Assembly: GCA_937919825.1 (NCBI GenBank)
Contig: CALFPA010000042.1
Location: 1-51,587 of the forward strand
Source: an uncultured Spartobacteria bacterium
Lineage (GTDB): Bacteria; Verrucomicrobiota; Verrucomicrobiia; Chthoniobacterales; Terrimicrobiaceae
Direction of reading: 5' to 3'
DNA: 51,587 nucleotides
The translations under genes were made by a program, and so were the position numbers. The first letter of the stretch is position 1; every line of letters starts with the position of its first letter. Positions 1 to 51,587 of the stretch are shown here, piece after piece. The notes under the pieces are model-generated. The model saw nothing but the letters and a program-made list of their open reading frames with translations, was not told the origin of the DNA and searched no databases.

Positions 1-1721
1 CCAGAGGCCTCGGGGCCGCCTTGGGTTCCAGTGCCTCCATCGGTGTTGGGCGTTTCACCGTTATCGTAGTTCGATTGGGCTTGGGTAGCTGCTTGCTGGC
101 TCGCCGAGGTATTGGTGGCGGACTCCACTAAATCAGAAAATTGCGTATTGGCCGTGCTTTCGCGTAGGGCTTCCCCAACATCGGCAGCGGCTTGTTCTGC
201 GGCTTGTCGGTCTCCGCCGTTGGAGATGGCAGCGTATGCGGCGTTTACTGCCGCTGAATTCGCCACGGCAGCAACGACATTCTGGATATTAGCGGGACTG
301 GCGTTGGCACTGGCGGCGGCATTAACAGCTGCAGTTGCAATCAGGTTGGCTTGCGCAGGCAAGGCGGTAATGGCGGAACCAACAATGGCGCTGGATATTG
401 CCGGGGCAACAGATTCCGATCCGCGGGTGGTTGCAAAATTTACGCCGGAAGCCGTAAAGTCTCCGAGTTGGGCAGGGGCAGAGATCGCGGCCGAGGCTAC
501 TGCGTCTCGAGTTACGATTTGTGACAAAGCAACGGTAGCGGTGTCGTTGTTGGCTGACATTGTGGTTGTTGCCACGACGCCGCGGATGACGCTGGAAGCC
601 AGGTTGGGCGATTGGGTAAGGATTGCGGAAACGACTTCCGAAACGACCCTTGGGGCCGCCAAAGGCTCGGCGCGGGTGATGACAACTGCGGATACAATAT
701 TAGCCACCTGTTGGGTTTGAGCGGCGTCACCACCTAGCATGGAGAGCACCGCGTCAGCAGTCGCTTGCGGGTTGTTAACATCAACCCCTTGCAGAGCTTG
801 GAGGGTGCTGATTAAAACATCCGGGCTGCCTTGGACCGCAGCGAAAACTTTTTGCACCGACGAGACTTCTTGGACACTGGAGGCGAGCAATTGAGCACGT
901 TCAGCGGAGAGGGGCATGGTTCCAATAGAGTCGAAGTTCGCCGCACCATTTCCTAGGGCTGCGGCTTGAACATTCATGCTGAATCCGGACTTGACCTGAA
1001 CCGAGCGGCTTCCGTCCTTAGTTCCAAAATCCACACGGCCTTCGGAGACATCGAGATTCCCCCGGAATTGATTGGAATTCGCGCCGCCGACTCGTTGCAC
1101 AGTCAAGCGCCAGATGGTTCCACGAATCCCGGCCACACCGATCGGGGTGGTAATTTGCATCTCGGAGCCGGGTTTGAGTTTTTTCGACTTACCGATCATT
1201 GTGCCGTAGTCGAGGGCAAAGCTGCTGCTCGACTCGGTGGGTTCCGAGGGCAGTTCGTTCCACGCCTCCTCACTGGCGTCCAAACTTTTAACAACAGCCT
1301 CGTCCGCACCGAATTCCTCGGCTTTTCTTTGCGTGATGGCGGCGCCGTTCGAAAAAATAAACTCGTTGGGAGATTGCTCGAATTGGGAGATGGCAAAGCT
1401 GGAGTTTTCGAGGATTTGGAAAAAGGCACCGTTAGAAAGGGCGAGGTTTACCTGTCCGCCGGCTCCGGTGACGATGGTGCCCTGGACAGGGATTTGATCG
1501 CCTTTATTGGCGCGGCGTGGAGCCGCGCCGGGTTTGTCTATGATTTGCACCTCTCCCGTGGCATCGACAATCACGGTAATGCCGGGCTTGCGCTCTGAAG
1601 AGGAGCCATCATCGACTTGGCCGGAATCGGACTCTTGCCCATAGGCTCCGGAAAGAAAGAGAGGACTCAGAAAAAGCGCAACGACAAGCTGCGATACAAC
1701 GAGAAGGCGTTTATGGATCAT
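1..1721 (-). CDS. FecR-domain exported protein (C-terminus cut by window edge)
   Basis: Starts at the ATG at 1721 and stays open to the left edge, so 573 codons are visible and the C-terminus is missing. Residues 1-29 form a signal peptide (basic MIHKR, then a hydrophobic core ending near SGAYGQ), so the protein is exported. Residues about 45-215 resemble a FecR domain: a GEVQII-type strand, a LSNGAFFQILENS segment, and the family hallmark TPIGVAGIRGT. FecR domains outside siderophore signalling occur in many exported proteins of unknown role. From about residue 240 onward the sequence is a low-complexity run rich in Ala, Val, Ser and Asn with no recognised domain. Its 3' neighbour lies outside the window. 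The fold call is solid and the function is unknown. Confidence 0.75.
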   Translation of the reverse strand, partial: MIHKRLLVVSQLVVALFLSPLFLSGAYGQESDSGQVDDGSSSERKPGITVIVDATGEVQIIDKPGAAPRRANKGDQIPVQGTIVTGAGGQVNLALSNGAFFQILENSSFAISQFEQSPNEFIFSNGAAITQRKAEEFGADEAVVKSLDASEEAWNELPSEPTESSSSFALDYGTMIGKSKKLKPGSEMQITTPIGVAGIRGTIWRLTVQRVGGANSNQFRGNLDVSEGRVDFGTKDGSRSVQVKSGFSMNVQAAALGNGAANFDSIGTMPLSAERAQLLASSVQEVSSVQKVFAAVQGSPDVLISTLQALQGVDVNNPQATADAVLSMLGGDAAQTQQVANIVSAVVITRAEPLAAPRVVSEVVSAILTQSPNLASSVIRGVVATTTMSANNDTATVALSQIVTRDAVASAAISAPAQLGDFTASGVNFATTRGSESVAPAISSAIVGSAITALPAQANLIATAAVNAAASANASPANIQNVVAAVANSAAVNAAYAAISNGGDRQAAEQAAADVGEALRESTANTQFSDLVESATNTSASQQAATQAQSNYDNGETPNTDGGTGTQGGPEAS

Positions 1722-1818
1722 GTTCTTGAATGGGGTCGGCGGGTTTAAGTTGGGGTGGGTTGGTTTTATCAGCAACAAAAAATCGTGGCTAATCCGAAAA
1801 TCGATGGCTGCGTTCCTA

Positions 1819-3399
1819 TCATTCAGGCGGCACGGGCGATGTTTCGGGTTGGGGCAAAACGGCAGTCGGGGCGGGCGGCGGTGCTTGGGCTTCCGTGGCT
1901 GGGGTCGGTGGCGGCTCCACGACGGCAACGGTGGGCTTGGACTTCGGCAGGGTCGGTGGCTTGGCGGGCTGGCGGCGCGGGATTTCGAGACCCTTCACGG
2001 CGTAGTCCACAACATGGCCTTGGTGGAGAAGCCAATAAAAATCCCGTAACAACGCCGTCTCGCGCGCAGCGGGGTCCGCCTCCTCGGGGACGACGACTTG
2101 GGCAAGCAGGGCCTGCCATTGCTTGGCGCGAGGCTCGGCAGGATGGCTCTCGAGGTAATCTAGGATGGCCGAGAGGCTGGCCGAAACGGGGTTCGCGACG
2201 CGGTCGAGCGGCCGGGGACGCGCGACCGAGACATAAGTGATATTTTCGTGCGCCTTGAAAATCTGGAGTCCGGCTTTGTTGAAATCCTGACCGAGAAGGT
2301 GCGCGACGGGCAGCGGGAAGCGGATGAGGTTGTCGAGTTCGCGGCGCGTGAATTCGATCACGGCGGGTGCGGAGTCGTTCACCGCCGCCGAGCCGGGAAC
2401 GGTGAAATTCTCGCCGGGTTCCAAAATCTCGGCGTCGGCGAGGTTTTTTAGAAAATGCTCCTCGACCTCGGCGAGGTTGGCGAGCGCGGGAGTCTCGGCA
2501 CCTTCCGGCGCGGCGAGTGGATGGAAAACCTCGCGCGTGCTCTGCTCCTGCTTCCATTTGTTGATCGACTCCTCGTCGCGGAGCATGCGGATGCGGGTCT
2601 TGTAAATATCGAACGGCACATTCGCGTAGCGCTCGGAATGAATCCGGCGAATGCACATCTGGTAGTCGTGGTGGTTCGGCGGCCCAAGAAAAACCCCGCT
2701 CATGCCGCATTGGGCGATGACGGGATACTGGCCCTTCGGTGCCTCGACCTCGACACTTTCGCGCCGGTAGAACGCGTCGAGATGCGATTGGAGAATCCAC
2801 TTCGCGGCGTCGGTGCGGTTCAACCACAGCGTGCCGTCCTTCACGCATTGGAAAAAGGCGGGGCCGTCCTTGCGACGAAACTCGATCAGGTAGCGGGGGG
2901 ATTTTTCGAGAACGAGACGGGCGAGTTCAAAGAGTGCGTAAGCCTTCGCGGTCGTCTTGATTTGTTTGATCAAACCCTCCACACCACGCGGCTCGGGAAG
3001 AAACTTTAACTCCCAACCTTGAATCTCGGGAACGCGGTGAACCGGCTCGGCAGGCGGTCGGTCGGGACGGGGACCGCGCAGACCGTCCTTGCGGAATGGC
3101 GGCTTTTTTCCAAAAGGGCCGGGAGGCTTGTCGCCGCCTGGGCCCTGGGGTTTGTTGCGATGATCTCCGCCGTGCGGACGGTGGATGCGCTGGCTCTTCG
3201 GGGGCTTGCGGCGATGGCGCGAGTCGGAGTCGTCGCCATCATCAGCGAAACGTTCGTCCCGGCCGCCTCTTGCGCCATCCTCGGAAAACCGTGAGATTTT
3301 TTGCGAACTCGAGGATTCCTTCACCCAAGAGGGTTGGAAACTTTTCATCAAATCCATTTCCAAACCGGAAAGGTTCTGAGGTTGATCTTCTGAGCTCAT
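1819..3399 (-). CDS. conserved hypothetical protein, Pro-rich tail
   Basis: 526 residues from the ATG at 3399 (MSSEDQPQN); an upstream in-frame ATG at 3456 would add 19 residues. The N-terminal 120 residues are basic, Gly/Pro/Arg-rich and probably disordered. Residues about 130-430 look folded (WELKFLPEP, LARLVLEKSPRYLIEFRRK, SHLDAFYRRESVEVEAPKGQYPVIAQCGMSG), and the last 60 residues are Pro/Ala-rich. No signal peptide, membrane segment or catalytic motif is visible. It lies just downstream of prfA on the same strand and upstream of the FecR-domain gene. The basic disordered N-terminus might bind nucleic acid, but that is speculation. I do not recognise a named family. Confidence 0.7.
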   Translation of the reverse strand: MSSEDQPQNLSGLEMDLMKSFQPSWVKESSSSQKISRFSEDGARGGRDERFADDGDDSDSRHRRKPPKSQRIHRPHGGDHRNKPQGPGGDKPPGPFGKKPPFRKDGLRGPRPDRPPAEPVHRVPEIQGWELKFLPEPRGVEGLIKQIKTTAKAYALFELARLVLEKSPRYLIEFRRKDGPAFFQCVKDGTLWLNRTDAAKWILQSHLDAFYRRESVEVEAPKGQYPVIAQCGMSGVFLGPPNHHDYQMCIRRIHSERYANVPFDIYKTRIRMLRDEESINKWKQEQSTREVFHPLAAPEGAETPALANLAEVEEHFLKNLADAEILEPGENFTVPGSAAVNDSAPAVIEFTRRELDNLIRFPLPVAHLLGQDFNKAGLQIFKAHENITYVSVARPRPLDRVANPVSASLSAILDYLESHPAEPRAKQWQALLAQVVVPEEADPAARETALLRDFYWLLHQGHVVDYAVKGLEIPRRQPAKPPTLPKSKPTVAVVEPPPTPATEAQAPPPAPTAVLPQPETSPVPPE

Positions 3400-3487
3400 A
3401 ACAAGGCCCCGCAGGCCGTTCGACGATGGCGCACGCATTGGGAGCGGGCAAGCCATTTGTGATCACGAAAATCAGGGCCGCGCCACC

Positions 3488-4564
3488 TCACGAAATCCCT
3501 GAATCCTTGAGGCGTTGTTCGATGTCGCTGGCTTGCAGCGCATCGGTCAACTCCGCCAAATTGCCCTCTAGGACTCGATCGAGCGAGTAGAGCGAGAGCT
3601 TGATCCGGTGATCGGTCACGCGGTTCTCGGCGAAATTGTAGGTGCGGATTTTTTCCTCGCGTCCCCCGCCGCCGATGAGGCTGCGCCGATGTGCGGAGTA
3701 TTTCTCCTCCTCCTCGCGGCGTTTGTCCTCGAGCAACCGGGCTCGCATGATTTTGAGGGCGGCCTCTTTGTTCTTCTGCTGACTACGCCCATCCTGGCAA
3801 CGCACGATGCGGCCCGTGGGAATGTGCATGACTTGCACGGCGGAGTCGGTCGTATTAACGCCCTGCCCACCCGGCCCTCCCGCCCGACAAACCTCGATTC
3901 GCAAATCCTCGGGCTTGATTTCGATATCCACTTCCTCAGCCTCCGGCATCACAGCCACGGTCGCTGTGGAAGTGTGGATGCGGCCCTGCGCCTCGGTGGC
4001 AGGAACGCGTTGAACGCGATGGACTCCGCTCTCGTAGCGAAAGCGCCGAAAAACCGCGTCGCCAGAAATGCGGAAGACCACTTCGCGAAAACCTCCGAGA
4101 TCGGCCAAGCTGGATTCCATCGGCTCGATCTTCAGCCCTAGCGACTCCGCGTAGCGCGAATACATGCGAAAAAGATCGGCGGCGAAAAGCGCGGCCTCGG
4201 TGCCTCCTGTGCCGGCCCGAATTTCCATGATCGCATCGCGGTCCTCATCCGGCTCGGGAGGCAGCAGGGCAATCTGCACCGCCCGCTCGAGCACCGGCAA
4301 TTCCGCCTCGATTCGCGAAATTTCCTCGCGGGCCATCTCGGCAAGTTCCTTGTCACCCGACTCGATGAGTTCGCGGTTTTCCAAGAGTTCGCGGCTGGCC
4401 TTGGAAAATCTCTCCCAATGTGCGAGCAAATCCTTCGTCGTGCCGTGCTCGCGCAAAACCTCACGGGCGTGCGAGGGGTCGTCGAACAAGCCCGGCGAGG
4501 CGATTTCCCGCTCGAGTTCCTCGAAGCGCCGGCGTTTCCGCTCAACCAATGGCTCGAAATCCAT
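3488..4564 (-). CDS. prfA: peptide chain release factor 1
   Basis: Class I release factor that reads UAA and UAG stop codons and triggers peptidyl-tRNA hydrolysis on the ribosome. It has 358 residues, the normal family length. The GGQ peptidyl-transferase-centre motif is at residues 232-234 inside GGPGGQGVNTTDSAV. The codon-recognition tripeptide of the RF1 type (PAT, 188-190, in RVPATEAQGRIHTS) is present, which separates it from RF2 (SPF). The ATG at 4564 is only 10 nt from the end of a strong hairpin and has no visible Shine-Dalgarno. It follows rpmE, a gene order seen in many bacteria. Confidence 0.97.
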   Translation of the reverse strand: MDFEPLVERKRRRFEELEREIASPGLFDDPSHAREVLREHGTTKDLLAHWERFSKASRELLENRELIESGDKELAEMAREEISRIEAELPVLERAVQIALLPPEPDEDRDAIMEIRAGTGGTEAALFAADLFRMYSRYAESLGLKIEPMESSLADLGGFREVVFRISGDAVFRRFRYESGVHRVQRVPATEAQGRIHTSTATVAVMPEAEEVDIEIKPEDLRIEVCRAGGPGGQGVNTTDSAVQVMHIPTGRIVRCQDGRSQQKNKEAALKIMRARLLEDKRREEEEKYSAHRRSLIGGGGREEKIRTYNFAENRVTDHRIKLSLYSLDRVLEGNLAELTDALQASDIEQRLKDSGIS

Positions 4565-4574
4565 AAAGAAACAA

Positions 4575-4609
4575 AAACGGTAAACGGGAGGCGATCCCGT
4601 TTACCGTTT
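4575..4609 (-). terminator. perfect hairpin between rpmE and prfA (terminator or attenuator)
   Basis: A perfect 15-bp inverted repeat (arms 4575-4589 and 4595-4609) closes on a 5-nt loop. Read on the minus strand it follows rpmE and leads into TTTTTGTTTC, so it has the form of a rho-independent terminator. The U-tract runs almost into the prfA start codon, leaving no room for a normal ribosome-binding site. It may end the rpmE transcript or attenuate read-through into prfA. Confidence 0.8.
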
Positions 4610-4628
4610 GAAAAATCGACTTGGCTAA

Positions 4629-4856
4629 CTAGGCCTTCTTCGCGGCGCGAGGAGCGCGCACGGTGCCGTAGCGTTTCTGGAATTTGTCCACGCGGCCGGC
4701 GGTGTCGACGAACTTCTGCTCGCCGGTGAAAAACGGATGGCAAGCCGCACAAATGCCGAGCTTGATGTTCTGCTTGGTCGAGCGCGTTTTATAAGTCGCG
4801 CCGCAGGCGCAAACGATCACGGTTTCTTGATAGTCGGGATGAATTTCTGGCTTCAT
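4629..4856 (-). CDS. rpmE: 50S ribosomal protein L31, zinc-binding form
   Basis: A small large-subunit ribosomal protein that bridges the two ribosomal subunits. It is 75 residues from the ATG at 4856 (MKPEIHPDY). The motif HPDYQETVIVCACGATYKT and the second pair CAACHPF give four Cys-type ligands, the zinc-carrying (C+) form of L31. The C-terminal end is basic (RAPRAAKKA). An apparent upstream extension of the frame to 5069 is rejected because it lies inside the divergent mscS gene and does not match the family. It precedes prfA on the same strand. Confidence 0.96.
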   Translation of the reverse strand: MKPEIHPDYQETVIVCACGATYKTRSTKQNIKLGICAACHPFFTGEQKFVDTAGRVDKFQKRYGTVRAPRAAKKA

Positions 4857-4866
4857 TTGGAAAAGG

Positions 4867-5865
4867 GTGCAAAGACTAACGCGATTTTTTCCCGTGGCAA
4901 CACCATTCCTTTTCCAAAAATCCACCGCAGCCGTTTTGCTCGCTGCGCTGCCGCATTCCCTCCATGCCGCCGAACCAACAAACGGCTCGCCCCGCCCCGC
5001 CCTCCTCGACCTCGCGGTGGACGCCCTCGGCGGGCGGATGGTCGAAATCTGGAAAACCCCGCTCTTCACTCTCAGCGACCCGGTCTATGTGAATGGCCAA
5101 CTCATCCAGCGCGCGAGTTCGGTCACCCTCGGAATGCTCCTCACCGCCCTCGTGATCCTTCTTGTCGGCGGAATCCTCTCTGCCGCCCTGAGCCGCTGGC
5201 TGGGCGCCCGCTTCAGCAAGCGCCTCGACCCCACCACCGGCGCGATCGTCCAGAAATTTACAAACTACACCCTCCTCTTCCTCGTCAGCCTGATCGCTCT
5301 CTCAGCCGTCCAAATCCCACTCACCATTTTCGCCCTCCTCGGCGGAGCCGCCGCCATCGCAGTCGGCTTCGGCGCCCAGCAACTCGCCAACAACCTCATC
5401 AGCGGCCTCATTCTTCTCTTCGAACGCCCGATCCGCATTGGCGACCTCATTGAAGTCGGCACCTCCGCCGGCACCGTCGCCTCGATTGGCACCCGCTGCT
5501 GCCAACTCCACCGCGACGACGGCGTGGAAATCCTTATTCCGAACAGCGTGATCCTCCAAGGCACCATTGTGAACCACACCCTTCAAAGCCAAGCCAGCCG
5601 CCTGGAAATGTCCGTCTCCATCGCCCCCACCGCCCCGATCGAGCAGGCCATGCAAATCCTCCAAGAGATAGCCGCCGCCCATCCACAGATCATTGGAAGC
5701 AAAAGCCTCGACGCGCAGGTGCAAGACATCGGCCCCGACTCTGTCCGACTCCAACTCACCTTCTGGAGCGAAGCCAAAACCCCCATCGCCATCGCCAAAA
5801 TCCAAAGCGACCTCCGCCTCACCACGCTCCGACGCTTCCAGACAGCCGGGATTTCCTTGGCCTAA
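4867..5865 (+). CDS. MscS-family mechanosensitive channel
   Basis: Predicted small-conductance mechanosensitive channel that releases solutes on hypo-osmotic shock. It is 332 residues from a GTG start. Residues 1-35 look like a signal peptide (hydrophobic core ending SLHAAEP). A membrane helix follows near 87-107 (LGMLLTALVILLVGGIL). The MscS pore region is clear near 140-190: FALLGGAAAIAVGFGAQQLANN, then LISGLILLFERPIRIGDLIEV. After this come the beta domain (GTVASIGTR, IPNSVIL, GTIVNHTL) and a C-terminal alpha/beta domain. It is divergent from rpmE with only 10 bp between start codons, so at least one promoter must lie inside the neighbouring coding sequence. Confidence 0.9.
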   Translation: MQRLTRFFPVATPFLFQKSTAAVLLAALPHSLHAAEPTNGSPRPALLDLAVDALGGRMVEIWKTPLFTLSDPVYVNGQLIQRASSVTLGMLLTALVILLVGGILSAALSRWLGARFSKRLDPTTGAIVQKFTNYTLLFLVSLIALSAVQIPLTIFALLGGAAAIAVGFGAQQLANNLISGLILLFERPIRIGDLIEVGTSAGTVASIGTRCCQLHRDDGVEILIPNSVILQGTIVNHTLQSQASRLEMSVSIAPTAPIEQAMQILQEIAAAHPQIIGSKSLDAQVQDIGPDSVRLQLTFWSEAKTPIAIAKIQSDLRLTTLRRFQTAGISLA

Positions 5866-5942
5866 AATACCACGCTGATCCACATCAAAGTCAGTCGTCG
5901 CCCACCATCAACGCCTTCGCTGAAATTCCGCGGAGTGAGCAG

Positions 5943-6329
5943 CTAAACCTCCACAGAATTCCGGGCCAGCCACGCGGCATAATCCGCCTCGGCGCGTTCC
6001 CCCGCCGCCAGTCCAAGGGTTTCCAAGACGGCCTCCTCCTCGGTGGCTTCAAGACTCCAGCCGTTGGCCCCCAGAAAAACATAGGCTGCCATGAATCCGA
6101 TCCTCTTGTTTCCATCAAGAAACGGGTGGTTTTTAACTAGACCCGTCGCATAGGACGCCGCGAGATCGAAGATGGTTGGCTGTCCATAGGCGCAAAGGTT
6201 TTTCGGCTTGTTAATGGCGGAATCTAACAATCCTTCATCACGAATCCCAGCCAAGCCGCCGAAGCGGTTCAGCAACTCGTTTTGGATGGCAATCAAGACC
6301 TGTCGATCAACCCAATTCGGTTCGTTCAT
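5943..6329 (-). CDS. Doc/Fic-type TA toxin (death-on-curing family)
   Basis: A Fic-fold toxin; characterised Doc proteins phosphorylate elongation factor Tu. It is 128 residues from the ATG at 6329. The Doc signature HPFLDGNKR at 68-76 carries the catalytic His, the acidic residue and the Asn/Arg of the HxFx(D/N)GNKR motif. The N-terminal WVDRQVLIAIQNELL and GGLAGIRDEGLLDSAI segments are also typical of Doc. The start overlaps the stop of the upstream AbrB-like gene by 4 nt (ATGA), so the pair is translationally coupled. The motif looks intact, so the toxin may be active. Confidence 0.9.
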   Translation of the reverse strand: MNEPNWVDRQVLIAIQNELLNRFGGLAGIRDEGLLDSAINKPKNLCAYGQPTIFDLAASYATGLVKNHPFLDGNKRIGFMAAYVFLGANGWSLEATEEEAVLETLGLAAGERAEADYAAWLARNSVEV

Positions 6330-6556
6330 TTCGCGAGTTCTCGAAGCGTGTTTCGGTATTTCCGCATACCTTTCTCGGCGATCTCCATGAACTCCTTGAA
6401 CCCCGGTCGCTCCGGCGTGATTCGCAACGCGCACTCGGGCGACTCCGTGAAATAAAGAATCGTCCCCTCCTCGGCCTTCAGTTGCTGCAGCGCCTCCTTG
6501 GGAAGAACCACCCCGAGCGAATTGCCGATTTTACGAACCTTGGTTTGTGCGATCAT
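6326..6556 (-). CDS. AbrB/MazE-type antitoxin
   Basis: A swapped-hairpin DNA-binding antitoxin of 76 residues. The N-terminal sequence VRKIGNSLGVVLPKEAL is the AbrB/SpoVT/MazE fold; the remainder (residues 28-76, charged, FKEFMEIAEKGMRKYRNT) would be the toxin-binding tail. It is upstream of and overlaps the Doc-type toxin by 4 nt, the normal antitoxin-first order, and it probably represses its own promoter in the 140-bp gap before icd. Pairing of this fold with Doc is well known in other genomes. Confidence 0.88.
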   Translation of the reverse strand: MIAQTKVRKIGNSLGVVLPKEALQQLKAEEGTILYFTESPECALRITPERPGFKEFMEIAEKGMRKYRNTLRELAK

Positions 6557-6654
6557 GGAATAACATTAGTTGCCACGCCGGCCCGAGGCAAAGCTTTTTG
6601 CATCGACACCATTTCTTACCTGCAGAACTTAAGCGCCCCGATGGTTTCCTTTGA

Positions 6655-8925
<2,271 letters not shown>

Positions 8926-9228
8926 GCGACAAGGGTGGCTTCGCCACAAAAATGGGCCCCCTGCGGCGAGGCGTCCCTACCTTTGTTTTCGATAGGCGCT
9001 CCCGCGCCAGCGCGTTGAAAAATTGGAGGGCGACGCTCCGTCGGCGCCCAAATCTCAGGCGGGACGCCCGCACTACATTCCAGAAGTCTAAAAGTGATCA
9101 AATTTTGTGCGCTTTTAGGTGTCGTTCACGCTGCCATTCCAGACACCCGCCCTCCAGCAGCATGGGAAAAAACTAAAGTCAGCTCGTGTGGCTGGACAAT
9201 CAATTTACAGCATCATTCGGCGCGCGGT
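8926..9228. other. 303-bp intergenic region filled mainly by a hairpin repeat
   Basis: No gene is visible between icd and the convergent TPR gene. About half of the stretch (8935-9073) is the first copy of the dispersed hairpin repeat listed separately. The rest, 9074-9228, shows nothing I can name. The repeat's stems could serve as a bidirectional transcription end for the two convergent genes. Confidence 0.6.
8935..9073. repeat. dispersed multi-hairpin repeat, copy 1 (full length)
   Basis: Begins with the small stem GTGGCTTCGCCAC, then an arm GGCGTCCC, then GGCGCTCCCGCGCC, then a second module starting AATTGGAGGG and containing GTCGGCGCCCAAA. The same modules in the same order, reverse-complemented, occur at 13803-13949; shorter versions are at 11881, 13508 and 14223. 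It has no open reading frame of interest and resembles REP/BIME-type intergenic palindromic elements. Confidence 0.7.
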
Positions 9229-11025
9229 TCACGGGAGATATTTGGCCAAAAGCTCGCGCTCTTGGCGCGTGAGGGGTGCGATTTGGAGGATTTGCCGGAT
9301 GCGGGTGGCTTTTTCCGTTTGGCCATTGGCGGCGAGGATACAGGCGAGGATGAGTTGGTGCTGCGGGGCCAGATCGCGGGCGCGGAGTTTTTGGGCTCCT
9401 GCCGTGGCGAGCGCTTCGGCTTTGCGGCCCTGGCGGAGTTGGGCCAGCGCGAGGGTAAAGTGAAATGCGGGGTCGTCGGAGAAGTTCCTCGCGCGCTCTT
9501 CCAGCGTGGCGAGTGGCACCGGCTTGCCGAGAACGAGGTCGAGGTAGGCCATTTCGTTTTGCAATGCGGAATAGGTGGCCAGCGGACCGGCATCGGCGGC
9601 GAATTGTAGAAAATCGCGCACGGCTTGGGCATCGCCGCGTTGTTGCAGGGCCGGCGCAAGTTGCTGGATCGTCGTCAGGGCGGTGGCTTCATTGGCGAGC
9701 AAAGGCTGGCTGTATTGCCGGAAAATCTCCCCCTCTCCATCGCTTTGCAGAAAAGCGAGCGCGGGAATCAACAGCGAAGGGTTGCCGCCGCACTCGGAGA
9801 TGGCGCGGAGATAGTCGGAACGAGCCTCGCCGGGGCGGCCGATTTTTTTCAATGCCTGCCCACGGAGTAATAGCCGCATCCCGGGAGGAAACGCCTGAGG
9901 GTTCGAGTCGACGGCATGGAGCACCGCCTGCCAATCCCCGGCGGCGGCCCGAGCCTCAATCCAGAGCACGAAGGCATCGGCGCGGCTTTGAGCTTGGTCG
10001 AGTGGCAAAATCTTTTCGACTTGTGCGGCTTCGCCGTGGCGGAGCAACCAGCGGCCAGTGAGCAGTCGATCCTCGAGGGATTTTCCATAAACACGCTGGA
10101 TCATCTCCGCCACGAGACGGGGCTTTGCTGCGGGATCGGCCTCGACCTCGATTGCATCCGCCACGGCGAAGCTTTGTTCGTTGGCGAAAGGGTGCGCCCG
10201 GAGGCGGTTGAGCCATTCCGGGCGGTTGCCAGCGGGCACCACGCCGGAGAGCAGGCCGACAAGCAACGCCTCGTGCCCCGCATCGCCGTTGTTTTTGGTG
10301 ATGCCTTCGAGGAGTTCAAAAACCTGCGCATCGGACTCACCGAGGTCCGAGTTCGCGAGAAGAAATCTCGCCATGGCTCGCTTCGTGCGGTCGTTTCGCA
10401 CCGCTTGCAGCGCGAGCCGATACTCCGCTTTCGCCTCCGGGATGCGACCCTCGGATTCCAGCGTCGTAGCCCTCATGAGATGGGGAAAATCCGGCTCGCC
10501 TTGCTGCGCCACCCACCCACCGATCCAATCCGCGATCGAGGTGTAGCCTGCCTTGGAGGCTGTCACGGCGTAGGTCTTGAATTCCGGCATCGTCGCCTGA
10601 CCTGTTTCGCCGAGCTTTTGGTAAACCTCCAACGCCTCCCCCGTGCGCCCCTCCGATCCGAGAATTTGGGCCAAAATCCGAAGGGCGTCGGCATTCTTCG
10701 GCTGAAGTCGCAGCGAGGTTTGGGCGCTCATGCGTGCCGATTCCCGATCCCCCTTGGCCATATACTCGGCTCCGAGGCGTGCCAACTCTCGGGATTGCCG
10801 AGTCTCCACATAATTCACTACTGCCGAGCAGCCGGCGGGAATTCCCCAAAAAACAAGAAGCAACGACCCCGTGACAACGGCAAGCAACCCTCGATGTCGC
10901 CAAACTCCTAAAAAAATGACCCTCCAGCGCGGCGTTGGAGGCGGCGGTGGTAGGGCAGGAAAATCCTCGTCGTCGAGATCCGGAAGGTTTGGGCGCACTC
11001 GGCCGTCAGATTTTTTGGAGCCCAC
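9229..11025 (-). CDS. membrane-anchored TPR protein
   Basis: 598 residues from a GTG start at 11025. An N-terminal cytoplasmic segment with a run of prolines (about 24-31) precedes one membrane helix (about 44-66, LLAVVTGSLLLVFWGIPAG). The remainder, outside the cytoplasm by topology prediction, is made of TPR-like helical repeats, clearest at 80-150 (AEYMAKGDRESARMSAQTSLRLQPKNADAL) and near the C-terminus (ALAQLRQGRKAEALATA). Such proteins are scaffolds, and no enzyme motif is seen. It starts 13 nt after the stop of the upstream PEP-CTERM gene, so the two may share a transcript and an envelope-related role. Function unknown. Confidence 0.75.
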   Translation of the reverse strand: MGSKKSDGRVRPNLPDLDDEDFPALPPPPPTPRWRVIFLGVWRHRGLLAVVTGSLLLVFWGIPAGCSAVVNYVETRQSRELARLGAEYMAKGDRESARMSAQTSLRLQPKNADALRILAQILGSEGRTGEALEVYQKLGETGQATMPEFKTYAVTASKAGYTSIADWIGGWVAQQGEPDFPHLMRATTLESEGRIPEAKAEYRLALQAVRNDRTKRAMARFLLANSDLGESDAQVFELLEGITKNNGDAGHEALLVGLLSGVVPAGNRPEWLNRLRAHPFANEQSFAVADAIEVEADPAAKPRLVAEMIQRVYGKSLEDRLLTGRWLLRHGEAAQVEKILPLDQAQSRADAFVLWIEARAAAGDWQAVLHAVDSNPQAFPPGMRLLLRGQALKKIGRPGEARSDYLRAISECGGNPSLLIPALAFLQSDGEGEIFRQYSQPLLANEATALTTIQQLAPALQQRGDAQAVRDFLQFAADAGPLATYSALQNEMAYLDLVLGKPVPLATLEERARNFSDDPAFHFTLALAQLRQGRKAEALATAGAQKLRARDLAPQHQLILACILAANGQTEKATRIRQILQIAPLTRQERELLAKYLP

Positions 11026-11038
11026 AGAGCAGGTAAAT

Positions 11039-11730
11039 TCAGGCGGCGCTCGATTGTTTTTTCCGCCTCAAAAAACAATAGACCGACATTCCGGCGATCA
11101 GCAGGAGCGAAGCCAGAACCTGACTTGGTTCAGGCACTGGAGTGGGGCCAGGTGTTGCTGTGGGAGCGGGGGTTGGGGTTGGATACGGAGTGGGGTTTGA
11201 GCCAGCGGAAGCATACAAGCTTGCTGATAGCGCCGTTCCGCTAGTGTCGGTCATTACGACGATATCGTTGTATTTAAGTCCGTAGCCCGTATTAGAAGCA
11301 CCGCTATCCGTATTTGTCAGCGTCAAGGAGTATGCGCCCGCACCAAGCTGCAAGGGCACCGGGCTGAAACTAAAAATCGTTGGGGTGAATTGCTGCGTGA
11401 AGCTCGCAGCCGACATACTTAAGGATGCCAACTGCGTATTCCCAGCCGTGGAGCCGTTGATCGTGAAGCCAGACCATAGCGTAAAGATCACGGGATTTGT
11501 CGCAGATTGATTCTTTTTAATCGTGATATTACCAGTCACCACGACCAATCCTGCTGCCGCTCCAGCATTAGAGATCGTAAAATTCCACCAACGGGGATTT
11601 GAGGCGTCAAGACCGGAATTCGCCCCACTCTGGCCGAGATTCACATTCACATCCAAAGCCTCGACGCTGGGCAGAAAAAGCAATCCGAGCAGTAGAGCTG
11701 TAGAGCTGTAATAATCGGAATGGGCTTCAT
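11039..11730 (-). pseudogene. PEP-CTERM-sorted exported protein, frameshifted in the signal peptide
   Basis: The reading frame ends with a clear PEP-CTERM sorting signal: VPEPSQ, a hydrophobic helix (VLASLLLIAGMSVYCFL) and RRKK, preceded by a Pro/Thr-rich linker. Such proteins are processed by an exosortase in the envelope. The only good start is the ATG at 11730 (MKPIPIITAL), but the sequence then carries two copies of an 8-bp unit (11695-11702 and 11703-11710) that shift the frame. Removing one copy gives MKPIPIITALLLGLLFLPSVEA, a perfect signal peptide joined to the body of the protein. As written, only a TTG at 11683 with half a signal peptide opens the long frame. It may be a true mutation, a phase-variable switch, or an assembly error. 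Confidence 0.75.
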
Positions 11731-11800
11731 GATGGCTTATTATGAATTAATGAGTATAAGGCCCTGATTTTTTTAGGGAAATATGAACTAAGCGCTTGAA

Positions 11801-11809
11801 ATTATACCA
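11801..11809 (-). promoter_or_regulatory. extended -10 promoter of the PEP-CTERM gene
   Basis: Read on the minus strand the sequence is TGGTATAAT, a perfect extended -10 element (TGn then TATAAT). It lies about 70 nt before the ATG at 11730. No good -35 hexamer sits at 17 bp, which extended -10 promoters tolerate. Confidence 0.45.
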
Positions 11810-11880
11810 AGGTTTAGAGAGGGCAATTTTTTTTGAGTTTCATTTTCTTCGCAACCGCAGAAAGCCTGTTTCTAGATAGA

Positions 11881-11956
11881 CGCGGCTTCGCCGCAAAAGT
11901 GGGATCCCGACGGCGCGGCGTCCCTACCAATGATTTTCGAAAGGCGCTGCCGCGCC
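11881..11956. repeat. dispersed multi-hairpin repeat, copy 2
   Basis: Contains the stems CGCGGCTTCGCCGC, GGCGCGGCGTCCC and GGCGCTGCCGCGCC in the same order as copy 1. It runs into the 3' end of the AbiEii-like gene and encodes that protein's last residues (IGAAAPFENHW) and stop codon. Confidence 0.7.
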
Positions 11957-12820
11957 GATGGGAATCCGCGGAATCCATTGCGCGAAAAATTGCGGGCTCC
12001 ACAGGCTCAACTCGCGCGGGTCTTTGAGAAAGGGGGCGATGTCCTCTTTCGCCTGATCGAAATTCACGGCGGCAAATCGCTCCTCCAGCCTTCGGCGAAG
12101 ACCGTCGGCATCGAGCGGCGTTTCTAGCGGCCAATCCCCGGACTGGCGCATGCGGGCTTCCAGATGAGGGTGGTTCGGCGAAACTCCCCGGCCGACATAC
12201 CAGAGGAAATCGTAAAAATCGCGACCCTTCACGCGACTCTTCCAATTCCGGCACAGCACCGCGTGGAGCTTCCCGGCGAAAAGACTTGGGAGGTCGTAAA
12301 CCCGCACCTGGTGCGGCGTGGGCACGAGGCGGGCGAGGGTTTCTGTGGCCGCGCCGGGCGGCGGGTTGAGGTCGATCTCCAGCTTGATGCGGAGGAGTTG
12401 CCCCTTCGGCAGGCGCGAGGCGATCTCCGGTGGCGCTCCGATTTGCAGAAGGTTGATCATCGTGCCTCCTTTCAGAAAGGCCGACTCGATGGGCGAGGGT
12501 TTGGTTTTTTCGATGGCCTCGGCCCGGAAGTCGAACCCCCAGGCCCCCAACTCCTCCGCGACGGAGCCCAGATAGCGCTTGAGCGAAAAATCCGGCTCCG
12601 GCTGGAGCAGTGAGAAATCCAAGTCCTCGGAAAACCTCTGCAGGCCATGAAAAATCCGCAGGGCGCTGCCGCCGTAGAAGGCCGCGTGCTCGTAGAAGGG
12701 CGTGCGCCACAACCCGAGCAGCGCGATCTCCTGCACGATCTCGCGCACGGCATTTTCGTAATCCTTGGAGGTTCGGGGTTGGTAGCGGTCGATCAGGCCG
12801 GCGAGCGCGGGGTTCATCAT
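11924..12820 (-). CDS. AbiEii/AbiGii-type nucleotidyltransferase toxin
   Basis: Predicted toxin of a type IV TA/abortive-infection system; AbiEii proteins are nucleotidyltransferase-fold enzymes. It has 298 residues from the first of two ATGs (12820 and 12817). The active-site block is present: GGSALRIFHGLQRFSEDLDF (residues 50-69), with the GG-S and the S-x-D-x-D metal-binding residues at 64-68. A downstream segment has the family pattern KLHAVLCRNWKSRVKGRDFYDFLWY. The start overlaps the antitoxin stop by 4 nt (ATGA). The last dozen residues and the stop are supplied by a dispersed repeat, so the C-terminus has been altered, but outside the catalytic core. Confidence 0.88.
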   Translation of the reverse strand: MMNPALAGLIDRYQPRTSKDYENAVREIVQEIALLGLWRTPFYEHAAFYGGSALRIFHGLQRFSEDLDFSLLQPEPDFSLKRYLGSVAEELGAWGFDFRAEAIEKTKPSPIESAFLKGGTMINLLQIGAPPEIASRLPKGQLLRIKLEIDLNPPPGAATETLARLVPTPHQVRVYDLPSLFAGKLHAVLCRNWKSRVKGRDFYDFLWYVGRGVSPNHPHLEARMRQSGDWPLETPLDADGLRRRLEERFAAVNFDQAKEDIAPFLKDPRELSLWSPQFFAQWIPRIPIGAAAPFENHW

Positions 12821-13503
12821 GGCGTCGGGGGATTTTTTTGAAAAAACCGGGCGAGATGGCGCACAGAGGGCCGGCCGTAGTTCGCGGCACACGCGGCGAG
12901 TTGGTCGAGGTCCAATGCGGGGAGTTCCTCGATCCGCATTCCCTCCAACCAGGCGCGCACATCCTTTTGGGCACGGATCGAGGCAACGAGGGCCACGGTA
13001 TCGCAGAGGGCTTTCGTTGGAGAGGCCACCAACCACGGGAGCAAGGGATCCTCCACGCGTTCGATGCCGATCGAAAAAACCCGTGCGGGAACATGTCGGT
13101 AGCGGTAGCGGCCAACGGGAGTCTCAAACCGCACCGGCTGCTTGGGCGTGGCGCTCGTGATTTCCTCCACGCGCTCGGGGATCAATCCATGCCACGCCAG
13201 CGCGGACTCAAAACTCACATAGGAGGGCCCGTGGATCGCCGAAGCCAGGGTCAACGGATCGACCGTGCGGTCGCGCAAATACAGACCGCGACGCAGCGGA
13301 AGCAATTCTCCCGCCGCCAACATCCGCGAAATCTTCATCCGCGGATTCGCGTAGGCCACCAACGCGTCCTTGAGCTGCCCGTGCGAGAGCAGAGGCGAAG
13401 AGGATGGCAAAGACCATGGATACTTTATAGGCACAGCGAAGTATCGATAAACGATACTTTTTAATTTGTATATTTGTTTTTTCGGAGCGGGAGTCGGGTT
13501 CAT
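12817..13503 (-). CDS. AbiEi-type antitoxin
   Basis: Predicted antitoxin and autorepressor of the AbiE system. An N-terminal winged-helix region (LSHGQLKDALVAYANPRMKISRMLAAGELLPLRRGLYL) is followed by the AbiEi C-terminal domain (YVSFESALAWHGLIPERVEEIT, TKALCDTVAL). The ATG at 13503 gives 228 residues but lies at the edge of a repeat and places the palindrome at 13439-13459 inside the gene. GTG at 13434 or TTG at 13410 would leave the palindrome upstream and are reasonable alternatives. It is upstream of and coupled to the toxin gene. Confidence 0.75.
   Translation of the reverse strand: MNPTPAPKKQIYKLKSIVYRYFAVPIKYPWSLPSSSPLLSHGQLKDALVAYANPRMKISRMLAAGELLPLRRGLYLRDRTVDPLTLASAIHGPSYVSFESALAWHGLIPERVEEITSATPKQPVRFETPVGRYRYRHVPARVFSIGIERVEDPLLPWLVASPTKALCDTVALVASIRAQKDVRAWLEGMRIEELPALDLDQLAACAANYGRPSVRHLARFFQKNPPTP
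13439..13459. promoter_or_regulatory. palindrome, probable AbiEi operator
   Basis: A perfect inverted repeat AAGTATCG-ATAAA-CGATACTT, with a further half-site GATACTT at 13419-13425, sits at the 5' end of the antitoxin gene. AbiEi proteins are known to repress their own operon through inverted repeats. The AT-rich flank (TATACAAATTAAA on the minus strand) could hold the promoter. Confidence 0.5.
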
Positions 13504-13507
13504 CTCG

Positions 13508-13557
13508 GACGCCGACGGCGCGGCATCCCATGATTTTTCGAGAGGCGCTGCCACGCC
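13508..13557. repeat. dispersed multi-hairpin repeat, copy 3 (partial)
   Basis: Carries GACGCCGACGGCGCGGC, a TTTTCGAGA spacer and GGCGCTGCCACGCC, matching the inner half of copy 2 with the same orientation. It lies at the 5' end of the AbiE operon, so the operon is flanked by direct copies. Confidence 0.6.
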
Positions 13558-13802
13558 CATCACGCGCCGGGTGGAGTTTGCGCCCAATGCGCAAGCAACG
13601 CGGCAGCGCCACCGCCGTAGCGGAAAATTGAAAAATTTTTCGACCGCCGAGGACCAAGCCGGGCAAGCCGCCTTCGAAACCCGTTCCGGGTTCCGCTACG
13701 CAAAAATGGGCGATTCCCGGCCACCCTTCGATCCGCACCGGCTTTTTGTTTCCCGAAAAAATGGCGCCCGAGCGGAATTCCTTGATGCCCTCAAGCGCCC
13801 CC

Positions 13803-13949
13803 GGCGCGGCAGCGCCAATCGAAAAGAAATGGTAGGGATGCCTCGCCGCAGGCGTCCCACTTTTGCGGCGGAGCAGCCGCCCCTGTCGGAGAGACGGCGC
13901 TTTCAGCGCCTGAAGTTTGGGCGCCGACAGAGCGTCTCCCTCCAATTGG
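13803..13949. repeat. dispersed multi-hairpin repeat, copy 4 (full length)
   Basis: Stems GGCGCGGCAGCGCC, GGGATGCC...GGCGTCCC and GCGGCGGAGCAGCCGC, followed by the second module ending CTCCCTCCAATTGG. It is the reverse complement, module by module, of copy 1 at 8935-9073. Confidence 0.7.
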
Positions 13950-14010
13950 AACGAAGGCGCCCCGGCGATCTCTGGGAGAATGAGGTTTCGATCCTTGGAA
14001 GGCATCGGAT

Positions 14011-14205
14011 GGATGCCGTGGTGATTTCGGGTTCCCGCCCTTGATTGCGCTCAAGCTTTACGCGGGGGGATACAAATCAAAAGCCGACATCGTTGAGATT
14101 TTAAAATGCAATCCGGACATCGATTGGGATGCGGTCCGCAGACTATGTGCCGGCTACCGGTTGCCGGGGCTTGACGAACTCATAGCCGAGGCTCTGGAGA
14201 AGTAG
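14011..14205 (+). pseudogene. 3' remnant of a nucleotidyltransferase-like (TA-type) gene
   Basis: From about 14041 the plus strand reads LIALKLYAGGYKSKADIVEILKC, then NPDIDWDAVRRLC, GYRLPGLDELIAEALEK and a TAG at 14203. This is a protein-like C-terminus of the kind seen in nucleotidyltransferase-type TA proteins (LIALKLYAGG, KSKADI). The frame is closed by a stop at 13981, while the neighbouring frame reads MDAVVIS just before, so a frameshift near 14030 probably separates two parts of the old gene. There is no start codon or catalytic block. It lies near an intact AbiE toxin but is not a copy of it. Confidence 0.5.
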
Positions 14206-14222
14206 GGAGTCCTTTTGAGGCA

Positions 14223-14309
14223 ACGCCGCCTTTGCATCCAGAGACGGCGTCTGTTCTCCGACCCGGAGGGGCGCCTTACCTTGTGCTTTTCGATGGGCGC
14301 TGACGCGCC
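14223..14309. repeat. dispersed multi-hairpin repeat, copy 5 (diverged)
   Basis: Ends in GGCGCTGACGCGCC after a CTTTTCGATG spacer, as in the other copies, and contains a GGGGCGCC arm. It is more diverged than copies 1, 2 and 4. Confidence 0.5.
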
Positions 14310-14431
14310 ATTTTCGCGTTCGACGCCCCGGATCGTTGATATTCCCGTCGGCCTCTTTCAACTCACTCAGCAGGCCTCCACGAAGGAATGCTTTGCAGGG
14401 CGCATTGCCTTCCCTCTATAACCCACACCAC

Positions 14432-15442
14432 ATGTCGAAGACGATCGCACCCGTCACTGAGTCCGATTACCTCAAGGCCTACCGTGTGATGCTTCTGTCG
14501 CGGGTGTTGGAGGAAAAACTCGCGAGCCTCTACCGTGCCGGAATGATCAAGGGCGGGGTCTTCCTTGGTCGCGGCCAGGAAGCCCTCAGCACCGCCACCG
14601 GAATCCATCTCCGCAAGGGTGACATTTTTGCTCCGCTCATTCGGGACCAAGCGGGACGCCTCGCTTTCGGCGATACGGTTCTCGACACGCTTCGCACCTA
14701 TCTCGGCTCGCAACTCGGCTCGATGCGCGGCCGCGACGGCAACATCCACCGGGGCCGACCGCGGGAAGGCTACTACGCCATGATCAGCCACCTTGGCGCG
14801 ATGGTTCCTGCCGTTGCGGGAGGGCTTCTCGCCCGCCGCCTGCGTGGCGAATCCGGCGTCGTCGGCGCGACCTGCCTCGGCGATGGCGGGACATCGACAG
14901 GCGCTTTTCACGAAGGACTCAACGCCGCCGCCGTGGATAAACTACCGCTCGTCGTCGTGGTGGCCAACAACCAGTATGCCTACTCCACCCCGAACTCGCG
15001 CCAATACGCCTGCGCCGACCTGCTCGACAAGGCCGCCGGCTACGGCGTCGCGGGCCACAAGGCCGATGGCACCGATTTGCTCGATTGCCTCCAGACCCTT
15101 CGCAAAGCCGTCCAAGCCGCGCGCGAGGGCGGTGGTCCGCAGCTCGTCGTTGCGAGCCTCCTGCGGCTCGTCGGCCATGGCGAGCACGACGACTTTTCGT
15201 ATCTCGACAAGAATTTGAAAAAAACCGCCGTCGGTGCCGACTGCCTGCTCGTTGCCGAAAAATACATCGTCGACCAAGGTTGGAAGACCGCCGAAAACCT
15301 CGCTGAATGGCGCCGTGAGGCCGAGCAAGAGGTCAACACCACGGCCGACCGCGTGCGCCGCGAACCCTCACCAGATGCCGAGGAGGACGACTGGGCCGCC
15401 CTCTCGCGCTCCGAATACCGGGAGCAATTCGCCGCCGTATGA
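14432..15442 (+). CDS. 2-oxoacid dehydrogenase E1 component, alpha subunit (pyruvate type likely)
   Basis: Thiamine-diphosphate-dependent decarboxylase subunit of a pyruvate or branched-chain 2-oxoacid dehydrogenase complex. It has 336 residues from the ATG at 14432 (MSKTIAPV). The ThDP/Mg-binding motif starts GDGGTSTGAFHEGLN (150-164) and ends near VVANNQYAY. Also seen are the heterotetramer-type N-terminus (YRVMLLSRVLEEKLASLYRAGMI) and the phosphorylation-loop-like RLVGHGEHDDFSY. The stop overlaps the start of the beta subunit by 4 nt (ATGA). Substrate choice between pyruvate and branched-chain acids cannot be settled from sequence by eye. Confidence 0.9.
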   Translation: MSKTIAPVTESDYLKAYRVMLLSRVLEEKLASLYRAGMIKGGVFLGRGQEALSTATGIHLRKGDIFAPLIRDQAGRLAFGDTVLDTLRTYLGSQLGSMRGRDGNIHRGRPREGYYAMISHLGAMVPAVAGGLLARRLRGESGVVGATCLGDGGTSTGAFHEGLNAAAVDKLPLVVVVANNQYAYSTPNSRQYACADLLDKAAGYGVAGHKADGTDLLDCLQTLRKAVQAAREGGGPQLVVASLLRLVGHGEHDDFSYLDKNLKKTAVGADCLLVAEKYIVDQGWKTAENLAEWRREAEQEVNTTADRVRREPSPDAEEDDWAALSRSEYREQFAAV

Positions 15443-16401
15443 TCACCTACCTCGAAGCCATTCGACTGGCGCAACAAAAGGCGCTCGCCACCGACCCACG
15501 GGTATTTCTTTACGGTCAGGACATCGGAAATTTCGGCGGCGCATTCAAGGCCACTAAAAATCTCGCCGCTGAATTTCCCGGTCGCGTGCTGGACGCCCCG
15601 CTCAGCGAGGATGCCATTGTGGGAATGGCCATTGGAGCCGCCATCGAAGGCGCTCGCCCGATCGTGGAAATGCAATTCGCCGATTTCTCCACCTGCGGGC
15701 TGAACCAGATCGTCAACCACGCCGGAACCCTCTTTTACCGCACGGGCGTCCCATGCCCCATCGTCGTGCGCCTGCCCTCCGGCGGCACCTCGGGCGGAGG
15801 CCCATTCCACAGCCAAAGTCTCGAAGCCATCTACGCCCACTGGCCCGGCCTCGTCGTCGTCACTCCCGCCACGGTGGAGGATGCCTACACGATGCTCCTC
15901 GAGGCGGTCGCCCTCGATGACCCCGTTGTTTTTTGCGAGCACAAGTTTCTCTACTACCATCTCAAAGCCGAAAGCCTCCCCGATACCTCACTGCCGATTG
16001 GAAAAGCCCGCATCGCCCGCACCGGGCGCGACGCCACCGTGGTCACCCACGGTGCGATGCTCCACGAATCCCTCGCCGCCGCGACCGAACTCGCTGAGGA
16101 CGGATACCAACTCGAAGTCGTCGATCTCCGCAGCGTCAAACCCCTCGATACCGACACTGTTCTTGCCTCCGTCGCACGCACCGGGCGCTTGCTCGTTGTG
16201 AGCGAGGAATGGCCTTGGGGCGGCGTTTCCGCCGAGGTCGTTTCGCGCGTCACCACCGAGGGCTTCGGCCTGCTCGACGCCGCACCGATGCGTGTGAATG
16301 CCAAGGACACGCCGGTTCCCTACCACCCAGATCTCTGGTCGGTCCACCGCCCGACCGCCTCCACCATCGCCGCCGCCGCGCGGCGTCTACTCGACCTCTG
16401 A
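15439..16401 (+). CDS. 2-oxoacid dehydrogenase E1 component, beta subunit
   Basis: Partner of the upstream alpha subunit, completing the ThDP site of an alpha2-beta2 E1. It has 320 residues. Typical segments are LYGQDIGNFGGAFKATKNL near the N-terminus, DAPLSEDAIVGMAIGAAIEGARPIVEMQF carrying the catalytic Glu region, and the C-terminal transketolase-like domain (VVDLRSVKPLDTDTVLASVARTGRLLVVSEEW). It is coupled to the alpha gene by an ATGA overlap and separated from the E2 gene by 2 nt, so all three form one operon. Confidence 0.93.
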   Translation: MITYLEAIRLAQQKALATDPRVFLYGQDIGNFGGAFKATKNLAAEFPGRVLDAPLSEDAIVGMAIGAAIEGARPIVEMQFADFSTCGLNQIVNHAGTLFYRTGVPCPIVVRLPSGGTSGGGPFHSQSLEAIYAHWPGLVVVTPATVEDAYTMLLEAVALDDPVVFCEHKFLYYHLKAESLPDTSLPIGKARIARTGRDATVVTHGAMLHESLAAATELAEDGYQLEVVDLRSVKPLDTDTVLASVARTGRLLVVSEEWPWGGVSAEVVSRVTTEGFGLLDAAPMRVNAKDTPVPYHPDLWSVHRPTASTIAAAARRLLDL

Positions 16402-16403
16402 CC

Positions 16404-17597
16404 ATGGCTCAAGTTCCCATTCAAATGCCCCAACTCGGCGAATCGATCGCCGAAGCGACCATCGTTCGCATTCTTTTAAAAGCCGGTGAAACGGTTCAGG
16501 CCGACACCGACTTGATCGAGGTGGAGACCAATAAAGCCGTCATGGCCGTCACCGCCCCCTGCTCCGGCACGATCAAAGAACTCACCGCCGAGGTCGGCAC
16601 CAGCTATCCCGTCGGCGCAATCCTCGGCCAAATCGAAATCAGTGCCGAGGAAGCCAAGCGCCTTGGACTCGATGAGGTGGAAAAACCGGGCCGCAAGCCT
16701 GCCAAGAAACGAGTCGAAAATCACTCCCCTCCCCCGCAAAAAGTGGAACCCACCGTGCCCGGCGGCTTGCCCGTTCCGGCCCACGCGGGGGGCGTCACCT
16801 ACATGTCGCCTCGCATGAAAGCCCGCATGGTCGAACTCGGCCTCCGCGCCTCCGACCTTTCGGGAATCGCTGGCAGCGGAGCCGGCGGCCGCGTCACCAT
16901 CGAAGACCTCGAGCGCTTCTTGGAGAGCATTGAGAAAAATAAAATCACGCCCGCCTCGCCGATGCGAAAAGCCGTGGCCGACGCGATGATTCGCAGTTGC
17001 ACCCGTCCGCTTGCAACCGTCGGCACCCCCGTCCAACTCAATAAACTTCTCGCCCACCGCAAATCGCATCCCGCCAAGCCCGGCCCGGCCCTCTACGCCC
17101 TTCGCGCCCTGGCCCTCGCCCTTGCCGAGAATAGCGCTCCAGCCGGCCGACTGATCGGCGAGAGCATTATCCACCCGCCATCGGTGGACATCGGATTTGC
17201 CGTGGAAGCCGAGGATGGCGTGCTCGTGCCCGTGATTCGGAATGCCGACCAATACGATCTCGGAGAACTTGCCTCGCGCTACCACCGCCTTGTGGAACTT
17301 GCCCGCCAGCGCCGCTTGGGACCATCCGATACGGGAAATTCCATCGCCACAGTGACGAACTACGGCACTTTCGGTCTCACCTTTGCCACGCCGATTCCTC
17401 TGCCCGAGCAAACCCTCGTTCTGGGCATGGGCGTCGGCCGCACCGTTCCAAACTGGGATCCAGCGCTCGAAGATTTCGTTCCTGTCGTCGAGGCGATGTT
17501 CACCTTGAGCTTCGACCACCGTGTGCTCGACGGCGGGGCCGCCGGGCGTTTGCTCAAACGGATTGGCGAGTTTTTGAACGCCCCCGAATCGCTCTGA
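16404..17597 (+). CDS. 2-oxoacid dehydrogenase E2 (lipoyl acyltransferase)
   Basis: Carries acyl groups on a lipoyl arm and transfers them to CoA; it forms the core of the complex. 397 residues from the ATG at 16404. Domains in order: one lipoyl domain (1-80) with the lipoyl Lys at 44 in EVETNKAVMAV; a Pro-rich linker; a peripheral subunit-binding domain (about 133-175, YMSPRMKARMVELGLRASDL); and a catalytic domain ending with the active-site motif FDHRVLDGG. No E3 gene is next to it, so a dihydrolipoamide dehydrogenase must be encoded elsewhere. Confidence 0.93.
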   Translation: MAQVPIQMPQLGESIAEATIVRILLKAGETVQADTDLIEVETNKAVMAVTAPCSGTIKELTAEVGTSYPVGAILGQIEISAEEAKRLGLDEVEKPGRKPAKKRVENHSPPPQKVEPTVPGGLPVPAHAGGVTYMSPRMKARMVELGLRASDLSGIAGSGAGGRVTIEDLERFLESIEKNKITPASPMRKAVADAMIRSCTRPLATVGTPVQLNKLLAHRKSHPAKPGPALYALRALALALAENSAPAGRLIGESIIHPPSVDIGFAVEAEDGVLVPVIRNADQYDLGELASRYHRLVELARQRRLGPSDTGNSIATVTNYGTFGLTFATPIPLPEQTLVLGMGVGRTVPNWDPALEDFVPVVEAMFTLSFDHRVLDGGAAGRLLKRIGEFLNAPESL

Positions 17598-17606
17598 TCG
17601 ATCGGG

Positions 17607-18191
17607 CTACGGGCGATCCAGCCAAGCCTCGGGCTTCGCGCTGAGTTTTTCGAAACCCTCGGCAGCCAAGCGCACAGGTCCCGGTGATCCCGGGACCACG
17701 ATAAACCGGCCATTCGGCTTGGGAGGAAATTGCGAGACGAGATCGGGCGGGCTGAAGGAGGTTTTGCCCACCACGACGGAGGCAAGGACGACGCCATTCT
17801 GGTCTTTCAGCGACACAAGCGTTCCCGCTCCTTCCACTTTTCCATCCGGCTCGAGAAGCTCAAAGGAATCGAACTGCGCAGGCGATACCGCGATATTTTC
17901 TCGGGATTCGAAACCGCGAAGTCGCTGAACGAGGTCACCGATTGCCGCGAGGTTGGCAGGCTGGTTGCCGGATTCAACCAGCACCCAACCCGAAGGGGTC
18001 TTCCGAAGCGTCGCCGTGTCGGAATTGGTTTTCACCAAAACCTCGGCAACAGCATTGGGATCAAACTGCGGAATCAAGCGGCGCTGCTCCTCGAGCATTC
18101 GGAGGATTTCCCGGCGCTCCACAATTTTGAGCCAGACCCCCACCGAGACGAGCGTGATGGCTACTAAAAGAAGAAGCGTCCGAATATTCAT
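17607..18191 (-). CDS. DUF4340-like membrane-anchored protein
   Basis: 194 residues from the ATG at 18191 (MNIRTLLLLVAITLVSVGVWL), giving one N-terminal membrane anchor (about 4-24) and an outside domain. The pattern PNAVAEVLVKTNSDTATLRKTPSGWVLVE followed by LVQRLRGFESRENI resembles DUF4340 proteins, which often accompany gliding/ABC-type operons, but it is shorter than most of that family. It starts 5 nt after the stop of the upstream membrane-protein gene and is convergent with the E2 gene. No enzymatic motif is seen. Confidence 0.65.
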   Translation of the reverse strand: MNIRTLLLLVAITLVSVGVWLKIVERREILRMLEEQRRLIPQFDPNAVAEVLVKTNSDTATLRKTPSGWVLVESGNQPANLAAIGDLVQRLRGFESRENIAVSPAQFDSFELLEPDGKVEGAGTLVSLKDQNGVVLASVVVGKTSFSPPDLVSQFPPKPNGRFIVVPGSPGPVRLAAEGFEKLSAKPEAWLDRP

Positions 18192-18196
18192 TCGCC

Positions 18197-19015
18197 TCAG
18201 CTGAACTTCACAAACTCCCGCAGGAATTGCCCCCACAGAAAAAACCAACCCCGCACCGAGTAGCGGATCAATTTCTCGCCATCGCGAGCGAGAATGCCTC
18301 GGGCGAGGTTGTGCTCGATTTGGAGGCGAAGGTCTTTTTCAAATTCCGGACGAAGATCGTGGAGTTCGCGCACCGCGAGATCGGCGCCAGCGAGTTCGGA
18401 TTTAACGAGGAAATCCTTGTGCGCGGTGGCGAGTTCTTGAACCTCCAAATCATCGTCGATGCGGTTCGCGACCATGTTTGGGAGGAGATGCATGCCGTAG
18501 GAAAACGGATAATTCCAGGTCATAAAAATCCGGCCATCGGCGGCGCGGGAGGAGAGCGTCACATAGAAAAAAGAAAGCGCCCCCTGCTCGACGAGGCAGA
18601 TCGCAGCGGCCGTGCGGTGCTCGGCATTGTAGAGAAGTCGGTAGAATTGCCGCATCTCGTCATGACTCCAATTGACATCATCCGAATGTTCGAAACCAAT
18701 CGCCTCCAACTCATCGGAAAGATCGCCTAATCCCGGAAAGCGGCTCGCCGGCGGTGGAGGGGATTTTTCCAGAGAACGATGAATCGGCAACCGCAAACGC
18801 CGCACGCGGGTGAGGATTTCCAGCCATGGGAGCAGGAACCAAGTGGAAGCGAAGACCGCGCCCAACACCATGCTCCCACCAAGAAGCCAACCCGCAAGAA
18901 ATGAGGTGATCACCAAACCGAAAGTGCCGAGGCGAAAGGCGACCTGGTGGTGGATCGAGCGAAAGGCGAACGAGAGCACCCCGACGCCGAGGACGACTAG
19001 AATCTCGGAAGTCAT
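18197..19015 (-). CDS. membrane protein of unknown function
   Basis: 272 residues. Two or three N-terminal membrane helices (about 3-20, 28-45, 48-65) precede a soluble domain of about 190 residues (GLGDLSDELEAIGFEHSDD, RQFYRLLYNAEHRTAAAICLVEQG, IFMTWNYPFSYGMHLLPNMVANRI). The soluble part has no motif I recognise. The ATG overlaps the stop of the glutaredoxin gene by 4 nt and the stop is 5 nt before the DUF4340-like gene, so the three are almost certainly co-transcribed. Confidence 0.7.
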   Translation of the reverse strand: MTSEILVVLGVGVLSFAFRSIHHQVAFRLGTFGLVITSFLAGWLLGGSMVLGAVFASTWFLLPWLEILTRVRRLRLPIHRSLEKSPPPPASRFPGLGDLSDELEAIGFEHSDDVNWSHDEMRQFYRLLYNAEHRTAAAICLVEQGALSFFYVTLSSRAADGRIFMTWNYPFSYGMHLLPNMVANRIDDDLEVQELATAHKDFLVKSELAGADLAVRELHDLRPEFEKDLRLQIEHNLARGILARDGEKLIRYSVRGWFFLWGQFLREFVKFS

Positions 19016-19251
19016 AGAATCGAGTGTTCCTTCAAGAATCGTTCCAACTGCGCGACATCGAAATCCGGCAGCACGGTCCCATCTGCCAGCTCCAGCGTGG
19101 GCGCGAGACTTTGGCCGGAAATCTGGCGCATGCGATCAAAAGCTCCCGGCTCGGAAAAAACATCGATCTCACGAAACGCCAACCCGCGCTTCTCGAGCCA
19201 ACTCACAGCCTCGACGCACCAAGGGCATCCGGGTTTTACAAAAAGATTCAT
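19012..19251 (-). CDS. glutaredoxin-like protein
   Basis: 79 residues from the ATG at 19251. It has a small thioredoxin-fold oxidoreductase pattern with a dithiol active site CPWC (9-12) right after the first strand (MNLFVKPGCPWC), then the helix AVSWLEKRGL and the cis-Pro region (SLAPTLELADGTVLPDFDVAQLERFL). It probably reduces disulfides or handles glutathione-type thiols. It overlaps the downstream membrane-protein gene and lies 49 bp after the DinG-type helicase on the same strand. Confidence 0.88.
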   Translation of the reverse strand: MNLFVKPGCPWCVEAVSWLEKRGLAFREIDVFSEPGAFDRMRQISGQSLAPTLELADGTVLPDFDVAQLERFLKEHSIL

Positions 19252-19300
19252 GGAAGCTGGGAAATTTCGGCCGAAGCCGGGGTTCGTCAAGCAGTTCCTC

Positions 19301-21298
19301 TCAATGAATTTCCACCGGACACTTCGGCATCGCACGGAGAAACGAGCGACCGTAAGGCTTCGAGAGGATGCGGCTGTCGAGGATCACGATCGTGCCGGTG
19401 TCCGACTTGCTGCGGATCAGGCGGCCGACGCCTTGGCGAAGTTTGAGGATCGCCTCGGGGAGCGAGTAGCTCTCAAATGCCCGTCCACCCTCGGCCTCAA
19501 TCGCCTCAAGCCGGGCCTCGGTGAGTGGGTGGTCGGGCGTGGCGAAGGGCAGCCGCGTGATGATCACATTCGAAAGCGCCTCGCCGGGCACATCGACACC
19601 CGTCCAAAAACTCGACACGCCGAAGAGGACGCTGTGCGGGTTTTCCTTAAACTCCGCAACCATGCGCTGCGTCGGCATCCCGCCGCCTTGCACGAGGAGC
19701 TGCCAGCCTTTCTTCTCGAACTCCGGCTCCACCAACTCCGCGACCGAGCGCATCGTCTGGTAGCTCGTAAAAAGAACGAACGCCCGCGCCTGGCTTTCCC
19801 CGGTGAAATGCAATATCCACTTGGCCAGCGAGGGCTCGTAGTCGGGCGACTTCGGCTCCGGCATTTTCTCCACGAGGTGGAGCGACATCTGCCGCTCGTA
19901 GTCGAACGGGCTGCCGATTTGCAACGCCATAACATCCTCGGCGCCAACGCGATTGCGGAAGTATGACAAATCGGGAGTTCCAATCGAGAGCGTGGCGCTG
20001 GTGAGAACGGTGCAGGCCCCCTCGCGAAAAAGCAGGCGCCGCAGGGCGTCGGCGAGATTCACCGGCGCGGCGCGCAGCGTGCAGAATTGCTCGGCGCGGC
20101 CGTATTGCTCGACCCAGTAGACCTGCCCCGGATCCTCCAACTCCAAAAAATCCACAATCCCCGAGCGCGCCTCGCGGAGCTTGCGCGCGGCATCCTGCAA
20201 CTCAGCGGTGTGCGTTTCGTCCTGGCACTTTCCGGCCTCCACCCCGATCAACTCACCGAGTCGCGCCAGCGCTCCGCAAACCTCGTTGCCATCGGCCAAG
20301 CCGGCCTCGCGGATGCGAAACTCCCGGCCTTTCTTGAATTCGCACTTCGCCGCGACCTGGCTGAAAAACCCGTCCGCGACCGGCAAGATATCCGACACCG
20401 CACGACACGCCGGGCCGTTTTTCAAAATCTGGAAGAGACCTTTTTTGTTCCGCGGATTGTAGAGCCGCTGGATCGATCGACGCAATCCGAGCTGGGAAAG
20501 TTCCATCCCGATGTGGCGCGCAGCGACCTCTTCCATCGTGTGGGCCTCGTCGAAAACCACGAAGTCGTTCGCAAAAAGCAGGCCTCCCGTGCGGTTCTCG
20601 GCATCATCCACTCCGTTGAGAAGCGTGAAGAAGAGCGCGTGGTTCAGCACCACCATCCGCGCATTCGCCACGCGGCGGCGGAGCGATTGGTAGTAACATC
20701 CGCTCGCCGGTCCACAGGTCTTCGGCGTGCAAAGATGCTGTTCGCTCCGCACCTCTTCCCACACCGCCGGATCGGGCTGCTCGAGAAAATCACTCAGCGA
20801 GCCGTCCTTTGTCGAAAGACTCCACTCGCGGATACGCTCCAGCTCGGCGTGCTGCGGCGAGGTGAACAAATCTTTCGCCTGTGCGATCGCGCGAGCGAGC
20901 CGGGTCGTGCAGAGGTAATTCTGACGGCCTTTCAGCAACACCGCCTCGAACTCCTCGGGGAGGATTTGCTGCACGAGCGGAATGTCTTTGAACATGAGCT
21001 GCTCCTGCAACGCGATCGTGTGGGTCGAAATGACGGCTTTCTTTTTTGAGCGAATCGCGTGGAGCGCGGCAGGGATCAAATACGCGAGAGACTTTCCAAC
21101 GCCTGTGCCGGCCTCGACCACCAGATGCGATCCGGTTTCCAGGGTCCGGGCGACGGCACCCGCCATGCGCTGTTGCTCGGCGCGGTATTCAAAACCTCCT
21201 CCTTTGGAAAGCCGACCAGTCTCGGAAAAAATGTCCTCCACCTCGAGCTGAAACGGCGAGGCTTCGGCTCCATGGAAGTCCTCGCGGATCGAAATCAT
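19301..21298 (-). CDS. DinG/XPD-family ATP-dependent DNA helicase
   Basis: Superfamily 2 helicase with an iron-sulfur cluster, acting in repair and in resolving unusual DNA structures. 665 residues. Walker A at 63-71 (EAGTGVGKS), the motif II box DEAH at 250-253 (VVFDEAH). Four Cys at 130, 190, 195 and 201 are spaced as the Fe-S ligands of this family. Motif VI appears near the end as RQGVGRLIRSKSDTG. There is no N-terminal exonuclease domain. Transcription probably continues into the glutaredoxin gene. Confidence 0.92.
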   Translation of the reverse strand: MISIREDFHGAEASPFQLEVEDIFSETGRLSKGGGFEYRAEQQRMAGAVARTLETGSHLVVEAGTGVGKSLAYLIPAALHAIRSKKKAVISTHTIALQEQLMFKDIPLVQQILPEEFEAVLLKGRQNYLCTTRLARAIAQAKDLFTSPQHAELERIREWSLSTKDGSLSDFLEQPDPAVWEEVRSEQHLCTPKTCGPASGCYYQSLRRRVANARMVVLNHALFFTLLNGVDDAENRTGGLLFANDFVVFDEAHTMEEVAARHIGMELSQLGLRRSIQRLYNPRNKKGLFQILKNGPACRAVSDILPVADGFFSQVAAKCEFKKGREFRIREAGLADGNEVCGALARLGELIGVEAGKCQDETHTAELQDAARKLREARSGIVDFLELEDPGQVYWVEQYGRAEQFCTLRAAPVNLADALRRLLFREGACTVLTSATLSIGTPDLSYFRNRVGAEDVMALQIGSPFDYERQMSLHLVEKMPEPKSPDYEPSLAKWILHFTGESQARAFVLFTSYQTMRSVAELVEPEFEKKGWQLLVQGGGMPTQRMVAEFKENPHSVLFGVSSFWTGVDVPGEALSNVIITRLPFATPDHPLTEARLEAIEAEGGRAFESYSLPEAILKLRQGVGRLIRSKSDTGTIVILDSRILSKPYGRSFLRAMPKCPVEIH

Positions 21299-21393
21299 CG
21301 CGGCACTTTAGAGACGCGACGCCTAGGTGCAAGCCAGCGAGCGAGCGTTTGACCTCCCGCGCGTTTGGTGTTTATCTTTGCGCCTCTGAAATT

Positions 21394-21484
21394 GGTGAGG
21401 TGGCTGAGTGGTCGAAAGCAGCGCTTTGCTAAAGCGCCGTAGTCCAAAAGGCTACCGAGGGTTCGAATCCCTCCCTCACCGCCA
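21394..21484 (+). tRNA. tRNA-Ser (anticodon GCU)
   Basis: 91 nt including an encoded CCA. The acceptor arm GGTGAGG pairs with CCTCACC; the anticodon loop TTTGCTAAA gives GCU; a long variable arm typical of tRNA-Ser follows; the T-loop is GGGTTCGAATCCC. It lies between the dinG start (divergent) and the MazF-type toxin stop. Confidence 0.96.
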
Positions 21485-21506
21485 GTTTCCACGCATCAGA
21501 ATCATC

Positions 21507-21839
21507 TCACCGGTCAAGTTCCAACCACTCACTGATATGCCGGTCGAGGGTTTCCGCATCAGCCTCCGAGAGCTTTCCAACATTCTTTCGCACCAACTTG
21601 GATTCCACAGTGGCGAGTTGTCCTTTCACGGCACTGGGAACATTAAGCCCGCAACTCCGCCAACCTTTCAGAGCAAACTCTCCTTGATTCACACGGGATG
21701 TGATCGGAGCGAGAAACAAGTCTCCATGATGCGGCGCCATGCCGACAACTACGGCGGGACGCACTTTGGAACTGGTCAAATCCGAAAACGGAATCGGCAG
21801 CAGAACGATATCATTTCTTGAGAAGGTCATTGTAGACAT
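21507..21839 (-). CDS. MazF/PemK-family TA toxin
   Basis: Predicted sequence-specific endoribonuclease. 110 residues. Family pattern: FSRNDIVLLPIPFSDLTSSKVRPAVVVG at the N-terminus with the catalytic Arg region (KVRPAVV), then DLFLAPITSR and the end KLVRKNVGKLSEADAETLDRHI. The ATG at 21839 overlaps the antitoxin gene by 29 nt; a second ATG 9 nt later would reduce the overlap to 20. It is close downstream of tRNA-Ser on the opposite strand. Confidence 0.9.
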   Translation of the reverse strand: MSTMTFSRNDIVLLPIPFSDLTSSKVRPAVVVGMAPHHGDLFLAPITSRVNQGEFALKGWRSCGLNVPSAVKGQLATVESKLVRKNVGKLSEADAETLDRHISEWLELDR

Positions 21840-22050
21840 CGTCCTCGGGATTGTTCCAAACAGCCATTAAGCCCTGCTCCGATGCCTGCAACCACTCGCG
21901 CCGGGCATCACCTTCCGACTTGGTCACGCCAGCGATCCGCTCCAGGCAGAAGAGAACTTCTTGATTCAGTGAGCGCCGGTTTTTTTCGGCGCGCTTGCGA
22001 AGAGCCGAGTGCAATTTCGGAGGAACATCCTTCAAGGTCAGCGTTGCCAT
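21811..22050 (-). CDS. ribbon-helix-helix antitoxin (Arc/FitA-like)
   Basis: 79 residues. The N-terminus MATLTLKDVPPKLHSALRKRAEKNRRSLNQEV is a ribbon-helix-helix DNA-binding domain of the Arc/FitA type; the acidic C-terminal half would neutralise the MazF-like toxin encoded by the overlapping downstream gene. It probably represses its own promoter in the 30-bp gap after thiE. Confidence 0.85.
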   Translation of the reverse strand: MATLTLKDVPPKLHSALRKRAEKNRRSLNQEVLFCLERIAGVTKSEGDARREWLQASEQGLMAVWNNPEDDVYNDLLKK

Positions 22051-22080
22051 AACGAACCCTTAATGCATCCAAAATGGATG

Positions 22081-22728
22081 TCAATTTTCTGAGCGGCTCT
22101 TGACTAGCAGGAGACGGAGGCTTTCCAGACAGTAAGCCGGAATGTCCACGGCTTGCAGGATTCCTGAAACGATGACGACGCGTTGCGCTCCGGAGGCGAG
22201 GATTTGGGGGAGGTTTTCGAGTTTGATTCCGCCGATGCAGAAAATTGGGAGGGGGGCATCGCGGTGGATCTCGGCGATGTCGGCGGTGCCGATGGGCGTG
22301 TAGTCGGGCTTGGTGGGAGTCGAAAAAAGTGGACCGAAGCCGATGTAGTCGGGCTTTTGCTCGAAGGCAGCGCGGGCTTGCGCAGGACTGTGGGTGGAGA
22401 GGCCGACGAGCTTGCCGGGGCCGACGAGGCGGCGGGCTTCAGCGACGGATTGGTCGTCTTGGCCGACATGAACTCCATCCGCGCCGGAGGGGCCGACGAG
22501 TTCGGGGTGGTCGTTAAGGATAAGTGGAACTCCGGCGGCGCGGCAGAGCGGGGCGAGGTTTTGGGCAAGTGGGAGGATTTCGGCGGGGGGGAGTTTTTTG
22601 GCGCGGAGTTGGAGGATTTGAACTCCCCCAGCGAGCATGGCGCGGGTGGTTTCGACAGCCTTTGCAGGCTCCACATAGCCGATGTCGAGAATGCCGTAGA
22701 GGTGGCAACCTGAGAGATCGAAACTCAT
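22081..22728 (-). CDS. thiE: thiamine-phosphate synthase
   Basis: Joins the pyrimidine and thiazole precursors to make thiamine monophosphate. 215 residues from the ATG at 22728. Family motifs: VQILQLRAKKLP, LILNDHPEL, GADGVHVGQDD, YIGFGPLFSTPTKPDY and PIFCIGGI. The start overlaps the stop of the 54-residue Cys-rich protein (ATGA), placing thiE as last gene of the feo operon. That context is unusual. No TPP riboswitch is seen before it, as expected for an internal operon gene. Confidence 0.93.
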   Translation of the reverse strand: MSFDLSGCHLYGILDIGYVEPAKAVETTRAMLAGGVQILQLRAKKLPPAEILPLAQNLAPLCRAAGVPLILNDHPELVGPSGADGVHVGQDDQSVAEARRLVGPGKLVGLSTHSPAQARAAFEQKPDYIGFGPLFSTPTKPDYTPIGTADIAEIHRDAPLPIFCIGGIKLENLPQILASGAQRVVIVSGILQAVDIPAYCLESLRLLLVKSRSEN

Positions 22729-22889
22729 CGACGGGCCGCGGCGGCTTTTTTGGAAACGGCGCATCCGCAGCGACCGCGGCAGCAGGTTTCCTCGCGGTTG
22801 GCGCGGACTTTTTTCCAGACTCCGCGAAGGAGGAAAGACAGCGATAGCGTGATCAGAAAAATGACGATGGCGGCTTCAAGTAGACTCAT
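22725..22889 (-). CDS. FeoB-associated Cys-rich membrane protein
   Basis: 54 residues from the ATG at 22889: one membrane helix (about 4-23, LEAAIVIFLITLSLSFLLRG), a basic stretch, then a Cys cluster CCRGRCGC (36-43) and a basic tail. Small one-helix Cys-rich proteins directly after feoB are a known accompaniment of the Feo ferrous-iron system and may act at the membrane with FeoB. The start is 6 nt after the feoB stop and its stop overlaps thiE. Confidence 0.85.
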   Translation of the reverse strand: MSLLEAAIVIFLITLSLSFLLRGVWKKVRANREETCCRGRCGCAVSKKAAAARR

Positions 22890-22895
22890 GGCAGG

Positions 22896-25127
22896 TTAGA
22901 GACGGCTCCCGATTTGATAGATGACCACGGCGGAGAGCCAGGCGAGTGTGGTCATAGCGAAGAATGAGAAAGTGGCCCAGCGCCAATCGAGTTCGCGGGC
23001 GATGATGGCGACGGTGGCACCGCACTGCATGCAAAGGGCGAAGAAAACCATGATGCCGACCACGACGGGCAGTGTGTAGACTGGTTGACCGAGCCGCGCG
23101 CCGGAGGTCCATTTTTCATTCACGAGCACCGTGCGCAAATCCTCGGAGCCTTCGGAAACATCGGCGCCGAGATTATAGATAATTCCCAGCGTGGCGATGA
23201 TGACTTCACGCGCGGGAAAGCTGGAGAGGACGCCGACGGTGATTTTCCAGTCGAAGCCGGCGGGGTCGAAGACGGGTTGAACGGCGTGGCCAAAACGGCC
23301 GAGGTAGCTTTGCTCGATTTGGGCGGACTCGATGCGGTGTGCCAGTCGAAGCGAGAGCTGGGACTCGGGATTTTCGAGTTCGGCACGGACGGCTTGCGGC
23401 GTTGTGCTGGCTTCGGCCTGTTCGACGAAGGCCTGCATGGTTTTTTCCTCCAGAGCCTGGTCGCGCGGGAAGTAGAGGAGCGACCAGATGATGACTGAAA
23501 AAGCGAGGATAACCGTGCCGGCGCGGACGACGAATTCGCGGCCCCGCTCCCACATGCGGTGGAAGATATTTCGCAGGGTCGGCACGCGGTAGGCGGGCAT
23601 TTCGAGAATGAACGGCTGGGGCTTGAGCTTGAGGAAAAATTTGTTGAGCACCCAGGCGAGGGGCAACGCGAGCGCGAGGCCGACGAAGTGCATCGCAAAC
23701 AACGCCCACCCCGCCGCAATCGGCCCGTAGACCGGCTCGATGAAGGTTCCGATGAGCAGGATGTAGACGGGCAGGCGGGCCGAGCAACTCATGAAGGGAG
23801 CCATGAGAATCGTGGTGAGGCGGGCTTTGGGATCGGACAGCGTGCGCGCAGCCATCACGCCGGGAATCGCGCAGGCATAGCTGGAAAGGAGCGGCACGAA
23901 ACTCCGGCCGTTGAGCCCGCACCAACTGAAAAGTTTGTCCACGAGAAACGCCGCACGCGCCATGTAGCCGGTGTCCTCGAGGAGCGAAATAAAGAAAAAG
24001 AGGATCAGAATTTGGGGCAGGAAAATCAGAACGCCGCCGACTCCGGCAATGATGCCATCGCACACGAGGCTCTCGAGTGTTAGCATCCCCCCGAAGAGCG
24101 GCCGCGCAAAATCCTGCGCCACTCCGGTGGCCGAATCGATCAGATCCATTAACGGCCCCGCCCACGAGTAGAGGCTCTGGAAGACCACATACATCACGCC
24201 GAGGAAAATCAGCGTGCCCCAGACGCGATGCAGCAGAAGGGCATCGACGGAATCATGCGAACGCGCCACCGGGCCACTGGTTTCAACCACGCCATCGAGG
24301 AGCGATTCGAGACGGCGGTAGTGAAGAACTGCCTCGGCAGAGCCAGGATTCAGACCCGTGCCGCGAATTTCGCGATGGGCGTCTTCCACCATTTGCTTCA
24401 GGCAAACCTTGTCTCGAACATCGCAGGCAAAAGCGCTGTCACTATCGAATAACACACGCAACGCCTCGGCTTGACTGACCTCCCCCTGCCCAAGGTCGCG
24501 AAGTCCTTTGCAAAGTGTGACGCAGCTGTGTTGGACGCACTCGGGCCATTCGATCCGGGGCAACAGCGAGGGCTTTTCCAGCGCGGCCGGGATGGCTTTT
24601 TTCAAATCCTCGAGCCCACGACCGCGCGTGGCGACTGTTTCGATGATCGGAATGCCAAGCCTTTTCGAGAGCAACGCGGCGTCGATTCGGAGGCCATTGC
24701 GCTTTGCGGCGTCGCATTGGTTGAGCACCATGAGCGCGGGGATGCCGAGCTCGGCACATTGGGAGACAAGGAGGAGGTTGCGTTTGAGGTTCGTGGCATC
24801 GACGACAAACACCAGCAGGTCGGGCCGTTGCAACCCCTGCCGCCCGCCGAGCACATCCATGACCACGCGCTCATCGCGAGAAACGGCCGTCAGGCTGTAG
24901 CAACCAGGCAGGTCGAGAATGTCGATATCGCCGCCATCGAGCCGCAAGAGGCCAGATTTTTTTTCGACCGTGATCCCGGGGTAGTTCGCGATGTGCTGGC
25001 GCAGGCCGGTGAGGCGGTTGAAAAGCGTGGATTTTCCGGTGTTGGGATTGCCAACAAGCGCCACGAGGGGACGACCAGTGGAGGAGCGGCCCGGCGTGGC
25101 GGGCGGGCTGGATGTGGCAGTGCTCAA
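22896..25127 (-). CDS. feoB: ferrous iron transporter FeoB
   Basis: Inner-membrane Fe(II) transporter with an N-terminal GTPase. 743 residues from a TTG start at 25127. The G1 motif GNPNTGKST is at 26-34, G3 is DLPG in DILDLPGCYSL, and G4 is NQCD. Gate and core membrane regions follow (GGVLIFLPQILILFFFISLLEDTGYMARAAFL, PLLSSYACAIPGVMAARTL, SFPAREVIIATLG). The TTG overlaps the feoA stop (TTGA), so the two are coupled. Confidence 0.96.
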   Translation of the reverse strand: MSTATSSPPATPGRSSTGRPLVALVGNPNTGKSTLFNRLTGLRQHIANYPGITVEKKSGLLRLDGGDIDILDLPGCYSLTAVSRDERVVMDVLGGRQGLQRPDLLVFVVDATNLKRNLLLVSQCAELGIPALMVLNQCDAAKRNGLRIDAALLSKRLGIPIIETVATRGRGLEDLKKAIPAALEKPSLLPRIEWPECVQHSCVTLCKGLRDLGQGEVSQAEALRVLFDSDSAFACDVRDKVCLKQMVEDAHREIRGTGLNPGSAEAVLHYRRLESLLDGVVETSGPVARSHDSVDALLLHRVWGTLIFLGVMYVVFQSLYSWAGPLMDLIDSATGVAQDFARPLFGGMLTLESLVCDGIIAGVGGVLIFLPQILILFFFISLLEDTGYMARAAFLVDKLFSWCGLNGRSFVPLLSSYACAIPGVMAARTLSDPKARLTTILMAPFMSCSARLPVYILLIGTFIEPVYGPIAAGWALFAMHFVGLALALPLAWVLNKFFLKLKPQPFILEMPAYRVPTLRNIFHRMWERGREFVVRAGTVILAFSVIIWSLLYFPRDQALEEKTMQAFVEQAEASTTPQAVRAELENPESQLSLRLAHRIESAQIEQSYLGRFGHAVQPVFDPAGFDWKITVGVLSSFPAREVIIATLGIIYNLGADVSEGSEDLRTVLVNEKWTSGARLGQPVYTLPVVVGIMVFFALCMQCGATVAIIARELDWRWATFSFFAMTTLAWLSAVVIYQIGSRL

Positions 25128-25360
25128 TTTGGGATTTCCCTAATGCAAATGATCGCCGCCTCGGACCGGCGAAGGCTGATTTCCTGCCCGTCCAACTCGA
25201 CGGAGATCGGATCGCCCAGCGGCGCGTGGCGGGTGACTTTCACCATCCTTCCAGGGATGAACCCCAGCACCGTCATGCGCCCGGCCCGGTCGCAAGCCGT
25301 GGAAACTTCTTCGATTTTCGCGGTCGCGCCCACTTGCAATCTGTCGAGTGTGCTTTTCAA
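25124..25360 (-). CDS. feoA: FeoA domain protein
   Basis: Small SH3-like cytoplasmic partner of FeoB. 78 residues from a TTG start at 25360. The pattern MTVLGFIPGRMVKVTRHAPLGDPISVELDGQEISLRRSEA is the FeoA core. It is the first gene of the feoA-feoB-Cys-rich-thiE operon and overlaps feoB by 4 nt. A TGAGA/TCTCA palindrome upstream may carry iron control. Confidence 0.94.
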   Translation of the reverse strand: MKSTLDRLQVGATAKIEEVSTACDRAGRMTVLGFIPGRMVKVTRHAPLGDPISVELDGQEISLRRSEAAIICIREIPN

Positions 25361-25406
25361 AATTTAGCGCTGAAACCTACGCTCTCCAAAAACCCGGGTC
25401 AACAAG

Positions 25407-25421
25407 TGAGATCGCGTCTCA
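25407..25421. promoter_or_regulatory. palindrome between feoA and gap, possible metal-regulator site
   Basis: Arms TGAGA and TCTCA are separated by TCGCG, about 47 bp before the feoA start. The arms resemble half-sites of Fur-type boxes, but the match is short and the spacing is not canonical. Confidence 0.25.
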
Positions 25422-25461
25422 TTTTCGCAGCAAAGTTTGTCCGAATGAGTGGATTCCCCGA

Positions 25462-25490
25462 TTGACGCTAGGCACGGTGGCGAATTAAAT
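25462..25490 (+). promoter_or_regulatory. probable sigma-70-type promoter of gap
   Basis: TTGACG (25462-25467), 17 bp, then TTAAAT (25485-25490), about 45 bp before the gap start. The -35 box matches consensus in five of six positions and the -10 in four. Confidence 0.45.
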
Positions 25491-25508
25491 GCGCGCCTCC
25501 CGAACTAA

Positions 25509-26534
<1,026 letters not shown>

Positions 26535-26552
26535 CGAAACGATCCGATTGAT

Positions 26553-26621
26553 TGACCACAGAGGACACAGGGAACACGGAGGAATATAAAACCTCGGTGC
26601 GCTCTGTGAACTCTGTGGTCA
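26553..26621. terminator. inverted repeat between gap and pgk
   Basis: Perfect 11-bp arms TGACCACAGAG (26553-26563) and CTCTGTGGTCA (26611-26621), with further short complementary blocks between them, followed by a run of seven T. On the plus strand this can act as a terminator or attenuator between gap and pgk. Confidence 0.6.
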
Positions 26622-26652
26622 TTTTTTTGAAACACCCAACCCACCACCCGCT

Positions 26653-27891
26653 ATGAAAAAATCCATCAAAGACATTTCCCTCTCCGGCAAACGCGTTCTC
26701 ATGCGCGTCGATTTCAATGTTCCCCAAGACAAAGCCACTGGCGCGATCACGAACACCCAACGCATCGTCGCCGCAGTTCCCACCATCCAGCACGCTCTCG
26801 ACCAAGGCGCCTCGGTTGTCCTGATGAGCCACCTCGGCCGCCCGAATGGCAGCCATGTGCCCAAATACTCCCTCAAGCCCGTTGCTGAAAAACTCGCCGA
26901 AATCCTCGGTCGCCCCGTCCGTTTTCTGGAGGACTGCGTCGGCCTCGAAGTCGAGACCGCTTGCGCCCACATGAAGCCCGGCGAAGTCACGCTCCTCGAA
27001 AATCTCCGCTTCCACATCGAGGAGGAAGGCAAAGCCAAAAACGAAGACGGCACTTCGACCAAGGCCGCGCCCCATGATGTCGAGACCTTCCGCGCGAGCC
27101 TCACGAAGCTCGGCGATGTGTTCGTCAGCGACGCCTTCGGCACCGCCCACCGCGCGCATTCGTCCGTCGTCGGCGTGGCCCTCCCAAAAGTCGCCGGCTT
27201 CCTCATGCAGAAGGAGCTCGACGCCTTCTCCGCCGTTCTCGACAACCCGAAGCGCCCGCTCCTCGCCATTCTAGGCGGCGCGAAAATCGCCGACAAAATC
27301 CCGCTCATCCGCAACCTCATCGAGACAGCCGACGAAATCATCATCGGCGGCGGAATGGCCTACACCTTCAAAAAAGTCCTCGAGAACATGCCGATCGGCA
27401 ACAGCCTCTTCGACCCCGAAGGCGCCAAGATCGTTGCCGAGTTGATGGAAAAAGCCAAAGCCCGCGGCGTGAAAATCCACCTCCCCGTCGACTACATCAC
27501 CGCCGACAAATTCTCCCCCGACGCCACCACCGGCTCAGCCGACGACAAATCCGGAATCCCCGATGGCCTCGAAGGCCTCGATTGCGGACCCAAATCCCGC
27601 CAAATCTTCGCCGACGCAATCGCCCGCGCCAAAACCATCATCTGGAACGGCCCCGCCGGCGTCTTTGAATTCGAAAAATTCGCCGAAGGCACGAAGTCGA
27701 TGGCCGCCGCCGTCGCCCAAGCCACCGCCGCTGGAGCCATCACGATCGTGGGAGGAGGCGACACAGCCACCGCCGCCAAAAAGTTCGGCGTCGCCGACAA
27801 AGTCACGCACTGCAGCACCGGCGGCGGAGCCTCGCTCGAACTCCTCGAAGGCAAAACCCTCCCCGGCGTCGCGGCATTGGACGAGAAGTAA
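26653..27891 (+). CDS. pgk: phosphoglycerate kinase
   Basis: Transfers phosphate from 1,3-bisphosphoglycerate to ADP. 412 residues. N-terminal domain signature [14 protein letters not shown] (about 14-27) and MSHLGRPNG. Hinge/nucleotide-binding elements are [27 protein letters not shown], and the glycine-rich [12 protein letters not shown] with [20 protein letters not shown] at the end. It is probably co-expressed with gap. Confidence 0.97.
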
Positions 27892-27906
27892 AAATCCTCG
27901 ATCCCT

Positions 27907-28524
27907 ATGAATACCCCTTCCTTCACCCAAGATTGGTTCAGTCGGAGCATCCCGAGTTGGTCTCTGATCTTGAATAAATTGTCCGAAAGAACGACCCACT
28001 TGAGGATTCTGGAGGTTGGGGTTTTTGAGGGGCGATCCACTTGCTGGCTTCTTCAAAATCACTGCAAAACGCCCGAATCATCCATCGTAGCCATCGACAG
28101 CTTTCAAGGCGGGATCGAACACAAAGGGATGGAACTTGGAACACTCCGAAAGCGTTTTGAGGCCAACATCGCCACTGTTGAATCCCCGACTCAGGTAGAA
28201 ATTCGAGAAGGCTTTTCCCTTCCCCAATTGGCCAAACTCATTGCCGAAGGATATCAGCGCTTTGATTTCATTAGTATTGATGCAAGCCATCAAGCCCCAG
28301 ATGTTTTGGGAGATGCTGTTTTAGGATTTGAGTTACTTAAACCCGGTGGCGTGATGGCATTTGACGACTATATTTGGTCACCCATGCGCCCAGGAACGGA
28401 AAATCCCCTCCTCCTCCCCAAGGCAGCGATCGATGCCTTCACGACGCTTTTTTCCCAAAAAATCCGAATTATTCCGAACCTTCCACTTTACCAACTCTAC
28501 ATCCAAAAGAACGCCGGGGGATGA
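27907..28524 (+). CDS. SAM-dependent methyltransferase (class I)
   Basis: 205 residues. Motif I is RILEVGVFEGRST (about 33-45), the acidic end of strand 2 is VAIDSF, and a post-motif block reads FDFISIDASHQAPDV then LLKPGGVMAFDDY. This fits the Methyltransf_24-type O-methyltransferases acting on small molecules or sugars; the substrate is unknown. It begins 15 bp after pgk. Its composition is less GC-rich than its neighbours, which hints at acquisition. Confidence 0.82.
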   Translation: MNTPSFTQDWFSRSIPSWSLILNKLSERTTHLRILEVGVFEGRSTCWLLQNHCKTPESSIVAIDSFQGGIEHKGMELGTLRKRFEANIATVESPTQVEIREGFSLPQLAKLIAEGYQRFDFISIDASHQAPDVLGDAVLGFELLKPGGVMAFDDYIWSPMRPGTENPLLLPKAAIDAFTTLFSQKIRIIPNLPLYQLYIQKNAGG

Positions 28525-28632
28525 GTCTTATAGAATCGTCTCCGAGTTTTTCTCTGGCGCCTGACTTTTCTCTTGCAAAGACAAAAGCTGCGTGAGAATT
28601 TCCCGCCCTTCCAAAACTAGAAAAAAGACAAA

Positions 28633-28896
28633 ATGGCAAAAGCAGCAGTAGCAAATGAAGTGGACGGCCTTCGCCTCCACGCGAAAGACACAGGTAGCGC
28701 CGATGTGCAAATCGCGCTCCTCACGAAACGCATCCTGAGCCTCACCGAGCACCTCAAAACCAACGCCAAGGACCACTCGTCCCGCCGCGGCTTGCTCAAA
28801 CTCGTCGCCACCCGCAGGAGCCTCCTTGATTATCTCAAGGACACGGCCTCCAAACGCTACACGACGGTTCTCGAGAAACTCGACCTCCGCAAGTAA
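28633..28896 (+). CDS. rpsO: 30S ribosomal protein S15
   Basis: Primary 16S rRNA-binding protein of the small-subunit platform. 87 residues. The family core is [50 protein letters not shown]. The order rpsO-pnp is widely conserved, and S15 represses its own translation in several bacteria. Confidence 0.97.
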
Positions 28897-28918
28897 GCGG
28901 AAGTCTAAGAAACCCGAC

Positions 28919-28940
28919 AGCCCCGGAAATCTCCGGGGCT
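28919..28940 (+). terminator. hairpin between rpsO and pnp
   Basis: AGCCCCGGA-AATC-TCCGGGGCT, a perfect 9-bp stem with a 4-nt loop, followed only by TTCC. It is probably a weak terminator or an RNase processing site in the rpsO-pnp transcript. Confidence 0.65.
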
Positions 28941-28997
28941 TTCCACATCAGCCCAAACCCGACCGCCCGTTCGGCGGCGTTACCTATCATACATTCC

Positions 28998-31121
28998 ATG
29001 TCCCATACATCCACTGCCCACGCAGGCAATACTCCCATCGTTTTTGAATCCGGCAAACTTGCCAAACTCGCCGACGGCGCCGTAACCGTTCGCTGCGGCG
29101 ACACCATCGTGATCGTCACCGCCGTCTCGGCCACCACCATCAAGGAAGGCCAGGACTTCTTCCCGCTCACCGTCGAATACAAAGAAAAAGCCGCCGCCGT
29201 TGGCAAACTCCCCGGCGGATATTTTAAACGCGAGGGCCGTCCCTCCGAAAAGGAAATCCTCACGGCGCGCATGACCGATCGTCCGTTGCGCCCGCTCTTT
29301 CCGAAGGGCTACCTTTACGACACACAGATCATCACACTCCTCCTGAGCGCCGATGGCCAGAACGACCCCGATATCCTTTCGATCAACGGCGCCTCCGCCG
29401 CCCTGTGCGTTTCTGATATTCCGTTCGCCGGACCCGTCGGAGCCGTGCGTGTCGGCCGCATCAATGGCCAATTCGTCGTCAACCCCACGCATGACGAGCG
29501 CGCCCACAGCGATTTCGACCTCGTCTATGTCGGCGATGGAGAAAAAGTCATCATGATCGAAGGCGCCGCCAAGGAACTTCCCGAGGCCGACTTCAACGCC
29601 GGGCTCAATTTCGCCCGCGAGGCCGTGAAACTCCTCGTCGCCGCCCAGCGCGATCTCGCCGCCGCCGTCGGCAAGCCGAAACGCTCAGTGCCGCTCTTCC
29701 AAGTGGACACCTCCATTTCGGAAATCGCCTACTCGGTCGCCGGCGACCGCATCGAGGCCGCGCTCTACACCAGCGGCAAAGTGAACCGCTCGAAAGCCGT
29801 CGGCGCCCTCCGCGAGGAAGTCGAAAAAGCCGTTCTCGAAAAATTCCCGTCCGCCTCGAAATTCGAAATCTCCCAAGCCTTCGACTACCTGCAGAAAAAA
29901 GCCTTCCGCGTTTCGATCCTCGACCGCAAGCAACGCTGCGATGGTCGCGGACTCCACGAGATTCGTGCCCTCTCCGGCGAGGTTGGCCTGCTGCCCCGCA
30001 CCCACGGCAGCGCGATCTTCGCCCGTGGCGAAACCCAAGCCCTCGGCATCGCGACTCTCGCTCCCGCTGACGAAGCCCAGATGATCGATTCTTACGGCGG
30101 CGGCGCGGACACCAAGCGCTTCATGCTCCATTACAACTTCCCGCCCTTCAGCGTCGGAGAAACCGGCCGCTTCGGGGGAATGAACCGCCGCGAGATCGGT
30201 CACGGCGCTCTTGCCGAGCGTTCGGTCGAGCCCGTCATCCCAAGCGAGAAGGATTTTCCTTACGCCCTCCGGGTTGTGAGCGAAGTCATGGAATCCAACG
30301 GCTCCACCTCGATGGCCAGTGTCTGTGCCGGCGTGCTCGCTCTCATGGATGCCGGCGTGCCGCTCATCCGCCCCGTCGGTGGCATCTCCGTCGGACTCGT
30401 CACCGAGTATGATGGCGACCATCTCAAGCGCTACACCACGCTCACCGACATCATCGGCAGCGAGGATCACTTCGGCGACATGGACTTCAAACTCTGTGGA
30501 ACCACCGAAGGAGTAACCGGCTTCCAGCTCGACCTCAAACTTCCCGGCATCACGCACGAGATCATGTTCGAAGCCGTCGCCGAGGCCAAAGAAGCCCGCA
30601 CCAAAGTGCTCGAGGTCATGAACAGCATCCTCGCCACCCCGCGCACCGAACTCAGCCCCTACGCCCCGCGCATCGAGACCGTTCGCATCAACCCCGACAA
30701 GATCGGCCTCATCATTGGCCCTGGCGGCAAGACCATCAAAGGCATCGTGGCCGAGACCGGCGCCGAGATTAACATCGAGGACGACGGATCCGTGCACATC
30801 TACTCGAACAACGGAGACAGTCTCAATCGCGCCAAGGAAATCATCCTCGGCATGACCAAGGAAATCGGCATCGGCGAGCTTTACCAAGGCACCGTTGTTT
30901 CGATCAAAGAATTCGGCGCCTTCGTCGAAGTTCTGCCCGGAAAAGACGGCCTCTGCCACATTTCCGAACTCGCCGACTTCCGCGTGAACAAGGTCGAGGA
31001 TGTCGTGAAAATGGGCGACTCCATCTGGGTCAAATGCATCGGCGTGGATGACAAAGGCCGCGTGAAGCTCAGCCGCAAAGCCGCGATGAAAGATCGCGAC
31101 GCTGCCGCCACAGCCACCTAA
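28998..31121 (+). CDS. pnp: polyribonucleotide nucleotidyltransferase
   Basis: 3'-5' phosphorolytic exoribonuclease of the RNA degradosome. 707 residues. Two RNase PH domains are separated by a helical domain ([22 protein letters not shown] in the first; [20 protein letters not shown] in the second). A KH domain follows ([27 protein letters not shown]), then an S1 domain ([33 protein letters not shown]). All domains appear intact. It is followed by a strong terminator. Confidence 0.98.
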
Positions 31122-31141
31122 TCCGAAACCAACCCTTCACA

Positions 31142-31179
31142 CGCCCCGCTTCTTCTTCGGAAAAGCGGGGCGTTTTTTT
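31142..31179 (+). terminator. rho-independent terminator of pnp
   Basis: CGCCCCGCTT (31142-31151) pairs with AAGCGGGGCG (31163-31172) and is followed by seven T. It is the clearest terminator in the window and ends the rpsO-pnp unit. Confidence 0.9.
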
Positions 31180-31257
31180 GCCCGCAATCGCGCCTCCCGA
31201 AGACGGGCGGGTTTGACTTCAATCTTTCATCCACCTAAGGAAGAAACCCTATTTTTC

Positions 31258-32355
31258 ATGGAAGAAGTTGCCCCTGACTCTATCGCCGGACTCAATCATG
31301 TGGACGAGTATCTGGCCGTCGCCAAGGAATCGAGCGCCTCGGACATTCACCTGAGCGTGAACTCCAAACCGATCTGGCGCCGCTTCGGAATTCTCGAGCC
31401 GATCTGGCAACAGGCCACCCCGTTGACTTCCCAAGATACCGAAACGCTCGCGATGGGATTTTTGACCGAACCCCAAAAGGAACAACTCGCCTCGCGCGGC
31501 GATGTCGATTTTGCCTACTCCACCGGGATCGGGCGCTTCCGTGCCAGTGTTGTCCGCCAGCGCACAGGCTACGACCTCGTTTTCCGAATCATCAGCGACA
31601 CCGTGCGCACAATGGAGGAACTCGGCTTGCCCGAACAGTTGCGGCTTCTTACGGAATTCCACAATGGCCTCGTGCTCGTGACCGGTTCGGTAGGCAGCGG
31701 CAAGAGCACCACGCTCGCCGCACTCGTCGACCAGATCAATCGCTCCCGCCACGACCATATCATCACGCTCGAAGATCCGATCGAATACATCATTCCGTCG
31801 AGCGGATGCCATGTCACCCAACGCGAGGTTCACACTCACACGAAATCCTTCGCTAATGCCCTGCGCGGCGCGCTCCGCGAGGATCCCGATGTCATTATGG
31901 TCGGCGAAATGCGCGACCTTGAAACGATCTCCCTCGCCATCACCGCCTCCGAAACGGGCCACCTCGTGCTTGGCACGCTACACACCAGCAACGCCGCTCG
32001 CACTCTCGACCGCCTACTCGATGTTTTTCCCACTGACCAACGCGACCAGATCCGCATCATGGTCAGCGAGTCGCTTCGCGGAATCATTTCCCAGCAACTC
32101 GTCCCGCGAGCCGACGGCAACGGCCGCGCCCTAGCCATCGAAATCCTCATGAACACTCCAGCCGTCGGCAATGTGATCCGTGAAGGAAAGACTTTCATGC
32201 TCCCCGGCATCATCCAGACCGGGAAAAAACTCGGTATGAAGCTCATGGACGATTCGTTGATCGAGCTTTTCCAGGCGGGAATCATTTCCGCTGAGGAAGC
32301 CGTCTACCGCGCCGAGCAAAAGGCCGACATGATGAAAATCACCGGACACAACTGA
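31258..32355 (+). CDS. PilT-family twitching-motility ATPase (first copy)
   Basis: Hexameric ATPase expected to power type IV pilus retraction. 365 residues from the ATG at 31258. The Walker A box is GSVGSGKST (143-151), then the Asp box (ITLEDPIEYI), Walker B (DPDVIMVGEMRDLETI) and the His box (GHLVLGTLHTSNAA). The N-terminal PAS-like domain has the ASDIHLSVNSKPIWR pattern. A second paralogue starts 1 nt after its stop, as in pilT-pilU pairs. Confidence 0.9.
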   Translation: MEEVAPDSIAGLNHVDEYLAVAKESSASDIHLSVNSKPIWRRFGILEPIWQQATPLTSQDTETLAMGFLTEPQKEQLASRGDVDFAYSTGIGRFRASVVRQRTGYDLVFRIISDTVRTMEELGLPEQLRLLTEFHNGLVLVTGSVGSGKSTTLAALVDQINRSRHDHIITLEDPIEYIIPSSGCHVTQREVHTHTKSFANALRGALREDPDVIMVGEMRDLETISLAITASETGHLVLGTLHTSNAARTLDRLLDVFPTDQRDQIRIMVSESLRGIISQQLVPRADGNGRALAIEILMNTPAVGNVIREGKTFMLPGIIQTGKKLGMKLMDDSLIELFQAGIISAEEAVYRAEQKADMMKITGHN

Positions 32356-32356
32356 A

Positions 32357-33502
32357 ATGCCCTACATCGACCAGTTCTTTCAGGTTCTCATCGACAGCGG
32401 CGCCTCCGACCTCCACCTCGCAGAGGGCCAGTCACCGAAAATCCGCCGTCACGGCGAGATTGTTCCCATCCGCGAGGAGCCTCTCACGCAGGAGGAAATG
32501 AGCTACATGCTCAGTGAAATTTGCACCCCTGAGCGCTGGCAGCGATTCGAGGAAAACGGGGATCTCGATTTCGCTTATGAGATGAATGAGGACAACCGCT
32601 TTCGCTGCAACTATCTTAAGCAAACCCATGGCTACGGTGCGGTCTTCCGGATCATCCCCACCAAGATCAAAACGCTCGAAGACCTCCGCGTTCCCGAGAT
32701 CATTAAAACCTTCGGCCACATGCGCGGCGGCATCGTGCTCGTCACCGGCCCCACCGGATCGGGAAAAAGCACAACGCTGGCGGCACTCATTGATTACATC
32801 AACGCGAACTTCTCCCGCCACATTGTTACCATCGAGGAGCCAATCGAATTTGTTCACCGGAACAAAAAAAGCATCATCACCCAACGCGAAGTTCCCGAGC
32901 ACGCCGAGTCGTTTCCGGCCGGGCTGAAAGCCGCCCTACGCGAAGATGCGGACATCGTTCTCGTCGGTGAAATGCGCGACCTCGAAACCATCTCGCTCGC
33001 CCTCACCGCCGCCGAAACGGGACTACTCGTCTTTGGAACTCTCCACACGAACAACGCCCGCAAAACGGTGGACCGTATGATCGATGTCTTCCCGAGTGAC
33101 CAGCAAGCTCAGGTGCGCACCATGCTCGCCTCCTCCCTGCGCGGCGTCGTCGCCCAGCTTCTCATGAAAAAAGCCGACGGCTCCGGGCGCGTGGCAGTGA
33201 ACGAAATTCTCATCGTCAACAACGCCGTGGCCGCCATCGTTCGCGAGGGTGCTACCCAAAAGCTCCAGGATGTGATTGTCGCAGGAAAGAGCCAGGGTAT
33301 GCAGTTCATGGACGACGCCATCTGGGAGCACCTCCTCGCTGGAAATGTCGGCCCGCAGGAGGCCTACATGAAGGCCATCGACAAATCACGTTTCCAAGCA
33401 TTCCTTCCGCCAGAGGACGCCGGCCTCGCCAATGCCTCCGGCGCGGGCGAAGACCCATCGCAAGCCGCCAAGTCCGGCAAGGCCCCGATCAAATCGCGCT
33501 GA
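32357..33502 (+). CDS. PilT/PilU-family twitching-motility ATPase (second copy)
   Basis: 381 residues. Walker A GPTGSGKST (131-139), Asp box (VTIEEPIEFVH), Walker B (DADIVLVGEMRDLETI), His box (GLLVFGTLHTNNARKTVD). The N-terminus ASDLHLAEGQSPKIRRHGEIV is typical of the family. The last 30 residues are Ala/Ser/Lys-rich and probably disordered. It overlaps nothing, but its stop abuts the convergent mazG stop (TGA-TCA). Which copy is PilT and which PilU cannot be decided by eye. Confidence 0.9.
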   Translation: MPYIDQFFQVLIDSGASDLHLAEGQSPKIRRHGEIVPIREEPLTQEEMSYMLSEICTPERWQRFEENGDLDFAYEMNEDNRFRCNYLKQTHGYGAVFRIIPTKIKTLEDLRVPEIIKTFGHMRGGIVLVTGPTGSGKSTTLAALIDYINANFSRHIVTIEEPIEFVHRNKKSIITQREVPEHAESFPAGLKAALREDADIVLVGEMRDLETISLALTAAETGLLVFGTLHTNNARKTVDRMIDVFPSDQQAQVRTMLASSLRGVVAQLLMKKADGSGRVAVNEILIVNNAVAAIVREGATQKLQDVIVAGKSQGMQFMDDAIWEHLLAGNVGPQEAYMKAIDKSRFQAFLPPEDAGLANASGAGEDPSQAAKSGKAPIKSR

Positions 33503-34273
33503 TCAGCTCAAATCGCTCTTGGCCTGCTCCCAGATTCGGTCGAGTTCCTCCAGAGAAGTTCCTTCGAATGCGCGGCCATCAGCGAGCAGCGTTTGCTCGA
33601 TGTGGCGGAAGCGGGTGAGGAAACGCTTGTTCGCGCCGGCGAGGGCGGTTTCGGCATCGACTCCCAGCTTTCGCGCGAGATTCACAGCGGAGAAAAGCAG
33701 GTCGCCGATCTCGGCCTCGATTTCGGCGGCGTCATTTTTTCCCACCGCCTCGCGGATTTCCCCGATTTCCTCGGCGAGCTTTTCATAGACCGGTCCCACA
33801 TCGGGCCAGTCGAATCCAACGCGCGCGGCTTTTTTCTGGAGGGTTTGGCTGCGCAGCAAGGCGGGCAGAGATGCAGCGACTCCATCCAAAACCCCGGCGT
33901 TTTCTCCCTTTTCCTCGCGTTTGATTTTTTCCCACTGCTTGAGCACCGCCTCGGAATCGGACGCCAGTTTGTCGCCGAAAACATGCGGGTGCCGGCGGAC
34001 CATTTTTTCGGAAACGGTTGCGGCAATCTCCTCGAGGGTAAAAGCCCCGCGCTCGTCAGCCAGTTGCGCATGCATCACGACTTGCAGCAGGAGATCGCCC
34101 AATTCCTCGCGGAGATTGGAATCGTCGGAGCGCTCGATCGCGTCGATAACCTCGTGGGATTCCTCAATGAGCGATGCGCGCAGCGTTGAGTGGGTTTGCT
34201 CACGGTCCCACGGGCATCCATCGGGAGCGCGGAGGCGGGCGACGATTTCCTTGAGGCGGGTTAGATTTTCCAT
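33503..34273 (-). CDS. mazG: nucleoside triphosphate pyrophosphohydrolase MazG
   Basis: Hydrolyses NTPs and dNTPs to monophosphates, a house-cleaning and ppGpp-related role. 256 residues with two MazG domains: the first at 1-110 (LRAPDGCPWDREQTHSTLRASLIEESHEVIDAI, metal-binding Glu at 37, 38 and 41, and ELGDLLLQVVMHAQ at 57-70); the second near 160-250 (EKLAEEIGEIREAV, EIGDLLFSAVNLARKL). The start overlaps the upstream DUF2270 gene by 13 nt. Confidence 0.95.
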   Translation of the reverse strand: MENLTRLKEIVARLRAPDGCPWDREQTHSTLRASLIEESHEVIDAIERSDDSNLREELGDLLLQVVMHAQLADERGAFTLEEIAATVSEKMVRRHPHVFGDKLASDSEAVLKQWEKIKREEKGENAGVLDGVAASLPALLRSQTLQKKAARVGFDWPDVGPVYEKLAEEIGEIREAVGKNDAAEIEAEIGDLLFSAVNLARKLGVDAETALAGANKRFLTRFRHIEQTLLADGRAFEGTSLEELDRIWEQAKSDLS

Positions 34274-34971
34274 AGCGAGGGATTGGAGTGGCCGAACTCG
34301 TTAATCTCCTCACTGGAGGTTCGCAGGACGAGAATGAGTAGCAGCGCGACCGCGAGGATCGTTCCAAGATAAAACCCGAACGCCAGCCAAGCGGGCAGCT
34401 GATGCACGGCGAGCGCTTGGTAAAAATCACTGAAGGAATGGATCGGCTTTGGCGTGTGCAGGAAGATTTTGAGCGTCCAAGCCAGAATCACGATGCCGAA
34501 GATGAATACATAATTCCTCTTCATGCGCCGCCCGACCGCTTCGAGCCGGCTGATTTTGAATGAGGGCAGAATCAAATCCTCGCAGACGAGCCGGCGCCAT
34601 TGTCCATCTAGGATCTTCGGGCTTTGCGCCACCATCGGAACGAGAAAATGGGATTCCAGCATCCGGACACGCCCGCGGAAGGCATCGTAAAACCGGTAGC
34701 GCCGCGCCTCGATCCAAAGCATGATCCAGACAAGGGCGAGGTTGAAAAAGAAGATGATGTGGGGAACATCACGCAGCGAAAAAGCGAATCCGATAATCGT
34801 CGTGCTCGTGGTAATCGCCCAGGTCGTTGTGACATCGAGCCTCTGGCGCCAAATCATAATCCGCCCCAACTCGCCACGGTAAAAGTGCGAGAGGGCGTTG
34901 ACATAGCAGGGGTCTTTGAGGTGCGGGTCGATGTCGGTTTTTGGGGAAGCGGAATCGGAGCTTTCTGGCAT
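34261..34971 (-). CDS. DUF2270 integral membrane protein
   Basis: 236 residues. The N-terminal block NALSHFYRGELGRIMIWRQRLDVTTTWAITT is the DUF2270 signature. Membrane helices lie near 48-65, 72-88, 150-168 and 195-218. The family has no known function. It sits between the rhomboid-like gene (6 nt upstream) and mazG (overlapping), so all three are likely one transcript. Confidence 0.85.
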   Translation of the reverse strand: MPESSDSASPKTDIDPHLKDPCYVNALSHFYRGELGRIMIWRQRLDVTTTWAITTSTTIIGFAFSLRDVPHIIFFFNLALVWIMLWIEARRYRFYDAFRGRVRMLESHFLVPMVAQSPKILDGQWRRLVCEDLILPSFKISRLEAVGRRMKRNYVFIFGIVILAWTLKIFLHTPKPIHSFSDFYQALAVHQLPAWLAFGFYLGTILAVALLLILVLRTSSEEINEFGHSNPSLWKI

Positions 34972-34977
34972 GAGCGG

Positions 34978-35826
34978 TCAGGCGCCTCCGTCCTTGGCGA
35001 TGAGCTTGTGGCGCGCTTTTTCCAAACGCTCCCGCTCGCGCCCCGTGAGGCTGGCGATGCCGGAGCGGGAAATTTTATCGAGGATCGGATCGATCGATCC
35101 GTGCAAATCCTCCTCCTCCGCTTCGGCAGCGGGTGGTCGCGTTTGTCGGGAAGGCGCGGTGCGGTGAACCGGAAGGCGGTAACTCCTCGAAGGCAAAGCC
35201 AGAGCCAACCGTCCTTGAAACCTCGCGATAAAAAGACACGCCGCCACCGAATCCACTGCCAGCACCGCCAAAGCCTCGTAGTCCGAGAGGGCCAGGCATT
35301 GGAGCGAATTGATCGCCAGCAACGCCAGCGCGATCCATTTCGCCTGAATACCAAAGAACATCTCGGCCGTGGGGTAAATCAAAGCAAACGCCACAAATAC
35401 GCCGAAATGCAACGCGCTCGATCCCGCATAGCCGGTATGCCAACCGAGCCACTCGGCGCCCGTAAACAGCAATGTCGGCGCCAGTAACAGCGTAAGATAA
35501 AACCGGATGAATGCCGCGCGGCCAAGGTAGGCCTCGATTTCACGGCCAAAAACCACCAGCAGGTAAAGTTCGATCAAGAACAGCCAATACGGTGGCATGT
35601 GAACGAACGCGTAAGTCGCGAGTTGCCAGAGCGAGAGGTCGTTCACCACTGCCGAGCTGGAAAAAACAAAGGTCTGCAACGCCGTTTCCGCGCCAGCAGC
35701 CAGAGCCAAGGCCGTCAGAATCAGCGTCGCGGCATGGACTCCGGCAAGCACCGTGCTCACATGGACAGGAAAACTTCCAATCCATGTCAGCGGGCCGTCG
35801 TTGTCCGAACTGCGAGGAGCAATCAT
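34978..35826 (-). CDS. rhomboid-like membrane protein, probably not a protease
   Basis: 282 residues from the ATG at 35826; the frame stays open far upstream, but that part is antisense to uvrA and is left out. Five or six membrane helices follow a short N-terminus, with rhomboid-like LATYAFVHMPPYWLFLIELYLLVVFGREIEAYLG. The Ser motif is degenerate (GYAGSSALHFGV instead of GxSG), and the position expected to hold the catalytic His (usually AHxxG) reads VDSVAACLF. The C-terminal 80 residues (AEAEEEDLHGSIDPILDKISRSGIASLTGRERERLEKAR) match the short helical tail common on bacterial rhomboids. Confidence 0.8.
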   Translation of the reverse strand: MIAPRSSDNDGPLTWIGSFPVHVSTVLAGVHAATLILTALALAAGAETALQTFVFSSSAVVNDLSLWQLATYAFVHMPPYWLFLIELYLLVVFGREIEAYLGRAAFIRFYLTLLLAPTLLFTGAEWLGWHTGYAGSSALHFGVFVAFALIYPTAEMFFGIQAKWIALALLAINSLQCLALSDYEALAVLAVDSVAACLFIARFQGRLALALPSRSYRLPVHRTAPSRQTRPPAAEAEEEDLHGSIDPILDKISRSGIASLTGRERERLEKARHKLIAKDGGA

Positions 35827-35967
35827 TTTCGGGCTTGACACTAAGCCATGCCCGAAAGGCCCACAAGCGGCAAGTCGTGCCCATGCCATCCAGAGGACAT
35901 TTGCAGGCGGGGGAGGTTTTCGTTTAGATTTCACTTCTTCGGATCGAAGGGGATCCGCCACTTTTTC

Positions 35968-38859
35968 ATGACTCCCGAAAAAACCTCCGTCATTCGAATC
36001 AAGGGAGCCCGGCAGCACAATCTCCGCAATCTCGACATCGAAATCCCGCGCCACAAGCTCGTGGTGATCACCGGCCCGAGCGGTTCGGGCAAATCCTCCC
36101 TGGCGTTCGACACCCTCTTCGCCGAGGGCCAGCGCCGGTATGTCGAGAGTCTCTCGGCCTATGCGCGGCAGTTTTTGGACCAAATGCAAAAGCCCGATGT
36201 GGACTATATCGAGGGGCTTTCCCCGGCGATCGCCATCGAGCAGCGCACTTCGACGGCAAACCCTCGCTCCACCATCGCCACAACGACCGAGATTTACGAT
36301 TACCTCCGGCTCCTTTTTGCGGCGGTCGGCGTTCCCCACGACCCCAAGACAGGCGAGCGCGTGTCGCGCCAGACACCACAGGAAATCGCGGACTCCATCC
36401 TGCGTTGGTCGGAAGGAACGAAATTCCTGATCCTCGCGCCGCTTGTCTCGGGGCAGACCGGCGAGTTTCGCGATGTGATTGAAAAAGCCCGCCGCGAGGG
36501 ATTCGTTCGCCTGCGCGTGGATGGCGAAGTCATCGATCTCGGCGAGCAAAAAACCATTCGACTCGAGAAAGACAAACCGCATTGGATTGAGGCCGTGGTG
36601 GATCGTCTGGTGGCGCGTCCCGACCTCGGCCAGCGCCTCGCGGACTCGGTGGAAACCGCATTGCGGCGTGGCGGCGGCAAGCTCGTAACCTCGCGCATGG
36701 AACCCGGCTCGAGCCGTTGGACCGAGGAGAAATTCTCCACCGATTTCAGCAACCCCGCGACGGGCTTCACGATGCCGCGCCTGACACCCAAGCATTTTTC
36801 CTTCAACAGCCACCTCGGCGCGTGCTCGGCCTGTCAGGGAATCGGGACGGAGAGTTACTTCGATCCCGATCTCATCATCGACCCCGAGAAGACCATCGCG
36901 CAGGGGGCGATTCGGCCTTGGAAAATGGCGACGAAGCGCATGAAGGCCTACTACGCCACCCAGCTCGAATCGCTCGCGGCCGACACTCCCGCCCCGCTCG
37001 AAAAACCGTGGCAGGATTTGCCCGAGCAGTTCCGCCACCTGATCCTCCACGGCTCCGGCGATCGCAAGATCACGATGTCACTCGGCGCGAAGCGCACGGT
37101 CGCGAAGCCTTTCGAGGGCCTGCTCACACAACTCGCGCACCTTTACGAAACCTCCCAAAGCGAGTTCACCAAAACCCGACTCCGCACCTGCATGGGCAAG
37201 CGCGTCTGCCGGGAATGCGGCGGGGCGCGTCTCAAGCCGGAAATTCTCGCCGTCACCCTCTCGACTCACGACGGGCGTGCCTTCGGCATCCAGCAACTTT
37301 GCGCGCTGACGATCGGCGAGGCTGCTGCGGTGATGAACTCGTTGGCGCTCTCGGAATCCGACGCGGGGATCGTTAAGGATGTCCTCCGCGAGGTGCGCCA
37401 GCGGTTGCGGTTTTTGAACGAGGTCGGTCTCGACTACCTGCAACTCAACCGCGAGAGCGGCACGCTCTCCGGCGGCGAGGCCCAACGCATTCGCCTCGCC
37501 ACACAAATCGGATCAGGTCTTTCCGGCGTGCTGTATGTTCTCGACGAACCCAGCATCGGCCTGCACCAACGCGATAACGACCGACTCATCCAAACGCTCC
37601 GCGACCTCCGAGATCTCGGCAACTCGGTGATCGTCGTCGAGCATGACGAGGACACGATCCGCTCCGCCGACCACATCCTCGACATCGGCCCCGGCGCCGG
37701 GCCGCGAGGCGGGGAACTGGTTGCGCAGGGGACGCTCGAGGAGGTTTTGGGCAACCAAAAATCCCTCACCGCCCAGTATCTCAACGGCACGGCAAAGATT
37801 CCCGTTCCACGCCAGCGCGTCGCCCCCCGAAAAACCGAACTCCAGCCTGGCGATGTCGGTGATGGTTGGCTTCGCGTGCTCGGCGCCACAGAGAACAACC
37901 TTCAAAATATCGACGCCGCATTCCCTGTGGCCTGCTTCACTTGCGTCACCGGCGTTTCGGGCAGTGGAAAATCCACGCTCGTAAATGACATTTTGCGCGT
38001 GGCCCTCGAGCGTGATCTCCACCGCGCCAAGGCCCGCCCCGGCGCACACCGTGCGATCCAAGGTATGGAGCAGTTCGACAAAGTCGTTGTGATCGACCAA
38101 AGCCCCGTGGGTCGCACCCCGCGCTCGAACCCTGCAACCTACAGCGGCGCGCTGGGGCCGATCCGCGACTTGTTCAGCGAACTCCCCGCCTCGCGCGTGC
38201 GCGGCTACGATTCGGGGAGGTTTTCCTTCAACAACAAGGGCGGCCGCTGCGAGCACTGCCAGGGCGACGGCTCGATCCGGATCGAAATGCATTTCCTCGC
38301 CGATGTATATGTCGAATGCGAGGTCTGCCAAGGCCGCCGCTACAACCGCGAGACGCTTGAGATCACCTACAAGGGCAAAAATATCGCCGATGTTTTGGAG
38401 ATGACGGTTGATGACGCCGCGCGGTTTTTCCGAAACATCCCTGGGCTGTCGTCCAAACTCGACACGCTCCAGGATGTGGGCCTCGGCTACCTCCGCCTCG
38501 GCCAATCGGCGACAACGCTCTCCGGAGGCGAGGCCCAGCGCCTCAAGCTGGCGTCCGAACTCTCCAAACGACCCACCGGCCGGACGATCTACCTGCTCGA
38601 CGAACCCACCACCGGACTTCATTTTGCAGACATCCACAAACTCCTCGAAGTCCTCATGAAACTCCGCAACGCGCGAAACACACTGATCGTCATCGAGCAC
38701 AATCTCGAGGTGATCAAGTGCGCCGACTGGATTCTCGATCTCGGCCCCGGGGGAGGTTCCGGCGGTGGGCAAATCGTCGCACAGGGAACGCCCGAGCAAA
38801 TCACCAAGTCCTCCGCCAGCCACACCGGCGGCTACCTTTCCAAATACCTCAAGGCATGA
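35968..38859 (+). CDS. uvrA: UvrABC excinuclease subunit A
   Basis: DNA-damage sensor of nucleotide excision repair, a dimeric ABC ATPase. 963 residues from the ATG at 35968. First Walker A GPSGSGKSS at 36-44 and second GVSGSGKST; two ABC signatures (TLSGGEAQRIRLATQIG, TLSGGEAQRLKLASELS) and Walker B boxes. The C-terminal zinc finger is intact (CEHC near the start, CEVC at the end of the module). The first zinc module is degenerate: the usual CPxCG is FSNPATG, leaving only the later CSAC pair. The stop overlaps the downstream TPR gene (ATGA). Confidence 0.97.
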   Translation: MTPEKTSVIRIKGARQHNLRNLDIEIPRHKLVVITGPSGSGKSSLAFDTLFAEGQRRYVESLSAYARQFLDQMQKPDVDYIEGLSPAIAIEQRTSTANPRSTIATTTEIYDYLRLLFAAVGVPHDPKTGERVSRQTPQEIADSILRWSEGTKFLILAPLVSGQTGEFRDVIEKARREGFVRLRVDGEVIDLGEQKTIRLEKDKPHWIEAVVDRLVARPDLGQRLADSVETALRRGGGKLVTSRMEPGSSRWTEEKFSTDFSNPATGFTMPRLTPKHFSFNSHLGACSACQGIGTESYFDPDLIIDPEKTIAQGAIRPWKMATKRMKAYYATQLESLAADTPAPLEKPWQDLPEQFRHLILHGSGDRKITMSLGAKRTVAKPFEGLLTQLAHLYETSQSEFTKTRLRTCMGKRVCRECGGARLKPEILAVTLSTHDGRAFGIQQLCALTIGEAAAVMNSLALSESDAGIVKDVLREVRQRLRFLNEVGLDYLQLNRESGTLSGGEAQRIRLATQIGSGLSGVLYVLDEPSIGLHQRDNDRLIQTLRDLRDLGNSVIVVEHDEDTIRSADHILDIGPGAGPRGGELVAQGTLEEVLGNQKSLTAQYLNGTAKIPVPRQRVAPRKTELQPGDVGDGWLRVLGATENNLQNIDAAFPVACFTCVTGVSGSGKSTLVNDILRVALERDLHRAKARPGAHRAIQGMEQFDKVVVIDQSPVGRTPRSNPATYSGALGPIRDLFSELPASRVRGYDSGRFSFNNKGGRCEHCQGDGSIRIEMHFLADVYVECEVCQGRRYNRETLEITYKGKNIADVLEMTVDDAARFFRNIPGLSSKLDTLQDVGLGYLRLGQSATTLSGGEAQRLKLASELSKRPTGRTIYLLDEPTTGLHFADIHKLLEVLMKLRNARNTLIVIEHNLEVIKCADWILDLGPGGGSGGGQIVAQGTPEQITKSSASHTGGYLSKYLKA

Positions 38860-41234
38860 AATTGGTTCTCGCAATAGCGGTCTTTGGAACCGCCTCGTTC
38901 TCCCTAGCCGGCCCCCTCGAGGAATCGCGCGAGGCATTGGAAAATGGGTTTCCGCAAGTGGCGCTCGTAAAACTGGAGCAGAGCCAACCGGATCTCGGAA
39001 AAATCAGCAGTTCGGCTTCCGCATGTCTGCTCTACGCCCAGGCACTCTTCGAGTCGAACCAATCCGATGCCGCGATCCAATTCCTAGAATCCTCTGAAAT
39101 CCCCCTCGGCCCCACAGGCCTTTTTTGGTTGGCTCAATCTCGGGCGGCGAGTGGCGATTGGTCCGCCGCGCTCGAAGCCTATTCCGAAGTTTCGTCCCAG
39201 ACGGACTTCCCTCTCCGCAACGAATCACTTCTCGGACAGGCTCGGATGCTCCAAAATCTCGACCGAAAATCCGAGGCCGAGGAAATCCTGGCTCCAGCGG
39301 TGAGTTGGCCATCTTCCCCGCTTCGGACAATGGCAATGCAAGAACTCGCGGCCCTCCGACTCGACCGCAAGGATCCGCGGGCGGCGATGGAGATTCTTGA
39401 TCAAATCATGCCCGACTCCCCTCAGGAAAAAACGAGGCAGGATTTCTTTTTGGCCCGCGCGGCGGTGCTTGAAAATGACAACGATCAGGCCCTCAAACTT
39501 CTCGCGCCCCTGGTTCCTCTCTACTCCGCGATGGCGACAGAAACCGTTCTCCTTCACTCGAAAACCCTTGGCCGAGCCGGTCGCTATCAGGAAGCGGAAA
39601 ATCTGCTGGAGGAATTCATCGCTGCGAATCCGAATGCCCCGGGGCTAAATCGTATTTTTTGGGAGCTCGACCAGATTTACTCAGGCGCAGCCAGCACCTC
39701 CTCGAGCGAACTCAAACGCTGGACCGAGGATGTGAATCCCTCCCTTCGTCGAAAATTGGCTTTCTACTACTTGGCTATCCTCTTGGCGCGTCAGAAAAAT
39801 CCGAAAGACGCGCTTGCTCTCCTCGAAAAACTTTCCGCCGAGCCGGGCCCCAATCCATTTGAGGACGAAACCCGATTGGAAATGGCCGAATTCCGGCTTC
39901 GTTTGGGTCTGGTGGACGAAACCCTGTCGGTTCTTCCGCCCGTCGGCCATTCACCGGAAACCGATTTTCTCCGCGGCCTCGCGCTCGCGAAAAAATCGCA
40001 TTTTGACGAAGCGGCCGCGGCGTTTGACCACGCCTCGAAGGCTGACCGTTTTGCGGAATCCGCTCTCTACAATGCGGCCTTGTGCGAGATGCTTTACGAT
40101 TCCCCTTTGAAGCCCTTTCAAACACAACTCGAGGCGCACTTCCCGAAAAGTGGACATCTCTCCGCCCTGAAACTCCAGATGGCTTTTCGTTTGCTTCGCG
40201 CTGGAAATCCCGAGGCGGGCGCGGCTTTGCAATCGCTCGCCACATCCGAAGATTCGCCGACGGCGGCAAAAGCCCGCCTCGCGCTCGCCGAGTGGAAATT
40301 CCAACAACTCGATACCGCCGGAGCGCGTATGGAACTCGAAAAAATCTCGACGCAATCCGACCTCCCCCGCCAGGCAGCAATCTGCGTTTTTCTTGCCGAC
40401 ACCGGCGATCCCGGCTCCGAGGAAACCGCCATCGACGAGGCGCGGTCGTTTCTTCTTAAACATCCCGATTCGGAATCCGAACCCGAGGTGCGCCTCAAGC
40501 TTGGCGAACTTCTCTACCGCAAGGGCGACTTCGCCGCTGCCCGTGTGGAACTTGAGACCCTCGCTCGCAAATTTCCGGATAACGCCAACGAGTCCCCTGC
40601 ACTTTTCCTTGCCGCCAAAGCCGCCGCACGCATTCCGAGCGCCGAGGCTCCCGATGCGGCAATGCTTCTTTTCGAGGAGGTCGCTTCCACTCCAGGTCCC
40701 CTCGCCCATCGTGCACGGCTGGAACAGGCCGGAATCCAGTCCGCACGCGGCAAGGCAGACGAGGCGAACGTGATTCTGGACAAAATCCTCGCCACAAATC
40801 CCACTCCCGACATGAAGGCGTCGGCCCTTATGGAGAAAGGCAAAAACCTCTACTCGATCGGCGACACCGATCCTCTCGCCTACAAATCTGCTATCGAGAT
40901 GTGGAAACAAATCGCCATGGAGAATCCCGAGCCTGCCTGGCGCAATCAGGCCTTGGCGCGTATCGGAACGGCTCAGGAAAAATCCGGCGATGCCAACGCC
41001 GCACTTGCGAGTTATTACGAGGTTTTCAAGCCATCCGCCGAGGCACCTGTGGAATATTTTTGGTTCTACAAAGCGGGCTTCGCAGCGGCATTGATTCTCG
41101 AATCCCGCAAGGAATGGCCCGAGGCGATTCGCGTTTACGAGTTGATGGCTGCGATGGAAGGTCCCCGCGCGCTTGAGGCCAAAAACCGAATCAAACAAAT
41201 CCGCCTCGAGAATTTCATCTGGGACGGCAATTGA
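38856..41234 (+). CDS. exported TPR-repeat protein
   Basis: 792 residues from the ATG at 38856, overlapping the uvrA stop by 4 nt. A signal peptide (MKLVLAIAVFGTASFSLAG) is followed almost entirely by TPR-like helical repeats to the end (e.g. GLFWLAQSRAASGDWSAALEAYSE, AGRYQEAENLLEEFIAANPNAPG, RLKLGELLYRKGDFAAARVELETLARKFP). The C-terminal part resembles outer-membrane-assembly or tol-pal-associated TPR scaffolds, but no specific family is certain. Coupling to uvrA is probably positional rather than functional. Confidence 0.8.
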   Translation: MKLVLAIAVFGTASFSLAGPLEESREALENGFPQVALVKLEQSQPDLGKISSSASACLLYAQALFESNQSDAAIQFLESSEIPLGPTGLFWLAQSRAASGDWSAALEAYSEVSSQTDFPLRNESLLGQARMLQNLDRKSEAEEILAPAVSWPSSPLRTMAMQELAALRLDRKDPRAAMEILDQIMPDSPQEKTRQDFFLARAAVLENDNDQALKLLAPLVPLYSAMATETVLLHSKTLGRAGRYQEAENLLEEFIAANPNAPGLNRIFWELDQIYSGAASTSSSELKRWTEDVNPSLRRKLAFYYLAILLARQKNPKDALALLEKLSAEPGPNPFEDETRLEMAEFRLRLGLVDETLSVLPPVGHSPETDFLRGLALAKKSHFDEAAAAFDHASKADRFAESALYNAALCEMLYDSPLKPFQTQLEAHFPKSGHLSALKLQMAFRLLRAGNPEAGAALQSLATSEDSPTAAKARLALAEWKFQQLDTAGARMELEKISTQSDLPRQAAICVFLADTGDPGSEETAIDEARSFLLKHPDSESEPEVRLKLGELLYRKGDFAAARVELETLARKFPDNANESPALFLAAKAAARIPSAEAPDAAMLLFEEVASTPGPLAHRARLEQAGIQSARGKADEANVILDKILATNPTPDMKASALMEKGKNLYSIGDTDPLAYKSAIEMWKQIAMENPEPAWRNQALARIGTAQEKSGDANAALASYYEVFKPSAEAPVEYFWFYKAGFAAALILESRKEWPEAIRVYELMAAMEGPRALEAKNRIKQIRLENFIWDGN

Positions 41235-41237
41235 GGC

Positions 41238-42176
41238 TCAGGCCGACCGGAGGATATGGAGGGTGATCTCGGGCGGGCAATTCCATCGCGCCGCGATGCC
41301 GCAACCTCCCGTTCCCCGCGAGGTGTAGCCTTGCAGCCCCGAATGCTCCCAGCGGCCGGTGATGAATTTTCGCGGCACGCGGCACGGCACAACAATGGCG
41401 TGGCCACCTGGCAGACAAATCTGACCGCCATGGGTGTGCCCGCTGAGCATGAGTTGAAATCCCGCCTTGGCGGCTTCGGCGAAAGTCTCGGGGCTGTGCG
41501 AAAGCAGGATCGCGCATTCGTTTGAGGGAATGCCGGCGCGAGCTTTCGCGATGTCGTGGGTTTTGTAGAAATGCGGATCGTCGATCCCGCTGAACCAAAG
41601 ACGCTCACTGTTACGCTCGAGAGCGACTGGCTCGTTGAGCAAAACCGGCAGGCCGATTTTTACGAGCTCGGGAATCATCTCGAGAAAATCATGGTTGCCG
41701 AGAATGCCAAAGCGAACAGGTGCGAGTGCGGCACAAATCCTCGCCAACTCGCGCAGGCAGGGTCCGTGGTCGCCTTCCATCCCATTTCGGAAATCACCTG
41801 TGAGGACCGCCGCATCGTGCGGCGTGGACTGGACGAGATTTTCGACCACCGGCGTCAATTCGACATCCAGATCGCAGTGGAGATCGCTGAGCTGCAGCAG
41901 GCGGAAGCCGTCGAAGGCCTCTGGCAGCGACCGGAGCCTCCACTCCTGCCTCACGACTTGAACATCCAGAAAACGCCGCCTGAGGTGCTTGCGGATTCCG
42001 AGAATTCCAAAAACTCCGCCGAGCAAGGCATCAAAAGGAACCAGTCGCTCCAGCCGGAATACCCCCTCGCCTTGGTGCTGGAGTTTCGCACGCTTGCCGG
42101 CTTGGCGCTCCAGCCGTTTTAGAAAAAAAGCCGCGCCGAACCGCTCGCGGAGATGTTGTTCCTCGACGGAGGTCAA
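41238..42176 (-). CDS. metallophosphoesterase
   Basis: Calcineurin-like phosphoesterase, 312 residues from a TTG start at 42176. Metal-site motifs in order: SDLHCD (97-102), GDF (127-129), GNHD (160-163), SH (226-227) and GHTHGGQ (246-252). A hydrophobic segment at about 45-61 suggests a membrane-attached N-terminus, as in UDP-2,3-diacylglucosamine or YkuE-type enzymes; the substrate is unknown. The TTG overlaps the stop of the upstream lipoprotein gene (TTGA), which is the reason for choosing this start. Confidence 0.88.
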   Translation of the reverse strand: MTSVEEQHLRERFGAAFFLKRLERQAGKRAKLQHQGEGVFRLERLVPFDALLGGVFGILGIRKHLRRRFLDVQVVRQEWRLRSLPEAFDGFRLLQLSDLHCDLDVELTPVVENLVQSTPHDAAVLTGDFRNGMEGDHGPCLRELARICAALAPVRFGILGNHDFLEMIPELVKIGLPVLLNEPVALERNSERLWFSGIDDPHFYKTHDIAKARAGIPSNECAILLSHSPETFAEAAKAGFQLMLSGHTHGGQICLPGGHAIVVPCRVPRKFITGRWEHSGLQGYTSRGTGGCGIAARWNCPPEITLHILRSA

Positions 42177-42778
42177 CGAAGCACGCGGCCAAGTTGGCCG
42201 GGTTTCTCGCCGGGCTTGGGAACCTGATAGCGAAGCGGTTCGAAGGCCCCAGTCTGACCATCGCGGCTCCAATAAACCTCGCCGATGCGGTTCCAGTCGG
42301 ATTCAGCACCTTCCGCGTAGAGCGATCCATCCTTGAGACGCGCGCGGATTTCCTTGCGGAGTTCAAACGAGGTGGCGTCGGCCGGGGAGCCTAGTTGGAT
42401 TTTGCGGAGGCGGAGTGTGTTTTGATCGAGCATTTGGGTGTGCGCAAAAATATGCGCGCCCTCGGGGAGGTTTTGGGAATTTTTGATGCTCCGGAAGGTG
42501 ACGAATACCGAATTCCCGACGCGCGAGGTCCACGCCTCGAATTCATAATCCCGGCGTCCGCCCTTCGCCGCCATCGAGACCTGAACGCGGTAAAGATCGC
42601 CCGAGATCGGCGTCACCAGCGCACGGGAGACCGCGCCATTCTTGTCCTTGTGCTGCCACTCGCCGAGGAGCCAGGTGTTGAGATTTTCCGAGCCTTTCGG
42701 AGTCAGCGGATTTTGAAACCAGCAACCGGCGAGGAGCAGCGGAAGAATTAAAAAGGCGAGGCGGGATGCGAATTTCAT
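42173..42778 (-). CDS. putative lipoprotein
   Basis: 201 residues. The N-terminus MKFASRLAFLILPLLLAGCWF is a lipoprotein signal with lipobox LAGC (Cys at 19). The mature part begins with a Pro/Ser/Asn-rich stretch and then a beta-rich region (LLGEWQHKDKNGAVSRALVTPISGDLYRVQVSM), a pattern of small envelope lipoproteins. I do not recognise a named family. It lies 10 bp after glgC and is coupled to the metallophosphoesterase. Confidence 0.72.
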   Translation of the reverse strand: MKFASRLAFLILPLLLAGCWFQNPLTPKGSENLNTWLLGEWQHKDKNGAVSRALVTPISGDLYRVQVSMAAKGGRRDYEFEAWTSRVGNSVFVTFRSIKNSQNLPEGAHIFAHTQMLDQNTLRLRKIQLGSPADATSFELRKEIRARLKDGSLYAEGAESDWNRIGEVYWSRDGQTGAFEPLRYQVPKPGEKPGQLGRVLR

Positions 42779-42788
42779 GTCAGCGGAT

Positions 42789-44084
42789 TTAGATGCGGGT
42801 GCCGTCGGGAATCACGCTGTTTTTCGGGATCACGACGATTCCATCGCGGATGTAATAGCCGTCGCCATCGGCATTGGGGGAGTTTTTCTTGGAGGAAATG
42901 ACGACGCCATTTCCGATGCGGGCGTTTTTGTCGATGATCGCATCCTCGATGCGGCAATCGCGGCCGACGCCCATTGGCGGAAAGCCGGAGACAGGGCGGA
43001 GGTTTTCTTTTTCGTAGAGGTCGGCTCCCATCATCACGACATTTTTGAGGCGGGTGCCGGATTGGATGATGCTGCGGGTGCCAACGACGCAACGCTCCAA
43101 CTCCACATCGCCAATAATACAACCATCGGAGATCATCGCGCGGTCCATGCGGACGGCTCCAACCACGCTGGCAGGGAGGCAAAGCGGGACGGTGTAAACA
43201 TTGCTGCCGGGCGAGTAGAAGCTGAAGCGAGGGTTGCTATCCGCCATTTCGAGATTGGCGTGAAAGAACGCATCGATCGTTCCAATGTCCTCCCAGTAAC
43301 CTTGGAAAATATACGCCATCACCTTGTGCTGGCTGATCGCGGTCGGGATGATGTTTTTTCCGAAGTCCACCATGTCGTTGTCGAGGCACGAAACGAGAAC
43401 ATCGCGGTTGAAAATGTAGATGCCCATCGAGGCTTGGTAGAGGTCGGCATCCTCTGGCTGGCCGATCGCACGAAGTAGGTCGGAGGGAATCTGGAGCGCA
43501 TCCAGCACGGTGTCCTCCTTGGGTTTCTCCACAAACTTCCGGATGCGACGCTCGGAATCTGTAACCATGATCCCAAATCCTCGCGCTGGCTCGCGCTCGA
43601 CCGGGATCGTGCCGATCGTGATGTCGGCCTTGTTCTCGATGTGCTGCTTCAGCATCTCGCGGTAGTCCATGCTGTAAAGCTGATCGCCACTCAGGATGAT
43701 GAAATGCTGGCAGGGGTGCTCCAGGAAATAGCGGAGATTTTGCCGAACGGCATCGGCGGTGCCTTGATACCAACGCGAGCCCTCCGGTGTCTGCTGCGCG
43801 GCGAGAATTTCCACGAAGCTCGGCGTGAAATGGTCGAACTTGTAGGCCTCGTTGACATGGCTGTGGAGGGACTGGCTATTGAACTGCGTGAGGATGTAAA
43901 TTCCGCGCAGGCCGGAGTTCAGGCAGTTGCTGATCGGGATATCGACGAGCCGGTATTTTCCACCGAGCGGAACGGCGGGTTTCGAGCGTTCCTTCGTGAG
44001 CGGAAAGAGCCGCGTGCCCGCGCCGCCGCCCATGATGATCGCCAAGGTTCCGGACTTGAAAGAGGAGGAGGGCTGAACAGTCAT
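42789..44084 (-). CDS. glgC: glucose-1-phosphate adenylyltransferase
   Basis: Makes ADP-glucose for glycogen synthesis. 431 residues from the ATG at 44084. The nucleotide-binding N-terminus is IIMGGGAGTRLFPLTKERSKPAVPLGGKYR; the active-site region includes QGTADAVRQNL and ILSGDQLYSMDY; then FVEKPKE and ASMGIYIF. The C-terminal left-handed beta-helix ends with IRDGIVVIPKNSVIPDGT. It is closer to the plant/cyanobacterial type than to E. coli GlgC. It is divergent from glmS, with 48 bp between starts. Confidence 0.95.
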   Translation of the reverse strand: MTVQPSSSFKSGTLAIIMGGGAGTRLFPLTKERSKPAVPLGGKYRLVDIPISNCLNSGLRGIYILTQFNSQSLHSHVNEAYKFDHFTPSFVEILAAQQTPEGSRWYQGTADAVRQNLRYFLEHPCQHFIILSGDQLYSMDYREMLKQHIENKADITIGTIPVEREPARGFGIMVTDSERRIRKFVEKPKEDTVLDALQIPSDLLRAIGQPEDADLYQASMGIYIFNRDVLVSCLDNDMVDFGKNIIPTAISQHKVMAYIFQGYWEDIGTIDAFFHANLEMADSNPRFSFYSPGSNVYTVPLCLPASVVGAVRMDRAMISDGCIIGDVELERCVVGTRSIIQSGTRLKNVVMMGADLYEKENLRPVSGFPPMGVGRDCRIEDAIIDKNARIGNGVVISSKKNSPNADGDGYYIRDGIVVIPKNSVIPDGTRI

Positions 44085-44132
44085 AATGGTTCGGAGCTTG
44101 CTCGGAGGAGCAGGAATTGTCACGCTCGATTC

Positions 44133-45980
44133 ATGTGTGGAATCGTCGCCTATATCGGCCCCTCAGATGCCCTTCCCGTCTTGCTCGACGGACTTCGCCG
44201 CCTCGAATATCGTGGTTATGATTCGGCTGGTTTGGCACTCCTGAATCCCACCGGCATCGAGGTTCGAAAAGCCGTTGGCCGCATTGCGAATCTTGCCTCG
44301 GAAATCGAAAAATTTCCCATTCGCGGCCAAGCCGGCATCAGCCACACCCGCTGGGCAACCCATGGTGCGGTGACGCGCGACAACGCCCACCCGCACTCGG
44401 ACCAGTCCGGAAAACTCCACCTCGTTCACAACGGAGTCATTGAGAATTACCAAACCCTCCGCGAGCAACTCCAAGAGCGCGGCCATATTTTCCACTCCCA
44501 AACCGACACCGAGGTTTTGGCCCATCTCGTCGGCGAGGCATTCGACCGCTCCACTTCCCGCGACGGCGCTGCCCTCATTGAAGCTGTGCGACAGGCCCTG
44601 CGACAGGTGATCGGCACCTATGGAATTTCCGTTATCCACGCCGAGGTTCCGGGTTTAATCGTCGGAGCCCGGCGGGGAAGTCCACTGGTTCTCGGCATCG
44701 GAAAACACGAGCATTTCCTGGCCAGCGATGTGAGCGCGATCGTCGCCCATACCCGCGAAGTGGTTTATTTAAACGACTACGAGATCGTCGCCATTCAGGC
44801 TGAGGGTTTCGAGATCTCGACGGTCTCGGGAACGGGTGCGGATTTTCAGGTCAGCAAGGTCGAGTTCACTGCCGAGTCAGTGGACAAGGGCAAATACCCC
44901 CACTACATGCTCAAGGAAATCCACGAGCAACCGAACAGCGTTCGCGACGCCATGCGCGGCCGACTTTCGATCGAGGAGGCCACAGCGAAACTCGGCGGCC
45001 TCAACATGAGCAACGCCGAACTTCGCGCCGTCGATCGCGTGATTCTCACAGGCTGCGGCACCGCTCTCCACTCGGCGCTCGTCGGCGAATACCTCATCGA
45101 ATCCCTCTCGCACATTCCTGTGGAATGCGAGTTCGCCAGCGAATTTCGCTACCGCAACATCCCGCTCGATCGCGACACGCTGGTTTTTGTGATCAGCCAA
45201 AGCGGCGAAACGGCCGACACCCTTGCCGCCCTGCGCGAAAGTCAGCGAAAAGGCCACCGCACACTCGGCATCTGCAACAATGTCGCCAGCACGATCGCCC
45301 GCGAGAGCGACGGCGGCGTCTACATGCACGCTGGACCTGAGATCGGCGTCGCCGCCACCAAATCTTTCACCTCGCAGCTCACGATCTTCGCCCTGCTCGG
45401 CCTCCTGCTTGGCCGCATCCGCCACCTCTCCCACAGCGACGGACGCGACATCATCGCGGAGATGGAAAAACTCCCCGATCTCGTCGCCCGCACCTTGGAA
45501 CTCGAAACCCAAGTCGCCGCCATCGCGAAAAAATACGCCCGCGCGAACAACTTCCTCTTCATGGGCCGCCAAGCGCACTACCCGGTCGCCCTCGAAGGCG
45601 CCCTGAAGCTCAAGGAAATCAGCTACATTTCCGCCTCCGGCTATCCCAGCGCGGAACTCAAACACGGCGTCATCGCGCTCGTCACCGAGGAAACCCCGTC
45701 CGTCTTCATCGCTCCGCAGGACGCAGTGTTTGAAAAAAACCTCAGCAACATCGAGGAAGTCAAAGCCCGCAAAGGCCCGGTCATCGCCATCGGCACCGAA
45801 GGCGACACCTCTCTGCGCAAAGTCTGCGACGAGGTGATTCTCATCCCCGACTCGCCCTTCTACCTCTCCCCGATCCTGAGCGTGATCCCGCTCCAAATGC
45901 TCGCCTACCACATCGCCAACGAACTCGGCTGCGATGTGGACAAACCCCGCAACCTCGCGAAGAGCGTGACGGTGGAGTAA
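44133..45980 (+). CDS. glmS: glutamine-fructose-6-phosphate aminotransferase
   Basis: First step of UDP-GlcNAc synthesis. 615 residues. Catalytic Cys at 2 (MCGIVAYIG), an N-terminal glutaminase domain (TRWATHGAVT, HNGVIENYQTLR), the linker DKGKYPHYMLKEIHEQP, and two SIS domains (TGCGTALHSALVGEYLIE, ISQSGETADTLAALRES, ending DVDKPRNLAKSVTVE). AGGAGCAGGA upstream is a usable Shine-Dalgarno. The frame remains open upstream, but that part is antisense to glgC and is excluded. Confidence 0.97.
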   Translation: MCGIVAYIGPSDALPVLLDGLRRLEYRGYDSAGLALLNPTGIEVRKAVGRIANLASEIEKFPIRGQAGISHTRWATHGAVTRDNAHPHSDQSGKLHLVHNGVIENYQTLREQLQERGHIFHSQTDTEVLAHLVGEAFDRSTSRDGAALIEAVRQALRQVIGTYGISVIHAEVPGLIVGARRGSPLVLGIGKHEHFLASDVSAIVAHTREVVYLNDYEIVAIQAEGFEISTVSGTGADFQVSKVEFTAESVDKGKYPHYMLKEIHEQPNSVRDAMRGRLSIEEATAKLGGLNMSNAELRAVDRVILTGCGTALHSALVGEYLIESLSHIPVECEFASEFRYRNIPLDRDTLVFVISQSGETADTLAALRESQRKGHRTLGICNNVASTIARESDGGVYMHAGPEIGVAATKSFTSQLTIFALLGLLLGRIRHLSHSDGRDIIAEMEKLPDLVARTLELETQVAAIAKKYARANNFLFMGRQAHYPVALEGALKLKEISYISASGYPSAELKHGVIALVTEETPSVFIAPQDAVFEKNLSNIEEVKARKGPVIAIGTEGDTSLRKVCDEVILIPDSPFYLSPILSVIPLQMLAYHIANELGCDVDKPRNLAKSVTVE

Positions 45981-46041
45981 TCGCCCCAAGGGATAACGCC
46001 GGAAGTTTGACGCGAGCGCACAATCGTGTCGCTTTTGTGTC

Positions 46042-46356
46042 ATGGCAAAAACCGCGATCCTTCGTGCCCGAGTCGATTCCGAGAAAGTAACAGCAGCCGA
46101 GCAGGTTTTTTCGAAGCTGGGCATCTCTGTTGCAGACGCCATCAATCTTTTCCTGGGGCAGGTCTGCATTCAGAAAGGTATCCCCTTCGCGCTCACCACC
46201 CGCCCGCACCTCGACCTCAGCAATGCCACCCTTTCGGAAATCGAGGAGCGATATGCCGATCGAATCCCCAATCCGCAAACATCTGCCGCCCTGAGTGAAA
46301 AACCTTCGCGGCGATTTAAGACGGCCACGCAGGCTCTCCGCTCTCTCGAGAGCTAA
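46042..46356 (+). CDS. RelB/DinJ-family antitoxin
   Basis: 104 residues. The N-terminus has the ribbon-helix-helix pattern of DinJ (ILRARVDSEKVTAAEQVFSKLGISVADAINLFLGQVCIQKGIPFAL). The C-terminal tail is longer than in E. coli DinJ. Its stop overlaps the YafQ-like toxin start (TAATG), so the pair is coupled. Confidence 0.9.
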   Translation: MAKTAILRARVDSEKVTAAEQVFSKLGISVADAINLFLGQVCIQKGIPFALTTRPHLDLSNATLSEIEERYADRIPNPQTSAALSEKPSRRFKTATQALRSLES

Positions 46357-46625
46357 TGCGCGAAATCACATTCACCAGCCAGTTCAAGCGGGATTACAAA
46401 AAACGCTCCCGCGAGAAAGGACTCGATGCCTTGCTTGAACAAACGATTGAATGTCTCGTTGCAGGTGAAGCGCTCGAATTGAAGATGAGAGATCATCCTC
46501 TGAAAGGCGGTTACGCCGGTTGCCGAGAGTGCCATCTCAAACCGGACCCGCTTCTCATTTGCATTCAGTCAGCTGATGAGTTGCGATTGGTCAGACTCGG
46601 CAGCCACAGTGAGTTGTTTGCCTGA
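46356..46625 (+). CDS. YafQ-family mRNA interferase toxin
   Basis: 89 residues with the RelE/YafQ fold. The pattern RDHPLKGGYAGCRECHLKPDPLLIC and GSHSELF carries the family's active-site His and Asp positions (H47, H60, D64, H84). N-terminal REITFTSQFKRDYKKRSREKG is also typical. It is coupled to the DinJ-like antitoxin and convergent with the second TA locus. Confidence 0.92.
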   Translation: MREITFTSQFKRDYKKRSREKGLDALLEQTIECLVAGEALELKMRDHPLKGGYAGCRECHLKPDPLLICIQSADELRLVRLGSHSELFA

Positions 46626-46673
46626 ATGATGCATTTTTTCTCCTGCTGAGCGTGAAGGTTGAGTAGTCGCGAT

Positions 46674-46970
46674 CTACTCCGAGAGCCGATAGCGCCAATA
46701 GTCTGGATCGCGGCTGTGATGCTTGAACGCCAGGATGCGAAGGTGATCCGGCCAGACGCGGTAATACACCGCAAAAGGGAAACGCGGCATCAGGTATCGC
46801 CGCACACCAGCCTCCAGGATGCTCCACCGCTCCGGAGCATCCAGAATCGCACCTATCGCAAGATCCGCCGCATCGAGAAACTGCCCGCCAAGCGAGGGAA
46901 CCCTCTACTCGTAAAACCGAGCGGACTCGATCAGCTCCGCTTCGGCATCGGGGTGATAAATCAGGCGCAT
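46674..46970 (-). pseudogene. ParE/RelE-family toxin with an in-frame amber codon
   Basis: From the ATG at 46970 the frame reads MRLIYHPDAEAELIESARFYE, then TAG at 46907-46905 (codon 22), and continues RVPSLGGQFLDAADLAIGAIL ... RRYLMPRFPFAVYYRVWPDHLRILAFKHHSRDPDYWRYRL to a TAG at 46676-46674. The total is 98 residues, normal ParE length, apart from the one nonsense codon (most family members have Glu or Gln there). It overlaps the antitoxin by 10 nt. The gene is probably inactivated by a single mutation. Confidence 0.85.
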
Positions 46971-47191
46971 CCGATAGCGCGCCGAGCAGCCCGCATCACT
47001 TCTTCGTGGGTGCGCCCCTGCACCGCGCCGGACGAAAGTTCCTCGTCCCGCCGAATGGCCTCCGTCACAGCCTCACGATCCTTTGCCGCCGCCAGACCCG
47101 CATCGATGCTCTGCCAGAGAGATTGGGCGAGAGACACTCGCTCGGAAATCGGCAGCGCCATAGCCTCGCTCGTGATCTGTTGGGTGGACAT
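46961..47191 (-). CDS. addiction-module antitoxin (Unstab_antitox family)
   Basis: 76 residues. The pattern LPISERVSLAQSLWQSID and the C-terminal RTHEEVMRAARRAIG fit the small unstable antitoxins paired with ParE/RelE-like toxins. It lies directly upstream of and overlaps the broken toxin gene by 10 nt. With the toxin inactivated, this antitoxin is no longer under selection as a pair but may still repress its promoter or neutralise related toxins. Confidence 0.82.
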   Translation of the reverse strand: MSTQQITSEAMALPISERVSLAQSLWQSIDAGLAAAKDREAVTEAIRRDEELSSGAVQGRTHEEVMRAARRAIGCA

Positions 47192-47221
47192 GGAAAAAAA
47201 TTAGCCTCTCAAGAAACTCCG

Positions 47222-47338
47222 GTCAAACAGAACATCTCCGATGACCCATGACCACTTGGTTCTGGCATGGCTCCTGGCCCGCGAAGCGGAAAAAGCAGGA
47301 GGCATGGCGGAAGTGCCGCAGGCATCGGTTCTTTTGAC
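47222..47338 (-). other. attC-like recombination site, distal end of the cassette array
   Basis: Read on the minus strand it begins GTCAAAAGAAC, then CGATG (L-like box), and ends CATCGGAGAT then GTTCTGTTTGAC, so the outer 11 bp and inner 5 bp of both ends are complementary. The middle can fold further (GCACTTCC, CCATGCC...CATGCC). Length 117 bp, in the attC range. It follows the stop codon of the small ORF at 47340 and marks the left limit of the array as I can see it. Confidence 0.7.
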
Positions 47339-47339
47339 T

Positions 47340-47777
47340 TTACTTTTTATCCTCTTTCACTGCGGCTAAAATCAAACACTTGCCATTCGCAAATCCCGCT
47401 GGAAAGACCAGCCCTTTGCTTGGCGCTTTGCTTTCATCCATGTTCAGGTTAAAGATCCATTCCCCGTTGAGAGTATATGCAACTCCATCTGGAACCGCAT
47501 GCATCGGCCCCGTATCGACTCGTTCGCTCGTATAAACATAATGAGATGGCCATGAAAATACCTTATCTGTTGTTCTTTGCATTGCCTTCGCAGCTCCCGG
47601 CTCAGTTCCCTCCAAATTAAAGCATCTCTGAAATGCAGCCCCATCCCGCGCATTGATGGCCGCTTCGACTTCTGCGACCAACTCATCGGGGGTGGTCGCG
47701 GTAAAAGCACAGCAAGAAGAAAACAAGAATAGAAATGCAGCGCGATTCAAAGTGATTCTCATAAATGCTTTTGTCAT
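47340..47777 (-). CDS. cassette ORF: small secreted protein
   Basis: 145 residues from the ATG at 47777 (an ATG at 47762 is an alternative). The N-terminal signal sequence (MRITLNRAAFLFLFSSCCAFTAT) is followed by a 120-residue domain (TTPDELVAEVEAAINARDGAAFQRCFNLEGTEPGAA, LNGEWIFNLNMDES) of unknown family. The stop is inside the attC-like site at 47222-47338. Composition is less GC-rich than the chromosome. Confidence 0.65.
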   Translation of the reverse strand: MTKAFMRITLNRAAFLFLFSSCCAFTATTPDELVAEVEAAINARDGAAFQRCFNLEGTEPGAAKAMQRTTDKVFSWPSHYVYTSERVDTGPMHAVPDGVAYTLNGEWIFNLNMDESKAPSKGLVFPAGFANGKCLILAAVKEDKK

Positions 47778-47867
47778 CAGGTGAATGTGTAAAGGAAGGT
47801 TTGAGGGCTACTGTGTGGAGTCAGGAGTGCAGTTACCGCGTCGCCGGGGTTCCTTGGTTCGACAATT

Positions 47868-48605
47868 CTATTCTTCAGATGGCTTATCCATCATCCACCA
47901 AGGGGTATTGATGAACTTGGCACCATCATCCTTATCGTAGAAGCGATGCAAGGCGTCATTCGTGAAGTAGCGCCAGAACTCCGGCTCGTATTGCTTGTCG
48001 ATGATCTGGAATGCTCCCTTCTTCTCCTGCTCCTTCAGAAAATCCCGATAAGCGTCAAGCGGCTCGACGCCTGCCTGCTGGAAGATCACCCGTCCTCCGT
48101 ATTGCGCGTAAAGTGCCTTGTTGATCTTCCACGACTTGACGAACTGCTGTGCCATTTGGCGCTTCATGGGGCGCATCTGCTCTTCCATCCCCTTGCTCAT
48201 CTCCTTCGCTTCTTGGGTGGACTTCAGAATGCGCTCGATGGTCTGAAGCTGGGATTCCTTTTCCTTTCGATCCTGATCACTGAGGGAGGTTGCCTGCAAC
48301 TGCTGCTGCAACTTCGCCCTGTCTGCCTCGAACTTGGCTTGAGTTTGTTTCTCCTTCTCCTCTAACTTGGCAACGAAGGCATCCAGTTCCGCCTCCGAAG
48401 GTTCAAACTTGTTTTCTTTCGCATACTGCTGAAGGAGCGCGCTGAAAATCAAGCCGTTGAGTTTGTCCATTTCCCCGGTGGTTATCTTCTTCCCGAGGAC
48501 AACTGCGATCACATCTGTATCCGTCGCGCCTGCCTTGGGGCTATCGGTTTCGGCGAAACACGACACCGCCAGCATGATCATCCCCACTGTGAGCATATGT
48601 TTCAT
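47868..48605 (-). CDS. cassette ORF: exported coiled-coil protein
   Basis: 245 residues with a signal peptide (MKHMLTVGMIMLAVSCFAET). Residues about 65-150 are charged and Lys/Glu/Gln-rich with a heptad-like rhythm (KLEEKEKQTQAKFEADRAKLQQQLQ, KEKESQLQTIERILK), probably a coiled coil. The C-terminus has a Trp/Tyr-rich block (QYEPEFWRYFTNDALHRFYDKDD). The N-terminal VVLGKKITTGEMDKLNGLI recalls the start of SurA-like chaperones, but I see no rotamase domain. AAAGGAAAGAG before the ATG is a better ribosome-binding site than most cassettes have. Confidence 0.65.
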   Translation of the reverse strand: MKHMLTVGMIMLAVSCFAETDSPKAGATDTDVIAVVLGKKITTGEMDKLNGLIFSALLQQYAKENKFEPSEAELDAFVAKLEEKEKQTQAKFEADRAKLQQQLQATSLSDQDRKEKESQLQTIERILKSTQEAKEMSKGMEEQMRPMKRQMAQQFVKSWKINKALYAQYGGRVIFQQAGVEPLDAYRDFLKEQEKKGAFQIIDKQYEPEFWRYFTNDALHRFYDKDDGAKFINTPWWMMDKPSEE

Positions 48606-48654
48606 ATCTCTTTCCTTTATCTGTCGAAGATTGTTTGGTTACAAAAAGGTCTAT

Positions 48655-49092
48655 TCATTTTTTGTTGGAAGATGAGCATTTAGATTGAAGCAACTCGACT
48701 TCGACGATCTTCTGAATATTGATTTTCGATGCTTCGGAAAACTCGTCTAACCGAGGAGCAAAATGCTGTTTCGCGCGGGTGGCTATTTGTTCGTGAAGTT
48801 CCTTCATACCAAGCTTGCTGGATATTCCAGTCAAAACGACCACCAAAAAAGAAAGGGGGATCGTATCAATTTGCTCTAATGCTCCAAAGCTCCCATCTGT
48901 GGCTAGAAAAGTCAGCTTCTTCGCGCGGTCGATGTTACCCTGCTGTAAATTTTTGTCGATGTTAGTGAGCCACATCAAAGTCGCATAATTCGAGGCTCGC
49001 GCAATGCGGGTGACTCCAATGTAGCCGCCGAAAATATATCCAGAAATGACGAAAATGATGGCTGTAACAACTGCAATGATGGCGGTTTTCAT
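48655..49092 (-). CDS. cassette ORF: membrane-anchored protein
   Basis: 145 residues from the ATG at 49092 (MKTAIIAVVTAIIFVISGYIFGGYIG), giving one N-terminal membrane helix, then a helical domain (NYATLMWLTNIDKNLQQGNIDRAKKLTFLATDG, PLSFLVVVLTGISSKLGMKELHEQI). No family recognised. The start lies 7 nt from the GTTTAGG box of an attC-like site at 49100-49180, through an A-rich leader ending AGAAT, as in other cassettes of the array. Confidence 0.68.
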   Translation of the reverse strand: MKTAIIAVVTAIIFVISGYIFGGYIGVTRIARASNYATLMWLTNIDKNLQQGNIDRAKKLTFLATDGSFGALEQIDTIPLSFLVVVLTGISSKLGMKELHEQIATRAKQHFAPRLDEFSEASKINIQKIVEVELLQSKCSSSNKK

Positions 49093-49099
49093 ATTCTTT

Positions 49100-49180
49100 C
49101 CTAAACATCCCCGATGACCGGCACCTGCCCATAGCGTAGTCCGTGCCGGGCGAGGAACGAATCCATCGAAAACCAATAAA
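49100..49180 (-). other. attC-like site (degenerate left box)
   Basis: On the minus strand it ends ATCGGGGAT then GTTTAGG, with a stem CCGGCAC...GTGCCGG inside and a CGATG box at the far side pairing with CATCGG. The left outer box is poorly conserved (no AAC). It fits the series as a partly decayed attC. Confidence 0.55.
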
Positions 49181-49206
49181 ATAGACTTGCAACCTGCTGC
49201 ATAAGA

Positions 49207-49524
49207 TTAACTATTGGCTCGAAATACTTGCTCCAAAAAGAACGAGAGGGTGACAATCCCAAGAAGGATGGATGTTGATCCAGTAAAGGCAAATATCTTT
49301 TTATTCTTTCTGTTGATAAACGCCACAATGCCCCAAGCTGCTGTCATCAAGCCGAAAAAGCCGCATCCAAGTGCGTAAAGAAGCAAGAACATGTCGCCAA
49401 TCGGCGAGGAATAAGCAAGTCGATGTCCTGCAAATACAAAAAATGCCATTCCGCAGATAATCCCGCAGCAAATTGAAAGCAGTGCTGCCTTTGGCAAAGA
49501 TCGTGGAAGAATCAAAGAAGCCAT
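49207..49524 (-). CDS. cassette ORF: small polytopic membrane protein
   Basis: 105 residues from the ATG at 49524 (MASLILPRS). Three membrane helices (about 10-30, 40-64, 73-95; LLSICCGIICGMAFFVFAG, MFLLLYALGCGFFGLMTAAWGIVAFI, IFAFTGSTSILLGIVTLSFFLEQV). No family recognised. It is 22 bp downstream of the preceding cassette ORF with no attC-like site between, so the two probably travel together. Confidence 0.65.
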   Translation of the reverse strand: MASLILPRSLPKAALLSICCGIICGMAFFVFAGHRLAYSSPIGDMFLLLYALGCGFFGLMTAAWGIVAFINRKNKKIFAFTGSTSILLGIVTLSFFLEQVFRANS

Positions 49525-49546
49525 ATCTGGATGCGCTGGTTCGGTA

Positions 49547-49870
49547 TCATCCTCTGGGTTGCCGGGTGACCTTCTTATCCATGTCCACGATAAACTGAAC
49601 CTCGTCGTCGTCCACCCGCTGGCTCTGCTCCCAAACAACCTCCCACGCCTGTCCGCCTCGGGCCTCTCGCCCTGGAATCAGGCGAACCGAGTAAAGGTAG
49701 TGATTCGACAAATCGATCTTGTGCTCCTTCGCGTAGACCTCCGCCAAGTCGATGGCTGCCCTGAGAGTCAGCGAGGGCCGAGTCTCTGGGAGGTTCAGAC
49801 CTCGCTGCAACGCAAACACATCACATTCAGATGATAAATTCAGCAATAGCGTCGCAGTGATGATCTTCAT
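49547..49870 (-). CDS. cassette ORF: small secreted protein
   Basis: 107 residues from the ATG at 49870 (MKIITATLLLNLSSECDVFALQ, a signal-like start). The segment SLTLRAAIDLAEVYAKEHKIDLSNHYLYSVRL, then AWEVVWEQ and VQFIVDMDKKVTRQP, has the beta-rich look of PepSY-like small exported proteins, but the match is loose. It starts 40 nt after the right box of the attC-like site at 49911-50023. Confidence 0.62.
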   Translation of the reverse strand: MKIITATLLLNLSSECDVFALQRGLNLPETRPSLTLRAAIDLAEVYAKEHKIDLSNHYLYSVRLIPGREARGGQAWEVVWEQSQRVDDDEVQFIVDMDKKVTRQPRG

Positions 49871-49910
49871 ACTTGTTAGACGGAAAATGCCGAGTGGTGC
49901 TGCCATGTCG

Positions 49911-50023
49911 CGGAATCTCCCCGATGACCTATCCCTTCTTGATTCTGACATCCGAGCCTGCTCCGCAGGCGAAATGCCAGAAGTGCCGCAGGGATAGGAA
50001 TTAAACGGATTCGTTTGTTAGCC
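49911..50023 (-). other. attC-like recombination site
   Basis: 113 bp. On the minus strand the left box GGCTAAC overlaps the stop codon of the DUF3592-like ORF, as is common for integron cassettes. The inner core ACTTCTGGCATTTCGCC with the terminal hairpin GCCTGC-GGA-GCAGGC matches the sites at 50501 and 50953. CCTATCCCT pairs with AGGGATAGG. The right box is degenerate (GATTCCG). Confidence 0.7.
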
Positions 50024-50494
50024 ATTTTTATTTTGCTTCACCAGGCTGAGAATACGAAAAACAAGAAATAGCGCAATCCCTGCGCCAGCAATGATCCATG
50101 TTGAATTCGATGCACCTCTTTCGACCACGGCTATTGAAGGAATAAATGGGATGTAGTAAACGGGAATGTTAGCCGCAGCCTGTTTGTCTTTGATATATTG
50201 TTGGGCGTTCGGTTCATATGTGAAACTGAGACCGCCGACCCGTGTAAAGCCACCGAGATATGATTTTCCATCGACTTTATATTCGTAGATGATATCCGGT
50301 GAAAAGGTCCGCTGGGCCTTCGTCGAGTTTGAACAGTGCACCGTGCCGCTCAAGAGCTTTCCGCTTGTCGTCGGCCAAGATAAGGTGCTCAACCCGGCGA
50401 CAAGCAGAGTGACGCCAGCAATCGCAATAACCAAGCCGAACCCGCAGAGGACGAAATAAAGAAAGCTTTGGCGTGGACTTGGAAGAAGGCTCAT
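50018..50494 (-). CDS. cassette ORF: DUF3592-type membrane protein
   Basis: 158 residues from the ATG at 50494. Two membrane helices, near 10-38 (FLYFVLCGFGLVIAIAGVTLLVAG) and at the C-terminus (TWIIAGAGIALFLVFRILSLV), enclose an outside domain with the DUF3592 pattern: TTSGKLLSGTV, PDIIYEYKVDGKSYLGG and IPVYYIPFIPSIAVVERG. The family's function is unknown. The stop codon TAA lies in the attC-like left box GGCTAAC. Confidence 0.75.
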   Translation of the reverse strand: MSLLPSPRQSFLYFVLCGFGLVIAIAGVTLLVAGLSTLSWPTTSGKLLSGTVHCSNSTKAQRTFSPDIIYEYKVDGKSYLGGFTRVGGLSFTYEPNAQQYIKDKQAAANIPVYYIPFIPSIAVVERGASNSTWIIAGAGIALFLVFRILSLVKQNKNG

Positions 50495-50500
50495 ATTTCT

Positions 50501-50614
50501 GGACAACATCCCCGATCACTTGCTCCCACTTGCTTTCGGCATCCGAGCCTGTTCCGTAGGCGAAATGCCGGAAGTGCTGAAGGCATAACGATTAGGTCCA
50601 TCGGCTCGTTGTGC
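50501..50614 (-). other. attC-like recombination site (best example)
   Basis: 114 bp. On the minus strand: left outer box GCACAAC, spacer GAG, inner box CCGAT; then a foldable middle (CACTT with AAGTG, CGGCAT with ATGCCG, terminal loop GCCT...AGGC); inner box ATCGG, spacer GGAT, right outer box GTTGTCC. AAC/GTT and CCGAT/ATCGG are exact complements in the R and L positions of an attC. The next ORF's ATG follows 6 nt after the right box. Confidence 0.78.
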
Positions 50615-50624
50615 ATTATTTTGT

Positions 50625-50948
50625 TCACGGCCCCACCCCATCTTCGAATATCTCGCCGTCAATGAAGTGATGGATAGTTAGCTCTCCGCCCATTCGGCCC
50701 CCTTGGTTGTTGAAGAAATAAACATAGGCGAAACCCTTCTTCGGGTGACTTTCGCAAAATTCCAATGAGACCCTGGTAAGATACTTGCCGGTATAGTTGT
50801 TTTTTGTTTTGCCTGATAGAAACTTGTGAATCACTTGGGTTGATTCAAAAAGCGACATCTTTTCGGCGAGGAAGCCTTGCTCCATCCCAAAGCTGAGACT
50901 GTGCAACGCAATCATCGTGACGATAAATACGAAGATCGGCTTTTTCAT
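50625..50948 (-). CDS. cassette ORF: small secreted protein
   Basis: 107 residues from the ATG at 50948, 4 nt after a GTTTGGC box. The signal peptide MKKPIFVFIVTMIALHSLSFGM precedes a domain with GKYLTRVSLEFCESHPKKGFAYVYFFNNQGGRMGGELTIHHFIDGEIF, a beta-rich pattern with no family I recognise. GC content is clearly below that of the chromosome to the left. Confidence 0.68.
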   Translation of the reverse strand: MKKPIFVFIVTMIALHSLSFGMEQGFLAEKMSLFESTQVIHKFLSGKTKNNYTGKYLTRVSLEFCESHPKKGFAYVYFFNNQGGRMGGELTIHHFIDGEIFEDGVGP

Positions 50949-50952
50949 TCTT

Positions 50953-51066
50953 GCCAAACGACCCGCATCACCTATCCCTACTTGCTTTTGGCACCAAAGC
51001 CTGCTCCGCAGGCGAAATGCCAAAAGTGTCGAAGGCATGGGAGTTAAGTGCATCGTTCTGTTCGAC
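50953..51066 (-). other. attC-like recombination site
   Basis: 114 bp. The stop codon of the right-hand cassette ORF lies inside it. On the minus strand the outer boxes are GTCGAAC and GTTTGGC. The middle has CTTTTGGCA pairing with TGCCAAAAG and the perfect terminal hairpin GCCTGC-GGA-GCAGGC. The core sequence is nearly the same as in the sites at 49911 and 50501. Confidence 0.75.
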
Positions 51067-51493
51067 TATTTTGTTTGTTTAGGATGATCGTAGATACAAA
51101 AGCCAAAAGGAACAAAAAGAAGGCCGCAGTGTAAGCAATTACAGGAAATGGGATTGCTTCGACAACTACGCGGTAAGAAAAGAAGAATATACCGAAGACC
51201 TCTCTCCAAGAGTAGAAGCCCAGCCACAGTAGCGCACAACTCAGGCCAATCACAAAAAAGCGATTGAACCAAGCATAAGGCAGAAGCAACAAACTCGCGA
51301 AGGATATGAATGGAAGGGTTTTAGTCAAGAAGATGTCAATCAATAGAGTTTTGCTATGATCTTGGATTGGACGGACAGCCTCCGCAGCAAGAATTTGCGA
51401 ATAAACAGAAGTCCATGTGGTAACTGCCGCATAAAGAAACCAGAGGGCGACGCAGACTCCAAGGAGTCGGATGGAGATGGTGAGGGTCTTCAT
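51044..51493 (-). CDS. cassette ORF: polytopic membrane protein
   Basis: 149 residues from the ATG at 51493, 6 nt after a GTTCGAC box. Four membrane helices (about 5-27, 57-77, 80-98, 112-138; LLGVCVALWFLYAAV, LPFISFASLLLLPYAWF, FFVIGLSCALLWLGFYSW, VIAYTAAFFLFLLAFVSTIIL). No family recognised. The C-terminal residues SRTERCT and the stop are encoded by the attC-like site, a usual feature of cassette ORFs. Confidence 0.65.
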   Translation of the reverse strand: MKTLTISIRLLGVCVALWFLYAAVTTWTSVYSQILAAEAVRPIQDHSKTLLIDIFLTKTLPFISFASLLLLPYAWFNRFFVIGLSCALLWLGFYSWREVFGIFFFSYRVVVEAIPFPVIAYTAAFFLFLLAFVSTIILNKQNSRTERCT

Positions 51494-51499
51494 ATTCTT

Positions 51500-51536
51500 G
51501 TCGAACGCCCCGCGATCGGTGGATCGCATTGTTGGC
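51500..51536 (-). other. compact attC-like palindrome
   Basis: 37 bp. On the minus strand: GCCAAC, spacer AAT, then GCGATC-CACC-GATCGC (perfect), spacer GGGGC without the final bases shared with the box, then GTTCGAC, and 6 nt to an ATG. It has the outer and inner boxes of an attC but almost no loop region. It may be a deleted attC or an unusually short one; the sequence to its right ends with the window. Confidence 0.5.
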
Positions 51537-51587
51537 ATTATTTTATTCGTTTGTTCCAGTATCCAGGTTCTCGGCTGCAATGCATCA

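Follow-up and report, generated by a model that had tools for sequence, protein, structure and literature searches.

Integrons have already been recorded for Verrucomicrobiota (PMC8618304), and the arrangement of boxes, UCS and VTS in attC sites has been described (PMC6393395). Clusters of attC sites lacking an integrase (CALINs) are a standard category, the counts of which are inflated by draft genomes (PMC9024848). Off-target insertion, loss of intI and rearrangement are given as origins of CALINs (PMC8618304). We found no paper naming both "integron integrase" and "Spartobacteria" in the literature searched.

The window is the whole stretch of 51,587 nucleotides that was analysed. It is the entire contig C42 of a 2.71 Mb draft genome in 143 contigs (99% complete, 1.3% contamination). 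The original prediction assigned it to a Verrucomicrobiota-type chromosome, which was correct, as the relatives are Spartobacteria MAGs. It further read the end of the window as an integron-like cassette array, and each proposed test that could be run supports this. We regard it as nearly certain that the region is an integron gene-cassette array.

The cassette array and its attC sites

As predicted, eight small ORFs are found on the minus strand within 47340-51580, in the last 4.4 kb of contig C42. The features of the region are as follows.

46042-46625, plus strand: RelB/YafQ toxin-antitoxin pair (PF04221, 40 bits; PF15738, 97 bits)
46668-47232, minus strand: distal toxin-antitoxin (TA) cassette (PF09720), comprising an antitoxin (46961-47191) and a ParE-like toxin frame (46674-46970)
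47227-47334, minus strand: attC site A, decayed (26.4 bits, E 2e-4, blind model)
47340-47777, minus strand: cassette ORF, 145 aa, no assigned function (ORF call; 84% DNA copy in G001:C15)
47806-47863, minus strand: possible short attC relic, tentative (by eye; unreported by the models)
47868-48605, minus strand: cassette ORF, 245 aa (N terminus weakly similar to SurA, below cut-off)
48655-49092, minus strand: cassette ORF, 145 aa (ORF call; no Pfam match)
49100-49180, minus strand: attC half-site D, consisting of the L'-R' half (GGTCATCGGGGATGTTTAGG) with no R''
49207-49524, minus strand: cassette ORF, 105 aa (ORF call; no Pfam match)
49547-49870, minus strand: cassette ORF, 107 aa (ORF call; no Pfam match)
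49910-50023, minus strand: attC site F, mutated in R' and L'' with the inner stem preserved (65.3 bits, E 9e-14, blind model)
50018-50509, minus strand: cassette ORF with DUF3592 (PF12158, 36 bits), stop codon within site F
50501-50614, minus strand: attC site G, every box intact (86.7 bits, E 6e-19, blind model; fold)
50625-50948, minus strand: cassette ORF, about 107 aa, ATG 5 nt past the right box of site H (no Pfam match above cut-off)
50953-51066, minus strand: attC site H, L' altered (91.4 bits, E 5e-20, blind model)
51044-51493, minus strand: cassette ORF, start chosen 6 nt past the right box of site I
51500-51537, minus strand: attC site I, type-2 with terminal structure deleted (17.5 bits, E 0.002, model R2)

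The sites at 47227, 49910, 50501, 50953 and 51500 are all on the minus strand with ORFs between them, giving the pattern of an integron array: small ORFs in the same orientation separated by sites at a spacing below 4 kb. The RelB/YafQ pair is located directly behind glmS and before the array, and belongs to the flank, not to a recognised cassette; copies with 67-71% identity occur in further genomes of the genus. Pfam gave no function for most cassette ORFs. The product of the ORF at 51044-51493 is, judging from its sequence, probably a membrane protein.

Repeated imperfect palindromes of 115 nt are found at 49919, 50510 and 50962, and two blocks of this repeat are seen again at 47230-47328. 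The repetition is real, but the sites are 70-76% identical in ungapped alignment, not near-identical as first described. The core GGCATTTCGCC, said to be shared by three sites, occurs exactly three times in the window, once inside each of sites F, G and H. The claim that stop codons fall inside the palindromes is borne out by two ORFs, which end at 50018 and 51044. At 49100, 50501, 50953 and 51500 the right box is followed by an ATG within 5-7 nt, again as described, and the DUF3592 ORF likely starts 7 nt past the right box of site G.

As single-stranded DNA, site G is predicted to fold into an outer R''/R' stem with AAC/GTT, an unpaired spacer, an L''/L' stem with CCGAT/ATCGG and a terminal hairpin. 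The best sites of relatives fold with the same arrangement, and the L'' arm of the relatives' sites is broken by an unpaired base, as an extra-helical base would do. The fold z-scores are -3.9 for site F and -2.2 for site H. The palindromes have no match in Rfam.

A covariance model, R1, was built from eight sites, those of the window among them. Of the 16 genomes of the genus, 14 have matches to it; in the genome studied here the matches are on contig C42 only. To avoid circularity, a blind covariance model, R3, was built from 16 sites, all from other genomes. This model recovers the window sites H (91.4 bits), G (86.7 bits), F (65.3 bits) and A (26.4 bits), four sites at E<=2e-4, and scores site I weakly at 12.4 bits. 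The blind search excludes that the palindromes of the window arose by chance. Among the 16 sites of R3, 85% of the cells are paired and 40 double changes are counted, compared to 15 when shuffled and 2-8 with slid partners; the alignment was fitted to the structure and these counts lean towards it. The blind model, the folds and the covariation together give at least two attC sites with a folded R''-L''-VTS-L'-R' structure.

Sites F, G and H are attC sites. Sites A (47227-47334) and I (51500-51537) are decayed or truncated attCs. A second attC subtype of the genus has the form AACAATGCGATCCACCGAA...GGTGATCGCGGACGTT; site I is this subtype minus its middle, and agrees with the type-2 5' motif at all but one of 19 nt. 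By eye, 49100-49180 and 47806-47863 look like half-sites. Half-site D was not detected by the blind model at 49100-49180, and differs by one mismatch from the type-1 3' motif.

The integron integrase and cassette exchange

The original prediction noted that the window holds no integrase and called for a search of the flanks. No intI was found on the window contig, and an IntI scoring above the family cut-off is encoded on another contig, C91 (67597-68346; TIGR02249, 355 bits against a cut-off of 265), where it is truncated by the contig end. A complete intI, an N-terminal piece of intI elsewhere and the attI pattern are all absent from this assembly. IntI or a piece of it is present in nine of the 16 genomes of the genus.

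The closest relative (approximately 92% identity) is LacPavin_0818_WC45_MAG_58_13 (JAPLTG010000003), of the same genus and referred to here as G007. It carries a complete integron with the same attC type. Its contig C29 is collinear with C91 (91.6% over 6 kb). On it, intI (8090-9634) is followed by attI, by an array that contains classical attCs and attCs of the lineage type, and by a last attC before glnA. This last attC is 82% identical to window site G. The attI of G007 and that of G014 are near-identical through ...ACCAAACAACGTT and unrelated beyond this point. Residues 174-484 of the G007 IntI align with V. cholerae IntI4 (PDB 2a3v) over 311 residues, nearly the whole IntI4 chain, including the IntI-specific segment. 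One ORF in the G007 array (L036:10832-12142) is unusually long for a cassette, 436 aa, and is cassette-like; by eye its product has the look of a secreted glycoside hydrolase.

We read the locus as a chromosomal integron cassette array in a freshwater Spartobacterium. In brief, by analogy with known integrons each cassette would consist of one to three promoterless ORFs and an attC predicted to fold as single-stranded DNA. The lineage IntI, encoded elsewhere in the genome, would bind the folded strand and cleave the right box between its G and TT. Circular cassettes would then be inserted at attI or excised, which cassette junctions in relatives support. Recombination of the window attC sites by IntI is putative. 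Taken jointly, the identity of the array and IntI as its cognate enzyme are very probable.

Comparison of relatives was proposed as a check for cassette gain and loss, and cassette content does differ between them. The best-resolved case is a TA cassette on the glnA side, which is near-identical in G000 and G007 from GTT on, while the preceding attC differs; identity begins at the predicted G/TT crossover. The distal TA unit of the window has copies of 84-95% identity in four other genomes and a 203-bp piece in a fifth. The copies end at the R' GTT of site A or close to it, and their flanks differ. The cassette of the 145-aa ORF at 47340-47777 (dN/dS 0.52) is found at 84% identity in G001:C15, beside an attC half of its own. 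None of the window cassettes was found in the intI contigs of the relatives examined. By comparison, not by experiment, the cassettes appear exchangeable with junctions at G/TT of R'.

The IntI of the genus has an extra N-terminal region of about 165 aa that is 31-38% identical to its own core-binding (SAM-like) domain. It is found in G007 (L036:8093-9547) and in L111, L112, L113 and L125. Apparently the core-binding domain was duplicated, as read from the sequences. The region is under purifying selection (dN/dS 0.17), and no comparable match was found in IntI of the other taxa compared. This extra core-binding domain is the most unusual feature found; it does not lie in the window, and the genome's own, truncated intI did not show it. 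AlphaFold modelled IntI poorly (mean pLDDT 48.7, 4 sequences); the N-terminal helices stood at about 65-83.

Location of the array and alternative explanations

Behind glmS, contig C42 carries RelB/YafQ, the TA unit and the array, and then ends at 51587. In G007, glmS, a nucleotidyltransferase/HEPN-like pair (from reading the ORFs) and ftsH follow one another on one contig. In the genome studied here, ftsH is preceded by another TA pair and begins 607 bp from the left end of C91. At this left end of C91 (L083:3-478), a ParE/antitoxin pair beside ftsH is oriented like the window cassettes and is possibly a further cassette. No overlap between contig ends was found that bridges the gap.

Based on synteny, we favour the order glmS-array-gap-ftsH ... 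intI-gap-array-glnA, a contig order that rests on a single relative, G007. The array would then be positioned between glmS and ftsH, approximately 65 kb from intI and in the opposite orientation, which would make it a CALIN. Any of the three origins of CALINs listed above is possible for it. The genome's own glnA, on C15, bears an array remnant of its own, so that the window array either forms a second locus or arose through an inversion; on the same ground, we rejected the window array as a direct continuation of the glnA array.

Since all four relevant contig ends are open, a 68-kb inversion relative to G007, covering all of C91, could instead have attached the array to intI. Its breakpoints would be inside the cassette array and between glmS and ftsH, with attI and intI beside 51587 and the distal cassettes left at glnA. 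The minus-strand orientation of the array puts attI at the right, where the original prediction expected it; with C91 flipped, intI, attI and the array would take up the canonical divergent order, and a single event would cover both the array at glmS and the remnant at glnA. However, the closest relative does not show the rearrangement that this requires, the TA pair before ftsH fits the syntenic order too, the attC type is found on several contigs in some family members, and the decay of the sites suits a disused array. We consider the inversion possible, yet less probable than the syntenic order. An artefact, in which binning or misassembly joined a cassette contig of another organism to glmS, is very unlikely: the draft has 143 contigs and cassette arrays assemble badly, but the array shares its contig with glmS-glgC, which is 93% identical to G007, both the attC type and the distal TA cassette are those of the genus, and completeness and contamination have the values given above. 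That the palindromes have nothing to do with integrons, being repeats of the REP-like or terminator kind, is scarcely credible. They are repeated, imperfect, placed after stop codons and without an Rfam match, as such repeats could be, but the same palindromes genome-wide, named beforehand as a refutation, were not seen: within this genome the sites occur at this one locus, in cassette context only. G007 moreover has the same sites in an array beside attI and intI, and the cassette junctions are at or near G/TT. With the sites at one locus and G/TT junctions, we rejected this reading.

R3-type sites are present in 19 of 26 genomes of the family and in three of five genera, in some genomes on many contigs. 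In G017, G016, G020 and G002 the same attC type is found on many separate contigs, possibly as scattered chromosomal cassettes, a scatter that fragmented assemblies could exaggerate. One may speculate, though we think it improbable, that the integron of the family is a scattered system, in which the IntI with the duplicated core-binding domain inserts in trans at many chromosomal places, where single attCs and small CALINs decay. In G002:C76 (L138:9119-9798), at least four attC sites lie beside a frameshifted 5' intI remnant; this array is a CALIN made by intI decay within the same genus.

Decay of the array and comparison with known integrons

The R/L-box arrangement claimed for the sites (AAC...GTT outside, CCGAT...ATCGG inside) is complete in site G alone and damaged in F, H, A, I and D. 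Site F has lost GTT (GATTCCG instead) and the L'' match, and in site H L' is changed. Compared to the G001 copy, site A lacks approximately 15 nt of its 5' (R''/L'') half. The terminal structure of site I is gone, and half-site D has no AAC box. Nor are all ORFs separated by palindromes, as first stated: at two of the seven ORF junctions (48606-48654 and 49525-49546) no site is visible, and 47778-47867 holds a relic at best. In the distal TA cassette a stop codon interrupts the ParE-like toxin frame; in G001 the frame is open (98 aa), and intact copies of the cassette exist in relatives.

As several outer boxes are mutated or deleted, the array is degenerating. It is partly dead, with damaged boxes in most sites and a broken distal TA toxin. 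Present-day mobility is doubtful, given the two siteless junctions and the damage to most sites. What becomes of an array that is probably apart from its integrase can here be read site by site, and a close pair of genomes displays cassette turnover at crossover points. For an uncultured freshwater group, the findings document integrons both intact and in decay, and the attC models can be used there.

Compared to the complete integron of G007, the window array has the same attC type and belongs to the same genus, but no window cassette was found in the G007 integron. The G007 array is located between intI and glnA, and its glmS-ftsH region is without an array. With at least two attC sites, no integrase on the contig and intI elsewhere, the locus resembles a CALIN (Cury/Neron, PMC9024848), except that the missing neighbour may be real or an assembly gap. 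The likeness to sedentary chromosomal integrons of the Vibrio superintegron type consists in IntI, attI, lineage-conserved attC sites, cassette genes of mostly unknown function and TA cassettes. In contrast to these, the array is short, many of its sites are decayed, the part in the window is probably away from intI, and the IntI of the genus has an extra N-terminal domain. Since the genome encodes its own IntI on another contig, we regard the locus as a worn-down case of a known gene-capture system and nothing new in kind. As integrons are already listed for Verrucomicrobiota (PMC8618304), it extends what is known of them and leaves its kind unchanged.
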